DNA of 64,000 bases from Chloroflexota bacterium (GTDB taxonomy: Bacteria > Chloroflexota > Anaerolineae > Anaerolineales > Anaerolineaceae), in NCBI GenBank assembly GCA_016887485.1, contig CP069394.1, forward strand, positions 2,108,001 through 2,172,000. Direction: 5' to 3'. Positions 1 through 64,000 of the stretch are shown in pieces (within the stretch, counting starts at the first letter, position 1; the number at the start of each line of letters is the position of its first letter). Both the position numbers and the translations under genes were made by a program. The notes beneath the pieces are model-generated. The model searched no databases, was not told the origin of the DNA, and was given only the letters and a program-made list of their open reading frames with translations.

Positions 1-1
1 T

Positions 2-238
2 GCTGTGGCCCAGGCCCGTGAGCTGGCCATCCAAAACGCCAAGGAAAAAGCTCAGGAAATCGCTGATGCAGCCGGCGTTGAACTCGGTGAACTGCTGAGC
101 ATCAATGTCTATGGCGGCAACAACTACGTGACCTATTATGATGCCAAGGGCGGTGCCTATGCAGAAAGCTCCGTCCCCGTCTCGGCCGGCACGCTGACCA
201 TCACGATGGAATGCAGCCTGGCTTACGAATTAAAGTAA
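2..238 (+). CDS. SIMPL (DUF541) domain protein, C-terminal part
   Basis: This is the 3' end of a gene whose start lies before the window; the frame is open from base 2. The visible 78 or so residues have an Ala/Lys/Glu-rich helix (AQEIADAAGVELGELLSINV), a glycine/tyrosine-rich loop and a last strand VPVSAGTLTITMECSLAYEL. The same pattern closes the next gene, so the two are tandem paralogues. SIMPL proteins are usually exported or periplasmic and of poorly known function. The two genes are separated by 78 bp containing a strong stem-loop and read in the same direction, probably as one operon. Confidence 0.8.
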   Translation, partial: AVAQARELAIQNAKEKAQEIADAAGVELGELLSINVYGGNNYVTYYDAKGGAYAESSVPVSAGTLTITMECSLAYELK

Positions 239-254
239 GAGTAATAAACATAAT

Positions 255-280
255 TCCGGGAAGGTTTCCGCCTTCCCGGA
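255..280 (+). other. Intergenic stem-loop between the SIMPL paralogues
   Basis: TCCGGGAAGG (255-264) pairs perfectly with CCTTCCCGGA (271-280) around a 6-base loop. No T-run follows, so it is a poor terminator. It may stabilise or process the mRNA, or tune expression of the second SIMPL gene. Confidence 0.5.
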
Positions 281-316
281 TAACCACTAACCGGAAACTG
301 TTAGGAGAAGTACAAA

Positions 317-1048
317 ATGAAGAAAACATTTATCGCGATCTTTACCGTTTTGGCCCTTGCTATTTTGATGACCGGCTGCTCTGGTCTGCAAAACACCACT
401 ATCACCAATGAAGAGATCCGCACGCTCAATGCCAGCGGCACCGGGACGGTCTACATCGTACCTGACATTGCCCGTGTGACCATCGGCGTGAATACTCAGA
501 ACGAAGATGCGGCGACTGCACTCAGCGAAAATACACGAGATGTCAATGCAGTTATGCAGACCCTGACAAACCTCGGGGTTGCTGAAAATGATATTCAAAC
601 CAGCAATTTCTATGTCTATCAGCAGACGAACTATAACTATGCAAACATGGAAATGGACCCTGAAAGCGAACCCCAGACTATCTTTGTGGTTCAGAATACC
701 GTATTCGTTGTGGTACGCGATATCAATTCACTGGGCGAGATCCTCGCTGCCGTTGTTGACCAGGGTGCTAACACAATCAACGGTGTCAGCTTTGATATTG
801 AAGACTCCACCGCAGCATATGCTGAAGCCCAGCAGAAAGCAATTGATGACGCTGCCAGCCAGGCACAGGAAATTGCCGATGCCGCTGGCGTGGAATTAGG
901 CGAAATTACATATATCAATGTCAGTGATGGCTACACCGCCCCCACCGATTCAGTGATGGCCGCATATGGAGGTGGCGGAAGCGTTCCAGTTTCCAGCGGC
1001 ACCCTGACAATTCAAGTCACGGCAAGCATCACCTACACATTCAAGTAG
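317..1048 (+). CDS. SIMPL (DUF541) domain lipoprotein
   Basis: This 243-residue protein has a signal peptide ending in a lipobox (ILMTGC at about residues 16-21), so it is probably a membrane-anchored lipoprotein on the outer face. The mature part fits the SIMPL family: an early strand with GTGTVYIVPDIARVTIGV, a central variable region, and the C-terminal helix plus strand that closely matches the preceding partial gene. The ATG has a good ribosome binding site (AGGAG, 9 bases upstream). The molecular function is not known. It is the second gene of a tandem pair and is followed by an intrinsic terminator. Confidence 0.85.
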   Translation: MKKTFIAIFTVLALAILMTGCSGLQNTTITNEEIRTLNASGTGTVYIVPDIARVTIGVNTQNEDAATALSENTRDVNAVMQTLTNLGVAENDIQTSNFYVYQQTNYNYANMEMDPESEPQTIFVVQNTVFVVVRDINSLGEILAAVVDQGANTINGVSFDIEDSTAAYAEAQQKAIDDAASQAQEIADAAGVELGEITYINVSDGYTAPTDSVMAAYGGGGSVPVSSGTLTIQVTASITYTFK

Positions 1049-1096
1049 AAGGATTAATTTGACTTTTATAGCCTGATTAATCATACCTATCTCCCA

Positions 1097-1137
1097 AACC
1101 CTGCTGGTCTCTTAAAGGCCAGCAGGGTTATTTTATT
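1097..1137 (+). terminator. Intrinsic terminator after the SIMPL genes
   Basis: AACCCTGCTGG (1097-1107) pairs with CCAGCAGGGTT (1119-1129) and is followed by a T-rich tail (TTATTTTATT). It sits 48 bp after the stop codon. Confidence 0.85.
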
Positions 1138-1261
1138 AACATAATTAATCAACAATTTCTAATCGAAATATGACAAATATACGGTATACTGAATTAGTAA
1201 TTTATTTATTTAATTTGCCTCTGGGAAAGCCATTATTTTTTTACGATCAGGAGTAAGCCAG

Positions 1262-2125
1262 ATGCAAATTGTTACTGATAGTGGTTTTGACCTTTCACTA
1301 AAGCAAAAACAAGGGGTAAACCTACATACCTTGCCACTGAAACTCACCTTGGATGGTGTGAGCTATAGAAGCGGTGTTGATATTCAATCGGAAGATTTCT
1401 ACCGGTTGCTTGAAGATACTGACGGCATGCCTATAACCTCCACGCCTTCACCAGGAGAATTTCAGGAGATCTATGAAGAGGTTGCCAAAGACGACCCTGA
1501 GATCCTGTCAATTCACATATCATCCGGGCTAAGCGGCACATTCAATTCAGCTGTAACGGCAGCTAAGGAGGTTGGTGACGCGCATATCACCCATGTGGAT
1601 ACGCGCTCACTGTCCATTGAAATGGGCTGGCAGGTGGAAGCAGCTATCCGCGCTGTTAAAGCCAATTGGCCAATCAAGAAGATCACAGATTTATTGGATA
1701 GCATCCGCGATAAATCCGAAGTGATCTTCACCTTGCCGGATCTTGCCTATCTCATCCACGGTGGCCGGATCAGCCATCTCAAAGGGCTACTGGCCTCTTT
1801 GTTGGGAATCAAACCTCTCATCGGCGTGGACAAAAACGATGGCAAATACTATGACCGTGGCAAGAGCAGGACCTTCAAACGCGCAGTTGAAGCCATCCCA
1901 ACCTATATCGCCAATAAATTTGGTGAGGGAGCTACCCTGCGGTTACAAATCGGACACGCTGGAAACCCGGAAGGTGCCAAGATGCTGCGGGATGCACTCG
2001 AAAAGATGTTCAAATGCGAATGGCTGCCGGAATGTTCCATTTCTCCCGTTCTCGGTGCTCATACCGGTCGGGGGCTGGTCGGTGTAGCGTTTGCCCTGCT
2101 AGAAACCTATCCAGCATTACCCTAA
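1262..2125 (+). CDS. degV: DegV family fatty-acid-binding protein
   Basis: This 287-residue protein has the DegV layout: an N-terminal MQIVTDSGFDLS motif, a TSTPSPGEF segment (residues 60-68), the SSGLSGTFNSA ligand-contact segment and a GRIS motif near residue 167. DegV proteins bind a fatty acid; bacterial homologues hand fatty acids to a FakA kinase, but no fakA is visible here. The start is supported by AGGAG seven bases upstream of the ATG. It is monocistronic and converges on the LCP gene. Confidence 0.9.
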   Translation: MQIVTDSGFDLSLKQKQGVNLHTLPLKLTLDGVSYRSGVDIQSEDFYRLLEDTDGMPITSTPSPGEFQEIYEEVAKDDPEILSIHISSGLSGTFNSAVTAAKEVGDAHITHVDTRSLSIEMGWQVEAAIRAVKANWPIKKITDLLDSIRDKSEVIFTLPDLAYLIHGGRISHLKGLLASLLGIKPLIGVDKNDGKYYDRGKSRTFKRAVEAIPTYIANKFGEGATLRLQIGHAGNPEGAKMLRDALEKMFKCEWLPECSISPVLGAHTGRGLVGVAFALLETYPALP

Positions 2126-2145
2126 TTTTTTCAGGTTAGGCATAG

Positions 2146-2201
2146 AAATCACTCTTTGTGCAATGGCAAATTGAACTACTGCCATTTTACTGGAGTGATT
2201 T
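2146..2201. other. Nested two-stem hairpin downstream of degV
   Basis: An outer stem AAATCACTC (2146-2154) / GAGTGATTT (2193-2201) encloses an inner stem AATGGCA (2162-2168) / TGCCATT (2180-2186). The tail is only TTTTCCC, so it may be a weak terminator of degV or another structured RNA end. Confidence 0.4.
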
Positions 2202-2273
2202 TCCCTAAGAGGCTTCTACATTCTACCCTCCCAGCAGGTAGTTACTGTTTATAGCCAAACCTAGGGAAATTAT

Positions 2274-2304
2274 AAAAAGGCCGCCCCATTTAGGAGCGGC
2301 CTTT
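2274..2304 (-). terminator. Intrinsic terminator of the LCP gene
   Basis: AAAGGCCGC (2276-2284) pairs with GCGGCCTTT (2296-2304). Read on the minus strand the stem is followed by TTTTTATAA, as expected for the end of the minus-strand LCP transcript. Confidence 0.85.
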
Positions 2305-2319
2305 GTTCGCATTCAAACG

Positions 2320-3729
2320 TTATTCCATCGGGTTATTACCCGCCCAGTCATCCCCCAAAACCACAACCAGGTCCACCGTGGCATTCGGGTTATAGGCATA
2401 AGTGATCATATTGGAATTCACACCCATGGTCTGCGAAAGCCACTTAAGGGCATACGGCGTAGCGTTATAGATCGTGATGCTGGAATAGACCGTGTAATCG
2501 GCATTAGTCTCTTCCACCACATTGATCCCCTGGCCACGCATCCATTCTGCCGTTGTGGCAGCCAAACCACCCAAATAGGAGCCGTTCCGGATGGACACCC
2601 GGGCGTTTTCCTCAGCCACCAGCGTGAGCAGGTCGCCTTCGGCAACAGGACCAATCGCGCCACCGGAATCAAAGATCTCATCCCGCAGCAAGCGGATCTT
2701 ATCCGGAATGGGGATCAGAATATCCAAACCCGTCGGGGACTTTCCCAGCGTGATATATTCATTGCTGATAATCACCTGCTGGATGTTATCCCGGTCAATA
2801 TCCATCGCAGACCAGGCCAACTTAATCACCTGGCTCAGGCTCATGTTGGTGTTGATCCCACCGGCAAGGTTTTCGTAAATCTGCGGTGCATTGGCCACCA
2901 AATTGGGCAGCATATCAAATTCCAGGATGCGGTCACGGATCGCCATGATCACTTCCTGTTGACGGGCCGCCCGGTCGAAGTCACCGCCTTCAGTATAGCG
3001 GGTGCGAACATAAGCGAGTGCATAATCACCGGGCAGGGTGATGAGGCCGGGTTCCAGAGTCACCGTATTCCATTGGCCCAGCCTGTCAATCGTAATGGGT
3101 TCCTTGATATCGAGCCGAACGCCCTGGATGTCATCAATGAAATCAATGAATGCCTGGAAATCCACCTGGGCATAATAATCAATGGGGATGCCAAGAAATT
3201 CTTCAACCGTTCGAGCAGCCAAAGCAGCACCGCCGCCAGGCAGGTTATTCAACTCACCAAGGTAGTAGGCCGTGTTGATCTTCTCGTAATCATAGCCAGG
3301 GACACTTACCCAGATATCGCGGGGGATTGAGACAATCGCAGCAGTCTGGTTCAGGGGGTCCATAGTGAAGAGGATCATCGTGTCAGAATGGGGAATCTCT
3401 CCCGCTGACCATTCACGATAGTCCAGGCCCATCACCAAAATGGTCACCCGGCTAACGCCATCCCAGGGTTCCGGGGTGGGCAGTGTAGCGCCCAGCACCT
3501 CAGTGGGCGCCGGGGTGGCATCGGTGAGCTCGTCCCCTTCAGCCGGGTCGTTCCCAATGACAGGGTCGCCCGGAAGGGAAAATGTCTTATTAGAAGAAAC
3601 CAAATCCCGAGTCAGTTTGTAGCCAAAGATTGCACCAGCCACCGACAGTCCCAGTATCAGGATCAGGATGATCCGTGTGGGCCAATCTTTGGGGAAATTA
3701 TTCGCTAACTTGCTAAAAAATTTCTTCAT
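2320..3729 (-). CDS. LytR-CpsA-Psr (LCP) family cell-wall glycopolymer ligase
   Basis: This 469-residue protein has a short cytoplasmic N-terminus, one membrane anchor (about residues 17-40), a Thr/Pro-rich linker and an LCP catalytic domain (about 95-300). The domain carries the family signatures SDTMILFTMDP, SIPRDIWV and DFDRAARQQEVI. A LytR_C domain follows (about 370-460, starting ARVSIRNGSYLGGLA). LCP enzymes transfer lipid-linked glycopolymers to peptidoglycan on the outer face of the membrane. It is followed on the minus strand by its own terminator, and the Trm112-like and VanW genes lie upstream in the same orientation. Confidence 0.92.
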   Translation of the reverse strand: MKKFFSKLANNFPKDWPTRIILILILGLSVAGAIFGYKLTRDLVSSNKTFSLPGDPVIGNDPAEGDELTDATPAPTEVLGATLPTPEPWDGVSRVTILVMGLDYREWSAGEIPHSDTMILFTMDPLNQTAAIVSIPRDIWVSVPGYDYEKINTAYYLGELNNLPGGGAALAARTVEEFLGIPIDYYAQVDFQAFIDFIDDIQGVRLDIKEPITIDRLGQWNTVTLEPGLITLPGDYALAYVRTRYTEGGDFDRAARQQEVIMAIRDRILEFDMLPNLVANAPQIYENLAGGINTNMSLSQVIKLAWSAMDIDRDNIQQVIISNEYITLGKSPTGLDILIPIPDKIRLLRDEIFDSGGAIGPVAEGDLLTLVAEENARVSIRNGSYLGGLAATTAEWMRGQGINVVEETNADYTVYSSITIYNATPYALKWLSQTMGVNSNMITYAYNPNATVDLVVVLGDDWAGNNPME

Positions 3730-3816
3730 CGCTATTCAACAATGAACCGGAAAGGCCCCAGCGCGATGCGCGCAAAAAGCACAATCCGGATTCATATTAT
3801 CCTTTTCGTGGGAATA

Positions 3817-4038
3817 TTAATCCATCGGCGGGGGCGGAACCGGCAAGTCTTCCTTGGCGGTTTTCATCCATTTGTCGCCTTCGTCGATCAGCATCACCGG
3901 AATATCATCCACAATGGGATATTTCCGGCCGCAATCCTGGCAGATCAACCAGCTCTCCCGATAATACTCGAGCAAGCCTTCCTTTTCCTGAACACAGTTC
4001 GGGCATCGAAGCATATCAAGTAAATCTTTGCTGACCAT
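3817..4038 (-). CDS. Trm112-like zinc-ribbon protein
   Basis: This is a 73-residue protein starting at the ATG preceded by GGAGG four bases upstream. Two CXXC knuckles (C12/C15 and C33/C36) and the core RKYPIVDDIPVML are typical of the YcaR/Trm112 family of small zinc-binding proteins, often partners of methyltransferases. The C-terminal tail is proline-rich. It lies between the LCP and VanW genes on the same strand, though no direct partner is evident. Confidence 0.88.
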   Translation of the reverse strand: MVSKDLLDMLRCPNCVQEKEGLLEYYRESWLICQDCGRKYPIVDDIPVMLIDEGDKWMKTAKEDLPVPPPPMD

Positions 4039-4152
4039 CAAACCTCCAGAGCTTACCCGTCATCTGATCGGGGGTAAATTTCATTCATCAACTGATATTT
4101 CATACCCCTGAATCCACAGGGGGTCAAGCGCGTTTATTGTACCATAGCAGAT

Positions 4153-6003
4153 CTAATGGATAAGGTCCTCGGGATTCTTGGTGCCGGGGCCATACTCCCA
4201 AATCTCCTGCCAGGCCTGGAAATGGGTACGGAAAGTATCAGTGAAATAGACTTCGCCATCCATGAACACCGTGCGGGCAATCGTCACATCGCCGCCATCC
4301 ACGCCATAGTCCACTTTCCTGACCTCGTCTTTTGCCAGCTCATCGTTTTCGCGGAAGATCGGGTCCGGTGCCGGAACGACATTGACCAGGCCGGTGGTAT
4401 CCCAGTCCACGGTGCGCCCATCCTTGGTGGAATAGAATTTCCAGACCAACGATTGACTCCCCCGATAGACATAAGTCTCCATCAACAGCCAATAGGGCGT
4501 GTCATTGGTGAATTTCATATCTACAATCGGGACATAGACCGTGGCGTCCAGGCCAATGTAATTGGGGTTCTTGATCCCGTTCTCATCATACTCATAGTAA
4601 CCCACCCGGTAAGCATGGGCATGGCGCTCATTGATCGGTAAGCCGGCGAAGAATGCGGCCCGGAAAAGCGTCGAACTCACCTGGCAGACACCGCCGCCCA
4701 CGCCCTGAATGGTCTCATCGCCATAGATAATCAGGGCCTCAGCATAGCCATTCTCCAGGCTGATATCTCCCAGAGCGTCCACCATAGAGAAGGTCTCACC
4801 GGGCGCAATCAGCAGGCCATAGAACTGGGCGGCGGCGGTTTCAATGTTTTGAACCCGGGCCGCATCGGAGCCATAGAAGAATGATGTCTCTTTTTGGACC
4901 AGTTCAGTGATCCCCAGCTCTTCACCGGTCATCTCATCCGTAACAGCCGGCTCGAGGGTATTAAATTGCAGCGCAATGGTATGGTCGCCTGCCTTTAGGC
5001 CGGCATTGATCGCTTCAATGGAAGCGTCCACGTTCAAGTCTCGGCCAATCACCGCCGATTCAACCACTTCCAGTTCAAAAGTATCATCGTTGAACATAAA
5101 GCGGGTATTCTCCGGGTCCCGATGCAGATCAGGGGCGAAGCTGGAAAGGTAAATGTCAAAAACATCCGGATTGATGCTGATCTCAAATTCGCGTGTACCG
5201 GCATCGCCATCTTCCACCTGCTTGATCATCAGCATACCGGCCAGGTCTTCCGGGGGCAGGGTCCAGGATTCTTCGCCACCCGATGCGGTTAACACCAGGG
5301 GGGCACTCAGCATCTCACGGGCTATTTCACCCTGCGCGCTGGCGTCAAGGATCAACGGCTCCTCCTCAGTCACAACCAAAGGCACAACCGAATCCTGCAA
5401 AGTGGACAGCACCGTTTCAAGCAGTTGGAGGGATTGGTCGATCTCGACCTGCCGCCCAATCTGACCGTCCTGGATTTTGACATCGGTATTTTCCAATGCC
5501 AGACCTGCTTCGATCATCGGGGCATCAATATCTGCTGCCAGCTCTTTTAGATAAAGCTGGGCAATCCGTTCATCATAATAGACCACAGGGGCCAGCTGCA
5601 CGCCCTTGAACCAGGCCTTGCCCTGATCAATCAGGTCACGGACCAGCCAATGGTCTCGGCCCACACCCAAAGCAGCCTGGGCGGTGGCTGATGGATCTAC
5701 CAGGAAACCCAGGTCAATGGGCCGCAGGGTCCAGACCTGATCCTGATAAGTTAATTGAATTTGTCCTTCATAGGTATAGGGTAAATCGTCAACCAGGGCT
5801 TGATAAGCCTCAGCTTCCTTGAGGCCGGAAAGATCAATCCCCGCTACTGTCACACCTGGGAAGATTCGGTCCGCATAAACCACCTGATAGCCCACCAACG
5901 CGATCAAAGCCAATCCCCCAAAGAGGACCAGGCTGGCGAGAATGGCCAGGGCCAGTTTTACGATTACCGGTAAATCGGCTTTTTCAGTCATTTTATTGTT
6001 CAT
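4153..6003 (-). CDS. VanW family protein with peptidoglycan-binding-4 domains
   Basis: This 616-residue protein has a transmembrane anchor at about 16-42 and then two tandem domains of the type found before VanW regions (an FPGVTVAGIDLSGLKEAEAYQAL motif near residue 48, and a second copy ending near 330). The VanW domain follows, with the diagnostic GGGVCQVSSTLFRAAF and INERHAHAYRVGYY near residues 437-475. VanW proteins are linked to envelope biology and glycopeptide-resistance clusters, but their reaction is unknown. A TATAAT lies just upstream of the first ATG. A second in-frame ATG 12 bases later (5991) has a better spaced AAGGA, so the start is uncertain by four residues. Confidence 0.9.
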   Translation of the reverse strand: MNNKMTEKADLPVIVKLALAILASLVLFGGLALIALVGYQVVYADRIFPGVTVAGIDLSGLKEAEAYQALVDDLPYTYEGQIQLTYQDQVWTLRPIDLGFLVDPSATAQAALGVGRDHWLVRDLIDQGKAWFKGVQLAPVVYYDERIAQLYLKELAADIDAPMIEAGLALENTDVKIQDGQIGRQVEIDQSLQLLETVLSTLQDSVVPLVVTEEEPLILDASAQGEIAREMLSAPLVLTASGGEESWTLPPEDLAGMLMIKQVEDGDAGTREFEISINPDVFDIYLSSFAPDLHRDPENTRFMFNDDTFELEVVESAVIGRDLNVDASIEAINAGLKAGDHTIALQFNTLEPAVTDEMTGEELGITELVQKETSFFYGSDAARVQNIETAAAQFYGLLIAPGETFSMVDALGDISLENGYAEALIIYGDETIQGVGGGVCQVSSTLFRAAFFAGLPINERHAHAYRVGYYEYDENGIKNPNYIGLDATVYVPIVDMKFTNDTPYWLLMETYVYRGSQSLVWKFYSTKDGRTVDWDTTGLVNVVPAPDPIFRENDELAKDEVRKVDYGVDGGDVTIARTVFMDGEVYFTDTFRTHFQAWQEIWEYGPGTKNPEDLIH

Positions 6004-6116
6004 CCTTGAACCAGATTATACTCCAGGGCCCAATAAAGGCGAAAGTGGACGGATTCCGTCTGAATCGCCTCCACCATTAGACGAACCACTAAATGTAAAT
6101 GTTCCAACGAAGCGCA

Positions 6117-6143
6117 TTGACACATACAATTTCCATATATAAT
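6117..6143 (+). promoter_or_regulatory. Probable promoter of the SLC13 permease gene
   Basis: A consensus TTGACA (6117-6122) and TATAAT (6138-6143) are separated by a slightly short 15 bp spacer. The gene starts 36 bp further on. Confidence 0.5.
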
Positions 6144-6179
6144 TGAAAATACGTACTCATCACACAGAATGGCATAGGC

Positions 6180-7949
6180 ATGACCCTTCAGATCGCCCTG
6201 CTAATCTTCATCATCATCGCAACGCTAATACTTTTCTCAATTGAGACGATCCCGGCCGATGTTGTCGCCCTGGCCGCTATGTTAGCCCTGGTCCTCCTCG
6301 GAATTCTCACACCTGAGCAGGCCTTCCAGGGCTTCGGCAGTGATACCGCCATCATGATCCTGGGCCTCCTGATCCTGACGGCTGCACTGGTGCGCACAGG
6401 GGTGGTGCAGCTGATGGCCCGCAGGATCCTGCGCTCAGTGGGTGAAAGCAAGAACCGGCTCTATTGGCTGATGATGTCCACTGCCGGCGTGATGAGCGCC
6501 TTTATTTCCAACACGGCTACGGCTGCATTTTTCGTGCCGATGACCATTGGCCTTTCCCGCCGCCTCAGAATCCATCCCTCAAAACTGTTGATGCCCCTGG
6601 CCTTCGCAACCATTCTGGCCAGCTCCGTCACCCTGGTCGGCACCTCCACCAACGTGGTGGTCAGCGGTCTACTGACCCAATATGGCATGGAACCCCTGGG
6701 CATGTTCGAATTGACCCCCGTCGGCTTGCCAATCCTGGTCGTTGGCCTGGCCTATATGTTCTTCATTGGACGTCACCTGATCCCAGTGCGCGACGCAGAA
6801 GAAACAGACATCAAAAAAGAAATTCTCCCATACTGTTCAGAATTTGAAGTGACCGAAGACTCGCCCTGGTTGGGTAAAACCCTGGACGAAGTCGCTTTGG
6901 GCAAGGAATACGACCTGACCGTCCTGCGGATCGTTACTTCCAGCGGACAGACTGTTGAGCCTCGTGCCTCCAGTGTTCTGTCTTCTGGGGATAAATTGTT
7001 GGTTGAAGGCCAACGGGACAATCTCCTTGCGCTAAAAGATCAGAACGTGGTGACTTTTACCGGCGAATTCCCGGATCAGGATTTGAGCAATGTCCTTCCT
7101 ATGGCGGAAGTGATCCTCCTGCCTGGCTCCCCTCTTGTGGGTCGAACTCTCTGGGGCGTCAATTTTAGAGACCGCTATGGCATGCAGGTCGTGGGGATCA
7201 ACCGCAAAGGGGCTACCATCCACCGCCGCATCAGCCGTACCCGCCTGCAGGTGGGCGACCAACTCCTGCTGCAAGGGGATCAGGAGACGCTGAACGGCTT
7301 GAGCAAAAACAACAACTTCCGGGTGGTCTCCGCCAAGCTGGATTTGATGCCGGAGACGGAAAAGGCCCCTGCAGCCCTGTTCATTTTTGCAGGCGTGGTG
7401 CTGCTGGTTTCCTTCAATGTACTTTCACTGCCCGTTGCAGTCATGCTGGGGGCTTTGGTCGCCTTCATCACCCGTTGTATCACCCCCACAGAAGCCTACC
7501 GGCGGGTCAACTGGAATATCTGGCTGCTGATCGCCTCCATGCTGGCCTTGGGACAGGCAATGGAAATCTCAGGATTGGCCCACCTGATTGCTGAGCAGAT
7601 TGTCTCCCTCGTGGGGGCAACGCATCCGGTCCTGCTGCTGGCCGCTTTCTTCTTCCTCTCCCTGCTGCTGACCCAACCCATGTCTAACCAGGCGGCTGCG
7701 GTAGTGGTGATCCCAATCGCTATTCAAACCGCCTCCCAGTTGGGATTGAATCCGCGGTCTTTTGCCGTGATGATCGCCGTTGGCGCCAGCTGCTCCTTCA
7801 TCACCCCGCTGGAGCCTGCCTGTCTAATGGTCTATGGCCCTGGGAATTATCGCTTCTTTGACTTCTTCAAAGTAGGGTCCTTGTTGACCCTGCTGGTCTT
7901 TGCCATCGCCATCGTGATGGTCCCCTGGCTTTGGCCGCTGATTCCATAA
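6180..7949 (+). CDS. SLC13/DASS-type permease with two RCK-C domains
   Basis: This 589-residue protein has about ten membrane segments split by a soluble middle part. The N-terminal half (1-205) and C-terminal half (400-589) carry the membrane helices, including SNTATAAFFVPMTIGLSRRL, VGTSTNVVVSGLL and SNQAAAVVVIPIAI, which resemble the SNT-type sodium/carboxylate motifs of the family. The middle (about 215-390) contains two TrkA-C/RCK-C domains, recognised by SPWLGKTLDEVALGKEYDL and SPLVGRTLWGVNFRDRYGM. The likely role is Na+-coupled transport of an anion such as a dicarboxylate or sulfate; the substrate cannot be read from sequence. Confidence 0.88.
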   Translation: MTLQIALLIFIIIATLILFSIETIPADVVALAAMLALVLLGILTPEQAFQGFGSDTAIMILGLLILTAALVRTGVVQLMARRILRSVGESKNRLYWLMMSTAGVMSAFISNTATAAFFVPMTIGLSRRLRIHPSKLLMPLAFATILASSVTLVGTSTNVVVSGLLTQYGMEPLGMFELTPVGLPILVVGLAYMFFIGRHLIPVRDAEETDIKKEILPYCSEFEVTEDSPWLGKTLDEVALGKEYDLTVLRIVTSSGQTVEPRASSVLSSGDKLLVEGQRDNLLALKDQNVVTFTGEFPDQDLSNVLPMAEVILLPGSPLVGRTLWGVNFRDRYGMQVVGINRKGATIHRRISRTRLQVGDQLLLQGDQETLNGLSKNNNFRVVSAKLDLMPETEKAPAALFIFAGVVLLVSFNVLSLPVAVMLGALVAFITRCITPTEAYRRVNWNIWLLIASMLALGQAMEISGLAHLIAEQIVSLVGATHPVLLLAAFFFLSLLLTQPMSNQAAAVVVIPIAIQTASQLGLNPRSFAVMIAVGASCSFITPLEPACLMVYGPGNYRFFDFFKVGSLLTLLVFAIAIVMVPWLWPLIP

Positions 7950-8133
7950 GTCGCTCCCCACTTCTGCCCCAACCTCATCGGAATTTACCTCAATATCTAA
8001 ACCCTTCCAGGGTATTATCTCCTTGTAGAGACAGACAAGTATAATGACAGCATAATTTTATGCGGTAAAGGGGCTCTCAAGCCCTCCTAAAGCACCTCTC
8101 AGTATCACCTCCCAATTCAAAAAGGCTCAAACA

Positions 8134-9330
8134 ATGAAGAGTCGAAAGAAAATCCTATTCATTATCGCAGGGCTGGCCCTTTTGGTCTTGCTTCTGGTGC
8201 TTGTCCTGAGCCAGACTGACTTCCTCTCCAATCTCCTGGGTCAAACGACTGCCGGAACCAGCCAGGAGGATTCTTCCGGCACAGTTCTGGTTGATACTAC
8301 AACACCACCGGTCACGGAATGCACACCCACCACGGCCATAGTAATCGATCCACCTCAGATCGATTATGCCTGCGCCTTCAATCCAGATGTGGAGGCCCTT
8401 CAGGCTGAATTTGATTCCGAGAGCTGGCTCAACTGGATTAAACTCCTTTCCGGAGCCAAACCGGTGGAAATGAACGGTGAAACTTACACCATCAAGACCC
8501 GCTATACGGAAAGCCTCTTCAACGGTGACCCGGATGCCCGGGCCTTTGAATTTGTACATGACCAATTAGTGCTCTGGGGATATGAAGATCAGGTGACCTT
8601 GTTTGCGGAAACGTACATGCCGATTGATTATGAAACGGAAACACCCTGGCAGAACCTGGTCGCTGTCATCCCGGGTACTGATCCGGACCTGGCGGGGCAG
8701 GAAATCCTGCTGACCGCCCATCTGGACAGTATCAACAGCGTTGTGCCAGATGGAACAGCCCCCGGCGCCGATGACAACGCAACCGGCATCGCCACGTTAA
8801 TGGAGGCCGCTCGGATCTTCAAAGACCAACCCTTCAAGCGCACGATCAAGATCATCTTCTTCAGCGGTGAAGAGCGCGGCCTGCACGGCAGCCTGGCCTA
8901 TACCGCCATGCACGCGGATGAAATGGCGGATATTGTCGGCGTCCTCAACCTGGATATGTTCGGCTATGATGCCGACAATGACCGCTGCTTCGAGCTGCAT
9001 GTCGGTGGACTGAAAGAATCCAAGCTGTTGGGGAACTGCGTGACGGATCTCATTGACGCCTATGACCTTAACCTGAGCTATGACTACCTGGTTCAGAGTG
9101 CTCTGAGCGCTTCGGATCATTCCTCGTTTTGGCGTGCGGATGTTGGGGCGATCCTTGTACTCGAGAATTTTCTCACCCAAGATGAAAAGCTGGGCTGCGG
9201 CGAACTCGACAAGAATCCCAACTATCACACCTCCGGGGATCTGGTCTCTGAGATCAATGTGGATACCGCCTTCGATATCGCCCAGGCAGCGCTCCTGACC
9301 ATCGCCACCATCGCCGAACCGGTACGATAG
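8134..9330 (+). CDS. M28 family metallopeptidase, membrane-anchored
   Basis: This 398-residue protein has an N-terminal signal anchor (residues 8-27) and a Ser/Thr-rich linker, so the catalytic domain is probably outside the cell. All expected M28 elements are present: AHLDS (first His ligand), GADDNATG (bridging Asp), SGEERG (catalytic Glu and Glu ligand), NLDMFGYD (Asp ligand) and SDHSSFW (second His). The family consists of di-zinc aminopeptidases and related exopeptidases. The next gene starts four bases after the stop and is a paralogue, so they form a tandem-duplicated operon. Confidence 0.9.
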   Translation: MKSRKKILFIIAGLALLVLLLVLVLSQTDFLSNLLGQTTAGTSQEDSSGTVLVDTTTPPVTECTPTTAIVIDPPQIDYACAFNPDVEALQAEFDSESWLNWIKLLSGAKPVEMNGETYTIKTRYTESLFNGDPDARAFEFVHDQLVLWGYEDQVTLFAETYMPIDYETETPWQNLVAVIPGTDPDLAGQEILLTAHLDSINSVVPDGTAPGADDNATGIATLMEAARIFKDQPFKRTIKIIFFSGEERGLHGSLAYTAMHADEMADIVGVLNLDMFGYDADNDRCFELHVGGLKESKLLGNCVTDLIDAYDLNLSYDYLVQSALSASDHSSFWRADVGAILVLENFLTQDEKLGCGELDKNPNYHTSGDLVSEINVDTAFDIAQAALLTIATIAEPVR

Positions 9331-9333
9331 GGC

Positions 9334-10410
9334 ATGTTCAAAATCATCCAATCCTTCTCAATCATCGCCATCATCCTCGCCACCGTGGTGGTTCCGCCAA
9401 ATCTGGACTGCGACTGCGGGTATGACCTGCTGGTTGCTGACCTGCTGGATCAGGCCAGTCAAACCCGCTGGGGCCAATGGATTGCAGAACTTTCCGGTGC
9501 GGAATCCATCCAGACTGAATCTGGCGAGGCTGTGATCACCTCTCGCAGCAGCCACATCCTTTTCGAGCCAGGTTATAAGCCCAGTGCTTTCGACTACCTC
9601 ATCAACGAACTTGAAAAAATGGGCTTTATTGAAAACACGGATTTTGTGATCCACACTTATGATTTTCCTTACAGCGAGAAACATCAGGAACGGAATTGGA
9701 AAAACCTGATCCTGACCTTCCCCGGTGAAGACCCCGAACTAATGAACGAGCGGGTGTTAATGGTCGCCCACCTGGACAGCATGTCCGAGCAGGAGACAAA
9801 GCTGGCCCCCGGTGCGGACGATAACGCCACCGGCGTGGCCGGGCTGTTGGAAGCAGCTTATTTGCTGCGCAACGCCCACTTTGCCCGCACGATCGACCTG
9901 GTCTGGTTCAGCGGGGAAGAGCAATCCCGACGAGGGAGCGAATATTTTGTGGACGACTATGCGGACTGGCTGCCGGATATCCAGGCCGTGATCAACCTCG
10001 ACATGTTCGGCTTCGATTGGGACAACGACCGCTGTTTTGAAGTCCATGCCGGCGTGTTACCTGGCTCACAGGATATTGGGGAATGCCTGGCGGATTCGAT
10101 TCAGGCTTATGACCTTGACCTAAGGTTCGATCTGATTGATGACTCCGGCGCCTACAAATATTCTGACCACAACGCCTTTTGGATGAATGGTATCCCGGCT
10201 GTGATGGTAATCGAAAATTACTCCTACCAGCCGGATGGCGTCTGCGGCCTGACCGACCGCAACTACCAATATCACCGCACGACGGATATACTGACCTATA
10301 TCAATCAGGACACCGGCTTTTCAATCTTTCAAGCCAGCCTGGCTGCCCTGGCCCAGATCGCAGGTCCAATGGAAGCAGTACCGGACCTGCTTGCACCTAC
10401 CACTGAATGA
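9334..10410 (+). CDS. M28 family metallopeptidase, second paralogue
   Basis: This 358-residue protein has a short hydrophobic N-terminus (FSIIAIILATVVV) that probably serves as a signal peptide. The zinc and catalytic motifs match its upstream neighbour: AHLDSMS, GADDNATGVAGLLEAA, SGEEQS, NLDMFGFDWDNDRCFEVHAG and YSDHNAFW. It lacks the long anchor and linker of the first copy. The conserved DNDRCFE segment in both suggests a duplication private to this lineage. Substrates are likely extracellular peptides. An intrinsic terminator follows. Confidence 0.9.
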   Translation: MFKIIQSFSIIAIILATVVVPPNLDCDCGYDLLVADLLDQASQTRWGQWIAELSGAESIQTESGEAVITSRSSHILFEPGYKPSAFDYLINELEKMGFIENTDFVIHTYDFPYSEKHQERNWKNLILTFPGEDPELMNERVLMVAHLDSMSEQETKLAPGADDNATGVAGLLEAAYLLRNAHFARTIDLVWFSGEEQSRRGSEYFVDDYADWLPDIQAVINLDMFGFDWDNDRCFEVHAGVLPGSQDIGECLADSIQAYDLDLRFDLIDDSGAYKYSDHNAFWMNGIPAVMVIENYSYQPDGVCGLTDRNYQYHRTTDILTYINQDTGFSIFQASLAALAQIAGPMEAVPDLLAPTTE

Positions 10411-10440
10411 ATTAGCCTCCAATAGAAAGATATGCAAAAT

Positions 10441-10470
10441 AAAAATCCCAGGTGATATCAGGGATTTTTT
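10441..10470 (+). terminator. Intrinsic terminator after the M28 genes
   Basis: AAAAATCCC (10441-10449) pairs with GGGATTTTT (10461-10469) and ends in a T-run. The A-rich left arm lets it also serve the converging minus-strand ccmE gene. Confidence 0.85.
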
Positions 10471-10502
10471 AGTTTACATATTGAATAATGGTCAATTGGG
10501 AA

Positions 10503-11024
10503 TTATGGCTCAGCCGTTACGACCTGCTCCGGCAGAGCTTCTTCATACTTAGAGGGGCATTTGAGCAAGATCTCTTCCGCTTGGAACGAACCATCCGCCT
10601 GGAGCGAGCCTGTGAGGATCGCCTGGGCTTCATCCTTAAGCATATCTGGTTTTGCCCCACTGTAGACCACCATTAACCGGGGTGCATCCGGATCAGTTGC
10701 AGCTTCGTGCAAAACAGCTTCCAACCCACCCAGGGCAGCGATCTCATCATCATCCGTGGGAATATCCGCTATGGTGAAATACAACAAGTGAGCGTCAGTA
10801 TCGTAGTGAATGCTGTCACCGATCACCGCACCGGAAACCCTTAAGTTTTCCCCTGAATAATCCTGCTCAGCACTCTTCAGCTCGCTAACCGTCAGGAAAA
10901 ACTGCGCCGTCGCCCGGGTGGCACTGATCACCATGATGACCACCACGGCGACCAGCAGAACGCCGCCAACGATGAATTTAATATGGTTGTTCTTATTTGT
11001 GGGTTGTGGCACGGGTTGTGTCAT
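10503..11024 (-). CDS. ccmE: Cytochrome c maturation heme chaperone CcmE, CXXXY type
   Basis: This 173-residue protein has one N-terminal membrane helix (residues 17-37) and then an OB-fold domain with the CcmE signatures LRVSGAVIGDSI, MVVYSGAKPDML, ILTGSLQADGSFQAEEIL. CcmE carries heme covalently on its way to apocytochrome c outside the membrane. The classical heme-binding HXXXY is replaced by CPSKY (C156-Y160), the CXXXY variant known from archaea, some Gram-positives and sulfate reducers. There is an acidic insertion around residues 90-113. No other ccm gene lies nearby, so the partner genes must be elsewhere. Confidence 0.85.
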   Translation of the reverse strand: MTQPVPQPTNKNNHIKFIVGGVLLVAVVVIMVISATRATAQFFLTVSELKSAEQDYSGENLRVSGAVIGDSIHYDTDAHLLYFTIADIPTDDDEIAALGGLEAVLHEAATDPDAPRLMVVYSGAKPDMLKDEAQAILTGSLQADGSFQAEEILLKCPSKYEEALPEQVVTAEP

Positions 11025-11162
11025 TCAAATCCTTGATGAGTCTGAATTGATTTTATTTTACCTTCTCGAATGTTCAAAAGCGATAGAAAAATTAAATTTA
11101 ATCTTTGGGCACGCCGTCCTATGGTATAAGTATATCCACTAGATCATTGTTTGGGAGCGCAT

Positions 11163-11798
11163 ATGTATATTGCCATTGAAGGCGTCATTGGCGTGGGGAA
11201 AACCACCCTGGCCCGGATGTTACAAGCCAATTTTGAAGCGGAACTCCTGCTGGAGATTTTTGAGGAAAATCCCTTTCTCAGCGATTTCTATGGCGACCGG
11301 GCTCGCTATGCCTTCCAAACCCAGATTTTCTTCCTGCTGAGCCGCTATCACCAACAGCGCAAAGGCGTCCGGGAAGCCCTGACATCTAATCCCTGGCTGC
11401 TCTCCGATTACACCTTTGACAAGGACTCGCTTTTTGCGACAGTCAACCTGGACGGGGATGAACTGGAAATGTACTACCGGGTCCATGAAGCGCTCGCAGA
11501 AAAGATCAAACGACCTGACCTTGTCGTCTATCTCAGAGCGGATAACGACATCCTTATGCAGCGAATTGCGCAAAGAGACCGTCCCTATGAACGCCAAATG
11601 GACGTTAATTATATTGCGACCCTGAATCAAACCTACGATACCCATTTCGCCAATTATTCAAACGGCAACGTGCTCACAATCAACACCAACCAACTGGATT
11701 TTGTCCGAAACAAGGAAGATCTGGATTGGGTTGAACAACGTATCCGCCAGGCACTCAAGATGGCTCCATTCCAGGAAAATTTGCCGATCAATCTCTAG
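11163..11798 (+). CDS. Deoxynucleoside kinase (dGK/dAK family)
   Basis: This 211-residue protein starts MYIAIEGVIGVGKTTLARML, giving a Walker A loop at residues 7-14. Other family motifs are DYTFDKDSLFA and the lid region RDRPYERQMDVNYI. It salvages deoxynucleosides by 5'-phosphorylation; whether it prefers deoxyguanosine, deoxyadenosine or pyrimidines is not decidable here. The ATG at 11163 is chosen because GGGAG lies five bases upstream. A nucleotidyltransferase gene begins 16 bp after the stop, probably in the same transcript. Confidence 0.9.
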   Translation: MYIAIEGVIGVGKTTLARMLQANFEAELLLEIFEENPFLSDFYGDRARYAFQTQIFFLLSRYHQQRKGVREALTSNPWLLSDYTFDKDSLFATVNLDGDELEMYYRVHEALAEKIKRPDLVVYLRADNDILMQRIAQRDRPYERQMDVNYIATLNQTYDTHFANYSNGNVLTINTNQLDFVRNKEDLDWVEQRIRQALKMAPFQENLPINL

Positions 11799-11814
11799 TT
11801 CCGGGGGAGGATCT

Positions 11815-12810
11815 ATGCGTATCACAGATGATCTGCTTCATAAATTTGCCCTTGATGCTATTAAAACTCGCAGCCGGACTGAGCCCGACCTTCACGCGGC
11901 CTATCTGATAGGCTCTGTCCCGCTGGATGACGCTCTTTTAGGTGGCGCTGCCGATATTGACATTGTCCTGGTCCACCGCTACAAAATTGATGTTAAGCGC
12001 GAAGTGGAAGATATCACGCCAGAGGTCTCTCTGGATATCCACCATGTTCTCAAGGACGCCTATGAGCCACACCGAAAGCTACGCCAGGACCCCTGGCTGG
12101 GTTACCCGGTGACGCAGCCGAATATCCTGCTGCATGACACCAATCATTGGTTTGAATTTATCCAGGCCGGTGTCAGCGCGGATTTCCAGTCCGCGGAGAA
12201 CGTCCTGGCCCGATCCAATTTGTTATTGGAAGCCGCTCGCGAAAACTGGCTCAACCTGTTGAAATCCACCCCAGCCTCCCATGCCCTCTGGCTCCAACAA
12301 TATCTGGACATCCTGTACCTGGCAGCCAACGCCGTGGCAGGCTTGATCGGATCGCCACTCACCACCCGCCGCTTCCTGGTCAAGTTCCGTGAGCAAGCCC
12401 TCACCCTGGGCGCTCCCGCCATTTTGGCAGATTTTATCGGCCTGTTGGGTAACCTGGATGCAACTCAGGACCAGTTATTTGATTGGACAAAAGCCTTCGA
12501 GGCGGAACTCTCCGAGGCCGCAGATCAACCCATCCCTCTGGACCTGGCGCCTTGCCGCCATTCCTATTATCTGAATGCCATCCGTGCGCTGACTCAGGGC
12601 GACGCCCCGGAGGAAGCTGTTTGGCCGCTCCTGAAGGTCTGGACGGATCTGAACTGTTTGGTTACTGCTAAACCCTCAGCCTCCTGGACTGAGTTGCTGA
12701 ACGCCCTGCAATTAAATATGGAGCACCTCGACCCAAAGGCTGAAGCGCTTGATGCATTCCTGGATAATGTGGAATTGGTTCTGGAGACCTGGGCCAACGC
12801 CTACGTCTGA
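11815..12810 (+). CDS. Nucleotidyltransferase-domain protein of unknown substrate
   Basis: This 331-residue protein starts at an ATG preceded by GGGGGAGG. Near the N-terminus it has a minimal nucleotidyltransferase signature, IGSVPLDDALLGGAADIDIVLV (helix-loop with the DXD pair), and a third acidic position in SLDIHH. The remaining 250 residues look all-helical and are not recognised. It is co-directional with the deoxynucleoside kinase and borders the origin-like region, but no specific role can be assigned. Confidence 0.65.
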   Translation: MRITDDLLHKFALDAIKTRSRTEPDLHAAYLIGSVPLDDALLGGAADIDIVLVHRYKIDVKREVEDITPEVSLDIHHVLKDAYEPHRKLRQDPWLGYPVTQPNILLHDTNHWFEFIQAGVSADFQSAENVLARSNLLLEAARENWLNLLKSTPASHALWLQQYLDILYLAANAVAGLIGSPLTTRRFLVKFREQALTLGAPAILADFIGLLGNLDATQDQLFDWTKAFEAELSEAADQPIPLDLAPCRHSYYLNAIRALTQGDAPEEAVWPLLKVWTDLNCLVTAKPSASWTELLNALQLNMEHLDPKAEALDAFLDNVELVLETWANAYV

Positions 12811-12859
12811 GCGTAGGCATCGTTTTCACCGATCCCTGTTTCCCAAACCAACCCCATTA

Positions 12860-13290
12860 ATATTCATTTAGATGTATCGCGTCCATGTTTACCTGTGGAT
12901 AAATGCCGGAAAACTGTGGATAACTTATACGAAATGTGGATAACTCGCTCAAATATTCCAAGAATCCGCGAATAAGACTCTGGATAGAATCGGGATAAAA
13001 AAGCCACTTTTCGAAGCGAACCCACTTATTCTTCCTGCGGCTGATTTGATCCCCAAATTCTCCACAATGACACGGGGATAGAATCTCACCGATCAAAGCC
13101 CCATATCTTAGGGTGACTCCTGCCGTGCCCCACAGATAAATCGTGTTAATGACTGAGAATCATCGCACCACAGGACTTATCCACTTTTCCACAGCCCCTA
13201 TTACTACAACTAATTAATGATTCTTAATTAAACATATGTGAATATATATTGTTTTAAATTCTCAAAACTCAAAGTGTAACTTTTCCCCCT
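12860..13290. other. Putative chromosomal replication origin (oriC)
   Basis: A gene-free segment of 525 bp lies between the nucleotidyltransferase and osmC-like genes. It has three perfect DnaA boxes in one orientation (TGTGGATAA at 12894-12902, 12915-12923, 12935-12943), spaced 21 and 20 bp apart. Degenerate boxes lie at 12979-12987, 12990-12998 and 13058-13066. A close pair in the other orientation, TTATCCACT (13177-13185) and TTTTCCACA (13185-13193), is followed by a short GC block (GCCCC), then triplets CTA-TTA-CTA-CAA-CTA (13198-13212), then an AT-rich stretch to about 13265. This order matches the DnaA-box, GC cluster, DnaA-trio, unwinding-element layout known from Bacillus. dnaA itself is not in the window. 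Confidence 0.8.
13198..13265. other. DnaA-trio-like triplets and AT-rich unwinding element
   Basis: Top-strand triplets CTA TTA CTA CAA CTA correspond to 3'-GAT-AAT-GAT-GTT-GAT-5' on the other strand, four of five matching the 3'-(G/A)AT-5' trio. They directly follow the DnaA-box pair, and a run of about 50 bases that is almost only A and T follows. Confidence 0.65.
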
Positions 13291-13335
13291 GAACTGCATC
13301 CAAAAAGAAAATAACAGAAATGAGGATTTGATAGT

Positions 13336-13734
13336 ATGGACATGGTAATTGATTTTCCTGGTGGCGCTCGGGTGGATGCCCATTATGGCCCTTATAACAT
13401 TATGACTGACCAACCCCCAGCGGGTGGCGGCAAGGGTGAAGCTCCCACACCTTTTGCCTTATTCCTGGCTTCCATGGGAACCTGTGCCGGGATTTATGTT
13501 TTAGGTTTTTGCCAACAGCGTGGGCTGCCAACTGAAGGCATCCGAATCGTTCAGTCAATGTACCGTTCTCCGGCCACAGGTCTGATCAGCAAAGTTGATA
13601 TGGAAATTCAGGTTCCAGCCAGCTTCCCGGAGAAATATCGCGAGTCACTGATCCGCTCCGCTCAGCTCTGTGCTGTCAAGAAACACCTCGAGAATCCACC
13701 ACAATTTGAAATTACAACAGCTGTGACTGATTAA
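13336..13734 (+). CDS. OsmC family protein
   Basis: This 132-residue protein has the OsmC-like layout: an N-terminal beta region, the PTPFALFLASMGTCAGIYVLGFCQQRG helix with two cysteines (at about residues 49 and 58), and a C-terminal CAVKKHLENPP segment. OsmC/Ohr relatives reduce organic peroxides with a cysteine pair, though many subfamilies have other roles. The ATG is preceded by GAGG at a 10-base distance. The gene is transcribed away from the putative oriC and followed by a hairpin terminator. Confidence 0.85.
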   Translation: MDMVIDFPGGARVDAHYGPYNIMTDQPPAGGGKGEAPTPFALFLASMGTCAGIYVLGFCQQRGLPTEGIRIVQSMYRSPATGLISKVDMEIQVPASFPEKYRESLIRSAQLCAVKKHLENPPQFEITTAVTD

Positions 13735-13763
13735 TTCTTCTCTCCCTAAAATAAGTTGTTACC

Positions 13764-13806
13764 GACCCCGCTTAGCTCTCATAAGCGGGGTCACCGGTTA
13801 ATTTTA
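13764..13806 (+). terminator. Hairpin terminator after the OsmC gene
   Basis: GACCCCGCTTA (13764-13774) pairs with TAAGCGGGGTC (13782-13792). The T-rich tail (TTAATTTTAT) begins a few bases later. Confidence 0.7.
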
Positions 13807-13827
13807 TAACACGCTATAATCAGAGGG

Positions 13828-14367
13828 ATGAAGCAAAAACACTGTTCGCCAATTATTGTCCGCAGAGAAAAGACGGCTGATATTCCTGCTATCAGGGAGG
13901 TCAATCTCAGCGCTTTTAAAGGGCCGGGAGAAGCTCAGGTTGTGGACCTGCTTCGAGAAAGCGGGGAGACTTTTGTCTCCATCGTGGCGGAGATCGACGG
14001 CCAGGTGGTGGGTCACATCCTCTTCACGCCGGTCAGGCTGGTTGCGGATACAGGCGAGACTATCAATGGGATGGGATTAGCTCCTCTGGCCGTCCATCCG
14101 GAATATCAAAACCAGGGGATTGGCAGTATCTTGTGTGAGGCTGGGGTGGAGGAAATGAAAGACAGAGGCGCTCCCTTTGTGGTTGTTCTGGGCCATCCAG
14201 CTTATTATCCTCGGTTCGGGTTTGAGCGGGCGAGCAAGTATGCACTGCGCTGCGCTTATGAGGATGTGCCGGCTGAAGCGTTTATGATCAAGATCTTTCA
14301 TCCGCAGGTATTGGAAGGATTATCAGGGGTGATTTATTACCGGCAGGAATTTGATGAAGTCACTTAA
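13828..14367 (+). CDS. GNAT family N-acetyltransferase (YhbS-like)
   Basis: This 179-residue protein has the GNAT acetyl-CoA motif LAVHPEYQNQGIGSILCEAG (residues 91-110) and the downstream GHPAYYPRFGFERAS typical of the YhbS subgroup. The acceptor substrate is not known. It is the first of a run of plus-strand genes with a nitroreductase next, 41 bp downstream. Confidence 0.88.
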   Translation: MKQKHCSPIIVRREKTADIPAIREVNLSAFKGPGEAQVVDLLRESGETFVSIVAEIDGQVVGHILFTPVRLVADTGETINGMGLAPLAVHPEYQNQGIGSILCEAGVEEMKDRGAPFVVVLGHPAYYPRFGFERASKYALRCAYEDVPAEAFMIKIFHPQVLEGLSGVIYYRQEFDEVT

Positions 14368-14408
14368 AATGCACTTCTGTGTTTAATTTACCGAAAGGGT
14401 GATCGAGA

Positions 14409-14987
14409 ATGGAAACATTTGATGCCATCAATACGCGTAAGAGCATCCGAAAATATCAGGATAAGGATATCCCGCAGGAAATTTTAGATAAGATCCTGAC
14501 GGCTGCCATCCTGTCGCCTTCCGGGAAGAACAAACAGCCCTGGAAATTCTATGTGGTGCGGGGAGAGAAACGGGCAGAGATGGTGCAGGAGATGCAAAAG
14601 GGAATGGATCGACTCGGGACGCAAGGAATCAACACCGGCAGCGCTCGTTACACCATCCGGGTGATGGCGCAGGCCCCCGTGACTATCCTGGTTTTCAATC
14701 CCTTCAGCCGCCACCCGCTTTTGCCCAGAAATACTCAGGAAATTTATGGCGACATGGTGGATATGCAGTCCATTGGCGCTTCAATCCAGAATATGCTGCT
14801 GGAAGCCACTGATTTGGGCATTGGATCGCTCTGGATTTGCGACGTATACTTCGGTTATGAAGAACTTTCTGAGTGGGTAGGTGAGAAAGGTGAGTTGATT
14901 GCTGCGGTTTCCCTGGGGTATGCCGATCATACACCTCGGATGAGGCTGCGTAAGCCGGTGGACGAAGTGACGGTTTATGTGGAATAG
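14409..14987 (+). CDS. Nitroreductase family flavoprotein
   Basis: This 192-residue protein carries the FMN-binding N-terminus INTRKSIRKYQDKDIPQEIL, the SPSGKNKQPWKFYVV segment and a C-terminal GIGSLWICDVY. The family reduces nitro groups, quinones or flavins with NAD(P)H and occurs widely in anaerobes. The ATG follows GGTGATCGAGA. No substrate can be inferred from the neighbours. Confidence 0.88.
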   Translation: METFDAINTRKSIRKYQDKDIPQEILDKILTAAILSPSGKNKQPWKFYVVRGEKRAEMVQEMQKGMDRLGTQGINTGSARYTIRVMAQAPVTILVFNPFSRHPLLPRNTQEIYGDMVDMQSIGASIQNMLLEATDLGIGSLWICDVYFGYEELSEWVGEKGELIAAVSLGYADHTPRMRLRKPVDEVTVYVE

Positions 14988-15074
14988 GCCTGATTAGTTT
15001 GGAGAGTGGAGTGCAGGTATACCTGCATTCTTTTAATTTAATCAGGATGTGCTTTAGAAGAATTAAGTTCAATC

Positions 15075-15109
15075 TTGACAAAATATACCGATCGGTATAG
15101 ACTCCTGGT
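15075..15109 (+). promoter_or_regulatory. TetR-gene promoter with overlapping palindromic operator
   Basis: A consensus -35 TTGACA (15075-15080) and a -10-like TAGACT (15098-15103) are 17 bp apart. The perfect palindrome TATACCGATCGGTATA (15084-15099) fills the spacer, an ideal position for autorepression. The gene's ATG is at 15110 with no ribosome binding site, so the transcript may be leaderless. Confidence 0.75.
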
Positions 15110-15676
15110 ATGGACAATAAACAGGTATTGCTGGATCGGGCATTGGAACTTTTTAGCCAGCGCGGCTATGACGCAGTTGGTGTGCGTGAGGTAGTCGAAG
15201 CTGCTGGCGTGACAAAGCCCACCCTCTATCATTATTTCGAATGCAAGCGCGGGCTGCTGGATTCCTTGTTGCAGCGGGAAGGCACCCCGATGCTGGAGCA
15301 GATCCAACGTGCCGCTGATTATCAGCGAGATCTGGTCCTGACCCTGGAAACCATTGCCAGGGCGTATTTCCAATTTGCGCAGGACAATAGAGTCTTTTAT
15401 CGGCTGCAGATGGCAATGGTTTATGCGCCGCCGGAAAGTGAAGCTAATCAGGCCATCCGAGCTTTCTCAAAAAGACAATATGAGATCCTCGAAGGAGTCT
15501 TTATCAAGGCGGCTGAGGACCATGGCAATTTACGCGGTCGTCATAAACGCTACGCGGCAGCTTTGTTAGGGCAGATCAATGTAATGATTGAGCTTTTCCT
15601 CAATGACAGCCTTGAGCTGACCAATGAAGTGACCTATCTCACCATCCACCAATTCATGTACGGAATATTCAGCTAA
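15110..15676 (+). CDS. TetR/AcrR family transcriptional regulator
   Basis: This 188-residue protein has a standard N-terminal TetR helix-turn-helix (ALELFSQRGYDAVGVREV, then AAGVTKPTLYHYF, residues 8-45) and a helical ligand-binding part. A 16 bp palindrome overlaps its own promoter, and a related site lies between it and the GH13 gene downstream, so it probably represses itself and controls that glycosidase. No Shine-Dalgarno precedes the ATG and the predicted transcription start is at or next to it. Confidence 0.9.
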   Translation: MDNKQVLLDRALELFSQRGYDAVGVREVVEAAGVTKPTLYHYFECKRGLLDSLLQREGTPMLEQIQRAADYQRDLVLTLETIARAYFQFAQDNRVFYRLQMAMVYAPPESEANQAIRAFSKRQYEILEGVFIKAAEDHGNLRGRHKRYAAALLGQINVMIELFLNDSLELTNEVTYLTIHQFMYGIFS

Positions 15677-15726
15677 ATTATTGAAACTTAAAATGGTAAT
15701 ACATAAAAATCATCTGTATCGATTAC

Positions 15727-15742
15727 TATACCTACCGGTAGT
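15727..15742 (+). promoter_or_regulatory. Second TetR operator, upstream of the GH13 gene
   Basis: TATACCTACCGGTAGT keeps the TATACC-N4-GGTA core of the palindrome in front of the tetR gene. It lies 25 bp before the GH13 start codon. Confidence 0.6.
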
Positions 15743-15766
15743 TCATGCGAACAAAAGGAGATTAAT

Positions 15767-17128
15767 TTGACCCAAAACACATTCTGGTGGCAAAACGCTA
15801 CCTTCTATCATATTTACCCCCTCGGTCTTTGCGGCGCACCCCTGCGGAATGACTTTCAAACGACGAATCGGATTGAGGCGCTCTATCCCTGGCTGGATCA
15901 TATGCAGAAGTTAGGTATGGATTCTCTTTACCTGGGGCCAGTTTTCCAGTCCTCCAGTCATGGTTATGACACGATCGACTATTACCTGATTGACAGCCGA
16001 TTGGGTGATAACGATTCATTTGCTCGGTTTGCCGAAGAAATGCACCGGCGGGGGCTGCGGTTGGTGCTGGATGCTGTTTTCAACCACGTTGGCCGTGATT
16101 TTTGGGCCTTTAAGGACCTTCAGGCTCACGGTGAGGCGTCCGCCTATAAAGACTGGTTCCATATTCACCGGTTTGGCGGGCAGAGTCCCTTTGGTGATCC
16201 CTTTGAATATGAAGGTTGGCAGGGACATTATGGCCTGGTTAAGCTCAATCTGTCTCATCCGCATGTTCGTGCGCACATTTTTGACGCTGTTGGGATGTGG
16301 ATGGACAGATTTGGTATTGATGGGCTGCGCCTGGACGCGGCGGACTGTATCGATTTTGACTTTTTACGTGCCCTGCATCAATTCTCCAAGTCACGCCGGT
16401 CCGATTTCTGGCTGATGGGCGAGGTGATCCACGGGGATTATCGCCAGTGGGTCAATCCTGATAGCCTGGATTCGATCACAAACTATGAATGTTATAAGGG
16501 GCTTTGGTCCAGCCTGGTGGATAAGAATTACTTTGAAATTGCTTATGGCCTGAACCGGCAATCCGGCCTGCAGGGGATTTATAAAGATTTACTCTTCTAT
16601 AATTTCGTGGATAACCATGATGTGGACCGGGTTGCCAGTAAATTCAGTAACAAGGCGCTCTTATATCCTCTCTATATCCTGCTTTTCACCATGCCTGGCA
16701 TTCCATCGATCTATTATGGCAGCGAATTTGGCTTGGATGCGAAAAAGGAACCGAATAGTGATGTCAACCTGCGTCCGGCCCTTGACCTCATGGCGCTGGA
16801 AAACAATGTGCTTCAAAAGGACCTCTCAGGTGTTATCCAGCGATTATCCGCCTTGCGCAGGCAGTCCCCGGCAATTTTGCTGGGGAAGTATCAGGAAATG
16901 CTGGTCAATGCAAACCAACTGGCTTTTTCACGTCAGTATGATGGGGATAACGTCGTTATCGTACTAAATAGCGCTTCTCAGGCGGCAGAAGTTCACCTGG
17001 AGCGGTTGCCCTGGCAGGGCGGAAAAGTGCATGACCTGCTCAATCCGGGCGAGACTTTCCAGATCGAGCAGGATCAGCTCAATTTATCCGTCCCACCCAC
17101 CTGGGGCCGGATATTGCACCAAGGATAG
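15767..17128 (+). CDS. GH13 alpha-amylase family glycosidase, cytoplasmic
   Basis: This 453-residue protein has the GH13 conserved regions: DAVFNHVG (102-109), GLRLDAAD with nucleophile D190, GEV with acid/base E219, and FVDNHD with D285. It has no signal peptide, so it acts inside the cell on imported maltodextrins or similar glucosides. It is shorter than most neopullulanases and lacks an N-terminal starch-binding domain. The start is TTG with AAAGGAG six bases upstream; no ATG fits as well. Control by the adjacent TetR protein is likely because a matching operator lies just upstream. Confidence 0.9.
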   Translation: MTQNTFWWQNATFYHIYPLGLCGAPLRNDFQTTNRIEALYPWLDHMQKLGMDSLYLGPVFQSSSHGYDTIDYYLIDSRLGDNDSFARFAEEMHRRGLRLVLDAVFNHVGRDFWAFKDLQAHGEASAYKDWFHIHRFGGQSPFGDPFEYEGWQGHYGLVKLNLSHPHVRAHIFDAVGMWMDRFGIDGLRLDAADCIDFDFLRALHQFSKSRRSDFWLMGEVIHGDYRQWVNPDSLDSITNYECYKGLWSSLVDKNYFEIAYGLNRQSGLQGIYKDLLFYNFVDNHDVDRVASKFSNKALLYPLYILLFTMPGIPSIYYGSEFGLDAKKEPNSDVNLRPALDLMALENNVLQKDLSGVIQRLSALRRQSPAILLGKYQEMLVNANQLAFSRQYDGDNVVIVLNSASQAAEVHLERLPWQGGKVHDLLNPGETFQIEQDQLNLSVPPTWGRILHQG

Positions 17129-17143
17129 GTGCTTAAATAACAG

Positions 17144-17170
17144 GCTCTCCCGAGAGGGAGAGCTTTTTTT
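17144..17170 (+). terminator. Intrinsic terminator after the GH13 gene
   Basis: GCTCTCCC (17144-17151) and GGGAGAGC (17156-17163) form a tight hairpin followed by seven T. Confidence 0.9.
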
Positions 17171-17186
17171 ATTGGTAACTACAAAA

Positions 17187-18317
17187 TTACATCTGAGGAG
17201 GGAAACACCCACCGCGTTCAGTCACAAGCGCTCCCGTCTTGGCATTCTTAAAGCGCCGCATGGGATTGAGTTTGAGGGTATAGCCCTTCTTATGGGCCCA
17301 TTTGCCAAGCCGGCAAAGTTCTTCAAGCGATTTCTTCACGGCCAAACCGCGCTGGATGCCGAAACGGTAGGTGAAATAGCCGGGGTTGATTTCTAAATAA
17401 TCCAGAATGGATCGCCAGGCAGTCAGCAGGTCTTCGGGCGGCAGATATTTATTGACCGATTTAATAGTCCTGATAGGAAGATGCAAGTTGCGATAGAGCA
17501 CGTCCATCAGGGTCGGGTAAAACAACAGCCGGGCATAAGCCGGTCCATGTTTGACTTTCAGATCTTCTGGTATTGCAATGGACCCATTTTTACCAAGTAC
17601 TTTGATCTGGAGGTGATAAGCTTCATCCAGCCGGCGGGAAAATTGATGCAGGTCCTCTTCAGGGACAAGTTCGTTGATCTTTTGCAAAACGAGATTGGCG
17701 GATTGTTCTAAATTGGCTTTTAGGGATAGGTCGTTGTTGGGAATGGTTACCGGGGGGAGCAGTTCACCGACATTCATCACCAGCTTGGGGTGTTTGAGAT
17801 GCAGGGCTTTTCTCAGGCTGCCTTTAAGCCCGCCAAACCCGATGGGGAGAATTGGGGCCTGGGCCTTATAACTCAACCAGGCCACACCGGGCTGGGCTTG
17901 CATTTGGGCCGGGTCCCAGGTGCCTCCTTCCGGGAAGATGCCCAAGATGCCACCCTGTTTTAGGATGGCGAGAGATGCGTTTAACCCTTCACGGTCCAGG
18001 TTTCCCCGGTTGATTGGGACGAGGCCGTAGGTTTTGGCGAAAAAAGCGTAGTTGGGATCAAAGGGGATATCGCCATTCCCGATGAATTCCACCTGACCTG
18101 GCGTGAAAGCGATCATTAACGCTGCTTCCAGTTCGGCTACATGGTTACCGGCCAGGATAATGGGGCCTATTTTTGGTAGACGCTCCTGACCGGTGATCTC
18201 CACCCGGGAGAGGAGGGATAATAAAGCACGGGACAGGGCGCTCATGGTCTTTCTGACCAGAACATTGCGGGGGTATTTAATCCTCGTCGTAGCGGTTGGA
18301 CTCATTCTCAGCGGCAA
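17187..18317 (-). CDS. 1-acyl-glycerol-3-phosphate acyltransferase-like protein
   Basis: This protein of up to 376 residues has a PlsC-type acyltransferase domain: AGNHVAELEAALMIAF (motif I), LVPINRGNLDREGL (motif II) and GIFPEGGTWDP (motif III). Motif I reads H-X4-E rather than the usual H-X4-D, which is unusual for the catalytic dyad. About 170 extra C-terminal residues follow the domain and are not recognised. It would acylate lysophospholipid or a similar acceptor at the membrane. The start is uncertain: a TTG at 18317 or an ATG at 18305. Confidence 0.78.
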   Translation of the reverse strand: MPLRMSPTATTRIKYPRNVLVRKTMSALSRALLSLLSRVEITGQERLPKIGPIILAGNHVAELEAALMIAFTPGQVEFIGNGDIPFDPNYAFFAKTYGLVPINRGNLDREGLNASLAILKQGGILGIFPEGGTWDPAQMQAQPGVAWLSYKAQAPILPIGFGGLKGSLRKALHLKHPKLVMNVGELLPPVTIPNNDLSLKANLEQSANLVLQKINELVPEEDLHQFSRRLDEAYHLQIKVLGKNGSIAIPEDLKVKHGPAYARLLFYPTLMDVLYRNLHLPIRTIKSVNKYLPPEDLLTAWRSILDYLEINPGYFTYRFGIQRGLAVKKSLEELCRLGKWAHKKGYTLKLNPMRRFKNAKTGALVTERGGCFPPQM

Positions 18318-18469
18318 TTTTCTCTAGTTGTGATTTAAAGGGGCTGATGACAAAGATCAACAGCCCAGATAATTATAATGCAGTGTGCAAGTGTGAATTT
18401 CAAGCAGATTAACGGTTGGCAAGTATAATTAGCCTGTCCGTTGGATAGTAGAAACGTTTATGAGGCTTG

Positions 18470-19213
18470 ATGAATTTTTCAAAGATCAATTATCGTAGTT
18501 TTTGGGGACGATTACTCCGCTTGCCACTGCGCCTGATCCCAAAGCGGATGGCGATGCCGATTATGCAGGGCCGCCTGCGCGGTACGAAATGGATTGTTGG
18601 GGCGGGAGAACATGGATACTGGCTGGGCAGCTATGAGATGAACAAGCGTCTCGCCTTTGAACGGGAAATTACTCCCGGAACGGTAATGTATGACATCGGG
18701 GCGAACGTAGGTTATTTCAGTCTGCTGGCTGCGGAACTGGCTGGCCCGGAAGGTCAGGTCTATGCCTTTGAGCCACTGCCCAGAAATGTGAAATTCCTCG
18801 AAAAACATATAAAAATCAATAAATGCGATAATATCGAAATAGTGGAGGCTGCAGTCTCTGATCACAGCGGTGAAGTGCATTTTAACCTGGGCGCAAGCAC
18901 GGCGATGGGGCATATTGCTGAGTCGGGCGGCATCCAAGTTAAGATGGTTGCGCTGGATGAAATGCTGGCATCTGGTGAATTGCAACCACCGGACTATATG
19001 AAAGTGGATGTCGAAGGGGCCGAATACGAGGCCCTGAAAGGGGCCAGGACTCTGTTGGAGAAATACCATCCGCTCCTTTTCCTGGATACTCACCAGCGGG
19101 AAGCTCACCTTCCTACGATTGAGCTATTAAAAGAATTGGGCTATAAATTTGAGATACTGGATGGAAAATCACTGACTGCTACCAAGGAATTGATTGCCCG
19201 ATATCCCGACTAA
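18470..19213 (+). CDS. FkbM family methyltransferase
   Basis: This 247-residue protein has the SAM-binding segment VMYDIGANVGYFSLLAAELAG, then VYAFEPLPRNVKFLEKHI, and the FkbM hallmark PDYMKVDVEGAEYEALKGA. FkbM enzymes O-methylate sugars or other secondary-metabolite hydroxyls; the acceptor here is unknown. The ATG at 18470 has GAGG four bases before it. A TATAAT lies at 18424-18429 in the region divergent from the acyltransferase gene. Confidence 0.88.
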   Translation: MNFSKINYRSFWGRLLRLPLRLIPKRMAMPIMQGRLRGTKWIVGAGEHGYWLGSYEMNKRLAFEREITPGTVMYDIGANVGYFSLLAAELAGPEGQVYAFEPLPRNVKFLEKHIKINKCDNIEIVEAAVSDHSGEVHFNLGASTAMGHIAESGGIQVKMVALDEMLASGELQPPDYMKVDVEGAEYEALKGARTLLEKYHPLLFLDTHQREAHLPTIELLKELGYKFEILDGKSLTATKELIARYPD

Positions 19214-19486
19214 GCGGTCAACGGATTGATAGCCCACATTTAATTTAGTTTTGACATCTTCTGAAGCTGCCCTTTATCTAAAGTTCTTATACTAAGAATG
19301 AAAGTGGCGAGAATAATTAAAATGCCAACCGGTTTCGAAGTCCAAAGCGCATTTGCTAAAGTTATTGGCGATGCGCTTTATTGATTCTATGACCATTTAG
19401 ACGGGGGACTTGACAGATGGACTTTATTTCATTAATCTAGAATTAGTTTCCCTTTTTAATATAGACAGATTAGAGTTGGAGGTCAG
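19214..19486. other. Intergenic region with a hairpin and -35-like hexamers
   Basis: AAAGCGCAT (19344-19352) pairs with ATGCGCTTT (19371-19379), which could end the FkbM transcript. TTGACA hexamers occur at 19251-19256 and 19410-19415 without convincing -10 partners. I see no coding capacity here. Confidence 0.4.
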
Positions 19487-21394
19487 ATGAGATGCCCTAA
19501 TTGTCTTTACGAAAATCACGAACAGGTTGAGATTTGTGAGCGCTGCGGAGAATCGCTGCGCGGAGAAAACAAACTGTTTAACACCTGTCCCAGCTGTGGC
19601 TACATCAATGAAACCGGTGCTGATTTTTGTGAGTCCTGTGGGGAGGCAATGAGCCCCAGCGGTTTACGTAAATCTGCCCGAAAGAAGTTTGCCAAGAAAC
19701 AAAGACGCGCCAGGAAAGTCCGAACCCCGAGATCGGGTGGCGGCTGTTCATCGGGCTTATTTTTATTGATCCTTATCTTTATCGCTTTTTTCTTGTTAGG
19801 ATTAATCCAGGGAGAAGCAACATTTGAACCAGCTGAGGTCGCAGAACCGGAGACCTTATTGGTATTGCGGGGGACCTCAGATTTGGGCCTAGCGGAAGGT
19901 TCAAGCTTGAATGAATTTTCCGCCCGAGCAATTGATCCGGCAGGTGTCAACCGGTTGTCGCTGTATGTCGATGGGCAGTTGGTTGGCGCTCAGAATTATG
20001 GCGCGAATAATCAGGCCGATTACACCCCTGGGCTGGGATCTTTATCGGCAGGCGACCACACATTATTCATCCGATCTGTGAACGCCGAAGGCAAGACGGC
20101 TTATTCACAGGTGATAACAGTTCATGTGACAGCTGGCGGCGGTGGAGCCTTTTCACTGCCCGCAGATCCTAAGGGAAGCGGAGTTCCGACTGACATTCGG
20201 TTGAACAACCTGCTTGATGGAAAACGGATTGGCGTTAGCTGGGAAACAAAAGAGTCGGATATCGATAGTGTCAGGATCTATGCCCGTCCACCAGGCTCCT
20301 CAGGGCTGGTGTATCTGGCAGATATTGATGGTGAAGCAACCCAATATGACTTTCCAGTGGAACGTGAAGGGCGGTGGGAAGTTTACCTCTCGTATCTCAA
20401 CAGCGAGGGTTATGAAGGCGAACTTGGTTTTGCAGATCTGGTTGTAGGCGTGGATGTGGCCGCTCCAGAAGAGTCGCTCAAGGATTTGCCAGCCCCAATC
20501 CGTGTTGGTCTGGTGGTGCGGGCCTCGGATTGTCAACAGGCTGCCAGTCAGCTGGGTGCGGCACGGGATGAGTATTATGCCGCTTGTCTATCCGCAGTCA
20601 ACGATGGGCAGCACACTTTTCTTGTCTGGGATTGGCCAATTAGGTGGCAGGACGGTGTTCTATATACCAGGTCCGATGTTTTGGGTTTTGAGTTGAAATT
20701 GGTTCTGATGGATGCAGATGGGACGGCACTGGGTGAGCGGGTGACTGCCATTCCGTTCAGCAAAATACGCGGCGCGATCCGGACCAGTCAGGAAATCAAC
20801 TGTGGCGTTCAACGCAGTTGGTATGTGCGGGCCGTTGGACCGGAATCGGTTTCCGATTGGTCCTATGCCGGATCAGTTGCAGCCGAGAACTGTGCCCCGG
20901 AGAAACGGATTGGTGATGGCTGTGCGGGTCAGGCAGATGCTGTTGTAATGAGCGCTCTGCCGGGAGGCTTCATGCCGGACCTATTCTTCAAGGCGGCATG
21001 TGAAGGGCTGGACCTTTGTTATGCTGATGGCGCTATTGGACAGCCGAAAGTTGGTTGTGACAATTTATACCATTCAAACTTACTGGCGATTTGTGCCCAG
21101 AAGGAGGGTTTGGTTGATTATGGGATCTGTAAGAAAGTGGCTGAAGATTTTTACAATGCAGCCAATAGGCACGGATCAGCATATTACCCAATGGGGGCAA
21201 CTCTTGAAAAATGCTTCGAAGCGGATCACATTGCTGGGTGCTTCACGGGCAATCTAAGTGCGATGACCAATCAGAGCGGTGACAAGGTTCGGGCTGCAAC
21301 GATTTGGGTTGGAAGGGCTGCCTGGACCGGGTTAAGTCGCTTTGGACAAGGTGTGATTTGGGTCGTGGATCGAGTTATTGAAGCGTTCGACTAG
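19487..21394 (+). CDS. Double zinc-ribbon membrane protein with Ig-like extracellular part
   Basis: This 635-residue protein starts with two zinc ribbons (CPNC/CERC and CPSC/CESC, residues 3-49), a basic stretch (SARKKFAKKQRRARK) and one membrane helix (about 90-110). The rest is predicted to be outside the cell: an Ig-like module around 130-205 (LYVDGQLVGAQNYG), a fibronectin-like module around 230-320 (ISWETKESDIDSVRIYARPPGSSG-like strand pattern), and a cysteine-rich C-terminus. Similar zinc-ribbon/TM/beta-sandwich proteins are common in Anaerolineae, but their role is unknown. The ATG follows TTGGAGG. Confidence 0.65.
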   Translation: MRCPNCLYENHEQVEICERCGESLRGENKLFNTCPSCGYINETGADFCESCGEAMSPSGLRKSARKKFAKKQRRARKVRTPRSGGGCSSGLFLLILIFIAFFLLGLIQGEATFEPAEVAEPETLLVLRGTSDLGLAEGSSLNEFSARAIDPAGVNRLSLYVDGQLVGAQNYGANNQADYTPGLGSLSAGDHTLFIRSVNAEGKTAYSQVITVHVTAGGGGAFSLPADPKGSGVPTDIRLNNLLDGKRIGVSWETKESDIDSVRIYARPPGSSGLVYLADIDGEATQYDFPVEREGRWEVYLSYLNSEGYEGELGFADLVVGVDVAAPEESLKDLPAPIRVGLVVRASDCQQAASQLGAARDEYYAACLSAVNDGQHTFLVWDWPIRWQDGVLYTRSDVLGFELKLVLMDADGTALGERVTAIPFSKIRGAIRTSQEINCGVQRSWYVRAVGPESVSDWSYAGSVAAENCAPEKRIGDGCAGQADAVVMSALPGGFMPDLFFKAACEGLDLCYADGAIGQPKVGCDNLYHSNLLAICAQKEGLVDYGICKKVAEDFYNAANRHGSAYYPMGATLEKCFEADHIAGCFTGNLSAMTNQSGDKVRAATIWVGRAAWTGLSRFGQGVIWVVDRVIEAFD

Positions 21395-21596
21395 GATCCG
21401 CGGAATAAAATAATTGTCATCTGCAAGTACTATTCAGGGACGGTTTAACCCTTGCGCTGTAATCGTCCCTGTTAAATTTAACTTTCAATTTTGATGAAGA
21501 TTTCAGCCGTTTCGAAATCAGGGACGTTCTTACGAAAAACATTCAAAAACCAGTAATTTCAGGCATCAAACTCAAGAAATTCCTGAGAAAACGTAT

Positions 21597-21612
21597 TGTT
21601 TCACGTGAAACA
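21597..21612. promoter_or_regulatory. parS centromere site 1
   Basis: TGTTTCACGTGAAACA is a perfect palindrome identical to the widely conserved bacterial parS consensus bound by ParB. Confidence 0.92.
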
Positions 21613-21653
21613 TTGGGATTAGGAAGCTGGAATTTTGGCCTAAGACGCTCCGA

Positions 21654-21669
21654 TGTTTCACGTGAAACA
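21654..21669. promoter_or_regulatory. parS centromere site 2
   Basis: This is a second exact TGTTTCACGTGAAACA, 57 bp from the first. Two perfect copies so close together exclude chance and mark the origin-proximal centromere. parA and parB are not in the window. Confidence 0.92.
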
Positions 21670-21725
21670 TTTTAACCGGCTTGACACCAGCAGGGGGTTG
21701 GATTAACGTTGGGGTGGAGTGACTT

Positions 21726-22223
21726 ATGCCTTTTTTGATCCGTGTTTTTAATTCAATTCCTATCGGCCCCGTTGATCCTCAGGAAGTTCTGGCTGCGATT
21801 ACCGCATCCAATTACCAGACACTCTGTCGACAGTATGGGTTGGATCCGGTGCTGATCGAGCCTGGCCTTTCGCAATTGAGTGTCCTGACAGCGCCGGATT
21901 TGGCCGCACCTTTCTTCACTGTGGTTTACCGGGAAAACGGTGAGCCGCCGATTGTGGTTAACATTGACGAGTGGGACGCGAGAAATTTTGAGGCCGTGGC
22001 CTTTGTACCACCGGCAGGTCTGCGGAGTGTGTTTTTTGATGCCGTGCAGTTGGTCAGTATTGAGCTGGAGGAGGATCAACTGCAGGATCTGGGGTTGCTG
22101 CTGGCTTATGAGGTGGCGCGGTGGGCAGCCTTTCAGGGTAAAGGCATTCTGCTGGGACTGGATGGGCGTTGGTATCGGTTAAACGCCCATAAGGCATTTC
22201 TGCCTGTGGGTGATCCGAGTTAG
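21726..22223 (+). CDS. Hypothetical protein next to the parS sites
   Basis: This 165-residue soluble protein is not recognised. It has no signal peptide, membrane segment or cysteine motif (a single Cys near residue 34). It begins MPFLIRVFNSIPIGPVDPQEV and ends GLDGRWYRLNAHKAFLPVG, suggesting an alpha/beta fold. The ATG lacks a strong ribosome binding site, with only GGGGTGGAG about 9 bases upstream. It converges on the PEP/pyruvate-binding gene. Confidence 0.6.
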   Translation: MPFLIRVFNSIPIGPVDPQEVLAAITASNYQTLCRQYGLDPVLIEPGLSQLSVLTAPDLAAPFFTVVYRENGEPPIVVNIDEWDARNFEAVAFVPPAGLRSVFFDAVQLVSIELEEDQLQDLGLLLAYEVARWAAFQGKGILLGLDGRWYRLNAHKAFLPVGDPS

Positions 22224-22238
22224 CTTATCTCGAATGGC

Positions 22239-24584
22239 TTATTGCAGGCGACCGTTGCGCCCCCTGAGGGATTCTTCTAAAAAAGCTAGAGCTCTTTCTT
22301 CCTCGCCGTTCATTATTAGTTCCAAATGATGATTGGGTTTATAGTCGCTGACCTTAATCAGGCGCAGGCGGTCAAATAGGGCAGGTTCCACTTCGATCCA
22401 TTCGGCCAGGCGGTTGGGCGTGTCATAGAAGAAATTCCGATTGAAGTTGTCTTCGCCAATGTATGTCGCCAGGGGGAAGATTTGTCCTTCCAGCAGGTCC
22501 TGGAAGAAATGCGTACCCAGAGAGGGTTCCGGGGCGGGACCAATGCCTTCGCCGGAAAGCTCCACCAGGGCTTTACTGTTGAAGATGTCCGCGTAATCCA
22601 CGTGGACACCGAGATCCGGGTTGGAAGTGCCCCAACGACCGGGACCTACACAGATGAAGCTCTCGTTGCTCAGGGCGGCATTAAGTCGTCCGATGGCGCG
22701 CTCGAGTTTGTTGCGGGCGGATTGTGATGACAGAGAGAAGTAGCTCTCCGGGGGCACGAAGAGGACATAGGTGATCTCTTCCAACCAGCCACCGGCCACC
22801 ATGATGCTCGATGAAAAGATGGTGTTTTCGGGGGTGATATTCTGGGGAATGCTGACCCGGTTGCCTTCTTTCATGTAACTGAGCGGGCGGCACTGAATGA
22901 TCGAGATTTTGATATCCGGTTTCCCGTTGTCCTCAACGACATCAGCGATAAATTCCACATCCACCGGTGAATCATATTCCTTTTCGATCGCATTCAGCAA
23001 ATACCGCATCCTTTCAGCAAAGGGTGTCCGTCGGAGCAACTCTTCAAAGGTCATGATCAATTGTGAGGGTTCAGCGTCGACCAACCGGGAGCGGATAGAA
23101 CGGAAATAACCTTCCTGATCCACCTGAGCCAGGTAACGCAGGGGTGGGTAGTCGCCTTTGAGTACTTCGTGAATCGGCAGGGTTTTGAGCTTGTTCTCTT
23201 TGAGATCGATCAGGTCAACATACTGCTGAGAATAGCGTCGAATGGATTGAGCGGTGTTCGATGGGCGCAGGGTGGGGTGGCTGAGAGCAACCAACCGGGG
23301 GTAGTCATTGCCCACACGGTCCACAGCTCGGGTGCCCAGGCCCCAGACCAACCGGATGAAACCATCTTCGGGACGGATCTGCGGGGACCAGCGATACTGG
23401 TTGTGGCTGAAGGCCACACCGGAGAGGTCCGGCAGATAGTAATCTCCAAATTGGTTGCCTTCCACGGTCTGGATTAGCACGGCCATCCGCTCATCATAAT
23501 CCTGAAGCCCGCGACTTCGCCGGTAGAGTTGGGCGGTAGGGTTGAGCGTGGAGGCATAGATCCGGGCAATGGCTTTGGTGAGCGCCTTCATGTTTTCCTG
23601 AATATCACCCTGATTGGGCAGGAAGATGCTATCATATTTCCCCGCAAAGGCCGTTCCAAAATTGTCTTCCAGCAAACTGGAGGAGCGTACGATCAGCGGC
23701 CGTTTGCCCACTGAGGTGACCAAGGTTTCAAGGCGCTGGATGATACTTGGCGGGAAGTCGCCGTTGGTGAAGTCTTCGACGATCTTGGGGTAGTCCCTTC
23801 GCATCTCGTCTTCGGGCTTGTATTTTTGGTCATTCCAATGATGGAAGTTGTTGATTGAAATAAAGGTATACAGCAAATCTGACCCGAGGAAATAGGATTC
23901 GGGCGTTCGAAGGTTTTGGCGAAGCTCCTCATTGGGGCTTTGTTCCAGGATCTTATAGGCCAACAGCATGCCGGCTGCTTTGCCGCCGATTCGCCCATGG
24001 CCAATCTTGTGGCGGCGGATTTCAGCCAGGTCGGACATGGTGAACCAATTACGGGCAATGTTGATGTAGCGCAGCTGGTCGCTGATCATGTTGCGGATCA
24101 GCACCACTTTGATCTCCCGCAGGCGCGGTTCCATGTGCCTGCGCTTGGCGGGGGGCAGGTTCTCAATCGTCATCCCCTGGTTGAAGAGCATTTCCTGGGG
24201 AGCGACTTCCGGATTGAATTCATACAATGCTTCGTGGGTGGTGACGCCCCGCTCGTTCAACACTTCTTCAATCAATTCCTCGATCAACTCAAAGCTGAGA
24301 TGGTGGCTGAAATAAAAGTCCGTCAGTTGGTCACGCACTCTGGCCTTGCGGCGTTCCCAGACCTCAGCGGGCTCTTCGATTTGAGGACGCTGCAGGCCCT
24401 CACGTTCCTGTGATTGGATGGCCTTGCGAATGACTTCCTGTTCAAAATCATTGGAATCCAGGAATTTGCGGTTGAAAAGCTCCCGCCGCATCAGATCTCG
24501 GACGCGGGAGGAGAGGATTGGATATTGGGCGAGCGCCAGATAAACGCTTAGCAACCGGTCGGTTGCGCTGGGAGGTAATGTCAT
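22239..24584 (-). CDS. PEP/pyruvate-binding (PPDK N-terminal) domain protein
   Basis: This 781-residue protein contains the ATP-grasp nucleotide-binding domain of pyruvate phosphate dikinase and PEP synthase: GRIGGKAAGMLLAYKIL near residue 200 and PLIVRSSSLLEDNFGTAFAGKYDSIF near 295-320. It continues with ISIIQCRPLS near 575. The phosphohistidine and PEP-binding domains of real PEP synthase are absent. About 190 helical residues precede the domain and about 200 follow it. It may be a phosphotransferase of unknown acceptor. It precedes no obvious partner; dnaN lies upstream on the same strand. Confidence 0.75.
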   Translation of the reverse strand: MTLPPSATDRLLSVYLALAQYPILSSRVRDLMRRELFNRKFLDSNDFEQEVIRKAIQSQEREGLQRPQIEEPAEVWERRKARVRDQLTDFYFSHHLSFELIEELIEEVLNERGVTTHEALYEFNPEVAPQEMLFNQGMTIENLPPAKRRHMEPRLREIKVVLIRNMISDQLRYINIARNWFTMSDLAEIRRHKIGHGRIGGKAAGMLLAYKILEQSPNEELRQNLRTPESYFLGSDLLYTFISINNFHHWNDQKYKPEDEMRRDYPKIVEDFTNGDFPPSIIQRLETLVTSVGKRPLIVRSSSLLEDNFGTAFAGKYDSIFLPNQGDIQENMKALTKAIARIYASTLNPTAQLYRRSRGLQDYDERMAVLIQTVEGNQFGDYYLPDLSGVAFSHNQYRWSPQIRPEDGFIRLVWGLGTRAVDRVGNDYPRLVALSHPTLRPSNTAQSIRRYSQQYVDLIDLKENKLKTLPIHEVLKGDYPPLRYLAQVDQEGYFRSIRSRLVDAEPSQLIMTFEELLRRTPFAERMRYLLNAIEKEYDSPVDVEFIADVVEDNGKPDIKISIIQCRPLSYMKEGNRVSIPQNITPENTIFSSSIMVAGGWLEEITYVLFVPPESYFSLSSQSARNKLERAIGRLNAALSNESFICVGPGRWGTSNPDLGVHVDYADIFNSKALVELSGEGIGPAPEPSLGTHFFQDLLEGQIFPLATYIGEDNFNRNFFYDTPNRLAEWIEVEPALFDRLRLIKVSDYKPNHHLELIMNGEEERALAFLEESLRGRNGRLQ

Positions 24585-24783
24585 TGCAGGTCTGCCTCTT
24601 CTAAGGACTTCTTAACAGGATAATTCTAATGGATTCTTTCAAAAGTGGCGAATCTTAAAGGGCGAATCAATTTAATTATATTAGACTAAGCCGATAGTTA
24701 TTATCTCAGATACTATGCCCTGTGTTCCATTATCTGAAGAAAAAAAGGGGTAGGTTTCTGCGCAGCGAATTTTTCAAAACAAA

Positions 24784-24809
24784 AAGCACCTGACCAGTGC
24801 CAGGTGCTT
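24784..24809 (-). terminator. Intrinsic terminator of dnaN
   Basis: AAGCACCTG (24784-24792) pairs with CAGGTGCTT (24801-24809). On the minus strand the stem is followed by TTTTTGTTTTG. Confidence 0.85.
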
Positions 24810-24830
24810 ATAATCTCTTGATAAAATAGC

Positions 24831-25967
24831 TCAGCCGATGTGCATGGGCATGATGATGTGCTTGAAGTGATCGTCGCCCTGGGGCCTGATCAGGCCGGGG
24901 GTGTTGGCGGCATTCGTCTCCAGCCAGACATTATCTGCTTTCACCACTTCCAGCACCTCCCGCAGGAAGCGGACATTGAAAGCAACCAGCAGTGGGACAC
25001 CTTCCACAGAGGCATCCACCAGTACTTCTGAGGAGCCGGTCTGCTCGGATTGAGCTGAGATTTCCAGGGTGCCGACACTGGCGTCGTCGGTTTCAGGGAT
25101 GATGTTCAGCCGGGCCACGTTAGTGCCCTCACGGGCGATGATCTCAGACTGCTTGCAGGCTTTGAGCAGGCCAGCAGTGGAGAGCAGGGTGTGGGTTTTG
25201 AAGTTTTGAGGGATGATCGCCCGATAATCCGGGAAATTACCTTCGATCAACTGGGAAGCCAGCTCTAGATTGTCCATATGGAAGATCACCTGACCGCGGT
25301 CTGGCGGGAAGGTCATTACCAGGGTGCCATCTGTGCCGCCGCCGATGATTCGGGCCAGTTCGATCAGTGCCCGGGCGGGGATGATAGCTTCAATCGGCCG
25401 GGAAACGGCATTGGGGATGTCGTCTTCGCGGATGGAGATCCGGAACCCGTCGGTTGCGGCCATGGTGATATGATCACCGTCCAATTTGAGCAGTACGCCG
25501 GTCAGAACGGGGCGGGCTTCATCCATGGAGGCTGCAAAAGCAACCTGCTGGACCATTTCCTTGAAGTTTGCAACGTTCAGCGGGACGCCTTCATCGATAT
25601 TGGGCTCGGGAATTGGCGGGAATTCTTCGGCATCAATCCCTTTGATGTTGGTCTCGGATGTGCCGCATTTCACATTGAGGGTATGGGTGCTGTTATCCAG
25701 GATGAGAGAGACCTGTTCGTTCGGTAAATTGCTAACAAGATCCGTGAACGTCCGCGATGGAACGGTGATTGCCCCTTCACCTTCGACTTTTGCGCCCATC
25801 CAACAGGTGATCCCCAGTTCGAGGTTGGTCGCGGAAAGACGCAGGCGGCCATCATCGGTTTTGATCAGGATATTTGATAGCACGGGCAGGGTGCTGCGGG
25901 GGGAGACAGCCCGTGAAACGATACTGACACAGTGGGCAAGTTGTTGTTGATTGACGAAAACTTTCAT
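24831..25967 (-). CDS. dnaN: DNA polymerase III subunit beta (sliding clamp)
   Basis: This 378-residue protein has the length of the family and its landmark segments: MKVFVNQQQLAHCVSIVSRAV, STLPVLSNILIKT, SATNLELGI, DGFRISIRE and a C-terminal HIIMPMHIG ending the third domain. The clamp tethers replicative polymerase to DNA. Here it stands alone, with its own terminator, about 12 kb from the oriC-like region, instead of beside dnaA. It has no operon partner on either side. Confidence 0.96.
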   Translation of the reverse strand: MKVFVNQQQLAHCVSIVSRAVSPRSTLPVLSNILIKTDDGRLRLSATNLELGITCWMGAKVEGEGAITVPSRTFTDLVSNLPNEQVSLILDNSTHTLNVKCGTSETNIKGIDAEEFPPIPEPNIDEGVPLNVANFKEMVQQVAFAASMDEARPVLTGVLLKLDGDHITMAATDGFRISIREDDIPNAVSRPIEAIIPARALIELARIIGGGTDGTLVMTFPPDRGQVIFHMDNLELASQLIEGNFPDYRAIIPQNFKTHTLLSTAGLLKACKQSEIIAREGTNVARLNIIPETDDASVGTLEISAQSEQTGSSEVLVDASVEGVPLLVAFNVRFLREVLEVVKADNVWLETNAANTPGLIRPQGDDHFKHIIMPMHIG

Positions 25968-26090
25968 CGGGTGGGCACCTCTCCTGTCGTCCGTTAGTGA
26001 TCTTCTTAATCAATCTAAAGTATACAACGAAGGTCAAATTTTTACCAGTTTAGGGCCTCTTGGCGGGGTAGAAGAGGAGTATTGTTACTC

Positions 26091-26184
26091 TTTGGTGCGC
26101 TCAAAATCGGAGCGCACCCTACGATGATAGGTTGCAAAACAATATAGTATTTGTAGGGTGTGCAGTGTTCTTCTACGCACCAAA
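26091..26184. repeat. Hairpin repeat, family A, copy 1
   Basis: A 94 bp unit has 9 bp terminal inverted repeats (TTTGGTGCG / CGCACCAAA). The left part is a perfect hairpin GGTGCGCTC (26094-26102) / GAGCGCACC (26110-26118). Related sequence recurs at 43085-43335 and 58670-58700. Confidence 0.7.
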
Positions 26185-26208
26185 TTAAAGGGGTGATGGG
26201 GCCTTCCG

Positions 26209-26237
26209 TTGACAGTCCACCCTGAGTGCAGTATGCT
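26209..26237 (+). promoter_or_regulatory. Promoter of the SRP RNA gene
   Basis: TTGACA (26209-26214) and TATGCT (26232-26237) are separated by 17 bp and place the start of transcription at about 26244. Confidence 0.85.
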
Positions 26238-26244
26238 TAACCAC

Positions 26245-26349
26245 GTCCGGGTGGGACCGGCGCGGCGGAGCCCTGCGAACCCCGTCAGGTCCGAAAGGAA
26301 GCAGCGGTAAGGAGGTATCTCCGGGTGCCGCCGGGAATCCTGCTCGGAC
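26245..26349 (+). ncRNA. ffs: Signal recognition particle RNA, small bacterial type
   Basis: The region contains the highly conserved SRP domain IV loop GTCAGGTCCGAAAGGAAGCA, in which the GGAA-type tetraloop is GAAA. It is closed by GTCCGG...CGGAC pairing of the two ends (26245 and 26349). The size of about 105 nt fits the 4.5S type without an Alu domain. It binds Ffh and targets ribosomes to the membrane. A run of eight T follows directly at 26351-26358 as terminator. Confidence 0.93.
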
Positions 26350-26371
26350 ATTTTTTTTGCCTAAAACACGT

Positions 26372-26400
26372 TTGCCCTCCACCTCATTTCGTGATATAAA
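26372..26400 (+). promoter_or_regulatory. Promoter of the methyltransferase gene, probably leaderless
   Basis: TTGCCC (26372-26377) and TATAAA (26395-26400) are separated by 17 bp. The ATG follows only seven bases after the -10 box and has no Shine-Dalgarno, so transcription probably starts at or beside it. Confidence 0.6.
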
Positions 26401-26407
26401 CCAGACC

Positions 26408-27301
26408 ATGAACGAAAATACACCTCCCGTATGCAGTTATGAAGGTTCCGATTACCAGCAGAGTTTTTGGGACGAAGGCGGCCGCGCCTATGAGGACGCA
26501 GCCGAGGCCATTGCACTTAAAAAGATGCTGCCGGCTTCAGGCCGGTTGATGTTGGAGCTGGGCGCAGGTGCTGGGCGCAACACCCCTCGCTATCGGAACT
26601 ATGATCGGGTGGTACTGCTGGATTATTCCCGCACCCAAATGGAGCAAGCCAGGGATCGATTGGGTTATACCGATCGGTATATTTATATTGCCGCTGATGT
26701 TTACCGTCTGCCCTTTATTGAAAATGTCTTTGATGGAGCCACAATGATCCGGACGCTGCATCACATGGCTGAACCGGAACAAGCGCTGGCCCAGGTGCAC
26801 AAGGTGATGGCGCCTGAGGGTGTTTTCATCCTCGAATTTGCCAATAAACGGAACCTCAAGTCCATGCTGCGTTACCTTTTAGGCAAGCAGAGCTGGAGTC
26901 CCTATACTCTTGACCCGGTGGAATTTGCCGAATTGAATTTTGACTTTCACCCCAAAGCTGTTCGGGGCTATCTGGCGGAGGTCGGCTTTGAGATTCAGAA
27001 GCAATTGACCGTGTCGCATTTCCGGATGGGTGCACTTAAACGAAACGTTCCGACCAAGTTGCTCGCTGGTTTGGATTCGCTGCTCCAGTGGACCGGGTCC
27101 TTTATCCAGGTGAGTCCCAGTGTGTTCACCCGTAACCGGACCCTCAAGTCCGGTGAGGCCAATACCGGCGACGGTTTGTTCGCCTGCCCGGCCTGCGGGG
27201 CCCCTTTGCCCTCGTTGGGAGCTGATTTGACTTGTGAACAATGCGGTCGCACCTGGCCTTTCAAGGATGGGATCTACGATTTCCGAATCCAGGATAAATA
27301 A
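26408..27301 (+). CDS. SAM-dependent methyltransferase with C-terminal zinc ribbon
   Basis: This 297-residue protein has a class I methyltransferase fold: LMLELGAGAGRNTPRY (motif I), VVLLDYSRTQMEQARDRL (motif II) and GATMIRTLHHMAEPEQAL (motif IV region). The last 45 residues form a Trm112-like ribbon (CPAC and CEQC) with GIYDF at the end, so the activator-like domain is fused to the enzyme. The substrate is unknown. The start at 26408 is chosen by the promoter position. An exact copy of the TetR palindrome lies inside the gene at 26666-26681. Confidence 0.85.
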   Translation: MNENTPPVCSYEGSDYQQSFWDEGGRAYEDAAEAIALKKMLPASGRLMLELGAGAGRNTPRYRNYDRVVLLDYSRTQMEQARDRLGYTDRYIYIAADVYRLPFIENVFDGATMIRTLHHMAEPEQALAQVHKVMAPEGVFILEFANKRNLKSMLRYLLGKQSWSPYTLDPVEFAELNFDFHPKAVRGYLAEVGFEIQKQLTVSHFRMGALKRNVPTKLLAGLDSLLQWTGSFIQVSPSVFTRNRTLKSGEANTGDGLFACPACGAPLPSLGADLTCEQCGRTWPFKDGIYDFRIQDK

Positions 27302-27331
27302 TCAGGGCACTAAACCGATCTAATAATAAAT

Positions 27332-27366
27332 AAAACCACCCTCGCCTTAAAACGAGGGTGGTTTTT
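27332..27366. terminator. Bidirectional terminator
   Basis: AAAACCACCCTCG (27332-27344) pairs with CGAGGGTGGTTTT (27353-27365). T-runs lie on both sides in the appropriate strand, serving the methyltransferase and the converging lytic transglycosylase. Confidence 0.88.
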
Positions 27367-27387
27367 ATCTAGGGGCGGAGAAATCGA

Positions 27388-27975
27388 TCAATAGGTACCC
27401 CAAATATCGAGTACCAGATCCGCATAGTAATAGCCGATGTCCATTGGTCCATATTTATAGAGCGCTTCCCGGTAGGAGCCATATTTTTCAACCAGGCTGG
27501 CTAAGTATTGACTGCCGAATTGGATGTTATAGGCGGGGTCTTTCAACTCTGTAGTGGTGGGACGGTAGGCAAAGCAGGGGCCATTCACACACATGAACTC
27601 CGCTGCCAGGCCATCCCGGGGCATCACCTGCATCAAGCCAACTGCACCGCTGCTGGAATAGGCCGCGGGGTCGCCGCCACTCTCCTGCACGATCACGGAC
27701 GCGATCAGGGCGGCTGGCAGACCGACTTCCTGGGCTGCCGCTTCGATCTGCGGACACCATTGGCGGACATCTGCCGGGAAACCGGAGGATAGGGTGCATC
27801 CAGTCTGCTCTTCTGCTGCCTTTTGGATGCTTTGTTGGGAAGAGGCTTCTGCCAGGGCTGTCTGGGTGGGGGCCAGCAGCACCTCCGATGGCATTCGAGA
27901 TGCCGCTACCGTGCCAAGCCAAATGACGATCATGCAACCTATGAATACTGCCGGGATCACAATAATGCGTTTCAT
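27388..27975 (-). CDS. Lytic transglycosylase (SLT domain)
   Basis: This 195-residue protein starts MKRIIVIPAVFIGCMIVIW (signal anchor) and carries an SLT goose-lysozyme-like domain with the catalytic Glu in VIVQESGGDP and the AVGLMQVMP motif, followed by NIQFGSQYLASLVEKYGSYREAL. It would cleave peptidoglycan outside the membrane with formation of anhydro-muramyl ends. The ATG at 27975 has AGGTGG six bases upstream, better than an upstream in-frame start at 27993. Confidence 0.88.
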   Translation of the reverse strand: MKRIIVIPAVFIGCMIVIWLGTVAASRMPSEVLLAPTQTALAEASSQQSIQKAAEEQTGCTLSSGFPADVRQWCPQIEAAAQEVGLPAALIASVIVQESGGDPAAYSSSGAVGLMQVMPRDGLAAEFMCVNGPCFAYRPTTTELKDPAYNIQFGSQYLASLVEKYGSYREALYKYGPMDIGYYYADLVLDIWGTY

Positions 27976-28131
27976 CAACCACCTGCCTGCCAAATTAGAA
28001 AATATGTTCTATACCGTAAGGTTAGTATAGCACAATCGTTCTAAAATACAAGTGATTCCGCTGCCCAGATTCAACGATTTAATGAAATGAAATTGAATTC
28101 AATGCATCTTTTCGGTTAAGATAGAAATCAA

Positions 28132-28926
28132 ATGAGCACAAAATTATTCTGCGATCACTCTCCCGGCCTGGTGCACCTTTTTGGGACTCAGCAGGTTTCT
28201 CTGGACGGTGTGGAATTCAACCCTTTCACCTCGCCGGTGAAAATTGAGGCGCTTAGGACAGCTTACCCGTGTCTTCCTTTCGTTTTTCACGCCAGCAATG
28301 TCGGACGGGTGCCGTTTTCCCTTATGAAATTGGAGCGTTATAACCGTGCTTGCCGGGAATCGGCCTGGATATCCATTCATCTCTCGCTGATACCCTCCCT
28401 GGTGCTCTTCGCTGCCTTTCGGCTGGGCATCAAGCTGCCGCTGGCAGCTCCTGATCGCTTGGAGAGCCGTTTCATCCAGCAGGTCAGGCGGTTGGAGGGT
28501 AAAGTTGATCTGCCACTGATCCTTGAAAACATGCCCGCCACGGCCCTACTCAATAACAGTTTTGAATCGGCCCCAACCGCGATCCGACGCATTATCTCCG
28601 CCTTGGATACAGGGATGCTTCTGGATCTGGCGCATGCCCGCGTGGCTGCTGAATTTCAGGGGGTGCCCATTGAGGCCTATTTGCTGGAATTGCCCCTGGA
28701 GCGGGTTCGGGAAATCCATATCTCGGGCGTTAGGGAAGTGGGTGGCATCCTGCGGGATGCCCACGAGCCCCTGCAGGCGGCAGATTATGAGATTTTGGAA
28801 TGGGTCCTGCGGCGCACCAAACCGGAGATTGTGACATTGGAATATTTTCGGGAGGATCAGGCAGCCTTAAAGGAAATGCTGATCCGTCTGCGGCAGTCTC
28901 TTGATGTTTGTTCCCCCACTGAATAA
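28132..28926 (+). CDS. DUF692-like TIM-barrel protein (MbnB/TglH superfamily)
   Basis: This 264-residue protein shows the spacing of metal-ligand motifs of the DUF692 family: SIHLSL, LILENMP, LLDLAHARV, EIHISGV, DAHEPL and VTLEYF, each at the end of a predicted beta strand. Known members are multinuclear iron enzymes that modify cysteines of peptide precursors with a partner protein. Neither a precursor peptide nor a partner is visible here, so the role may differ. It is followed after nine bases by an ICMT-like membrane gene in the same direction. Confidence 0.65.
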   Translation: MSTKLFCDHSPGLVHLFGTQQVSLDGVEFNPFTSPVKIEALRTAYPCLPFVFHASNVGRVPFSLMKLERYNRACRESAWISIHLSLIPSLVLFAAFRLGIKLPLAAPDRLESRFIQQVRRLEGKVDLPLILENMPATALLNNSFESAPTAIRRIISALDTGMLLDLAHARVAAEFQGVPIEAYLLELPLERVREIHISGVREVGGILRDAHEPLQAADYEILEWVLRRTKPEIVTLEYFREDQAALKEMLIRLRQSLDVCSPTE

Positions 28927-28935
28927 AATAAAGCA

Positions 28936-29547
28936 ATGGATTCTTTGATCTATCCCATTCTGGTCTTCCTCGCCACGGCAGCCTGGGGTGCGCTCCATTC
29001 CTGGCTGGCCTCTTTCGAGGTCAAAAACCTTGCACGAGAGAAATTTGGTCCAAAAGCGGACCGCTATTACCGGCTGTTCTTTGTGCTGGCCGCGGGCCTA
29101 ACTTTAGCGCCGATCTTTGCATTAGTGGTCTTTCTGCCTTCCAAAGTGCTTTGGGTGATCCCCACGCCCTGGCTATTCCTGACACTGATTGCTCAATTTC
29201 TGGCAATTGTCCTTCTGGTGGCAACGGCCCTGGAAACGGATGTGATGGTTTTCGCTGGGATCAGGCAGGTGCTGCATCCGGAACAGACCTATGAGGACAC
29301 ATTGGTAGTCAAGGGATTCTATCGCTATGTGCGGCATCCCCTTTATTTCTTCAGCATCATCATCTTCTGGCTATTCCCCTATATGTCCGATCTGACATTG
29401 GCGTTTTTTCTGGCTGGGACGCTCTATTTCCTTATCGGTACGATTCCCGAAGAGCGCAAACTATTGGAGACTTTCGGTGAGGCTTATCGCCAATATCGTC
29501 AGGACGTCCCCTGGATGATCCCCCGCTTTAAGAAAAATAAGAAATAA
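28936..29547 (+). CDS. ICMT/NnrU-like membrane methyltransferase
   Basis: This 203-residue polytopic protein has about five membrane helices and the C-terminal signature of isoprenylcysteine carboxyl methyltransferase-like proteins: GFYRYVRHPLYFFSIIIFW and PEERKLLETFGEAYRQYRQDVPW. These are SAM-dependent membrane methyltransferases. It begins ten bases after the DUF692-like gene, so they probably form a two-gene operon, but a functional link is not established. Confidence 0.8.
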   Translation: MDSLIYPILVFLATAAWGALHSWLASFEVKNLAREKFGPKADRYYRLFFVLAAGLTLAPIFALVVFLPSKVLWVIPTPWLFLTLIAQFLAIVLLVATALETDVMVFAGIRQVLHPEQTYEDTLVVKGFYRYVRHPLYFFSIIIFWLFPYMSDLTLAFFLAGTLYFLIGTIPEERKLLETFGEAYRQYRQDVPWMIPRFKKNKK

Positions 29548-29550
29548 AGG

Positions 29551-30633
29551 CTAGCTGACGGGTGTCAGATCAAAAGGCACCCCGGCGGATTTGCCTGCTT
29601 GGCGGAGGGATTCGACTACCTCAACCATCAGGGGGACGCCTTCCCGTTGATATTTTTCAACCAGCTCAAATTCCTTTTCCCCGTGAATGAATATCCGATC
29701 CTGTCCGGCCATCTTGGGTGTGGCTTTGAGCGCCTGGATATAGTCATCCATATCCTGTTTGAATTCGTCCACCGAACGGAAATTGTCAATCTTGATCGCT
29801 GCGAAGAAATGGCCCACATCGGCATGCCGTTCATTGGAGGGGCGGCCCACGCCACGCCCATAGGCTGCGCCAGAGAGCACTCCCGATAGCAAATCCACCA
29901 GCAGAGAAAGACCATACCCCTTATAGCCGCGCAGTTCGGCTGGCCCACCTAATGGCAGAAGGGAACCGCCGTGGGTCACAGCAGCGGGATCTTTTGTTAG
30001 CTCGCCATCGGCATTGATTCCCCAACCTAGCGGGATGGATTCCCCGGCTTTCTCATAAACGCTGACCCTGCCCAGGGGTACGATGCTGGTTGCCATATCC
30101 AGAACATAGGGGCGTTCCTTGCCGGCAGGTACCGCCACCGCGATTGGGTTGGTGCCTAAAGCGGATTGGACCCCGTAGGTCGGGGCGACCAGGGGCTGGC
30201 TGTTGGTCAGGCTGATGCCGATCATATCCTCCGGTAGCGCCATCATGGCGAAATAACCCGCAATGCCGAAGTGGTTGCTGTTGCGAACGGTGGTGATTGC
30301 CAGGCCGGCCTCATCAGCTTTCTCAATACAGCGGGACATCGCCCGATAGGCTACCACCTGGCCCAGCCCGTTGGCGCCATCCAGTGCGAGGGTGGCGGGG
30401 GCTTCCTTGATAACTTTGATCGGGGAGAGCGGGTCGATTTGTTTTTGCATCAGCCGATCACCGTAATAGGAATGCAGCCGGATCACGCCGTGTGAATTGA
30501 CCCCCCGCAGATCCGCCGAGACCAGAACATCCGCCGCAATCCTGGCATCAATCTCAGGGACGTCCATCGCCCTGAAAAACCGGATGACATAATCTTTTAG
30601 CGCTTCAACAGGATAGGAAAGGGTAGTAAACAT
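29551..30633 (-). CDS. Ldh family (malate/L-lactate type) NAD(P) oxidoreductase
   Basis: This 360-residue protein belongs to the type-2 malate/lactate dehydrogenase family, with ADLRGVNSHGVIRLHSYY, TVRNSNHFGIAGYFAMMAL, GTNPIAVAVPAGKERPYVLDMATS and PLGGPAELRGYKGYGL. It oxidises a 2-hydroxy acid with NAD(P); the exact acid is not predictable. The start is an ATG with GAGGAG four bases upstream. It converges with the ICMT-like gene, three bases apart. Confidence 0.88.
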   Translation of the reverse strand: MFTTLSYPVEALKDYVIRFFRAMDVPEIDARIAADVLVSADLRGVNSHGVIRLHSYYGDRLMQKQIDPLSPIKVIKEAPATLALDGANGLGQVVAYRAMSRCIEKADEAGLAITTVRNSNHFGIAGYFAMMALPEDMIGISLTNSQPLVAPTYGVQSALGTNPIAVAVPAGKERPYVLDMATSIVPLGRVSVYEKAGESIPLGWGINADGELTKDPAAVTHGGSLLPLGGPAELRGYKGYGLSLLVDLLSGVLSGAAYGRGVGRPSNERHADVGHFFAAIKIDNFRSVDEFKQDMDDYIQALKATPKMAGQDRIFIHGEKEFELVEKYQREGVPLMVEVVESLRQAGKSAGVPFDLTPVS

Positions 30634-30985
30634 AGGGCTCCTCGGCGGCTTGGGTAGGTTGGTGATAATTATAGTCCAGCAAAAGGCAATAGAGGGATTG
30701 CAAGATCTCAAAGGGTGAACGAGAACCCCTTCCTGCCTGCTTCACTCCGTTTGCAGGCTTCCTTCCCCTGGAGCGAAGCGGAACCCCCGCAGCGTAGAGA
30801 AGAGGGGTGAGGGAAGGAATGAGGATAGGGTCATAAGAATAGAAGGAGAAGGATATTACAGCAGAATTTTTTAGTTCCTTCTCTGATTTATATATTTATC
30901 TTAGGTGTATTGGCATTTGGAGAGGGGGGTGCCGCGCTTAACCTCTGCGTGCTATAATTACATCAATAATTAGAGAAGAAGAGTT
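30634..30985. repeat. Intergenic region with purine/pyrimidine-rich palindromic repeat
   Basis: Between 30720 and 30820 lies a mosaic of short inverted units (CTTCCTGCCTGCTTCACTCC, TTGCAGGCTTCC, GAGCGAAGCGGAAC, GAGGGAAGG) of a type that recurs at about 45388-45450 and 58540-58620. I see no coding sequence. Confidence 0.5.
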
Positions 30986-31690
30986 ATGATACCGAAAATT
31001 TTTGCCCACCGCGGCGCAAATGCCGATGCGCCTGAAAATACGATGGCTGCCTTCCAACTCGCCCTGGAACAAGGGGCAGATGGCATAGAGTTGGATGTAA
31101 TGCTGTCCAAAGATCATGAGATTGTCGTGATTCACGATGATACCGTTGACCGCACCACAAACGGGACCGGCCAGGTACAGGACCTCACCCTGGCTGAGCT
31201 GAAAACCCTGGATGCCGGCGATGGTGAACAGGTCCCGACCCTGGATGAAGTCCTTACCCAATTTGGGGGTAAATTTCAGATCAATATTGAACTGAAAAAC
31301 TACAGCACCATATTTGATTCGCTCCCTGTTAATGTCGCCAATCTGGTCATCAAGCACCAGGTGGCGGACTCGATATTGATTTCATCCTTTAATCCATTTA
31401 ACTTCTCCCGGTTCCGCCGGCTGCTGCCGAATATACCGTTCGGTATGCTGACCTTCCCTGGCAAGGCGCGGTTCTTTGCCTATCGCTTCTTCCGCTACGA
31501 TGCTCTTCATCCGTATTTTCAGGATGTGGACGAGTCTTTGATTAAGAGCTATCACGCCAAGGGGAAACAGGTCAATGTCTGGACGGTGGATGAAGCCGCA
31601 GATATCCGGCACATGACCAAGCTGGGCGTTGATTCAATTATCACCAATAACCCCAAACGAGCGATCACCGTCCTGGAGTCGTTGATGTGA
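30986..31690 (+). CDS. Glycerophosphodiester phosphodiesterase
   Basis: This 234-residue protein matches GDPD enzymes: AHRGANADAPENTMAAF (catalytic His), GADGIELDVMLSKDHEIVVIHDDTVDRTTNG (metal ligands and second His) and a C-terminal VNVWTVDEAADIRHM. It hydrolyses glycerophosphodiesters to glycerol-3-phosphate and the alcohol. The next gene overlaps its stop codon by four bases (ATGTGA), so the two are translationally coupled. Confidence 0.92.
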   Translation: MIPKIFAHRGANADAPENTMAAFQLALEQGADGIELDVMLSKDHEIVVIHDDTVDRTTNGTGQVQDLTLAELKTLDAGDGEQVPTLDEVLTQFGGKFQINIELKNYSTIFDSLPVNVANLVIKHQVADSILISSFNPFNFSRFRRLLPNIPFGMLTFPGKARFFAYRFFRYDALHPYFQDVDESLIKSYHAKGKQVNVWTVDEAADIRHMTKLGVDSIITNNPKRAITVLESLM

Positions 31691-34509
31691 AGATCCGAAA
31701 GTCGATCTGGCGCATTTTCTTCTTGCTGGCGTTCTTACTTGCCAGCTTGGGTAGCGCGCCAGTTCGAGCCAACACAGCCAATACGCCCGAATCGATCCTG
31801 GGGGAAATGACCCCAGAGGAAAAAGTTGGTCAGTTAATGTTGGTTGGGTTTGAAGGCGCTACGCTGGAGGCCGATTCACCAATCTATGATTTGATTGCCA
31901 ACTATCATATCGGTGGGGTCGTCCTTTTGGCCGAGAACAACAACTTCACCTCTGAGGACACCCTGGTTCAGGCAGAGGCACTGATCAATGATCTGCAGGC
32001 CCTTGAATGGGCCGGCGCTAACCCTGAAACGGAACCTGAAATCCCAGCGGATGATACAAGTGCGGCTTATGTCCCTTTACTGGTCGGCATTGCCCAATCC
32101 GGGAATGGCGCTCCGGACGATCAGCTTTTGAATCAATTGGTCTATTCTCCCTCCCAGATGGCGATTGGCGCGACCTGGAATGTGGATTTGGCGACTGAGG
32201 TTGGTGAAAATCTAGGGAGTGAGTTGAGCGCCCTGGGGTTCAACCTTTTCATCGGCCCGAGTCTGGATGTGCTCGAGACGACCAGCGGTGAGGCTGCCGG
32301 CTATATCGGCGTCAACACCTTTGGCGGCGATCCCTATTGGGTTGGTGAATTGGGACAGGCCTATATCAGTGGATTGCACACCGGCAGTGATGGACGTTTG
32401 CTGGTTATCGCGCAGAACTTCCCCGGCACCGGTAATTCAGACCGATCGCCGGAAGATGAAGTGGCAACGGTGCGCAAGTCATTGGAACAACTGACGCAGA
32501 TTGAACTGGCGCCTTTCTTTTCAGTGACCAGTCTCGCTGCGGGTGATCCCGGGCGGATTGATGGTGTGATGGTTTCTCATATCCGTTACCAGGGTTTCCA
32601 GGGGAATATCCGGGCAACCACTAAGCCAATCAGTTTTGACTCAAATGCCTTGCAGGCGATCATGGCCCAACCGGCGCTTGAGAACTGGCGCTCGGAAGGT
32701 GGGGTGATCATCAGTGATAACCTCGGCAGTGGTGCGGTCCGGCGGTTTTATGACCCCACCGGCGAGAGTTTTGATGCCGTTCAGGTTGCTCGCAACGCTT
32801 TCCTGGCCGGCAATGACATGCTCTATATCAATGACCTGGTGGGCTCCGGTGAACTGGATGCTTATACCACCTTGGTTTCCATTTTGGACTCATTTACCAC
32901 GAAATATCAGGAAGATTCAGCCTTTGCCCAGCGGGTGGACGCCTCTGTCTTGCGGATCCTTGAAATGAAGCTGGGACTTTATGGTCAGTTTACGCAGGAT
33001 AATGTCTTCCAGGCTTTAGATGGCCCTGAGCTGGCAGATATTCAGAGCGTAAATTTTGACGTGGCGCAGGAAGCGGTGACCCTGATCAGCCCCAACCTTT
33101 CTGAGATGGATGCTGTGCTGCCCTCACCGCCTTCACGTTATGAGGACATTGTCATCTTCACCGATGTGCGCACGGATTATCAATGTGATGGTTGTGCGCC
33201 TGTGAACTTGTTGGATACCGGCTCGCTGGCCAATTCACTGGTGAGCTTATATGGGTCTCAGGCTGGTGGACAGCTGCTACAAAATAACATAACCTCTTAC
33301 ACGTTTTCGCAGCTGAACGATATGATCGAAAACGTGGATTCAAGCGTCAATCAGTATGTCTTGTCCGCAATCAGGAATGCGGAATGGGTGGTCTTCAATG
33401 TCCTGGATAATAATGAGGACTATCCCGCATCCGGCGTGTTGCTGCAAATATTAGAAAACAGGCCTGACCTGCTTAGTAATAAGAAAGTCATCGTCTTTGC
33501 CCTGGATTCGCCAATCTATCTGGATGCGACCAATATTTCCAAAGTGACCGCCTATTATGCGCTCTATAGCAAACTGCCTTCCTTTGTGGATGTGGCAGCC
33601 CGGGTATTGATGCAGGAGATCACCCCTCAGGGCGCTTTACCGATCTCCTTGAACGCCGTTGGCTATGATTTGATCTCCATGACCGCACCGGACCCAGATC
33701 AACTCATCCGGCTGACCCTGGTGACCCCGGAAGGGCCCCCCATGGCGGCAACCCCCGAAGCAGCCCCCGCCCCGGAAATTACAGTGGAGCAGACCCCTAC
33801 GCCGAATTTCACGGTTGGGGACACGATCACCATTCAGACAAGTGTAATTCGGGATCATAACGGGCATACCGTTCCGGACGGGACGGTGGTGCGCTTTAAC
33901 TTCATCATCTCCAATGAGTCGGAGATCACTCAGCAATATGAGACAACGACCATTAACGGTATTGGATATTTCACTTACCGAATTGAGGCGGCTGGCAGTT
34001 TGCAGGTCAGCGCCACTAGTGAGCCCGCCACCCAATCCGATACCCTGACGATCAATATTGCCTCGGATGGCAGCTCGTCCGTTTTTTCAATTTCTCCCAC
34101 CCCGCAGAGCACACCTACATCAACTGAAGCCCCTCTTGCCACCCCAACCGAGACTGCCGCCGAGGAATCTGCCGAAAATATCCGTTATTCCGGCTACCCG
34201 ACGCTGGGTGAATGGGCTTTGGGCATCATCGTGATCGGTTTGGGCAGCGCTTTGGCCTTCTTTGGGGGAAGGGTTTGGTGGAAAACGCCGCGCTGGGCAC
34301 TGCGGTCCATGTTGGCGACCTTGATCGGCGGTTTATTATCTTACTCCTATCTAAACCTGGGGGTTACCGGCACGCAGCATTGGATCCTGCACTCCGGGAC
34401 GGCTTTTGTGGTGGAAGTGGTGGTTGTTGGGATGATGCTGGGCTGGATTGGCGCATTGATCTGGTGGATGCGGACGGATGGACGCTATCCCGGCCGGTAC
34501 CAAAAATAA
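31687..34509 (+). CDS. Glycoside hydrolase family 3-like membrane protein
   Basis: This 940-residue protein has a signal peptide (1-28) and a GH3 N-terminal domain (about 30-400) with MTPEEKVGQLMLVGFEG and IGGVVLLAEN. A divergent GH3 C-terminal region and an Ig-like module (about 695-790) follow, then a Pro/Thr linker and three or four membrane helices near the C-terminus. The putative nucleophile Asp is kept (GVIISDNLGSGAV), but KHFPGHG is replaced by AQNFPGTGN and no DSH loop follows, so the classical acid/base is missing. The start is GTG, overlapping the GDPD stop. Confidence 0.75.
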   Translation: MKIRKSIWRIFFLLAFLLASLGSAPVRANTANTPESILGEMTPEEKVGQLMLVGFEGATLEADSPIYDLIANYHIGGVVLLAENNNFTSEDTLVQAEALINDLQALEWAGANPETEPEIPADDTSAAYVPLLVGIAQSGNGAPDDQLLNQLVYSPSQMAIGATWNVDLATEVGENLGSELSALGFNLFIGPSLDVLETTSGEAAGYIGVNTFGGDPYWVGELGQAYISGLHTGSDGRLLVIAQNFPGTGNSDRSPEDEVATVRKSLEQLTQIELAPFFSVTSLAAGDPGRIDGVMVSHIRYQGFQGNIRATTKPISFDSNALQAIMAQPALENWRSEGGVIISDNLGSGAVRRFYDPTGESFDAVQVARNAFLAGNDMLYINDLVGSGELDAYTTLVSILDSFTTKYQEDSAFAQRVDASVLRILEMKLGLYGQFTQDNVFQALDGPELADIQSVNFDVAQEAVTLISPNLSEMDAVLPSPPSRYEDIVIFTDVRTDYQCDGCAPVNLLDTGSLANSLVSLYGSQAGGQLLQNNITSYTFSQLNDMIENVDSSVNQYVLSAIRNAEWVVFNVLDNNEDYPASGVLLQILENRPDLLSNKKVIVFALDSPIYLDATNISKVTAYYALYSKLPSFVDVAARVLMQEITPQGALPISLNAVGYDLISMTAPDPDQLIRLTLVTPEGPPMAATPEAAPAPEITVEQTPTPNFTVGDTITIQTSVIRDHNGHTVPDGTVVRFNFIISNESEITQQYETTTINGIGYFTYRIEAAGSLQVSATSEPATQSDTLTINIASDGSSSVFSISPTPQSTPTSTEAPLATPTETAAEESAENIRYSGYPTLGEWALGIIVIGLGSALAFFGGRVWWKTPRWALRSMLATLIGGLLSYSYLNLGVTGTQHWILHSGTAFVVEVVVVGMMLGWIGALIWWMRTDGRYPGRYQK

Positions 34510-34562
34510 CACCGTTTCGCGGTGTGGCGATATTCCCTTAGAAAAATAAAATTGAGTTGGGG

Positions 34563-35552
34563 TTAGAAATTGCGCAGGATGGTCAGCAGCAAGCTGACAA
34601 CCATTAATCCGCTGGCAATGTAGATCAGGGCCCGTTCAGGTGACTGGATCAGGCGGGGCGGGAAGCGCATACTGTTGCGGAAGGGCTGTGTGATGGGGGC
34701 GTCTTCGATGAAAAGAGCTTTTAGGAAAGTGTCAATATCTTCGGGCCGATCTTCAGGATGTAGCTGCATCGCCCAATGGACGGCGCGCTCAGTTCGCACG
34801 CTCACGTCCGGGTTGATCTGCCGGATGGGGGTCAACGTGCCGGGTGTGAGGAAGCGGTCCCGGACATTGACCGGCGCTTCGTTGGTCAGCAGATGATAGA
34901 GTGTTCCGCCAAAAGCATAGATATCGCTGCGGGCATCCGTGTGACCGGAGTCGCCGCCGTATTGTTCGAGGGGTGTGTAGAGCGCCGTGCCCTGTCCCTG
35001 CAGGATGGTGATCGTCACTTCGCCGGGGGCGAGTGTTTTGACCAGGCCAAAATCCACCAGCTTTACCAAGCCGGTAGGTGTTACTTTGAGGTTGCTGGGT
35101 TTGATGTCCCGATGGACAATGGGGGGATCTTGCGTGTGGAGATATTTCAGGGCATCTGCCAGCTGGCTGGCCCAATCGAGGACCTCCTCTTCCGGCAGGA
35201 AGGTGTCATTTTGACGGGCCTCCATCATCATTTGACGCAGGTCCTTGCCGGGGACGTAATCCATCACCAGGTAGTCATGATCGCCAATGGAGAAGAAATC
35301 TGAAACTTTGGGGAGATTGGGGTGATCCAGCCGGGCCAGAACGGTTGCTTCACGTTGGAACTGGTTACGGGCTTCCTGCAGCATTTCTTCGGGGAGGGCG
35401 CGGTCATATTCCACCTCTTTAATGGCACAGAGGCGGCCTTCCAGGCGCATGTCTTCCGCAAGGTAGATACAGCCCATTCCACCCTGACCAATGCTCTTTT
35501 TTACCTGGTACCGTTCATGAAGTAGCGTACCAGCCTTCATCGGGACTGGCAT
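34563..35552 (-). CDS. Serine/threonine protein kinase, membrane-anchored
   Basis: This 329-residue protein has a Hanks-type kinase domain: glycine loop GQGGMGCIY, CAIKEVEYD (Lys of VAIK), VHRDIKPSNLK (catalytic loop) and VDFGLVK (DFG). A single membrane helix closes the C-terminus (ALIYIASGLMVVSLLLTIL) and no PASTA or other sensor domain follows. It is probably a cytoplasmic kinase tethered by its tail. The ATG at 35552 is preferred; a TTG 15 bases upstream is the alternative. Confidence 0.93.
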   Translation of the reverse strand: MPVPMKAGTLLHERYQVKKSIGQGGMGCIYLAEDMRLEGRLCAIKEVEYDRALPEEMLQEARNQFQREATVLARLDHPNLPKVSDFFSIGDHDYLVMDYVPGKDLRQMMMEARQNDTFLPEEEVLDWASQLADALKYLHTQDPPIVHRDIKPSNLKVTPTGLVKLVDFGLVKTLAPGEVTITILQGQGTALYTPLEQYGGDSGHTDARSDIYAFGGTLYHLLTNEAPVNVRDRFLTPGTLTPIRQINPDVSVRTERAVHWAMQLHPEDRPEDIDTFLKALFIEDAPITQPFRNSMRFPPRLIQSPERALIYIASGLMVVSLLLTILRNF

Positions 35553-35941
35553 AGTGTCTAACCTCAAAAAACAACTTTCCGACCCATGCGAACGGGGTCA
35601 CTGCAAGTTTGCGGTCTATATTTCGGCGTAAAGACCACGATTCTAGCACCGGGAATGCCTCGGACGATGTAGCTAGCAGCTTTGAAAGAGGCAGTTCCCG
35701 TTGCCAGAATACATTAATGATTTTACCAGAGAAGGGATATTAAGGAAGCCGCCTGGGGGGTGTCAATCATCCCTGAATCCGCCTGATTCAGGGGGTCTTA
35801 AATGTGATTTAAATAAGCATAGATGGGAGCGGGGTGGGAAAAGGGCTGGGGCATAAGAGATTGGATCTGATAAGTTTATTTGTGGAATGGAATATCGTTG
35901 ACGGACGTGGTAAACTTTATGGGCATTGGAGAGATTACCGA
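35553..35941. other. Intergenic region with a short hairpin
   Basis: CCCTGAATC (35771-35779) pairs with GATTCAGGG (35785-35793). No coding sequence, repeat copy or clear promoter is seen in the remaining 390 bp. Confidence 0.4.
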
Positions 35942-37111
35942 ATGAATAAATTAATGCGAGTCATTTACCCCTTTACAGCTATTGTCGGCCAGCAGCGCAT
36001 GCGGCGTGCATTGATTCTGAACGCGATTGACACCCGGATTGGCGGTGTGTTGATTCGCGGTGAACGCGGTACAGCGAAGTCAACTGCCGCGCGGGCTTTG
36101 GCCGCCTTATTGCCCCCCGTTGAAGTTGTGAAAAATTGCCGCTTTGGTTGTGATCCCCATAGCCCGATCACCTGGTGTACTGAATGCCGGGAACGTTTTG
36201 CGAATGGTGAAGAGATCCCGGTGGAAACACTGCGGACACCTTTTGTGAACCTGCCCGTTTCCGCCACCGAAGACCGTGTAGTCGGCACACTGGATATTGA
36301 AAAAGCGATCCAGAAAGGTGAACGGCATTTTGAGCCGGGCGTTTTAGCTTCAGCCAACCGGGGCTTACTCTATATTGATGAAGTTAACCTGCTGGATGAC
36401 CACGTGGTGGATGTCCTGCTGGATTCCGCTGCGATGGGGATGAACATTGTGGAACGTGAAGGGATTTCCTTTGCGCACCCCGCCCGTTTCATCCTGGTGG
36501 GTACGATGAACCCTGAGGAAGGCGACCTGCGGCCGCAGCTTTTAGACCGCTTCGCCCTCTCCGTGGATATCCTGGGCATCCTAGATCCCCGCCAGCGGGT
36601 TCAGATCATGGAACGTAATATCGCATTTGAATCCGATCCTGAGGCCTTCCGTGAGGAATGGCTGCCAAAGGAGCAGGAACTCTCCGCTCAGATTGCTGCC
36701 GCACGGAAACTGGTTGATAAGGTGACTTATACCACCCGTGACCTGCTGGTGATTGCCGACCTGACCTCCCGAATGCAGGTGGATGGACACCGGGCGGACC
36801 TGGTGATCCTTAAAGCCGCCCGGGCGCATGCCGCTTTTGAAGGCCGAAATGCGATCACCCCGCGGGATATTGCCCTGGCCGCTGAACTGGCCCTGCCGCA
36901 CCGGGTCAATGCTGGCCCCTTCCGCCATTCGGATATGGGCATCACTCAGTTGGAGGAGCAGATCGAACAGCTGAAAGGCGCCGCTTCTGAAGGCTCATCG
37001 GTTGAAGATGAGCAGCAGGAAGAAAAGTCTGACGCGAAATCCGATCAAAAAAAAAGTCAGTCTCCCCCAGCATCGAGCTTAGCTCCGAACCCGTTGGACC
37101 CGAGTCCGTAG
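35942..37111 (+). CDS. Magnesium/cobalt chelatase AAA+ subunit (ChlI-like zero-frame product)
   Basis: This 389-residue product has the AAA+ module of BchI/ChlI/CobS chelatases: YPFTAIVGQQRMRRALILNA, GGVLIRGERGTAKSTAARAL (Walker A), an RGLLYIDEVNLLDDHVVDVLLD Walker B, and ILVGTMNPEEGDLRPQLLDRFAL. It ends with an acidic, then Ser/Pro-rich, tail after an A9 run (37047-37055). The -1 frame after that run is open and leads straight into the VWA domain of ChlD, so this ORF is the short product of a frameshifting chlD-type gene. The ATG at 35942 is chosen, with GGAGAG about 8-10 bases upstream. Confidence 0.85.
   Translation: MNKLMRVIYPFTAIVGQQRMRRALILNAIDTRIGGVLIRGERGTAKSTAARALAALLPPVEVVKNCRFGCDPHSPITWCTECRERFANGEEIPVETLRTPFVNLPVSATEDRVVGTLDIEKAIQKGERHFEPGVLASANRGLLYIDEVNLLDDHVVDVLLDSAAMGMNIVEREGISFAHPARFILVGTMNPEEGDLRPQLLDRFALSVDILGILDPRQRVQIMERNIAFESDPEAFREEWLPKEQELSAQIAAARKLVDKVTYTTRDLLVIADLTSRMQVDGHRADLVILKAARAHAAFEGRNAITPRDIALAAELALPHRVNAGPFRHSDMGITQLEEQIEQLKGAASEGSSVEDEQQEEKSDAKSDQKKSQSPPASSLAPNPLDPSP
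37047..37056 (+). other. A9 slippery site for -1 frameshift
   Basis: Nine A followed by G. In the zero frame the codons are CAA-AAA-AAA-AGT. A -1 slip on A_AAA_AAA gives AAA-AAA-AAG-TCA, which continues open for 333 codons to the stop at 38055. Confidence 0.75.
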
Positions 37112-38055
37112 AGCCTGCCAAGCAGGACCTTTTCCATGACGCCACCGCCCATTGGTGGGACGGTGGACAAAAAGTCAAATCGGGTGAGACCTTTGAGCCT
37201 CGCCGTCTGGATACCCCCCTCGATAACATGATGCGCCGTCATGGCGGCCGCCGGTCGCAGACGCAGACCGACCGTAAACGCGGCCGCTATATTCAGTCAC
37301 GTCCGGCCAATGGCAAGGCGGATGATTTGGCGTTTGATGCCACCCTACGCGCAGCCGCACCTTTCCAAAGGGCAAGAGAAGAGATGCGGGAGAACGTGGC
37401 TTTTGCCGTGCGTCGGGAAGATTATCAGAAGAAGGTCCGGGTTCGCCGGGCTTCCAACCTGATCCTGTTCCTGGTGGATGCCTCCTGGTCAATGGCCGTG
37501 GCGGAACGGATGGCAGCAACCAAGGGTGCCATTCTTTCTCTGCTCACCGATGCCTATCAGCGACGAGATCGGGTCGGCCTGATCGTTTTCCAGAAGGATC
37601 GGGCAACCCTCGTTTTACCCCCAACCAACTCTGTCCTCCTGGCGCAGCGCGCCCTGGCGGATATCCCGGTGGGCGGGAAGACACCCCTGAGCGCTGGGCT
37701 GTCAATGGCGCTGGAAGTGATCAAACGCGAAAAAATGCTCCATCCGGATGTGGTGCCTCTGTTGATCGTCCTGACCGATGGTGCCGGGAATGTGGCCCTT
37801 GGCAGCGGGTCCCCCCTCGAAGAAAGCCAAAAAATCGCAGAACAGGTTGCCGAAGAATCGATCCGTTCGGTGGTGATCAACATGGAGCATGCCGCTTTTG
37901 ACCAGGGCCTGGCGGAAACGCTGGCGAATCACCTGGATGCGCCTTGCTACACCCTGGAAGAACTGCGGAGCGAAACCCTATATCGGGCAGTGCAAAATGA
38001 GATCTATTACGGCCCTGGCAGCGGCGCAACGAAGAATGGGGAAGCGGAGAAATAA
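37048..38055 (+). CDS. ChlD-like VWA part, reached by -1 frameshift from the AAA+ gene
   Basis: This frame is open from the slippery run to 38055. It begins with a linker (SIELSSEPVGPESVEPAKQD), a conserved FEPRRLDTPLDNMMRR motif and an arginine-rich segment, then has a von Willebrand factor A domain with the MIDAS DASWS, the GKTPL loop and VLTDG. The fused product would be about 704 residues, typical for the medium subunit (ChlD) of Mg/Co chelatases. An ATG at 37228 could start a separate protein but would lose the FEPRRL motif and has no clear Shine-Dalgarno. The metal inserted is unknown; cobN and other B12 genes are not in the window. Confidence 0.8.
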   Translation, partial: KKKSVSPSIELSSEPVGPESVEPAKQDLFHDATAHWWDGGQKVKSGETFEPRRLDTPLDNMMRRHGGRRSQTQTDRKRGRYIQSRPANGKADDLAFDATLRAAAPFQRAREEMRENVAFAVRREDYQKKVRVRRASNLILFLVDASWSMAVAERMAATKGAILSLLTDAYQRRDRVGLIVFQKDRATLVLPPTNSVLLAQRALADIPVGGKTPLSAGLSMALEVIKREKMLHPDVVPLLIVLTDGAGNVALGSGSPLEESQKIAEQVAEESIRSVVINMEHAAFDQGLAETLANHLDAPCYTLEELRSETLYRAVQNEIYYGPGSGATKNGEAEK

Positions 38056-38260
38056 CTCTGAATTTATGGGTCACGTATGGTGAGGCCGAAGGTCGAACCT
38101 ACGTGACTTATTTGTCACGCTGGAAGCGTGACCTACAATTTTGTCATTGCGAGGAGCATCTAAATGATGCGACAAAGCAATCTAGAAAACGGGAAGAGAA
38201 TTTACTTCTGGGATTGATGTCTATCGTCACGTACGCTGACGGCACGTGACCTACAGTAAA
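38056..38260. repeat. Mosaic of GTCACGT hairpins and a GCAAT-type REP unit
   Basis: Three hairpins share GTCACG/CGTGAC arms (38070-38107, 38114-38132, 38226-38250). Between them, 38135-38182 holds a GTCATTGCGAGGAGC...GACAAAGCAATC unit with nested CATC/GATG and ATTGC/GCAAT pairing. Similar arms recur at 48497 and 58635. Confidence 0.55.
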
Positions 38261-38263
38261 TAA

Positions 38264-38292
38264 AAACTCCCCTGAATTTACCAGGGGAGTTT
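38264..38292 (-). terminator. Intrinsic terminator of the NifU-like gene
   Basis: AAACTCCCCTG (38264-38274) pairs with CAGGGGAGTTT (38282-38292). The T-run (TTTTTATTTA) follows on the minus strand. Confidence 0.85.
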
Positions 38293-38311
38293 AATTTTCA
38301 CTGTTTTTTGT

Positions 38312-38554
38312 TTATTCCGCTTCAAACACTTCAATATCCGGGAAGAACTGCCGTAAAGTGCCTGCGACCCAGCCTTGGAGAGTGGCGGGAGAAAGGGGGC
38401 AATCTTCACAGGCCCCGCCCAGCCGCACATACACCGAATTGCCATTAATTCGGTCCAGCTCAACCGAACCACCATGATATTGTTCGATGTAAGCGTTCAG
38501 TTGGGCGATCAGGCCGATGATTTTTTCTTCAACGGTGTTGTCTTGTTCCGTCAT
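38312..38554 (-). CDS. NifU C-terminal-domain Fe-S scaffold protein
   Basis: This 80-residue protein has the Nfu-type domain NSVYVRLGGACEDCPLSPATLQGWV with the CXXC pair that binds a transferable [4Fe-4S] cluster between two subunits. The ATG at 38554 is preceded by AGGAGCG, better than an upstream TTG. It stands alone with its own terminator. Confidence 0.92.
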   Translation of the reverse strand: MTEQDNTVEEKIIGLIAQLNAYIEQYHGGSVELDRINGNSVYVRLGGACEDCPLSPATLQGWVAGTLRQFFPDIEVFEAE

Positions 38555-38919
38555 GGGAGCGCTCCTGGGTGAAGTCGGTTTCAAACATCATAACACAAAG
38601 CCGTTTTGAGTGCAAAACCTGACGTTCTATTGAAAATTAATGAATTACAGCGGTCATTTTGATGGTTTCTAATGATTCTGTGGGGTGATCGTCGGGTAAT
38701 AACAGGTCAACCGTCAAGTATCGGGGAATGGACTTCGCTATACTAAGAGCATAGAATGCTTCGTAAAATAAGGAATCAAACCAACACGACGAAAACCGGG
38801 ACGGCGTACCCGGTTTTCATCGTTAAAAGTCATCCACAGCTTATTCACAGGTTTTTCGGGGGTAAATGCCCTGTTTTTCAACACTTTTCCACAGTTTTTA
38901 GGCAGTTATCCACAGTTTA
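38555..38919. other. Gene-free region with a DnaA-box cluster
   Basis: A hairpin GAAAACCGGG (38791-38800) / CCCGGTTTTC (38809-38818) could be a bidirectional terminator. It is followed by four DnaA-box-like 9-mers in one orientation: TCATCCACA (38830-38838), TTATTCACA (38841-38849), TTTTCCACA (38885-38893) and the perfect TTATCCACA (38906-38914). There is no DnaA-trio or AT-rich stretch like that at 13.2 kb. Confidence 0.7.
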
Positions 38920-40596
38920 TCAAGAATCCATGATCTGAGAGACCAGGTCGCTGGTCAGCTCGATGTCTAATCCCTCCGGGGCAAAGTGCCAGATGACCTG
39001 AGCAAAGCGGTCAATGAAATATTGGTCGTGGGCGATGGCCAGGATGGTGCCGTCGAATTCGCTCAGTGAGGCTTCAAAAGACTCCCGCGAAGGCAGGTCT
39101 AGGTGGTTAAGGGGTTCATCCAGCAGGAGGAAGTTGCAGTGCTGAGCCACCAGTATGGCCAGCATCAGGCGGGATCGTTGCCCATAGGATAAAGTCGCCA
39201 CTGGCTGAAAGACCTCATCCCCGGCAAACAGAAAGCGATGCAAAAAGGTGCGTGCCTCACTATGGTTCCCCATATCCGGTAAGGCCTGGATGGTCTCCAG
39301 CACGGTTTTGGTCGGGTCCAGCATTTCCTGTTCCTGTGAGAGGTAACCCGGATGGACGCCCGCGCCGAAATGGAAGCTGCCATCCAGCGGTTGCGTCTTA
39401 CCCAGCAGGGTTTTAAAGAGGGTGGTTTTGCCTATGCCGTTGGGACCCACCAGGGCGATCCTTTGGCCGAGGGTGACCGTTTGGGTGATGGGCGGCAGGA
39501 GGGGAGTGTCATCATACCCAATACTGAGACGGCTCAGGGTCAGGGCTATTTGACCGCTCTGCGGGATTTCAGTAAAGTGCATCCGCATCTCCCAGGCCTG
39601 GGAGGGCTTCTCAAGCTTGCCTTCCCCTTCCAGGTAGGTCACGCGTTTTTCCAGATTTTTAGCGCGCTGGACTGTGCCTTGGGATCGGTCGGCGAAGAAC
39701 CCTGCGCTGAACCCATCGGTTTTAGTCGGGTCAGCTTTGCCGCCTTTCCTAAATTTAGCCTGGTCCCGCACGCTGCGAGCAGCTTTTTTCAGCCGCCTGA
39801 TCTCGTCTTGCTGGTCGGTGTAGGCCGTCATGGCTTCTTCGAATTCCTTTGAGTGGGCTTCCTGGTAATCGGTGTAATTGCCGGGATATTCCCGAATGCC
39901 GTCGCCGGTAGGCGGGAACGCGATCACCTTATGGATCACCGCATCTAAAAACGCCCGGTCATGGGAGACCAGCAGAATGGCGCCTTGATAGGAGAGTACC
40001 CAATCCTGCAGCCAGGTGCGCATTTCGAGGTCCAGGTGGTTGGTCGGCTCGTCCAGCAGGAGCAGCTGCGGCCCTTCCAGCAGAACACCTGCCAGGGCCA
40101 GCCGCACTTTTTGCCCCCCGCTGAGGGTTTCAACCGGAGTCTCCTGCGGCACTTCCAGCAGATCAAAGCCTTCCAGAATGGATTTTCGGGCGCCTTCCAT
40201 TTCCTGAGCCTGGGCCAGATCTTTGAGTACCTGGTCATAGCGGGTCGCCAGGGCGGGGTTATTGGGCTGTTTAGTGAGTGCCTGGCTGACCTCTTCCAAC
40301 GCGGCCAGGGTCATTTGCAGATTGGAGGCAAACCGGTTCAGGTAGCCGCCCACTGTCTCACCCGGCGCAAATTCGATGCCCTGGTGCAGGTAGCCAATTC
40401 GCAGGTCGGTGGGATGATAGGTGACCTGACCGGAATCGGCCTGCTCTTTTCCGGCGATGATGTTCAACAGGGTGGACTTACCGCAGCCATTGGGCCCAAC
40501 CAATGCGGCACGTTCGCCTTTATTTAGACTGAAATTGATATTTCGGAGGACGGGATTAAGTCCGAAGCTCTTTGAGAGATGATGAATGGTAAACAC
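38920..40596 (-). CDS. ABC-F family ATP-binding protein
   Basis: This 558-residue protein has two ABC cassettes without membrane segments: Walker A GPNGCGKST and GPNGIGKTT, signatures LSGGQKVRLALA and LSYGQRSRLMLA, and an interdomain helical linker near residues 245-320. ABC-F proteins act on the ribosome, as translation factors or as antibiotic-resistance proteins that dislodge drugs. The start is GTG with AGG about seven bases upstream. The leader carries a six-codon peptide and an intrinsic terminator, the arrangement used by drug-inducible resistance members. A TATAAT lies at 40739-40744 on the minus strand. Confidence 0.9.
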   Translation of the reverse strand: MFTIHHLSKSFGLNPVLRNINFSLNKGERAALVGPNGCGKSTLLNIIAGKEQADSGQVTYHPTDLRIGYLHQGIEFAPGETVGGYLNRFASNLQMTLAALEEVSQALTKQPNNPALATRYDQVLKDLAQAQEMEGARKSILEGFDLLEVPQETPVETLSGGQKVRLALAGVLLEGPQLLLLDEPTNHLDLEMRTWLQDWVLSYQGAILLVSHDRAFLDAVIHKVIAFPPTGDGIREYPGNYTDYQEAHSKEFEEAMTAYTDQQDEIRRLKKAARSVRDQAKFRKGGKADPTKTDGFSAGFFADRSQGTVQRAKNLEKRVTYLEGEGKLEKPSQAWEMRMHFTEIPQSGQIALTLSRLSIGYDDTPLLPPITQTVTLGQRIALVGPNGIGKTTLFKTLLGKTQPLDGSFHFGAGVHPGYLSQEQEMLDPTKTVLETIQALPDMGNHSEARTFLHRFLFAGDEVFQPVATLSYGQRSRLMLAILVAQHCNFLLLDEPLNHLDLPSRESFEASLSEFDGTILAIAHDQYFIDRFAQVIWHFAPEGLDIELTSDLVSQIMDS

Positions 40597-40610
40597 AACA
40601 ACCTGCTTTC

Positions 40611-40643
40611 TTAAAAGAAAAAACCCAGGGAAAGCCCTCGGTT
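40611..40643 (-). terminator. Attenuator hairpin in the ABC-F leader
   Basis: On the minus strand AACC-G-AGGG pairs with CCCT-G-GGTT (one G-G mismatch; plus coordinates 40622-40643). TTTTTTCTTTT follows, ending 15 bases before the GTG start. A second small hairpin, CACC/GGTG, lies just upstream. Confidence 0.7.
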
Positions 40644-40687
40644 AAAAACAACTTCACCGGATGGTGACTTTCCTAAAACTTAAGAAT

Positions 40688-40708
40688 TTAGCGGTTGAAG
40701 CGAATCAT
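40688..40708 (-). CDS. Leader peptide MIRFNR of the ABC-F gene
   Basis: This six-codon ORF (ATG ATT CGC TTC AAC CGC TAA) is preceded by a perfect AAGGAG at a five-base distance (40714-40719), a stronger ribosome binding site than that of the ABC-F gene itself. It ends about 45 bases before the attenuator hairpin. Its likely job is sensing: a ribosome stalled by a drug on this ORF would alter folding of the downstream terminator. Confidence 0.65.
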   Translation of the reverse strand: MIRFNR

Positions 40709-40738
40709 TCACTCTCCTTGATTGTGGACGTTGATTTG

Positions 40739-40744
40739 ATTATA
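40739..40744 (-). promoter_or_regulatory. -10 box of the ABC-F leader transcript
   Basis: A perfect TATAAT on the minus strand. A matching -35 is not clear. It would give a leader of about 135 nt. Confidence 0.5.
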
Positions 40745-40902
40745 ACGGAAAAATAGCTTGAAGGGAACCCTGCGGGGGAATAGCCTTTATTTCGCTGATC
40801 AATCACTGCTTTACCCGGATATACTATAATTATTGAAGGTGTGAATTCAATCAAATTACCATTCACTCGACACCGGGGCGGATGGTTTGGGTGAGACCAG
40901 AT

Positions 40903-41559
40903 ATGGACAATAACGAAAAAGAATACCCGCTGCTCTTTGCGCAAACCGGTCCCTTGGAAGGCCAGCGCTGGCAGGTCAAATCGGATCTGTTGTTGGGGCG
41001 CGATTCAGAATGTAATATTGTGATCCCTTTGCGCCAGGTCTCCCGCCATCATGCCCGGATCAGTCCGACCAACGAAGGAGTGTGGGTGAAAGATTTGGGC
41101 AGCAAGAACGGCACGTATCTCAATGGTGCTTTGATCAAAGAGCGGGAGCTGCTGGTTGATGGGGATGAGCTGCAGATCTCGCTGGCCCAGCATTTTATCT
41201 ACCTGAGTTCGGACGCCACCATGCCGTTGGAGGGACTGCCCCTTGAGATGATAAAACGGCGGCTCCGAGTCGATATTGGAGCACGCCGTGTTTGGGTTCT
41301 GGATGAAGAGGTGGACCCGCCCTTATCCGCTTCGCAGTTCAACCTGCTGCAGGTCCTTTATGAGCAGCCAGGGGAAGTGGTCTCCCGGCCAAAGGTGATT
41401 GATGCCGTCTGGAGCCAGGCTGCGGAGGGTGTTTCCGAGCAGGCACTGGATGCCCTGGTCCGCAGGCTGCGGGACCGGCTGGCGGAGATTGATCCCGATT
41501 GGGAATACGTGGTCACCGTCCGCGGTCACGGCCTCCGGTTGGATAATCCATCGCTCTAA
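40903..41559 (+). CDS. FHA-domain protein with OmpR-type winged helix
   Basis: This 218-residue protein has an N-terminal forkhead-associated domain (LLLGRDSECNIVI, VSRHHARI, DLGSKNGTYLNG), which binds phosphothreonine. A C-terminal OmpR/PhoB-like DNA-binding domain follows (LSASQFNLLQVLYEQPGEVV and ALDALVRRLRDRLAE, ending VRGHGLRL). It would be a transcription factor controlled by Ser/Thr phosphorylation, with the kinase at 34.6 kb a possible but unproven partner. An alternative start lies at 40882. The gene converges with the CpXC gene, 11 bp apart. Confidence 0.88.
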   Translation: MDNNEKEYPLLFAQTGPLEGQRWQVKSDLLLGRDSECNIVIPLRQVSRHHARISPTNEGVWVKDLGSKNGTYLNGALIKERELLVDGDELQISLAQHFIYLSSDATMPLEGLPLEMIKRRLRVDIGARRVWVLDEEVDPPLSASQFNLLQVLYEQPGEVVSRPKVIDAVWSQAAEGVSEQALDALVRRLRDRLAEIDPDWEYVVTVRGHGLRLDNPSL

Positions 41560-41570
41560 GGGCTATCGCC

Positions 41571-42938
41571 TTATTCGGCGGCTGGCTCACTTTCCAAATT
41601 TCGTTTCATAGTAAAGCGTAATGCCTGACGATAAATCTGCTGAAGTTTTTCGGCGGCAGCTTCGCGTCCCTGTTGCTGGCTGGTCTGATTCATCAGGTTC
41701 AGCATGAAGGACATGAAGTCATCTGTGATCTCGTCGGCGTTTTCTTCCAGCAGCTTATTGATCGCGGCTTCATCTTCGGCCTGGATCAGAGCTTCGATGA
41801 ATTCAACATTGGCACCAGGAGCGCTGACCTTTTGGATGGCGCTGGTGATGGCCTGGAGTTTCTTGAGCTGGGCTTCGTCATTCGCACTGCGAGCGGCTTG
41901 AATGCGTTTGCGCAGGACTTCCAGGAAGATCTCATTGATGCCGGGCAGGGCTTGCAACGTGGCTTCTTCGATATTCTCCTGCTTGAGGATTTCATCCATC
42001 AGGTCAGAAGAGATTTTTTCCTGCTCTTTGATGGCCTCATCGATTTCATGGGTCATGTCCAACAGATTGGCCCGTAATTCGTTCAAATGAGCTTGCTCTT
42101 CCTTTTTCGCATTTTGGATGCGGTCGGTGAGCAGCTCAAAGAAGGCATAATCCAGCCCGCCACGGGCCATACCCACCAGGGTGGCCAGTTTGACCTCGTT
42201 ATCGGCGGCTTCCACGATCATGTCCAGCAGTTTCTCACGGGTCAATCCGGCTTTGCTGGCTTCTTCAAGCGCCTGGATGGCGGCTTGCTGATCTTGCGCC
42301 TGTTTGAGGATCTGTTGACCGTAATCGGTGTTTTCCAGCAGCTGTTGTTGCAGCCCGGCCAGCACATTGGCGCTTTCTTGATCGCCGGAGGCAGCAGCGC
42401 TTTGGATCAACCGTTGGAGCATCATCAGCATTTGTTCATCGACCAAGGCTTCTTCCTGTTTGATGACTTCGGGTCGTGATTCGGGGGAGGTACCGGCCAG
42501 CCGCTGAAGGAGGTTGAGGCGTTCTTGCTGTTCTTCCAGCATCTCGGGGGTGATGCCATCACCTTCCAGAATGCGTTCAACCAGGCGTTGTTTGGTCAGC
42601 ATGGTTTCGGGTTTCAATAGGTAGGCTTTGCGTAGTTCCATCGGCAGGGAGTCCATCACCTTTTTGATGAGGGGGCCGATCATCTTTTCCTGCTCATTGA
42701 CAGGCATGTTCAGGGATGGCGGGAAAAAGGTCAACAGGAGCTCTTTTGAGGGATCGTGGTAAACGATCGGTTGTGGGACTTCGCCGTGATAACCGCAGTT
42801 GGGGCATTGAATGTGGTTATAGGCGCCGGAAAGGAGGATTTGCTTGGCTTGGGGGTTTTCGCCAAGATCAAAAAGCCGGGTGATCTCCGATGGGACAGGC
42901 TGCCGGCATTGGGGGCATTGGATGGTTGTTTTTGTCAT
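41571..42938 (-). CDS. CpXC domain protein
   Basis: This 455-residue protein begins with a CpXC zinc-binding domain (IQCPQCRQPVPSEI and HIQCPNCGYHGEVPQPIVYHDPSKELLLTFFP). The rest, from about residue 110, is helical, rich in Glu/Gln/Leu, and contains repeated helix-turn patterns but no recognised catalytic motif. The function is unknown. Similar proteins occur in Chloroflexota and Firmicutes. Confidence 0.8.
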   Translation of the reverse strand: MTKTTIQCPQCRQPVPSEITRLFDLGENPQAKQILLSGAYNHIQCPNCGYHGEVPQPIVYHDPSKELLLTFFPPSLNMPVNEQEKMIGPLIKKVMDSLPMELRKAYLLKPETMLTKQRLVERILEGDGITPEMLEEQQERLNLLQRLAGTSPESRPEVIKQEEALVDEQMLMMLQRLIQSAAASGDQESANVLAGLQQQLLENTDYGQQILKQAQDQQAAIQALEEASKAGLTREKLLDMIVEAADNEVKLATLVGMARGGLDYAFFELLTDRIQNAKKEEQAHLNELRANLLDMTHEIDEAIKEQEKISSDLMDEILKQENIEEATLQALPGINEIFLEVLRKRIQAARSANDEAQLKKLQAITSAIQKVSAPGANVEFIEALIQAEDEAAINKLLEENADEITDDFMSFMLNLMNQTSQQQGREAAAEKLQQIYRQALRFTMKRNLESEPAAE

Positions 42939-43084
42939 AAGGTTGTTTCACTTTCTGATCAATGATTACCAAAGATTGCATTATACCATTTCAGTCTTGG
43001 TCAAAAATTGTTAGTATTTTGATTAGTCAATGGTACCTGTAAATTCTAAGAAGTCCATAAGAGAAAATTGGGTTGTTTTTTTAT

Positions 43085-43335
43085 CGGTGCGCTCAAAATC
43101 GGCGCGCACCCTACATATGCGTGATAAATTGTTTGACGGTAATTTAATTGTAGGGTATGCAGCGTTCTCCTGCGCATCACAGCCTTCCGTATTGGTGCGC
43201 TCAAGATCGGAGCGCACCCTACATGAGCATAGCAAGTTGTTTGGTGGCCTTTTATTTTAAGGTGCGCAGCGTTCTCCTGCGCGCCATCACATTCTATATT
43301 GGTGTGCTCAAAATCGAAGCACGTCCTGCATATAA
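43085..43335. repeat. Hairpin repeat family A, two and a half tandem copies
   Basis: Copies start at 43085, 43193 and 43298 (the last partial). Each has a GGTGCGCTC-type hairpin, a CCCTACAT junction, a variable 35-40 bp AT-rich middle, and a closing GCAGCGTTCTCCTGCGC arm. They fill most of the 455 bp between the CpXC gene and the next gene. Confidence 0.75.
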
Positions 43336-43393
43336 CCGCACTTTGGTGAACATGGTATGATAGATTTAGTTTATTAAAGTTATCAAACCCATT

Positions 43394-44299
43394 GTGAAAA
43401 TATATAAACGCCTCCTATTCCTGATTGTAATACTTGCCCTGATTGCCGAGACTGGCCTATCGGGGCAGGCTGTTGCATCCCAGCAGATTGTTTTTGATTC
43501 CGCTCAGGTGGGCCTGTGGCCTGAACGAACGGGACAGTCTGTTTTTGTCAGTTTGGATTTGAAGCTTTCCTCAAATGTCTCATTGCCACAGGATCTCACA
43601 ATCCAGATCCCGGCGACAGCTGTGATTGACACACTACGGAGTGTGGATGACCGCGGCTCAGTGCAGCAAATTTATTGGGAAGAAACTTTGGGCGAAATTT
43701 GGAAGGATGTTAAGTTTACAGCGCCTTTATCCAACATTCTGATTGAATACACTGATCCCACGCTGGTGATTTTCGATCAGCTCAGGACCTACAACTATAT
43801 GTGGCTTTCCAGCTACCAGGTTAATAACCTGGTCTTCTCCGTCCGCCGACCCTATGGCGCCGGTGATCTTGTCACGCACCCTGAGGCGGATGTGGCGGAA
43901 GGTTGTTGCACATACACCCTTAATGCCGGTGTGGTAAGGGCTGGGATTGACTATAATGTCACGTTCCATTATGTCAAGGACCTGCAAAATACGGAGTTTG
44001 AGGCCTTGGGTGTTTCCCCGGTGACGCCAGTGGATGAGAATACCGAGGGCCGTACATTTATGCCCTCAACCGTTGTGGTTTGGTTGTTGGCAGTGGCTCT
44101 CTTATTGCTTCTCTTGGTTGGTTTTTACTACTGGTGGTATCAGCGCCATTATATTAATGAGGATTGGATCGGCAGCGACCGTCAGTTAATGCGGCGTTCG
44201 GAGCAAAAAGCGATCTTTTGCCATGAATGCGGTAGTCGCTCCCAGCCGGGCGATGCCTATTGCCGTAATTGCGGCACGGAGCTAAGACACAAAGAGTGA
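43394..44299 (+). CDS. Exported single-pass membrane protein with cytoplasmic zinc ribbon
   Basis: This 301-residue protein has a signal peptide (1-30), an extracellular beta-rich domain, a Cys-Cys pair near 175, a membrane helix at about 225-248, and a short tail with a zinc ribbon (CHEC and CRNC). It resembles no family I can name. The start is GTG. The topology, with the ribbon at the inner C-terminus, is the mirror of the zinc-ribbon protein at 19.5 kb. Confidence 0.65.
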   Translation: MKIYKRLLFLIVILALIAETGLSGQAVASQQIVFDSAQVGLWPERTGQSVFVSLDLKLSSNVSLPQDLTIQIPATAVIDTLRSVDDRGSVQQIYWEETLGEIWKDVKFTAPLSNILIEYTDPTLVIFDQLRTYNYMWLSSYQVNNLVFSVRRPYGAGDLVTHPEADVAEGCCTYTLNAGVVRAGIDYNVTFHYVKDLQNTEFEALGVSPVTPVDENTEGRTFMPSTVVVWLLAVALLLLLLVGFYYWWYQRHYINEDWIGSDRQLMRRSEQKAIFCHECGSRSQPGDAYCRNCGTELRHKE

Positions 44300-44315
44300 T
44301 CTGTAAGGGGATAAT

Positions 44316-45329
44316 TCAGGGGGCGATTTGGAAGGAATCCGTCAATAAATAACCAAACCCGGGCGCTTCTTCACCACGATAGGTATTGATGGTGACCGTT
44401 TCTCCCTGCACGTTGACGATCAGAAAAGTGCCAGGGGAGGGTGCAGCGCGCGTGCCCATAGCCTGACCGGCCTCAATTTGCCAGACTCCGTTCATCTGAA
44501 TCGCGCTGTAATTATGGGTGTGCCCGCAAAAATAGGCCGCCACACCCTCATCCTGTAGTAACTGCCAAAACCGGTCTCTGGCCTGGCGGTATTCGTCCAG
44601 GCTTTCATAGACATGGCTGGTCAGCCCGGTCTGCTCATCGGGTTGGGGGAAGGCGGGTTCATGCCCAAAGACAAAGATCAGTTCCTGATTGGTGGCTTCC
44701 AGATCAGCCTTCAGCCAGTCATAGAGGGTGTCGGTGATGCTGCCATCAATACCCCAGGGGGAATCGGCGGTGCAATAGACGTTCAGCATCACAAAGTGGG
44801 CATTTTGATAGTCGAAGGAATAAGTCGTGTGGGGGCAGGAGTCCGGTCCATGGTTCACAATATTCGGTTCAGCAGGGCCGTTCGGGTCGTAATTATAATC
44901 CCGCAGGAAGGCGTAGTCGCTGGCACCGAAATCGTGATTGCCTGGGATCGGGTACCAGAGGAAATCCTCGCCGAGGACCTGATCAATCGTCCAGCGGGTA
45001 TCAGCTGCGGGGATCACATCCCCGGTGCTGACCATGAAATCTCCCGGCCCGACATCCTTAAGGTGCCCCAGCAAGCCGGCGAAAAAATTAGGATAGTCGA
45101 TGTATTCCCGCCCCGAGACCTCCGACATATCGGTGGTGACTGAGAAGCTGAACGAGGGGATGGGGGTGGGCGTCAGTGTTTGCGTGGAAGTTTCGGTGGG
45201 GGTGAGCGTTGGATTGGCAGTGGCTGTTGTGGTGGGTGAAGGCGTGGGTGAGCTCGTTGGGGCAGCAGGCGCGCAGCTTGCCAGGAGGATCAGCAGAAGG
45301 GAGGCGGTACCAATAAGCAGTCGTTTCAT
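44316..45329 (-). CDS. Metallophosphoesterase lipoprotein
   Basis: This 337-residue protein has a lipobox (LLASC, Cys near 18) and a Thr/Pro-rich linker of 35 residues, then a calcineurin-like phosphoesterase domain with VSTGDVI, IPGNHDFGASD, VFGHEPAFP and FCGHTHNY. It would be an outer-face, metal-dependent phosphoesterase of unknown substrate. The start is set at the ATG of the signal peptide; the frame is open further upstream, but that part has no lipoprotein context. Confidence 0.85.
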   Translation of the reverse strand: MKRLLIGTASLLLILLASCAPAAPTSSPTPSPTTTATANPTLTPTETSTQTLTPTPIPSFSFSVTTDMSEVSGREYIDYPNFFAGLLGHLKDVGPGDFMVSTGDVIPAADTRWTIDQVLGEDFLWYPIPGNHDFGASDYAFLRDYNYDPNGPAEPNIVNHGPDSCPHTTYSFDYQNAHFVMLNVYCTADSPWGIDGSITDTLYDWLKADLEATNQELIFVFGHEPAFPQPDEQTGLTSHVYESLDEYRQARDRFWQLLQDEGVAAYFCGHTHNYSAIQMNGVWQIEAGQAMGTRAAPSPGTFLIVNVQGETVTINTYRGEEAPGFGYLLTDSFQIAP

Positions 45330-45550
45330 AGGTTTGGATCCGTGCTTATATTCTATCGGATGGTTGGATAAGGCGGAAGATGAAATAAAACCCCATCCCT
45401 GTCCCTTCCCCTCTCTGAGGGGAAGGGTACCGAAGGTGGGAAGGGGAGAGAGAAATTGTTCATCTATTTGTATACGCTTATCTTTTGTCTTGCTACAGGA
45501 TTCAAAAAGGCGGGTACTGAGACCCGCCCTTATGACATCAAGTGATTTGA

Positions 45551-46783
45551 TTACGGCAGCAACTGTGTCCAGGTCACGCCGCCGTCCTCCGTGCGATATA
45601 GATTCAACGGCGTCCATGTGCTTTCATCCGGGGTGGTCAGAACCCAGCCATATTGCCCATCCACAAAATCCACCTTCAGGAAGTATTCCGTGGCCGGGAT
45701 GCCGCTTAGTGCCATAGCCGACCAGGTCACGCCGCTGTCGGTGCTGCGATAGAGGCTCATACCACCCGCAATCCAGCCGGAGGTTGGGGCATCAAAGTCT
45801 ACTGCTCTTCCATCTTGCACCGATCCCTGATAAATCCAGGTCTGGCCGCCGTCATCTGTGCGATAGATCAGCAGGTAAAAATCGCTGGTGTCGGTCAGCA
45901 CTCGCACAGGCAGGTAGCCCACCGTGCCGCCCACGAAAATGGGCTGGCCGACTTCTTCGAAGCTGTTGGTGAAGCCGGCCGGCAGGACAATATCCGTTTC
46001 CAGTGACCAGTTCGCTCCGCCATCCGTCGTGGCATAGAAATAGAAGTAGTCATTCATCGGGATATCGCCGCCGATCCAGCCGTGGCTCATATCCAGGAAG
46101 GTCAGCCCGCCCTTATGCCCGCTGCCGGGCAGGGAGGCCACCGTGCCGGGTTCGTGGCTGAACTTCTGCGTCCAGTTGACGCCGCCATCCGTGGTTTGAT
46201 AGATGGCGACATATTGCGAGCCGGCGCCTGCGCCTAGATCCACCAGGGCATAACCGCCATTCTGATCCAGGAAGAAATAGCGGGCGTTATCGAAGGGCAC
46301 TGAGTTGGTAACCCAGGTCTGTCCGCCATCTATTGTATGATAGAGCGTTGAGGTGCCGGTGCCAAAATGTCCGGGGGTCACCCAGGCGGTGTTGGCATCC
46401 AGGAAGAAAGGCGAGAGGCCCCAGGAAGTGGTGCCGGGGGGGAGTGTACCCAGAGAAACCGGGGTCGCATCCAGCCAGGTCTGGCCACTATCGAGTGTGA
46501 CCAGGATATTGTTGCCATCCTGGGTCAAAGCCCAGCCTTGCAGGGGAGTGAAGAACGAGAAGTCGTAGATCACCGGGCTGGGAAAAACGGGCAGGCTGGA
46601 GGTTGGTCCTTCAGTGGCTGTCTCAGTGGGAGCCTCGGTTTCCGTCTCGCTTGGCGGGGCGGTCGTCACTTCGGTGGGTACGGTTGTTTCGGTCGGGGTT
46701 GGGGTGCTCCAGGGGGCCTGGCAAGCCAGTGCGGCCAGGGCCAGAGCCAGAATACTCAATCCAATTGCAATTTTATTTTTCAT
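45551..46783 (-). CDS. BNR/Ycf48-like seven-repeat propeller lipoprotein
   Basis: This 410-residue protein has a lipobox (ALAAC-like, Cys near 21), a Thr-rich linker and about seven DGGxTW-type repeats (DSGQTWLDA, DGGQTWVTN, DGGVNWTQK, DGGANWSLE, DGGQTWIYQ, DSGVTWSAM, DGGVTWTQL), predicting a seven-bladed beta-propeller like Ycf48 or sialidase-like proteins. Such propellers bind partners or carbohydrates; here the role is unknown. The ATG follows GGAGG by five bases. Confidence 0.82.
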   Translation of the reverse strand: MKNKIAIGLSILALALAALACQAPWSTPTPTETTVPTEVTTAPPSETETEAPTETATEGPTSSLPVFPSPVIYDFSFFTPLQGWALTQDGNNILVTLDSGQTWLDATPVSLGTLPPGTTSWGLSPFFLDANTAWVTPGHFGTGTSTLYHTIDGGQTWVTNSVPFDNARYFFLDQNGGYALVDLGAGAGSQYVAIYQTTDGGVNWTQKFSHEPGTVASLPGSGHKGGLTFLDMSHGWIGGDIPMNDYFYFYATTDGGANWSLETDIVLPAGFTNSFEEVGQPIFVGGTVGYLPVRVLTDTSDFYLLIYRTDDGGQTWIYQGSVQDGRAVDFDAPTSGWIAGGMSLYRSTDSGVTWSAMALSGIPATEYFLKVDFVDGQYGWVLTTPDESTWTPLNLYRTEDGGVTWTQLLP

Positions 46784-46985
46784 ATTGTCCTCCATTCGAT
46801 AGGCCATTACGCCCGGAAATCTACATCCAGACGGCGTACGAGGGTGAAAGGTTCCTAAACGTAAGGGGAAAAATGAGTTGATTAAATACTCTTACCTGTA
46901 TTCAGCATAGCACACGGAAGAATGCAAAGTCAATCCAAATTTACTATCTTAATGAAACGCTTACAGTGGCTGGTTTTGAACCGAG

Positions 46986-47014
46986 TTGGTACTTTCTTTA
47001 ACATTCGTTATAAT
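46986..47014 (+). promoter_or_regulatory. Promoter of the ATP-cone kinase gene
   Basis: TTGGTA (46986-46991) and a perfect TATAAT (47009-47014) with a 17 bp spacer precede the gene by about 50 bp. Confidence 0.7.
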
Positions 47015-47065
47015 TAATTGAACGGAAACCTGACTTTTTCCTGGTATTTTTCGAAAGGAGCGAAA

Positions 47066-48406
47066 ATGTCCGAAATTAAATCGGTCGTCAAGCGGGATGG
47101 GTCGGTTGTAGATTTCACCCCCCAAAGGATCACCAATGCCATTTACCGTGCCGCGGTAGCTGTTGGCGGGCGAGATAAAGCCACAGCACAACAGCTCTCC
47201 GATGAGGTTGTGCGGGTCTTGGAAGAGAATACCCCTCCCGGTGAGATTCCCACAGTAGAACAAATTCAGGATACGGTTGAAAAGGTCCTGATCGAACAAG
47301 GCCATGCCCGGGTGGCCAAGGCCTATATCCTCTACCGGGCGGAGCGGGCCCAGCTGCGTGAACAGCGGGCGGACCGGCGTTCCAAGCCGTCCAGCAACAT
47401 CCCCTGGTCCAAGCTCTGGCGGGTGTTGGATTGGGCAGTGGATCATAACGTCCAATCGGTGGAGCACCTCAATGAGCGCATCAGAAAGGGTGAAGTCTCC
47501 CAGATCGTGGCGGAGTCGGAAGCCTTCTATAACGAAGATGTGGAAAACGCCGCCAACCTGGCCGCCCAGCGGAAGGAAGACCTGCGGATGGTGATCATCG
47601 CTGGGCCGTCTTCTTCGGGCAAGACCACCACGACCATCAAGATGGGTGAGCGGCTGGCACGCTATAACATGCGGCTGGTCACGCTGAATGTGGATAATTA
47701 CTTTTTCGACCTGGAGATGCACCCCAAGGATGAGTTTGGGGATTATGACTTTGAGACGCCCCAGGCGTTGGATTTGGAACTGATCAATCAGCACCTGAAC
47801 CGCATGTTCGACGGCGAAGAGGTGTTGATCCCCTTCTATGACTTCAAGACCGGCACCCGTCATCTGGACCAGACCCCCATGAAGCTGGAGCCGAATGACG
47901 TGATCCTGATCGACAGCCTCCACGGGCTCTATCCCGATATGACCAAGGATATTGCCCCGGAGCGGATCTTCCGGCTCTATATTGAACCCTTATTACAGCT
48001 CAAGGACCCGGATGGGCATTATGTCCGCTGGACGGATATCCGTCTGATCCGTCGGATGCTGAGGGATCAGGCCCACCGGGCTTATGACCCAACCAAGACC
48101 CTGCTGCACTGGCACTATGTTCGCTCCAGTGAGCTGCGCAACATCATCCCCTACGTGAACACCACGGATTACATCGTCAACAGCGGCATGCCCTATGAAA
48201 TGCCGATGTATAAGGCGAAGCTGTTCCCGGAGTTCAAGCGCTGGACCGAAGAATACGCGGATGACCCGCTGCGCAAGGATGCCTTTGAACGAGCCAGCCG
48301 GGTCTATCAGCTGATGCAGTCCCTGGACGCCATCGAGGATGATACGGTCGTGCCGGAAAACTCTGTGATCCGCGAGTTCATCGGCGGGAGCATTTACGAG
48401 TATTGA
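47066..48406 (+). CDS. ATP-cone / uridine kinase-like fusion protein
   Basis: This 446-residue protein has an N-terminal ATP-cone (residues 1-95: VVKRDGSVVDFTPQRITNAIYRAA, EIPTVEQIQDTVEKVLIEQGH), as found in ribonucleotide reductases and NrdR. A uridine kinase/phosphoribulokinase-like domain follows, with Walker A AGPSSSGKTTT at 179-189 and VILIDSLHGLYPDM. The fold points to phosphorylation of a nucleoside or related substrate, with the cone as an allosteric ATP/dATP sensor. The start is an ATG with AAAGGAG five bases upstream. An intrinsic terminator follows. Confidence 0.85.
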   Translation: MSEIKSVVKRDGSVVDFTPQRITNAIYRAAVAVGGRDKATAQQLSDEVVRVLEENTPPGEIPTVEQIQDTVEKVLIEQGHARVAKAYILYRAERAQLREQRADRRSKPSSNIPWSKLWRVLDWAVDHNVQSVEHLNERIRKGEVSQIVAESEAFYNEDVENAANLAAQRKEDLRMVIIAGPSSSGKTTTTIKMGERLARYNMRLVTLNVDNYFFDLEMHPKDEFGDYDFETPQALDLELINQHLNRMFDGEEVLIPFYDFKTGTRHLDQTPMKLEPNDVILIDSLHGLYPDMTKDIAPERIFRLYIEPLLQLKDPDGHYVRWTDIRLIRRMLRDQAHRAYDPTKTLLHWHYVRSSELRNIIPYVNTTDYIVNSGMPYEMPMYKAKLFPEFKRWTEEYADDPLRKDAFERASRVYQLMQSLDAIEDDTVVPENSVIREFIGGSIYEY

Positions 48407-48434
48407 TCGTTTGAGAAGTTGGAATAAATAACAG

Positions 48435-48470
48435 GAGGCTGTCCCTTACTTTTGGGGCAACCTCTTTTTT
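48435..48470 (+). terminator. Intrinsic terminator after the ATP-cone kinase
   Basis: GAGG-CTG-TCCC and GGGG-CAA-CCTC form an imperfect stem (48435-48464) followed by six T. Confidence 0.8.
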
Positions 48471-48663
48471 ATTGTTTTCACTTCTAGCATTATGTAGACC
48501 GTCACATGCGCTGCGCAGCATCTGACCTGTGTCTGATACTCGATTTTTTTGGTAATGAGCTACCTCCGTGAAGGTAATGGTTAGATTCTATTCGCTCCCA
48601 AATCCTGGCACAAAACTTAAGTGCTATACTTCTATATTAAGAATCAATTCTTTAAAGTGGGAT

Positions 48664-50394
48664 ATGATGGATAATTTCTTTATAGATCAAGCAGAAAAAA
48701 GAGCTGAATATCTACAGTTAATCCTTGACTCTGATTCGCGAAAGAAGATTATTGTCGCTGGTCCGGGAACAGGGAAGACTTATACTTTTAAACAAGTCTT
48801 TTTGAATACAGGCTCGACGAATAATCTTGCATTGACTTTCATCCGAAAATTAGTAAATGATATGGATGATGATTTTGGAGATCTCGCAGAAGTAAAAACA
48901 TTCCACGCTTTTTGTAAAAAATTGCTTCATGAAAAGGAAGGTGGATTTGAGCTTTTTCCATTTCTTGAGCAACTAATTGAAGAAGACTCGGATTTATTGG
49001 GATTTTCCTACTCTAATTTTTCAAATCATTTTCAATTGCTCAACGAAGATTCTCAACAAATATCCTTTTATATTACTCGTGGAAACTATTATAATGCGGT
49101 TAGTTTCAATGATTCCGTCTATCGAGTGTTAAAGATCTCAGAAACAGATCCGGATTTTATTCCAAAATATGATCAGATAGTTATTGATGAGTTTCAGGAT
49201 TTTAATCCCTTAGAGGTTTCTTTTATTAATTTACTGGAAAAGAACAATAAGGTGTTGATAACTGGCGATGATGATCAAGCCGTATATGCGCTAAGGAATT
49301 CTTCTTCTGAACATATAAGAGATAAATATTATTCGGGTGATTATGACAAATTTGAGTTACCTTTCTGTAGTCGATGCCCAAAAGTTGTAGTTGATGCTAC
49401 ATCAAGTTTCATTAAATCAGTCATTGATTGCGGCGGTCTTCAATCACGAATTAATCGGAAATTTTATCCTTATCTTGAAGGTAATGAGTCTGTAAATTCG
49501 CGATATCCAAAAATTGTTACTGCTGAAATATCTACTATTTCTGTTATGGGAAATTTTATTAAAGCTGCAATTGAAAAAATCCCAGATGATGAGATACAAG
49601 AAGCTAATGAAGAAGGCAATCCTTGTGTATTAATCGTCGGCAAGCGACAATATCTAAATCCAATTTACAAAAAACTATCGAAAAACTTTTCAAATTTAAT
49701 TTATTCTCCTTCGGAAGAAATTAATTACACGCTCTTAGATGCTTACAAGGTAATAATCAGGAAACCCGAATCAAATATTGGTTGGAGAATTATTGCATCA
49801 ATAATGCTTGATCAAGATGAGTTGGAAAGTGTTATAGAGAGAAGTAGAGATTTTACACCGATGATTAACCTTCTTCCAGCTGACATCGTAAATTTAAATG
49901 TATCAATTCTTGAATTACTAAAAAGTGAATCACTAGATCTGGACATATTAAACGATAAGATTGAAGGTATTAATGAAGATTTTAATCCCATTATTAACTA
50001 CTTTTATCCACCAGAAGCAGAAGACGAATTAGAGGATGAATCGGCCCCTGATAATTCGGAACCATTGATAATGTTTACTTCCTTTGAGGGATGTAAGGGC
50101 CTGTCGGCTTCCCATGTTTTTATTGTCGGTCTAAATAAGGGTATTGTTCCAAAAGTTAATGAAGTAGAGGGTGTCTCTGATATTGAATATTCAAAATTTA
50201 TTGTTGCAATGACAAGGACGAGAAAATTATTATATCTTCTTTCCAATAGGTATGATTATAATCCAAGAAAAGGTCGAAATTATGTATCTCCTTTCATTAA
50301 TTTAATTCCTAATGTTCTTAAAACCCCAATCGAGTATATAAAATCTTCAAAAATAATGGATTTTCTAAACCACATAAATGAAAATTTATCCTAA
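48664..50394 (+). CDS. UvrD/Rep-like superfamily 1 helicase, AT-rich
   Basis: This 576-residue protein has Walker A AGPGTGKT (32-39), motif Ia-like LALTFIRK, motif II VIDEFQDF (173-180), motif III LITGDDDQAVYAL (198-210) and motif VI VAMTRTRKLLYLL near the C-terminus. It is shorter than UvrD or PcrA (about 720) and has a reduced 2B-like part. Codon use is strongly AT-biased (many AAA, TTA, ATA, AGA), unlike the GC-rich genes around it, which points to horizontal transfer. No nuclease, methylase or other defence partner is next to it. The start at 48664 or 48667 is likely. Confidence 0.8.
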   Translation: MMDNFFIDQAEKRAEYLQLILDSDSRKKIIVAGPGTGKTYTFKQVFLNTGSTNNLALTFIRKLVNDMDDDFGDLAEVKTFHAFCKKLLHEKEGGFELFPFLEQLIEEDSDLLGFSYSNFSNHFQLLNEDSQQISFYITRGNYYNAVSFNDSVYRVLKISETDPDFIPKYDQIVIDEFQDFNPLEVSFINLLEKNNKVLITGDDDQAVYALRNSSSEHIRDKYYSGDYDKFELPFCSRCPKVVVDATSSFIKSVIDCGGLQSRINRKFYPYLEGNESVNSRYPKIVTAEISTISVMGNFIKAAIEKIPDDEIQEANEEGNPCVLIVGKRQYLNPIYKKLSKNFSNLIYSPSEEINYTLLDAYKVIIRKPESNIGWRIIASIMLDQDELESVIERSRDFTPMINLLPADIVNLNVSILELLKSESLDLDILNDKIEGINEDFNPIINYFYPPEAEDELEDESAPDNSEPLIMFTSFEGCKGLSASHVFIVGLNKGIVPKVNEVEGVSDIEYSKFIVAMTRTRKLLYLLSNRYDYNPRKGRNYVSPFINLIPNVLKTPIEYIKSSKIMDFLNHINENLS

Positions 50395-50530
50395 TTATTT
50401 AAATTAATCATCCGTGACTCGCTATGTTGTATCTCGTATTGACTTGGTATTATTTCCGTGAAGTCACCGATTTTTCACCAATTCGTCACTATACAGGTAA
50501 ACATGTTAACACTTGTGCAATTAAATATAA
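50395..50530. other. AT-rich spacer between helicase and duplicated segment
   Basis: This 136 bp AT-rich stretch has no recognisable gene or repeat. It ends where similarity to the phosphomutase 3' end begins. Confidence 0.4.
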
Positions 50531-50560
50531 AAACCCCGGAGAGACAGTCCGGGGTTTTTT
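50531..50560. terminator. Bidirectional terminator, left copy
   Basis: AAACCCCGGA (50531-50540) pairs with TCCGGGGTTT (50548-50557) with A- and T-runs on the outer sides. The same hairpin stands at 53194-53220 behind the phosphomutase gene. Confidence 0.85.
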
Positions 50561-50584
50561 GATGGGAACGACTTCCCTAAAATG

Positions 50585-50681
50585 TTACTTCAGCGCATCC
50601 AGCCACTTTTGGGCGATCTTGCGGTTGCGGTTTTCCAAAATCTGCATAGTCTGCACCCGTTTATCACAAACATTGGCCAGG
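50585..50681 (-). pseudogene. Duplicated C-terminal fragment of the phosphomutase gene
   Basis: Read on the minus strand this segment encodes ANVCDKRVQTMQILENRN followed by RKIAQKWLDALK and a stop, nearly the same as the C-terminus of the phosphomutase at 53249. A 59 bp block (50589-50647) is identical to 53253-53311. The last Lys codon differs (AAG versus AAA), and two residues differ (R/L, T/Y), so this is a slightly diverged copy, not an assembly echo. It is only about 32 codons long and has no start. Confidence 0.8.
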
Positions 50682-50702
50682 TTTGCAATTTTAGAAACAA
50701 AT

Positions 50703-51035
50703 TCATTTTTGTTTGAAGGTGCTGGGAGCAGGGGCTTTCACTACGATTAACTCCAACAGCTCTTCATTGAGATTCCTGACGTCCATCCGGGTTTTGAAGG
50801 GGATTTTTAGCAGACTTCCGGAGGCATAGGTAAGGACCTCCTGGTCATCCAATCCGATTGAAAGGGTCCCTTTGAGAACGGTCATATAGACATTCGAGTT
50901 TGAAATATGGATTGGCAAACCTTCGTCCTTAGCAAAACGCATATGAATATAATCCAGATTATCGTCTTGAATAACCTTGTCGACCTTTTTATCGCTGTTT
51001 AGATTTAGATCGAATACTTCTTCAATTTTCGCCAT
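50703..51035 (-). CDS. Cupin-like small protein
   Basis: This 110-residue protein has a single cupin-type beta-barrel pattern (GLPIHISNSNVYMTVLKG, IGLDDQEVLTYASGSLLKIPFKTRMDVRN). The usual metal-binding His motif is largely absent: one His remains in PIHIS. The ATG follows AAGGTGG. It begins 27 bp after the hcp stop codon, so it is probably co-transcribed. The stop overlaps the start of the duplicated phosphomutase fragment. No function is assigned. Confidence 0.7.
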   Translation of the reverse strand: MAKIEEVFDLNLNSDKKVDKVIQDDNLDYIHMRFAKDEGLPIHISNSNVYMTVLKGTLSIGLDDQEVLTYASGSLLKIPFKTRMDVRNLNEELLELIVVKAPAPSTFKQK

Positions 51036-51062
51036 GTGACCACCTTATTTTTTATTAATCAA

Positions 51063-52748
51063 TTAATTCCCAGCCATCATTGCGGGAACATCGTTTTCTA
51101 CGCTGTCGATTGGTTTAAGATCAAACTGCTTGACAAGAACTGATCCAACATTGGGTGAGAGGAATGCCGGCAGTGTAGGGCCAAGCCTGATCTTGCGAAT
51201 CCCTAAGTGCAGCAGAGCAAGGAGCACAATCACAGCTTTCTGCTCATACCAGGCAATATCATAGGAAATCGGGAGGTCATTCACATCATCCACGTTAAGA
51301 GCGCCAGCCAGGGCTTGGGCGGTCTTGATTAACGAATAGGAATCATTGCATTGACCAGCATCCAGTACTCTTGGAATGCCACCAATATTCCCCAAGTTCA
51401 GTTTGTTGTAGCGATATTTGGCACAACCAGCTGTGAGGATCACTGTATTTTCTGGCAGCGCTTCTGCAACGTCGGTGAAATATTGGCGTGATTTTTGGCG
51501 TCCATCACAACCACCCATCACCACAAAACGTTTGATAGCGCCTTTTTGGATAGCGTCAATAATGGTTTCTGCATTTGCCAATACCGTCTGATGAGCAAAG
51601 CCAGTGGTGATGGTTTGATCTTCCAAAGGCTCTGGTTCAGGGCAGGTTTTTGCCAGGGCAATAATTTCAGAAAAATCCTTTTGATCACCAGGCTTTCGAT
51701 CTGGAATATGGGTACAACCGGGATAGCCTGCCATGCCTGTGGTAAAGAAGCGCTCAGTATATTCAGTTTTAGGACGCACAATGCAATTTGTGGTCATCAA
51801 TATTGGACCGCCAAATTTATCAAATTCCTCACGTTGCTGCCACCAGGAACCGCCATAATTGCCAACAAAATGCTCATATTTTTTAAAATGGGGGTATGCA
51901 TGTGCCGGAAGCATTTCGCCATGCGTATAAACATTTACGCCCGTTCCCTCGCTCTGTTGAAGTAATTCTTCCAGATCCAACAGATCATGGCCGCTCACCA
52001 GAATACCGGGGCCGGGTTTCACACCTAGGTAGACTTGGGTGGGCTCCGGATGACCATAAGCGCCGGTATTGGCTCTATCCAACAGCTCCATTGTCCGCAG
52101 GCCCATTTCGCCTGTTTTAAGGACCAGTCCGGTTAGTTCAGCAACAGTCAGACCATTATTTGTTGTCGCTTCAAGCATTTCCTGGATGAAATGGAGTACC
52201 TCAGGATCTTTGGCTCCCAATACATAAGCATGATCTACGTACGCCGCAATCCCTTTCAGTCCATAGGTGATCAATTCGCGCAATGACCGAACATCCTCAT
52301 TGACGCCCGCATCACCCATAACACCCACCTGCGATGCTTTTTCCGATAAAACCTCTACAGTAAAATCGGTAGGTGTCCAGGAAGCCCAATCGGGGCCAGT
52401 GCCAGTGCATGGCTTGTTATGCAGTTCATGGCACCGTTGTTGGGCATTTTTTCGAAGGGACTCGCGCCGCTCTACGGCTTCGCGGATCAAAGACGCCATC
52501 CGCTGCTCATCAAAATTGGCATTGGTTATCGTGGCGAATAAACCTTCTGCAACAAATAGGTTGGTCTCTTCATGGATCACGTCCATAGACCGACCGCGTG
52601 TTCCCCAAAAAGAAATACCTTTCAAGAGATAGACCAACAAATCCTGAAGATTGGCAACTTCAGCGGTCTTTCCACACATTCCCCGGGTGACGCAGCCTTT
52701 GTTATTAAAGGTTTCTTGACATTGATAGCAGAACATCTCTGATGACAT
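51063..52748 (-). CDS. hcp: Hybrid cluster protein (hydroxylamine reductase), anaerobe type
   Basis: This 561-residue protein has the N-terminal CX2CX8CX5C motif (C7, C10, C19, C25), expected to hold a [4Fe-4S] cluster as in strict anaerobes. Hybrid-cluster ligand motifs include the GHDLLDLEELL segment, VYTHGEMLPAHAYP, GCDGR and TAGCAKYRYNKL. It reduces nitric oxide or hydroxylamine and protects against nitrosative stress in the cytoplasm. The ATG at 52748 has AAGGAG five bases before it. A palindromic operator candidate lies at 52811-52828. Confidence 0.94.
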   Translation of the reverse strand: MSSEMFCYQCQETFNNKGCVTRGMCGKTAEVANLQDLLVYLLKGISFWGTRGRSMDVIHEETNLFVAEGLFATITNANFDEQRMASLIREAVERRESLRKNAQQRCHELHNKPCTGTGPDWASWTPTDFTVEVLSEKASQVGVMGDAGVNEDVRSLRELITYGLKGIAAYVDHAYVLGAKDPEVLHFIQEMLEATTNNGLTVAELTGLVLKTGEMGLRTMELLDRANTGAYGHPEPTQVYLGVKPGPGILVSGHDLLDLEELLQQSEGTGVNVYTHGEMLPAHAYPHFKKYEHFVGNYGGSWWQQREEFDKFGGPILMTTNCIVRPKTEYTERFFTTGMAGYPGCTHIPDRKPGDQKDFSEIIALAKTCPEPEPLEDQTITTGFAHQTVLANAETIIDAIQKGAIKRFVVMGGCDGRQKSRQYFTDVAEALPENTVILTAGCAKYRYNKLNLGNIGGIPRVLDAGQCNDSYSLIKTAQALAGALNVDDVNDLPISYDIAWYEQKAVIVLLALLHLGIRKIRLGPTLPAFLSPNVGSVLVKQFDLKPIDSVENDVPAMMAGN

Positions 52749-52810
52749 GAACACTCCTTTTTCAGAACATTAATTTTCAATCCTACTATAACCCACTAAT
52801 TAGATAAATA

Positions 52811-52828
52811 ATATGACTTAAGTCGTAT
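52811..52828 (-). promoter_or_regulatory. Candidate operator upstream of hcp
   Basis: ATATGACTTAAGTCGTAT is an 18 bp palindrome with one mismatched pair, centred 71 bp before the hcp start. The TGAC-N4-GTC core resembles sites of CRP/FNR-type regulators such as HcpR that control hcp. Confidence 0.5.
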
Positions 52829-52898
52829 TATGTAAAGTAATAACGATGTTTTGAAAGGCTGAATGATAACTTATTTTAAAATCGAAATACCCTTGAAG

Positions 52899-52939
52899 AA
52901 CATCCTATTTGTTTAACACTTTGGAACAAATAGGGTGTT
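52899..52939. other. Long inverted repeat upstream of hcp
   Basis: AACATCCTATTTGTT (52899-52913) pairs with AACAAATAGGGTGTT (52925-52939) with a single wobble pair and an 11-base loop. No T-run follows on either strand, so the role is open. Confidence 0.5.
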
Positions 52940-52993
52940 GATATTTACTATAAGGGGTTAATGAGTTTTCATTGGGGTGGTGTATAAGCGCAA

Positions 52994-53019
52994 ACGACCA
53001 GAGTTGCAACTCTGATCGT
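52994..53019. other. Palindrome between hcp and the phosphomutase gene
   Basis: CAGAGTTGCAACTCTG (52999-53014) is a perfect 16 bp palindrome, extended on both sides by ACGAC/ATCGT with one mispair. It could be an operator or part of a terminator. Confidence 0.45.
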
Positions 53020-53193
53020 CTGCTAATTCATCAACCGATATGAGATCGATGAACTAAACAGGATTATACCCGCTTATTAATTATATTGTTGTATAGTACT
53101 TAGGATTATTTTCCGAGTCTGTGAGATCAACGGTTCCTCACTGATCCATCTCTTTGCAGGCAAGCTAATCCCCTCTTCTACAATTAAAACATA

Positions 53194-53223
53194 AAACCCC
53201 GGAGAGACAGTCCGGGGTTTTTT
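53194..53223 (-). terminator. Terminator of the phosphomutase gene, right copy
   Basis: AAACCCCGGA (53194-53203) pairs with TCCGGGGTTT (53211-53220). On the minus strand the arm is followed by TTTTATGTTTTAAT. Confidence 0.85.
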
Positions 53224-53248
53224 AGTGGGGACGAAGGTCCCGTAGTAA

Positions 53249-55801
53249 TTATTTCAGCGCATCCAGCCACTTTTGGGCGATCTTGCGGTTGCGGTTTTCC
53301 AAAATCTGCATGTACTGCACCAGTTTATCACAAACATCAGCCAGGGCCCAGTCTTTGGATTGAATGGTCTCAATCACGGCCTGGCGGGTCTTCTCGGTCA
53401 GGCGGGTCTGGGTCAGGATATCGACCAGCCGCCAGGATGAGTGAGCTTGGCGGATCTCAACGATGGTCAGGTTTTCCAGCCGGGCCAGCGCAGCGTCCAT
53501 GATGACGCGTCCCTGGCGGGGATCAACGCTTTCCACATAGATGCGGTTGATCGGCTCCGTGCCGGAAGCGCGCACCCGCAGCTGGTAGCGGTCATCGCCG
53601 TTCTTATCCTGCAGCTGCATCTCGGCGACGTCATAGCGGATGCCGCCCAGGTAAGCCAGGTCCATGCCGGCGACTTCAGGGTGCGTTTCCTCTTTGGGCA
53701 GGTCAAGGTAATAGCTGATGAAGGCTTCTTTGGCCTCCAGAGGGGCGTCCACGTCGGTGCGGCCGGTATTGGAGGTGGGGTCATCGGGTGAACTGCCGTA
53801 GGATTTCCACAGGCCGTCCATCTTGACTGTGTCTTCCCAGATGGCGGAGATGGTGGTCAGCGGGTTTTCCTCGCGGGTGCCAAAATAGGCCAGCATATCC
53901 ATGATGAGCAGATTGGCCCAGGGGCCGTCCTTGTCGGTCAGGTGGCCGCGGGTGGTCAGCCCGGAGGATTCCTCCCCGCCGATCAGGACGCGGTCCCGCC
54001 AGTTAGGTGGGAGCACCTTCTCGGACTGGTAGGCCCGGTCGGTGCGGCGGATTTCTTCGATGTATTTGATCCCCACCGGCACCAGGAAGGCATTCTTGAG
54101 CACTCGGTCTTCCCTTGTGCCGATTTTGATATGGTAGAAGGGATGGCTGACATAGCCTGGCAGCGCGCCTTCCGCCGGTTTGTTCTCTTCGTTATTCTTG
54201 ATCTTTCCGGCCAGGATCTCGATCAATGGGGAGCCGGTCTGGGTGGCGATCACCCGGCCGGTCAGCCCGCGCTCGATACCGAGATACCGGATCAGCATTG
54301 GGAGGATCTGGTTAGGACGGAAATAAACGCCGCCCTTATCCACAATGCCGAATCGGTCAGCGTCGGTATCCATCCCCATCCCCAGGTCAGCGTCCAGTTC
54401 CTTGACTTTGGCCTTGAGGGGGTTGATGAAGGGTTCTTCCGGGTTGGCATAGTCCAGGCCAGTCAGGTTGGGGTCGCGTTCGGCATGAATCACGGTATAG
54501 CGCACCCCGGCTTCCCCGGCCAAACGGGTCATATATCCCCGTCCAGAGCCGTGAAATTCATCGATCACGATCTGCTTATCGGCAAAGAACTTGCGGATGC
54601 GGTCGAAATCAATCGGAATGCGGGCATTACCCTTGCCGTTCTTTTTGAGCCAGCTGACGTAATTATCCAGCGGGTCAAAGCCGCGCAGCAGACCGCGTTC
54701 CCGGGCATCCACCAGGTCGGCGGTTCGGGCACAGGCATCCACAAGCTGAAGTTCGTTGATGTGGAAAGCTAAGTAGTCGGTCACATTGGAGGGGGCGGGG
54801 TAGCCCAGGCGGGGGTTAAACTTGATCCCCTGCCACTCGGGCGGGTTGTGGCTGGCCGTGCAGATCAGCAGCCCGGCGACTTCTTCCGCGGGGAGGTAAT
54901 CCGTCAGGTAGTAGACCACGGCGGGTGTGGGGGTGTCACGGCTGGCGAAGTCCACTGGGAAGCCATTTGCCAGGCAGACCTCCGCAGTCCATTCCGCCAC
55001 CCGGTCGGCATTCCGGCGGGTGTCGTAACCGATCACGATCCGTTTACCGGCCAGGTTTTCGTGGCCCACAAAATCGGGCACATCGGTGTCATTCAGGAAG
55101 TCACAAACGGCTTGCACCACCTGGCGCGCCCGGCGTTCGGTGAAGTCGGCGTCCCAGCGGCCGCGCACACCGGAGGTGCCAAAGCGCAGGTACTTGCGGT
55201 CATAGATCATCCGCAACAGGCCCAGCGTGTGATGGTCACCCACCAGGCGGGGATCGAGGGTCCGGAGGCGGAAACTGTAAAGCCGCTCATAGATATTGGC
55301 GATCTGGACCACGCGGAAAGGCATCCAGCGGTCAGGGTCCAGTTCGAAGTCCATGCTGTCCAGCAGGGGGAGAATTTCGTAGTTGATGGCTTCCCGCAGA
55401 CTGTCAAAAACCGGGGCGGCCAGATATTTCTTCGCCAGGGCGATGGCACATTGCCGGAGCTTTCCGGTGGCGGGGATATATTCCTGGTCGATGATGGCGC
55501 GTTTATGGGTGCCGACCTCATCTTTGGGCTTGAACTGTTCCAGCCTATATTGGGTGCCGATTGCGATCAGGGTCAGCAGCATGCTGAAGGCCCGTGAGGA
55601 ATTGGCATGATCCTGGGCCAGCAGCTCAGGATATGAGAGCAGTTTCTCATCCAGCACATCTAAGAAGGCCTGCATGTTCGCGATGGCGGGTTCCCAGCTT
55701 GTTTTGTCTTCAGCGATAATCAAAGCCCGGTTAAGTGCGTTAAATTTTGCGCCGAATTCCGGGATCTCCAGTGTGTCTAATTTCGGTGAGAGAGAGGTCA
55801 T
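53249..55801 (-). CDS. Phosphoglucomutase/phosphomannomutase family protein, extended
   Basis: This 850-residue protein has the hexose phosphomutase fold from about residue 200 (LRFGTSGVRG), the phosphoserine loop ICTASHNP (S317), metal loop GMGMDTDADRFG and the sugar-binding GGEESSGL. About 200 helical residues precede the usual start and are not recognised; a further 60 or so extend the C-terminus. It interconverts hexose 1- and 6-phosphates. The last 37 or so codons are duplicated 2.6 kb away at 50585. It stands 61 bp downstream of glmM on the same strand. Confidence 0.9.
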   Translation of the reverse strand: MTSLSPKLDTLEIPEFGAKFNALNRALIIAEDKTSWEPAIANMQAFLDVLDEKLLSYPELLAQDHANSSRAFSMLLTLIAIGTQYRLEQFKPKDEVGTHKRAIIDQEYIPATGKLRQCAIALAKKYLAAPVFDSLREAINYEILPLLDSMDFELDPDRWMPFRVVQIANIYERLYSFRLRTLDPRLVGDHHTLGLLRMIYDRKYLRFGTSGVRGRWDADFTERRARQVVQAVCDFLNDTDVPDFVGHENLAGKRIVIGYDTRRNADRVAEWTAEVCLANGFPVDFASRDTPTPAVVYYLTDYLPAEEVAGLLICTASHNPPEWQGIKFNPRLGYPAPSNVTDYLAFHINELQLVDACARTADLVDARERGLLRGFDPLDNYVSWLKKNGKGNARIPIDFDRIRKFFADKQIVIDEFHGSGRGYMTRLAGEAGVRYTVIHAERDPNLTGLDYANPEEPFINPLKAKVKELDADLGMGMDTDADRFGIVDKGGVYFRPNQILPMLIRYLGIERGLTGRVIATQTGSPLIEILAGKIKNNEENKPAEGALPGYVSHPFYHIKIGTREDRVLKNAFLVPVGIKYIEEIRRTDRAYQSEKVLPPNWRDRVLIGGEESSGLTTRGHLTDKDGPWANLLIMDMLAYFGTREENPLTTISAIWEDTVKMDGLWKSYGSSPDDPTSNTGRTDVDAPLEAKEAFISYYLDLPKEETHPEVAGMDLAYLGGIRYDVAEMQLQDKNGDDRYQLRVRASGTEPINRIYVESVDPRQGRVIMDAALARLENLTIVEIRQAHSSWRLVDILTQTRLTEKTRQAVIETIQSKDWALADVCDKLVQYMQILENRNRKIAQKWLDALK

Positions 55802-55862
55802 AAAGTTCTCCTTGGGTTTCCAAAGGTTCGTGTGAGTGTCATTTTACCTGACAGGTGCGGGT

Positions 55863-57338
55863 TTAGTTGTCCCGTTTGACCAGGCCGCCGCGGGTCACAT
55901 TGAGCACTTCCAGGAAGCTGCCTTCGGGGGTGCCGGTGGCGGATTGGACGGCTTCGCAAAGCGCAAAGGCTTGCTGGGCCAGCTCCGTCTCGGTGTGGCG
56001 GGTGTCGGCTTCCAGCATCAGGCGGACTTTAGGCTCTGTGCCGGAAAAGCGCAGGTTCAGGCGAGTCAGCCCGACAAGTTCGGTCTGGATTTGTTGTTTT
56101 ATCGCCTGAACTTCAGACAGGGTTTCCAGATCGAGCTTCTCGGCCACGCGGGCGGAAGCGATCACCTGGGGATATTTATGGATGCTCTCGGCCAGGCTGG
56201 CGAGGGTCTCCGCGCTGCTGGCAAGGAAGGCCCGGATCAAATAGATAGCAGACCGGATGCCGTCACCAGTGGCATGGGTTTCATCCATCAGAATGACATG
56301 CCCCGATTGCTCGCCGCCCAGCCCAACTTTGCCGGGTTCGGGTTCTTCGTCCATCAACTGCTGCAGTTCAGCCATCACATATTTATCGCCCACGGGGGTC
56401 TCTATGAACTTAATCTCCCGATCGGCGAAGTAATTGACCAGGGCGCCGTTGCGCATGGTCGTGCTGACAACGGTATCGCCCAACAGGCGTCCCTGAGATT
56501 TCAGGTCATCGGCCAGGATCGCCAGCATATGATCGCCATCCACTAAGTTACCCGCTTCATCTACGAAGATCACCCGGTCGGCATCGCCATCGAAGACGAT
56601 CCCAAAATTAGCCTGGTGGGCATGGATCAGGTCGGTCAGGTTCTGCGGCTCGCGGCGGACGTGTTCGGAACCAGCCAGTTCGTTGATGTTTGCGCCGGTG
56701 GGCGAGGCGTTGATCACAACGACGTCCGCACCCAGGCGGGAAAACACCTCCGGGGCATACCAGGAGGCTGCACCATTAGCGCAATCCAAAGCCAGTTTGA
56801 TGCCGGAAAGGTCCAGGTCAGGGTGTTCGCCTACCAGGTCCTCAACATAAAGCTCCCGCAGGTCATTGCCATCAATTTGGCGTCCGAAATGCCGGGCTTC
56901 CGCCTCGCTAAGGTCCAGGGGGGCATCCAGCAGGGCTTCAATTGCCAATTCGATCTCAGGGTTGAGTTTGTGTCCTTCGGCGTTGAAGAACTTGATCCCG
57001 TTTTCATTCACGGGGTTATGGGATGCAGAGATCACGACCCCGGCGGTGGCGTTGATCTTGCCGATCATGAAGGCCACGCCAGGTGTGGTGATCACACCCA
57101 GGTCAATCACCGTAGCGCCGCCGGCCAGCAGCCCGGCAGTGAGTGCACTTTGCAGCATCTGGCCTGAACCGCGGGTGTCACGACCGATCACGAAGGTGGG
57201 GTGGGAGGTGGTCTGTGAAAGGACGACCCCGGCTGCATAGCCCAGCCGGGTCGCAAACTCGGGCACCATCGGGGATTGCCCCACGTGGCCGCGCACCCCG
57301 TCGGTTCCAAAGTATTTCCGTTTTTGATTGTTTGCCAT
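55863..57338 (-). CDS. glmM: Phosphoglucosamine mutase-type enzyme
   Basis: This 491-residue protein begins MANNQKRKYFGTDGVRGHVG and has the active serine in ISASHNP (S106), the metal loop FDGDADRVIF and LGGEQSGHVI. These are the GlmM features for glucosamine-6-phosphate to glucosamine-1-phosphate, feeding UDP-GlcNAc and cell wall synthesis. It is about 40 residues longer than usual. The ATG at 57338 has AGGAG 11 bases upstream. A related phosphomutase gene follows. Confidence 0.88.
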   Translation of the reverse strand: MANNQKRKYFGTDGVRGHVGQSPMVPEFATRLGYAAGVVLSQTTSHPTFVIGRDTRGSGQMLQSALTAGLLAGGATVIDLGVITTPGVAFMIGKINATAGVVISASHNPVNENGIKFFNAEGHKLNPEIELAIEALLDAPLDLSEAEARHFGRQIDGNDLRELYVEDLVGEHPDLDLSGIKLALDCANGAASWYAPEVFSRLGADVVVINASPTGANINELAGSEHVRREPQNLTDLIHAHQANFGIVFDGDADRVIFVDEAGNLVDGDHMLAILADDLKSQGRLLGDTVVSTTMRNGALVNYFADREIKFIETPVGDKYVMAELQQLMDEEPEPGKVGLGGEQSGHVILMDETHATGDGIRSAIYLIRAFLASSAETLASLAESIHKYPQVIASARVAEKLDLETLSEVQAIKQQIQTELVGLTRLNLRFSGTEPKVRLMLEADTRHTETELAQQAFALCEAVQSATGTPEGSFLEVLNVTRGGLVKRDN

Positions 57339-57430
57339 ATTCTGGCACACTCCTATCTTTCTCGTTCAATGGTCTTTCAAAAAGAAAACTGTCCTGAAAG
57401 GTCACTTTCAGGTCAGCTTCTTGAATTGTC

Positions 57431-58333
57431 TTATTTTATCTGCAAATCCGCCACCACTGGCAGGTGATCGGAGGCCCGTTTCGCCAGCTCACTCGTTTCG
57501 ATCCGGCAGGAATAGTCGATCAGCCGCTCACGGGGGTAGAAAAAGATATGGTCAATGGCCTCTTTCAGCCCAGGGTGGGTCGGTCCTTCAATATCAGGTA
57601 CCAGGCGGATGAACCCTTGCTCAGATTTCAGTAGTTGCTTGATTCCGAATTCATCCTTGAAGGCGTTGAAATCACCTGCCAGGATCAGAGGTTGTTCCCT
57701 TTCGAGAATATGTACCCGCACCAGGTCAAGAATCCGCTGAACTTGCTCGTAGCGCATCAGGTGGGATTGTTCGATCTTCTTGCGGGAGGATTTCGGATTG
57801 CGCTCACCGACCAGTGTGGTCAGGTGCAGCGAGGTGATGAAGGGGAAGGGCGGCACTTTCAACCTTCCGAGGAGGGCGAAGCGTGGTTCGGTGTCGCGGG
57901 TGCCTTCATAGGAGGGTGGCATATAGAGCGGAATGTTCCGGGGCACGCCACCCTTTTCGAGATCTCCCAGGCGGGAGAAGGGGGTGCGTGCATGGATGGT
58001 GTTGCCCTTGGACCAGTTCCACCAGTCATTGAAGATTCCCCTGACCATGATGTCTTTCTTCACCTGCAGATGAGCTTCCATCGAGACAGTCTTGCCATAA
58101 TGGGAGGCGGTGTAGTCACCGGCTTCATTAATGGCTTCCAATGGGCTGTGGGTTGCACCGTCAGCGTCCACATATTGGGCAACTTCCTGCAGGCAGAGCA
58201 CATCGGCATTCATTTGTTTGATCAGCAGCATCAGGGCATCCTGACGGGCTTGAATGGTGTCATTGGGGATAGGCTCATAGGTCTTTTCACCGCCGCTGAT
58301 ATTAAGCGTGGCGATTCGGAAATCCAGACTCAT
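57431..58333 (-). CDS. Endonuclease/exonuclease/phosphatase family protein
   Basis: This 300-residue protein has the EEP family residues: RIATLNISGG, VLCLQEVAQY (catalytic Glu), LILAGDFNAF (Asp/Asn pair), AIDHIFF and SDHLPV. Members hydrolyse nucleic acids or phosphoesters, and the substrate here is unknown. It has no signal peptide. It lies 92 bp upstream of glmM and may share its transcript. Confidence 0.85.
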   Translation of the reverse strand: MSLDFRIATLNISGGEKTYEPIPNDTIQARQDALMLLIKQMNADVLCLQEVAQYVDADGATHSPLEAINEAGDYTASHYGKTVSMEAHLQVKKDIMVRGIFNDWWNWSKGNTIHARTPFSRLGDLEKGGVPRNIPLYMPPSYEGTRDTEPRFALLGRLKVPPFPFITSLHLTTLVGERNPKSSRKKIEQSHLMRYEQVQRILDLVRVHILEREQPLILAGDFNAFKDEFGIKQLLKSEQGFIRLVPDIEGPTHPGLKEAIDHIFFYPRERLIDYSCRIETSELAKRASDHLPVVADLQIK

Positions 58334-58862
58334 AATAATGCCCCCCAGCCGGTCCCAATTTGGTCATTTATATCCATTTGTGGTTTCATAGCCCCCATAT
58401 TATACCAATGAAGGGGGGTGGTGTCGTGGAACGGTGGATGAGGGGGAAAGTGCCACCATATCAGAATGTAATTAGATAGATTTGCCGTAGGGGCGGGTCT
58501 CTGTGCCCGCCCCCTCACGTGATCGCTGGATGAGAGAAAATTTCACCTCATCAGTCTGCTCCGCAGACAGCTTCCCATCAAGGAGTGCAGCGACGAAGTC
58601 CTCTTTGAGGGCGAGGGGAAGCCTTAATTGAATGTAGGTCATGTGCCGCGAAGCGCACGTGACAAAGATTTGTAGGGTGCGCTCCGAAGTTGAGCGCACC
58701 AATTTACCAGCCGGCCGAGAGGATTTGAGTGATTAGGAAATGAGTGGTGGGTTCAAGAACAGAACCCACCCTACGGATTCAAATAGGTCACTTATCGTAC
58801 AATGTACGTGATAAAGCTATATCCGTGAAAAACGTTTTATAAAAAAGGGGATAAACAGAAAA
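58334..58862. repeat. Repeat-rich intergenic region
   Basis: No gene is seen in this 530 bp. It holds a mosaic of hairpins: GGGGCGGG...CCCGCCCC at 58492-58513, a CTCATCAGTCTGCTCCGCAG unit at 58545-58570, a GTCACGT-type hairpin at 58637-58663, a family A hairpin at 58676-58700 and GGTGGGTTC/GAACCCACC at about 58747-58772. Confidence 0.6.
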
Positions 58863-59417
58863 CTACAACTCTTCCAGTCCTTGCAGCAGCACATTCAACT
58901 GCAACTCGCCCACCTGACCCCCCGGTTCATGGATGTAGCAGATGTTATTGACGTCCATTTCCCACTGATAGGACTCCTGCGCCTCCAGCCAGGCACGCAC
59001 GTCGGGGAGTTGTTCCGATGTCAAGTCGCCGTAGGCCAGGCTGATGTGGGGCTGCCAGTTTTCCGCATTGTAATAGGGGCTCAAGTCCGTGCTGATAGGC
59101 AGTAGGCGTTCCCAAAGCTGTTTATGCAGGGCATCCAGAATGGGGTTTCGCAATACCTTGATGAAAAGGACAGGCACCGGTGCCGGGAAGAGGCCAATGC
59201 CATCGGTCTGCACTTTGAAAATCGGCGTTTCCAGAGCGGTCTCAGCCAGAGCCCAATCCATCGCGGGGCGTTCGTATTCTTCAGCAATGTTCCAGGAGAA
59301 ATGGGGATAAGGGGTGACGCGGATACCCTTCAGCCCGAAGTTTTCCTCCAGACCTTCCCAGAGGGTTTCCACCTGGGCATAAAAGGGTTCAGGCAATAGG
59401 GTGACCAGACCGTGCAT
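58863..59417 (-). CDS. 2'-5' RNA ligase-like (2H phosphoesterase) protein
   Basis: This 184-residue protein has the paired catalytic HXS/T motifs of the 2H superfamily (PHFSW near 38 and PHISLAYG near 125). Members act on 2',3'-cyclic phosphates or 2'-5' linked RNA. The ATG follows AAGGAG. It starts nine bases after the holA stop codon, so it is the last gene of the clpC-radA-holA operon on the minus strand. Confidence 0.85.
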   Translation of the reverse strand: MHGLVTLLPEPFYAQVETLWEGLEENFGLKGIRVTPYPHFSWNIAEEYERPAMDWALAETALETPIFKVQTDGIGLFPAPVPVLFIKVLRNPILDALHKQLWERLLPISTDLSPYYNAENWQPHISLAYGDLTSEQLPDVRAWLEAQESYQWEMDVNNICYIHEPGGQVGELQLNVLLQGLEEL

Positions 59418-59426
59418 TTTTTCTCC

Positions 59427-60446
59427 TTATCCGGCCAGCCGGGCAATCAGAATATCCAGTGCCAGCCCGACATCCATTCCGCCGGATTTGCCATCCAAGT
59501 CAATTTTCAACAGCTGGTGATAGATCGATTCGAGGTCAGGCAGGCTGAAGTGACGGGCCTGGCCGGCAATCTTTTTGGCAACGTAGGGGTGCTGTTTGAG
59601 CTGCTGGGCAATCTCCGTCTGGCTGCCACCGGAATCGAGGATTTCCCTGGCCTGGAGCAATAAACGAAACTGACGGACGATCATCCCGAAAAGGGGCAGA
59701 GGGTCGCTGTCCTCCAGCAGGATATGCAGGGTCTTCACAGCTTCCTGACCATCCCGGTCGCCGATGGCATCTACCATATCGAAGATGCTGGCCTGATGCT
59801 CCTGGGCGGTCAATCTAATGACATCATCGTCATCAACTGGACGGGCGTAATTAACATAGGTCAGGAGCTTGGTGATCTCCTGGACGGCGCGTTGGGTGTT
59901 ATTGCCGACATATTCCACCAGCATGCTCACGGCTGCGGGGGTCAGGCTGCCGCCAAGTTCTGCGGCTTTGGCCCGCACCCACAGGTTCATTTCCGCATCA
60001 GTGGGCAGGGCGCAATCCAGGATCATCGCCTGGTCGGTGTGTTGGCCGGTCCACTTGATCAGCCAGTGGTTCTCTTTGAGCGTTTCCCACTTAAATGAGC
60101 CTTTACTATATTTTTTCGAATCGGGGATAACCAGCACCAGGGCGGTGGTGGTCGGCAGGGATTCGAGTAAGGCAAGGAAAGCTTCTCGGTCCTTTTCCTT
60201 ACCGCGACCCGCAAAGGGCTGAATCGCCTCTTCCACAATGACCAGGCGGCGCTCTGTCAGGAAGGGTATTGCCAGGGAAGCTGACCGCAGGTCGTTCAGT
60301 GAGGTTGATTTGCCCTCCAAGTGGGAGGTGTTCATCTCGGCCATGTCCGGTTCGCCCAGGCGCGCGCTGAAATCATTCAACCGGGACTCGATCTGTTCCC
60401 GGTCATCACCGCGCAGGATGTAAACAGTGGGCTTATCGCTGGCCAT
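59427..60446 (-). CDS. holA: DNA polymerase III subunit delta
   Basis: This 339-residue protein shows the HolA pattern: VYILRGDDREQIESRL at the start, ASLAIPFLTERRLVIVEEA, LVLVIPDSKKYSKGSF and the C-terminal helical region LFGMIVRQFRLLLQAREIL. It is part of the clamp loader that opens the DnaN ring. The ATG lies 10 bases after the stop of the upstream gene on the minus strand. Confidence 0.93.
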   Translation of the reverse strand: MASDKPTVYILRGDDREQIESRLNDFSARLGEPDMAEMNTSHLEGKSTSLNDLRSASLAIPFLTERRLVIVEEAIQPFAGRGKEKDREAFLALLESLPTTTALVLVIPDSKKYSKGSFKWETLKENHWLIKWTGQHTDQAMILDCALPTDAEMNLWVRAKAAELGGSLTPAAVSMLVEYVGNNTQRAVQEITKLLTYVNYARPVDDDDVIRLTAQEHQASIFDMVDAIGDRDGQEAVKTLHILLEDSDPLPLFGMIVRQFRLLLQAREILDSGGSQTEIAQQLKQHPYVAKKIAGQARHFSLPDLESIYHQLLKIDLDGKSGGMDVGLALDILIARLAG

Positions 60447-60456
60447 TTGAAATGCC

Positions 60457-60969
60457 TTAACCTTCCGTGATCACCCGGTGCAGCCGCTGACCGGCCCGGA
60501 AAGCGGTTTCCACCCGGACCAATTCCAGGCCCTCGGGATCACCGGAGGTTGTGATCTGTTTTTGGACGATGGGGCCCAGCGGTTGGGTCACCACCAGGGC
60601 AATGCTCGCCAGAAGCATCATCAGGGGCAGGCGGGAGAGCTTCTTTTTGAATTCTTTCCCCGCGCCCAGGGAGCCTAACCAGGCGGCCAGCCCGGCGAAG
60701 GTCCCGGCAACGACGAAATTGGTGCCGCAATTCTTATGGGTGGCCAGCTGGGCCTCTCCGTTGCGCAATTTCTTGAGGGCTTCAATGGCGGCTTCCGCGA
60801 CGTCTTCTGTGGTCACATTGCCGACAATCGTGAATCCGGCTGGGTCGGAATATCCGGCCAGGGCGACACTGGGGAATTTTTCGCCCAGGATATGCATCGT
60901 AGCATGTTCGAGGCCGTGGTTGCGCCGGACACGGGAAATGGGTTTCAGGTCCAGAATGGAATCACTCAT
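60457..60969 (-). CDS. DUF6391-like membrane protein
   Basis: This 170-residue protein has an N-terminal RNHGLEHATMHIL motif, a middle LATHKNCGTNFVVAGTFAGLAAW and one or two membrane helices (about 80-95 and 115-135). It resembles a family of short conserved membrane proteins from cyanobacteria and Chloroflexota of unknown role. The ATG has AAAGGAC upstream. It is embedded between radA and holA. Confidence 0.65.
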   Translation of the reverse strand: MSDSILDLKPISRVRRNHGLEHATMHILGEKFPSVALAGYSDPAGFTIVGNVTTEDVAEAAIEALKKLRNGEAQLATHKNCGTNFVVAGTFAGLAAWLGSLGAGKEFKKKLSRLPLMMLLASIALVVTQPLGPIVQKQITTSGDPEGLELVRVETAFRAGQRLHRVITEG

Positions 60970-61077
60970 AATTTGTCCTTTTCTTTCAATAAGGTCATGG
61001 CCCAGCGGTCAAAATGATGCGCTTGGGCTGAGTTTTATTATAAACGGGATTGATTGTGAATCGGGGCGTTTGACAGG

Positions 61078-62475
61078 TTATTGCACTAGGGCCAGTTTCA
61101 GTGCTTCTTTCAGTGAGCGGGCTTCCTGCACTTCAATGCCATCCGGCCAACGCTCTTTATTATGTAAGCGGTGGGGGACGATGGCGGTTTTGAACCCCAG
61201 GCTGGCAGCTTCTCGCAATCGGGCATTGATCTGGCCGACCATGCGCAGTTCACCGGAAAGACCCAACTCGCCAATCAGCACCAGGTCCGCTTGGACGGGC
61301 TTATCCCACAGGGAAGAGGCGATGGATGCGGCTACAGCCAGGTCTGCGGCGGGTTCGTCAATCCGCAGGCCGCCGACCACATTGGCAAAGATATCCTGCT
61401 CCGAAAGACGCAGATTGAGCCGCCGGGAGAGCACAGCCGAGATAAGCAGCAAGCGGTTGAAGTCGATTCCGTTGGCTGTCCGGCGGGGATTGCCGAAATT
61501 GGTGTGGCTGGTCAGTCCCTGGATTTCCACCAGCAGGGGACGGGTGCCTTCCATGGTGACCGCGATGGCTGAGCCGGGAGCGTTGGTCATCCGCTCTGCC
61601 AGGAAAGCCTCCGAAGGGTTGGAGACTTCGATCATGCCGCGCTCGTGCATCTCAAATACGCCCACTTCGGAAGTTGCACCAAAGCGGTTCTTGACCGATC
61701 GCAGCAGGCGGTAGGCCTGGAAGTGGTCACCTTCCAAATAGAGCACAGTATCCACAATATGTTCCAGTACCCGCGGTCCGGCGATCACGCCCTGTTTGGT
61801 GACATGGCCGATCACGAAAACGGCAATGCCGGAGGTCTTGGCCAGCTCACGCAGCTTGGAGGCGCTTTCCCGCACCTGCGAAACCGACCCGGCGCTGGAT
61901 TCCAGGTCCGGTCGGTAGATGGTTTGGATGGAATCGACCACCAGCAGGCGGGGCCGGATAGCCTGCACATGCTGGAGGATCATATCGAGGTTGGTTTCGG
62001 TGACCAGGTATAGGGCATCGGGGAGTTCTCCGGATTGGCCTTGCTCACCCCGTAATAACCGCAGGGCGCGCATTTTGATCTGGCGCTCGGATTCCTCACC
62101 GGAAACATAGAGTACCGTGTTGCCACCCGCCATCTGCATGGTCATTTGCAGCATCAGGGTGGACTTTCCGATCCCGGGGTCACCGCCAATCAGCACAATG
62201 GAGCCAGGTACGACACCGCCGCCCAGCACACGGGAAAATTCCTCGATCGGCACCGAGATGCGTTCTTCACTGTCCCCATCAATTTCGTTAAGGCGTTTGG
62301 GCGTTGAAAATCCGCCCAGGCCAGGCAGAACCTGACTCAGGGCGGATTTGGATTCATCTACAACGATCTCTTCGACCATGCTGTCCCATGCACCGCATTG
62401 CGGACAGCGACCCAGCGCTTTAGGTGCGGTTCGGCCGCATTCCTGACAGACGTAACGGGTCTTGGCCTTTGCCAT
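61078..62475 (-). CDS. radA: DNA repair protein RadA
   Basis: This 465-residue protein has the full RadA layout: a zinc finger with C10-X2-C13 and C24-X2-C27, Walker A GGDPGIGKST (97-106), the RadA-specific KNRFG motif and a C-terminal Lon-protease-like domain with QGLTSHTNFGNPRRTANGID. It processes recombination intermediates. The ATG lies three bases after the clpC stop codon, indicating tight coupling. A gap of about 108 bp separates it from the next gene. Confidence 0.95.
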   Translation of the reverse strand: MAKAKTRYVCQECGRTAPKALGRCPQCGAWDSMVEEIVVDESKSALSQVLPGLGGFSTPKRLNEIDGDSEERISVPIEEFSRVLGGGVVPGSIVLIGGDPGIGKSTLMLQMTMQMAGGNTVLYVSGEESERQIKMRALRLLRGEQGQSGELPDALYLVTETNLDMILQHVQAIRPRLLVVDSIQTIYRPDLESSAGSVSQVRESASKLRELAKTSGIAVFVIGHVTKQGVIAGPRVLEHIVDTVLYLEGDHFQAYRLLRSVKNRFGATSEVGVFEMHERGMIEVSNPSEAFLAERMTNAPGSAIAVTMEGTRPLLVEIQGLTSHTNFGNPRRTANGIDFNRLLLISAVLSRRLNLRLSEQDIFANVVGGLRIDEPAADLAVAASIASSLWDKPVQADLVLIGELGLSGELRMVGQINARLREAASLGFKTAIVPHRLHNKERWPDGIEVQEARSLKEALKLALVQ

Positions 62476-62478
62476 GGA

Positions 62479-64000
62479 TTAGAGCTCCACGGTAGCTAGA
62501 TCGGGTTGCTCCTGGTGATCGCCATTTTTATCGTTCTTCAGGACGATCTTCTTCACTTCTGTGCCGTCCTCCATAACGGTTTCCACATCCACCAGGATGT
62601 TCTCACCCTCTTTGAAGGTGTTGGCAAGCAAGGCATCGGAGAGTGTATCTTCCACATTTTGCTGGATCACCCGGCGAAGCGGGCGGGCACCCATCTCTGG
62701 GTTATAGCCCTCATCCGCCAGTAGGTCCAAAGCGGCTTCACTGGCCCGCAGTTGGATATTATTCTCTTCCAGACGGGAATTGACTTTATCAAGTTCGAGC
62801 TTGACGATCTTATGGATGTCTTCCTTATTCAATGAGCGGAAGATGATCACCGAATCCAGCCGGTTGATAAACTCGGGCCGGAAGGTGCGTTTGAGCGCAT
62901 CGGTCAGCTTCTTGCGCATTTCCTTGTAGGATTGCGCTTCTTCCTGGGCTTCATCCACGGTCAGCGAGAAGCCGAAGTTGGATTGACGCTGGATCATATC
63001 GGCGCCCACGTTGGTGGTCATGATGATGATCGCGTTACGGAAATCCACCTTGTGGCCCCGGGCATCGGTGAGATGGCCTTCTTCCATGATCTGCAGCAAC
63101 ATGTTATGTGCTTCAGGATGGGCTTTTTCGATCTCATCAAAGACGACGATCGAGTAGGGGCGGCGGCGGATCGCTTCGGTGAGCTGGCCTGCTTCTTCAT
63201 AGCCAACATAGCCGGGAGGAGCGCCAACCAGGCGGCTGACGCTGTGACGTTCCATGAACTCGGACATATCCAGTTGGATCAGCGCTTCTTCGCTGCCAAA
63301 CATGAACTTTGCCAGGGCTTTGGTCAGTTCGGTCTTGCCGACCCCGGTGGGACCAAGGAATATGAAGGAACCAACTGGGCGGTTGGGGTCTTTCAACCCA
63401 GCTCGCGCCCGACGAATGGCCTTTGAAATGGTCTCGATGGCTTCATCCTGACCGATGATGTGGTCTCTCAGGCTGCCTTCCATATTTAGCAGGCGAGCAG
63501 ATTCTTCCGTCTTGAGCTGCATCAGAGGCACACCAGTCCACATTGAGATCAGCTCGGCAATATCTTCGGAGGTAACGTGAGGGCTGTTGCTGCGATCCCA
63601 AACGGTCCGCATTTTTTCAATCTGACTTTCAAGGTCGTCAATCTGATTTTGCAGTTCTTCAACCCGGTCAAATTGTTCTTCATCTTTGGCTTCTTCAAGC
63701 GCTTTGCGGCTATCCCGCAGGGTGGTGATGATTTCTTTGGCATCAAATGAGGTTGGGCTCTTATACATCCGCACGCGGGAGGCTGATTCATCGACCAGGT
63801 CGATGGCCTTGTCGGGCAGGAACCGGTCGCTCACATAGCGAGCAGAGAGCTTGGCCGCGGATTCGAGGGCTTCATCTTCAATGGTCAGCCGGTGGTGGTC
63901 TTCATAGGCGGAGCGGATCCCATGCAGGATTTGAATGGTCTCTTCCACGGAGGGTTCTTCCACCACGATAGGCTGGAACCGGCGCTCGAGGGCGGCATCA
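62479..64000 (-). CDS. clpC: ATP-dependent Clp protease ATPase ClpC, N-terminus beyond the window
   Basis: The frame is open to the window's right edge, so the N-terminal domain and most of the first AAA+ module are missing. The visible 506 residues hold the end of NBD1 (LERRFQPIVVEEPS), a short middle coiled-coil (KALEEAKDEEQFDRVEELQNQ), and the whole second AAA+ module with GPTGVGKTE, VVFDEIEKAHPE and a conserved C-terminus. The UVR-like middle segment supports ClpC over ClpB. It is the first visible gene of an operon with radA. Confidence 0.93.
   Translation of the reverse strand, partial: DAALERRFQPIVVEEPSVEETIQILHGIRSAYEDHHRLTIEDEALESAAKLSARYVSDRFLPDKAIDLVDESASRVRMYKSPTSFDAKEIITTLRDSRKALEEAKDEEQFDRVEELQNQIDDLESQIEKMRTVWDRSNSPHVTSEDIAELISMWTGVPLMQLKTEESARLLNMEGSLRDHIIGQDEAIETISKAIRRARAGLKDPNRPVGSFIFLGPTGVGKTELTKALAKFMFGSEEALIQLDMSEFMERHSVSRLVGAPPGYVGYEEAGQLTEAIRRRPYSIVVFDEIEKAHPEAHNMLLQIMEEGHLTDARGHKVDFRNAIIIMTTNVGADMIQRQSNFGFSLTVDEAQEEAQSYKEMRKKLTDALKRTFRPEFINRLDSVIIFRSLNKEDIHKIVKLELDKVNSRLEENNIQLRASEAALDLLADEGYNPEMGARPLRRVIQQNVEDTLSDALLANTFKEGENILVDVETVMEDGTEVKKIVLKNDKNGDHQEQPDLATVEL

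Follow-up and report, generated by a model that had tools for sequence, protein, structure and literature searches.

A very probable chromosomal replication origin in a Brevefilum-like member of the Anaerolineaceae, and natural A/C variation in the DnaA-trios of the Anaerolineales

Sequence comparisons indicate that a 525-bp intergenic region is very probably the chromosomal replication origin (oriC) of a Brevefilum-like member of the Anaerolineaceae (Chloroflexota). The region lies in the 64,000-nucleotide stretch of DNA that we analysed (hereafter the window), which corresponds to positions 2,108,001-2,172,000 of contig 1 (2.72 Mb). The basis for this assignment is the position of the locus at a switch in GC skew, the conservation of its elements, and an intact DnaA protein that carries the known base-capture residues. 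An initial annotation had already proposed the region as a candidate oriC, and this reading is very probably right given the skew switch, the conserved elements and the lack of a box cluster near dnaA. With an origin placed for a Chloroflexota genus that is known mainly from draft genomes, growth rates would become measurable from read depth. A further proposal concerns the DnaA-trios. We consider it likely, with some reserve, that the trio code is 3'-G-M-T-5', where M is A or C rather than A alone, that this code is used by Anaerolineales and by other phyla, and that it is an evolutionary confirmation of capture through the amino group, a model that came from mutants of B. subtilis. Both the kind of origin and origins distant from dnaA are already known, and what is new is the natural variation in the trios.

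Elements and chromosomal position of the locus

The intergenic region, in which no ORF of 80 or more amino acids is present, contains a cluster of DnaA boxes adjoining an AT-rich stretch (Table 1). A reversed array of three perfect boxes is followed by a middle section of degenerate boxes, and then by an unwinding module that begins with two offset boxes having one base in common. The initial annotation had described three perfect boxes plus degenerate ones in a gene-free segment, with the last two boxes leading to GCCCC, five CTA/TTA-type triplets and AT-rich DNA; every element was recovered where it had been placed, and in that order. On the top strand the five triplets read CTA TTA CTA CAA CTA. 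The sequence CCCTA, where the GC cluster meets the first triplet, recurs in genus and order loci, and the 60-mer that starts at 13208 ranks in approximately the top 0.01% of the window's 60-mers for A/T content. The spot aligned to the middle-section box at 13058-13066 is variable across the genus. The spacer at 12924-12934 (CTTATACGAAA) is not a DnaA box, yet it is the same in 9 of 11 genus loci, and perhaps it serves as a site for another protein.

Table 1. Features of the candidate origin and its surroundings (positions in the window)
Feature	Position	Strand	Remarks
Left neighbour	11701..12810	+	longest frame 369 aa, without known family
Candidate oriC intergenic region	12811..13335		525 bp between flanking reading frames
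Perfect DnaA box, upstream array	12894..12902	-	TGTGGATAA
Perfect DnaA box	12915..12923	-	TGTGGATAA; 21 bp past 12894 box; spacing conserved
Perfect DnaA box	12935..12943	-	TGTGGATAA; 20 bp past 12915 box
One-mismatch DnaA box, middle section	13058..13066	+	TTCTCCACA
Unwinding module box 1	13177..13185	+	TTATCCACT; one mismatch; conserved in genus and order loci
Unwinding module box 2	13185..13193	+	TTTTCCACA; one mismatch; 8-bp offset; recurs in genus and order
GC cluster	13194..13198		GCCCC
Five DnaA-trios	13198..13212	-	lower strand 3'-GAT AAT GAT GTT GAT-5'
AT-rich unwinding stretch	13208..13267		A/T 51/60
OsmC-family gene, right neighbour	13336..13734	+	PF02566; beside box array in 11/11 genus loci examined
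parS, two perfect sites	21597..21669		at 21597 and 21654; 8.4 kb from oriC
dnaN	24831..25967	-	TIGR00663, 6.4e-85; 11.6 kb from oriC
SRP RNA	26249..26348

Boxes with at most one mismatch occur 28 times in the window, compared with a mean of 12.7 in 100 shuffled versions, one of which reached 28. Six of these boxes fall within 300 bp at the locus, and no 500 bp holds more than three in the 40 stretches of 20 kb that were sampled from the genome. Perfect TTATCCACA boxes number 45 genome-wide (18 for the reversed-pattern control), and their only group of three is the array at 12894-12943. Box density had been named beforehand as a check, and it favours the locus, which is denser than the sampled genome and carries its sole triple of perfect boxes.

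The skew test, likewise named beforehand, places the negative-to-positive inversion at the candidate site. Among 20-kb samples taken approximately 67 kb apart, every sample between 810 kb of contig 1 and the site has negative GC skew, and every sample beyond the site, through the end of the contig and onward to 675 kb, has positive GC skew. At 742 kb the value is -0.002, and AT skew mostly mirrors GC skew. Inside the window, the switch from negative to positive falls between 12 and 14 kb, and the cumulative GC-skew minimum is located at 13780, approximately 0.5 kb from the AT-rich stretch. The opposite change occurs near 742 kb, about half a genome away, and if the contig approximates a closed circle with its terminus near this point, the two arms measure approximately 1.34 and 1.38 Mb; a second contig of approximately 0.18 Mb is unplaced. 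Negative dips in 2-kb skew to the right of the site, around 28-30 kb and 50-53 kb, count against the origin reading. The window also contains a low-GC stretch at 48000-53000 (0.35-0.38 at 48-51 kb versus approximately 0.53), with disturbed skew at 50-53 kb, which is possibly acquired DNA.

The neighbourhood is that expected from the initial annotation, which had reported parS, dnaN and SRP RNA within 13 kb, dnaN at about 12 kb, and a dnaA gene that is not adjacent. All three markers are confirmed, and the genome has no parS site besides these two when up to two mismatches are allowed (the reversed-pattern control matches in one place). The dnaA gene is found at 2,440,199-2,441,506, which is 319 kb from the origin, and thus the locus lacks the dnaA-oriC-dnaN arrangement with dnaA within a few kilobases. 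The gene on the left probably starts at 11815 (MRIT...). In other genera of the family, a frame whose start looks similar by eye follows the dNK-like gene ahead of oriC.

Clusters of DnaA boxes also exist outside of origins, as exemplified by datA and DARS, and the locus resembles these sites in having clustered boxes. Moreover, a smaller second cluster at 38830-38914 demonstrates that such clusters occur outside the origin in this window as well, and it may itself be of the datA/DARS kind. We nevertheless judge it very improbable that 12811-13335 is a titration or regulatory cluster of this type situated near the real origin. The skew flips at 12811-13335 and not at 38830-38914, and the GC cluster, triplets and AT-rich stretch that are conserved beside the boxes of the former were not seen together, by eye, at the latter. 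Unwinding elements and a skew switch thus distinguish the locus from datA and DARS. Even less credible is the idea that the true origin adjoins dnaA and that 12811-13335 is a relic or an integrated plasmid origin. Two genomes from other families of the order (G045 and G052) do carry dnaA directly before the module. However, the rival cluster beside dnaA that could have overturned the initial annotation is absent, as the one-mismatch boxes in the 20 kb around dnaA number five and are scattered, and the skew there (+0.076) is that of the right arm. In addition, the locus is kept across the genus, and a scan of 20 window genes to its left and right named no plasmid-type initiator.

The second cluster comprises four DnaA boxes (one perfect) and adjoins the 3' end of an ABC-F-like gene. 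In one related genome (G012), three boxes are located at the equivalent place by the orthologous gene, and no counterpart was found in the stretches of another (G013). This cluster is possibly a DnaA-titration site.

Conservation within the genus and the order

Sixteen genomes of the genus, including this one, were searched for the OsmC gene at a cut-off of E < 1e-60, and 11 carry it (10 of the 15 others). In all 11, the three perfect boxes with their 21/20 spacing precede this gene, and the unwinding module is present (including matches at up to two mismatches). A twelfth genome (G014) has both array and module, but lacks a full OsmC match. The sign of the skew also changes at the orthologous site in the two genomes tested, G012 and G013. 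In each, the five stretches to the right are all positive, and of the five to the left four are negative and the fifth is slightly positive. The OsmC gene was rejected as an oriC marker beyond the genus, given that in none of 19 loci of other genera does the array accompany it within the flanks covered.

Across the order Anaerolineales, 91 of 251 genomes (56 of the 139 good ones) carry the module TCCACWTWTCCACANNCCCTAC with no more than one mismatch, including two that have it twice, and its reversed control gave no matches. The remaining 160 genomes lack it at this threshold, and thus the architecture is common but not universal, or the pattern is too strict. The Bacillus-like order of elements that the initial annotation had recognized (boxes, GC cluster, triplets and usually an AT-rich stretch) recurs in the genus and order loci examined.

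Perfect box pairs spaced by 20-22 bp are present in 156 of the 251 genomes and absent from the control. By the filter used, 31 of 50 paired-box sites have no module, and therefore the pair also exists elsewhere than at the module. A reversed pair (at most one mismatch, 20-22 bp) lies 200-320 bp before the module in 38 of 39 loci examined, the exception being at 469 bp, which argues that array and module form one unit. Across 55 loci the distance between them is conserved (mean 280, sd 19). A helical phase signal was obtained relative to jittered distances (p of approximately 0.002 at a period of 10.5), but we do not rely on it, since the best period is 11.5 and a peak at 282-286 may cause the signal. 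The box pair alone was also set aside as a phylum-wide marker because it is not specific outside of the order; among 26 loci inspected by eye (L251-L276), a CTA-type run is clear in one (G509) and perhaps present in another (G410). Some members of one genus (g8) carry additional, closely packed DnaA-box arrays at 1.3-2 kb past the module, as in L110 (G022), where the array is found 1334-1575 bp after it, and at G260:C25:42544.

In nearly all genomes of the order that were examined, dnaA was not found beside the origin, and dnaN is often near. We searched 80 genomes for both genes; 76 of these have the module, and 75 have the module and dnaA. Only in G045 and G052 (2 of 75) does dnaA adjoin the module. 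Three genomes (this genome, G131 and G202) carry gene and module on one contig, separated by 189 kb to 2.1 Mb. In the other 70 the two are on different contigs, and as most of these genomes are drafts, this last count signifies non-adjacency as far as can be seen and gives no distance. For dnaN, 20 of 76 genomes have the gene on the module's contig, and in 19 of these it lies within 4-103 kb. The order dnaA, array, module in G045 and G052 suggests that dnaA may have left the origin in the other lineages. A bipartite origin from whose middle dnaA was excised was rejected, because in these two genomes array and module both come after dnaA. In the single-contig genome G202 (L117, G202:C1), 2 Mb separate the module from dnaA and dnaN, and skew at coarse resolution is noisy; this genome is perhaps rearranged or misassembled, and we count it against the origin reading.

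Predicted course of unwinding and comparison with known origins

The DnaA protein of this genome aligns with Bacillus subtilis DnaA (8BTG_A) over residues 6-442 of 450, and N187, I190, I193, R202 and E228, whose base-capture roles are described in the available text of PMC10721633, are identical. A basal unwinding system (BUS) is characterized in the accessible part of PMC8287927 by a box or tandem boxes no more than 16 bp before the trios, and in the locus the last box ends at 13193 and the first trio starts at 13198. By analogy with B. subtilis, DnaA would first fill the high-affinity reversed array, and a second platform would form on the offset box pair. From this pair, a DnaA filament would run across the GC cluster onto the five lower-strand trios and capture two bases per trio, thereby melting the AT-rich stretch to approximately 13270, in which region the helicase would be loaded for two forks. 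The distant dnaA gene would not be part of the origin.

The likeness to the B. subtilis BUS extends to the tandem boxes, the short GC-rich spacer, the 3'-GAT-like trios on one strand, the AT-rich stretch, and a DnaA with the same base-capture residues. However, the array and module share a single intergenic region here, whereas in B. subtilis the box regions flank dnaA (PMC13220808, as far as its available text goes). The trio centres of the order are A or C, whereas the published search (.A.){3,} demands A, and E. coli, whose oriC is likewise apart from dnaA, has a relatively weak BUS score in contrast to the clear and conserved module here (both points of comparison from the accessible part of PMC8287927). 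In Thermotoga maritima, the annotated trio is supportive and not essential according to the available text of PMC10316083, and therefore a trio need not be decisive everywhere.

Natural variation at the trio centres

The trios were compared at 73 loci from 47 genera, 55 of which were found via the module pattern (48 of the 91 module genomes plus seven more of the genus) and 18 via the upstream box pair. Most of trio 1 is set by the module pattern, as is the opening base of trio 2, but the centres of trios 2-5 are all left free, and for the 18 pair-found loci the sole trio bases used were the anchor TA followed by C, A or G. The triplet rhythm lasts for five triplets and then ends. Read on the trio strand, the centres of trios 2-5 are A in 177 cases, C in 106, T in 4 and G in 5 (A or C in 283 of 292), compared with 114 of 292 for A or C in the next four triplets past trio 5; the loci are related by descent, and thus these counts are not independent. 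The pair-found loci agree (A 42, C 27, T 1 and G 2; n=72), and when each genus, trio and base state is counted once, the totals are A 122, C 80, T 4 and G 5. In 66 of the 73 loci none of the five centres departs from A or C, and 63 loci have at least one C.

On an OsmC-gene tree of 11 species of the genus (support not examined), at least nine changes are required at the five centres (0, 3, 2, 3 and 1, respectively). The sole state other than A or C among the genus centres is the T in the fourth trio of this window, where CAA breaks the A/C rule. The window's centres are thus A, A, A, T and A, giving three central-A trios in register. Across the 73 loci, a central A in each of the first three trios is found in 18, and in any three of five in a row in 23. 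A to G is in general the commoner kind of mutation. That G is nearly absent all the same points to selection for the amino group. The loci therefore provide a natural experiment on the bases that DnaA reads, in which A and C replace one another and G and T hardly occur, in keeping with what the capture model demands.

This natural interchange matches a laboratory result described in the accessible text of PMC10721633, wherein a central C in B. subtilis trios keeps the in vitro rate of strand separation and G or T lowers it, and growth and initiation are better in C mutants than in those with G or T. The same text reports that Asn187 touches the amino group, and raises the possibility that DnaA homologues may recognize a range of sequences. 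Elsewhere, the central base has been termed strictly conserved (PMC8235120), deviant trios without a central A have been suspected (PMC8287927), and the printed trios of B. subtilis, Helicobacter pylori, T. maritima and Clostridioides difficile have a central A (PMC10316083, PMC7561715), in each case in the parts available. Natural C-centred trios are not reported in the available text of these cited papers. Among the matches listed in a search of titles and abstracts, mostly of open literature and without supplements, no paper treats Anaerolineae origins or natural C-centred trios, which is not proof of novelty.

C-centred trios were also sought across phyla by scanning 84,980 species with a pattern in which the second and fourth trios must have a central C, and since C was required, the 23 stretches matched give no frequency. 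In 15 of the 23, dnaA and/or dnaN lies within approximately 0.35 kb (14 dnaA, 12 dnaN), which places C-centred trios at origins in several phyla. These 15 are from Selenomonas, Propionispira (two), a Clostridia MAG, Isoptericola (three), Flavimobilis, Ornithinimicrobium, two MAGs labelled Bifidobacterium breve, an Acidimicrobiia MAG, a Myxococcales MAG, a Synergistaceae MAG and Dichelobacter nodosus. Three others are Brevefilum-type loci with OsmC, and five are Anaerolineae, Anaerolineales, Anaerolineaceae or Chloroflexia MAGs with no dnaA match in the stretch examined.

Conservation of sequence cannot separate the two strands, and B. subtilis DnaD binds opposite the trios (PMC13220808, available text). 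The A/C rule could therefore reflect an upper-strand reading of CTA/CGA by a DnaD-like protein instead of base capture by DnaA, which we consider unlikely, though less so than the alternatives to the origin assignment. Favouring DnaA, A or C on the lower strand is what the chemistry measured in PMC10721633 (as given in its accessible text) predicts, this DnaA also has Asn at the position that touches the amino group, and C-centred trios are found in several phyla. If base capture of A or C is the correct reading, origin searches that require a central A could miss or misread many origins; a general trio code becomes directly testable, and would supply origin finders with a better motif.

Another Chloroflexota family (f40) exhibits an origin-like locus of a different layout. 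Two inward-facing box pairs, approximately 80 bp apart and on opposite strands, surround an AT-rich, partly palindromic core, forming a putative mirror-symmetric unwinding module. It was seen in eight loci (L277-L284, from G318, G437, G489, G548, G334, G326, G408 and G542) and less clearly in L290. Neither dnaA, dnaN nor OsmC was matched within approximately 8 kb of the four loci tested, and among the papers matched in a literature search, none treats mirror-symmetric modules with trios on both strands by title and abstract. Inspection of the eight by eye revealed CTA-type triplets in register on both arms in five, and on one arm, with the other shifted, in three. In G408, the coarse skew tends from negative to positive at the locus, with scatter.
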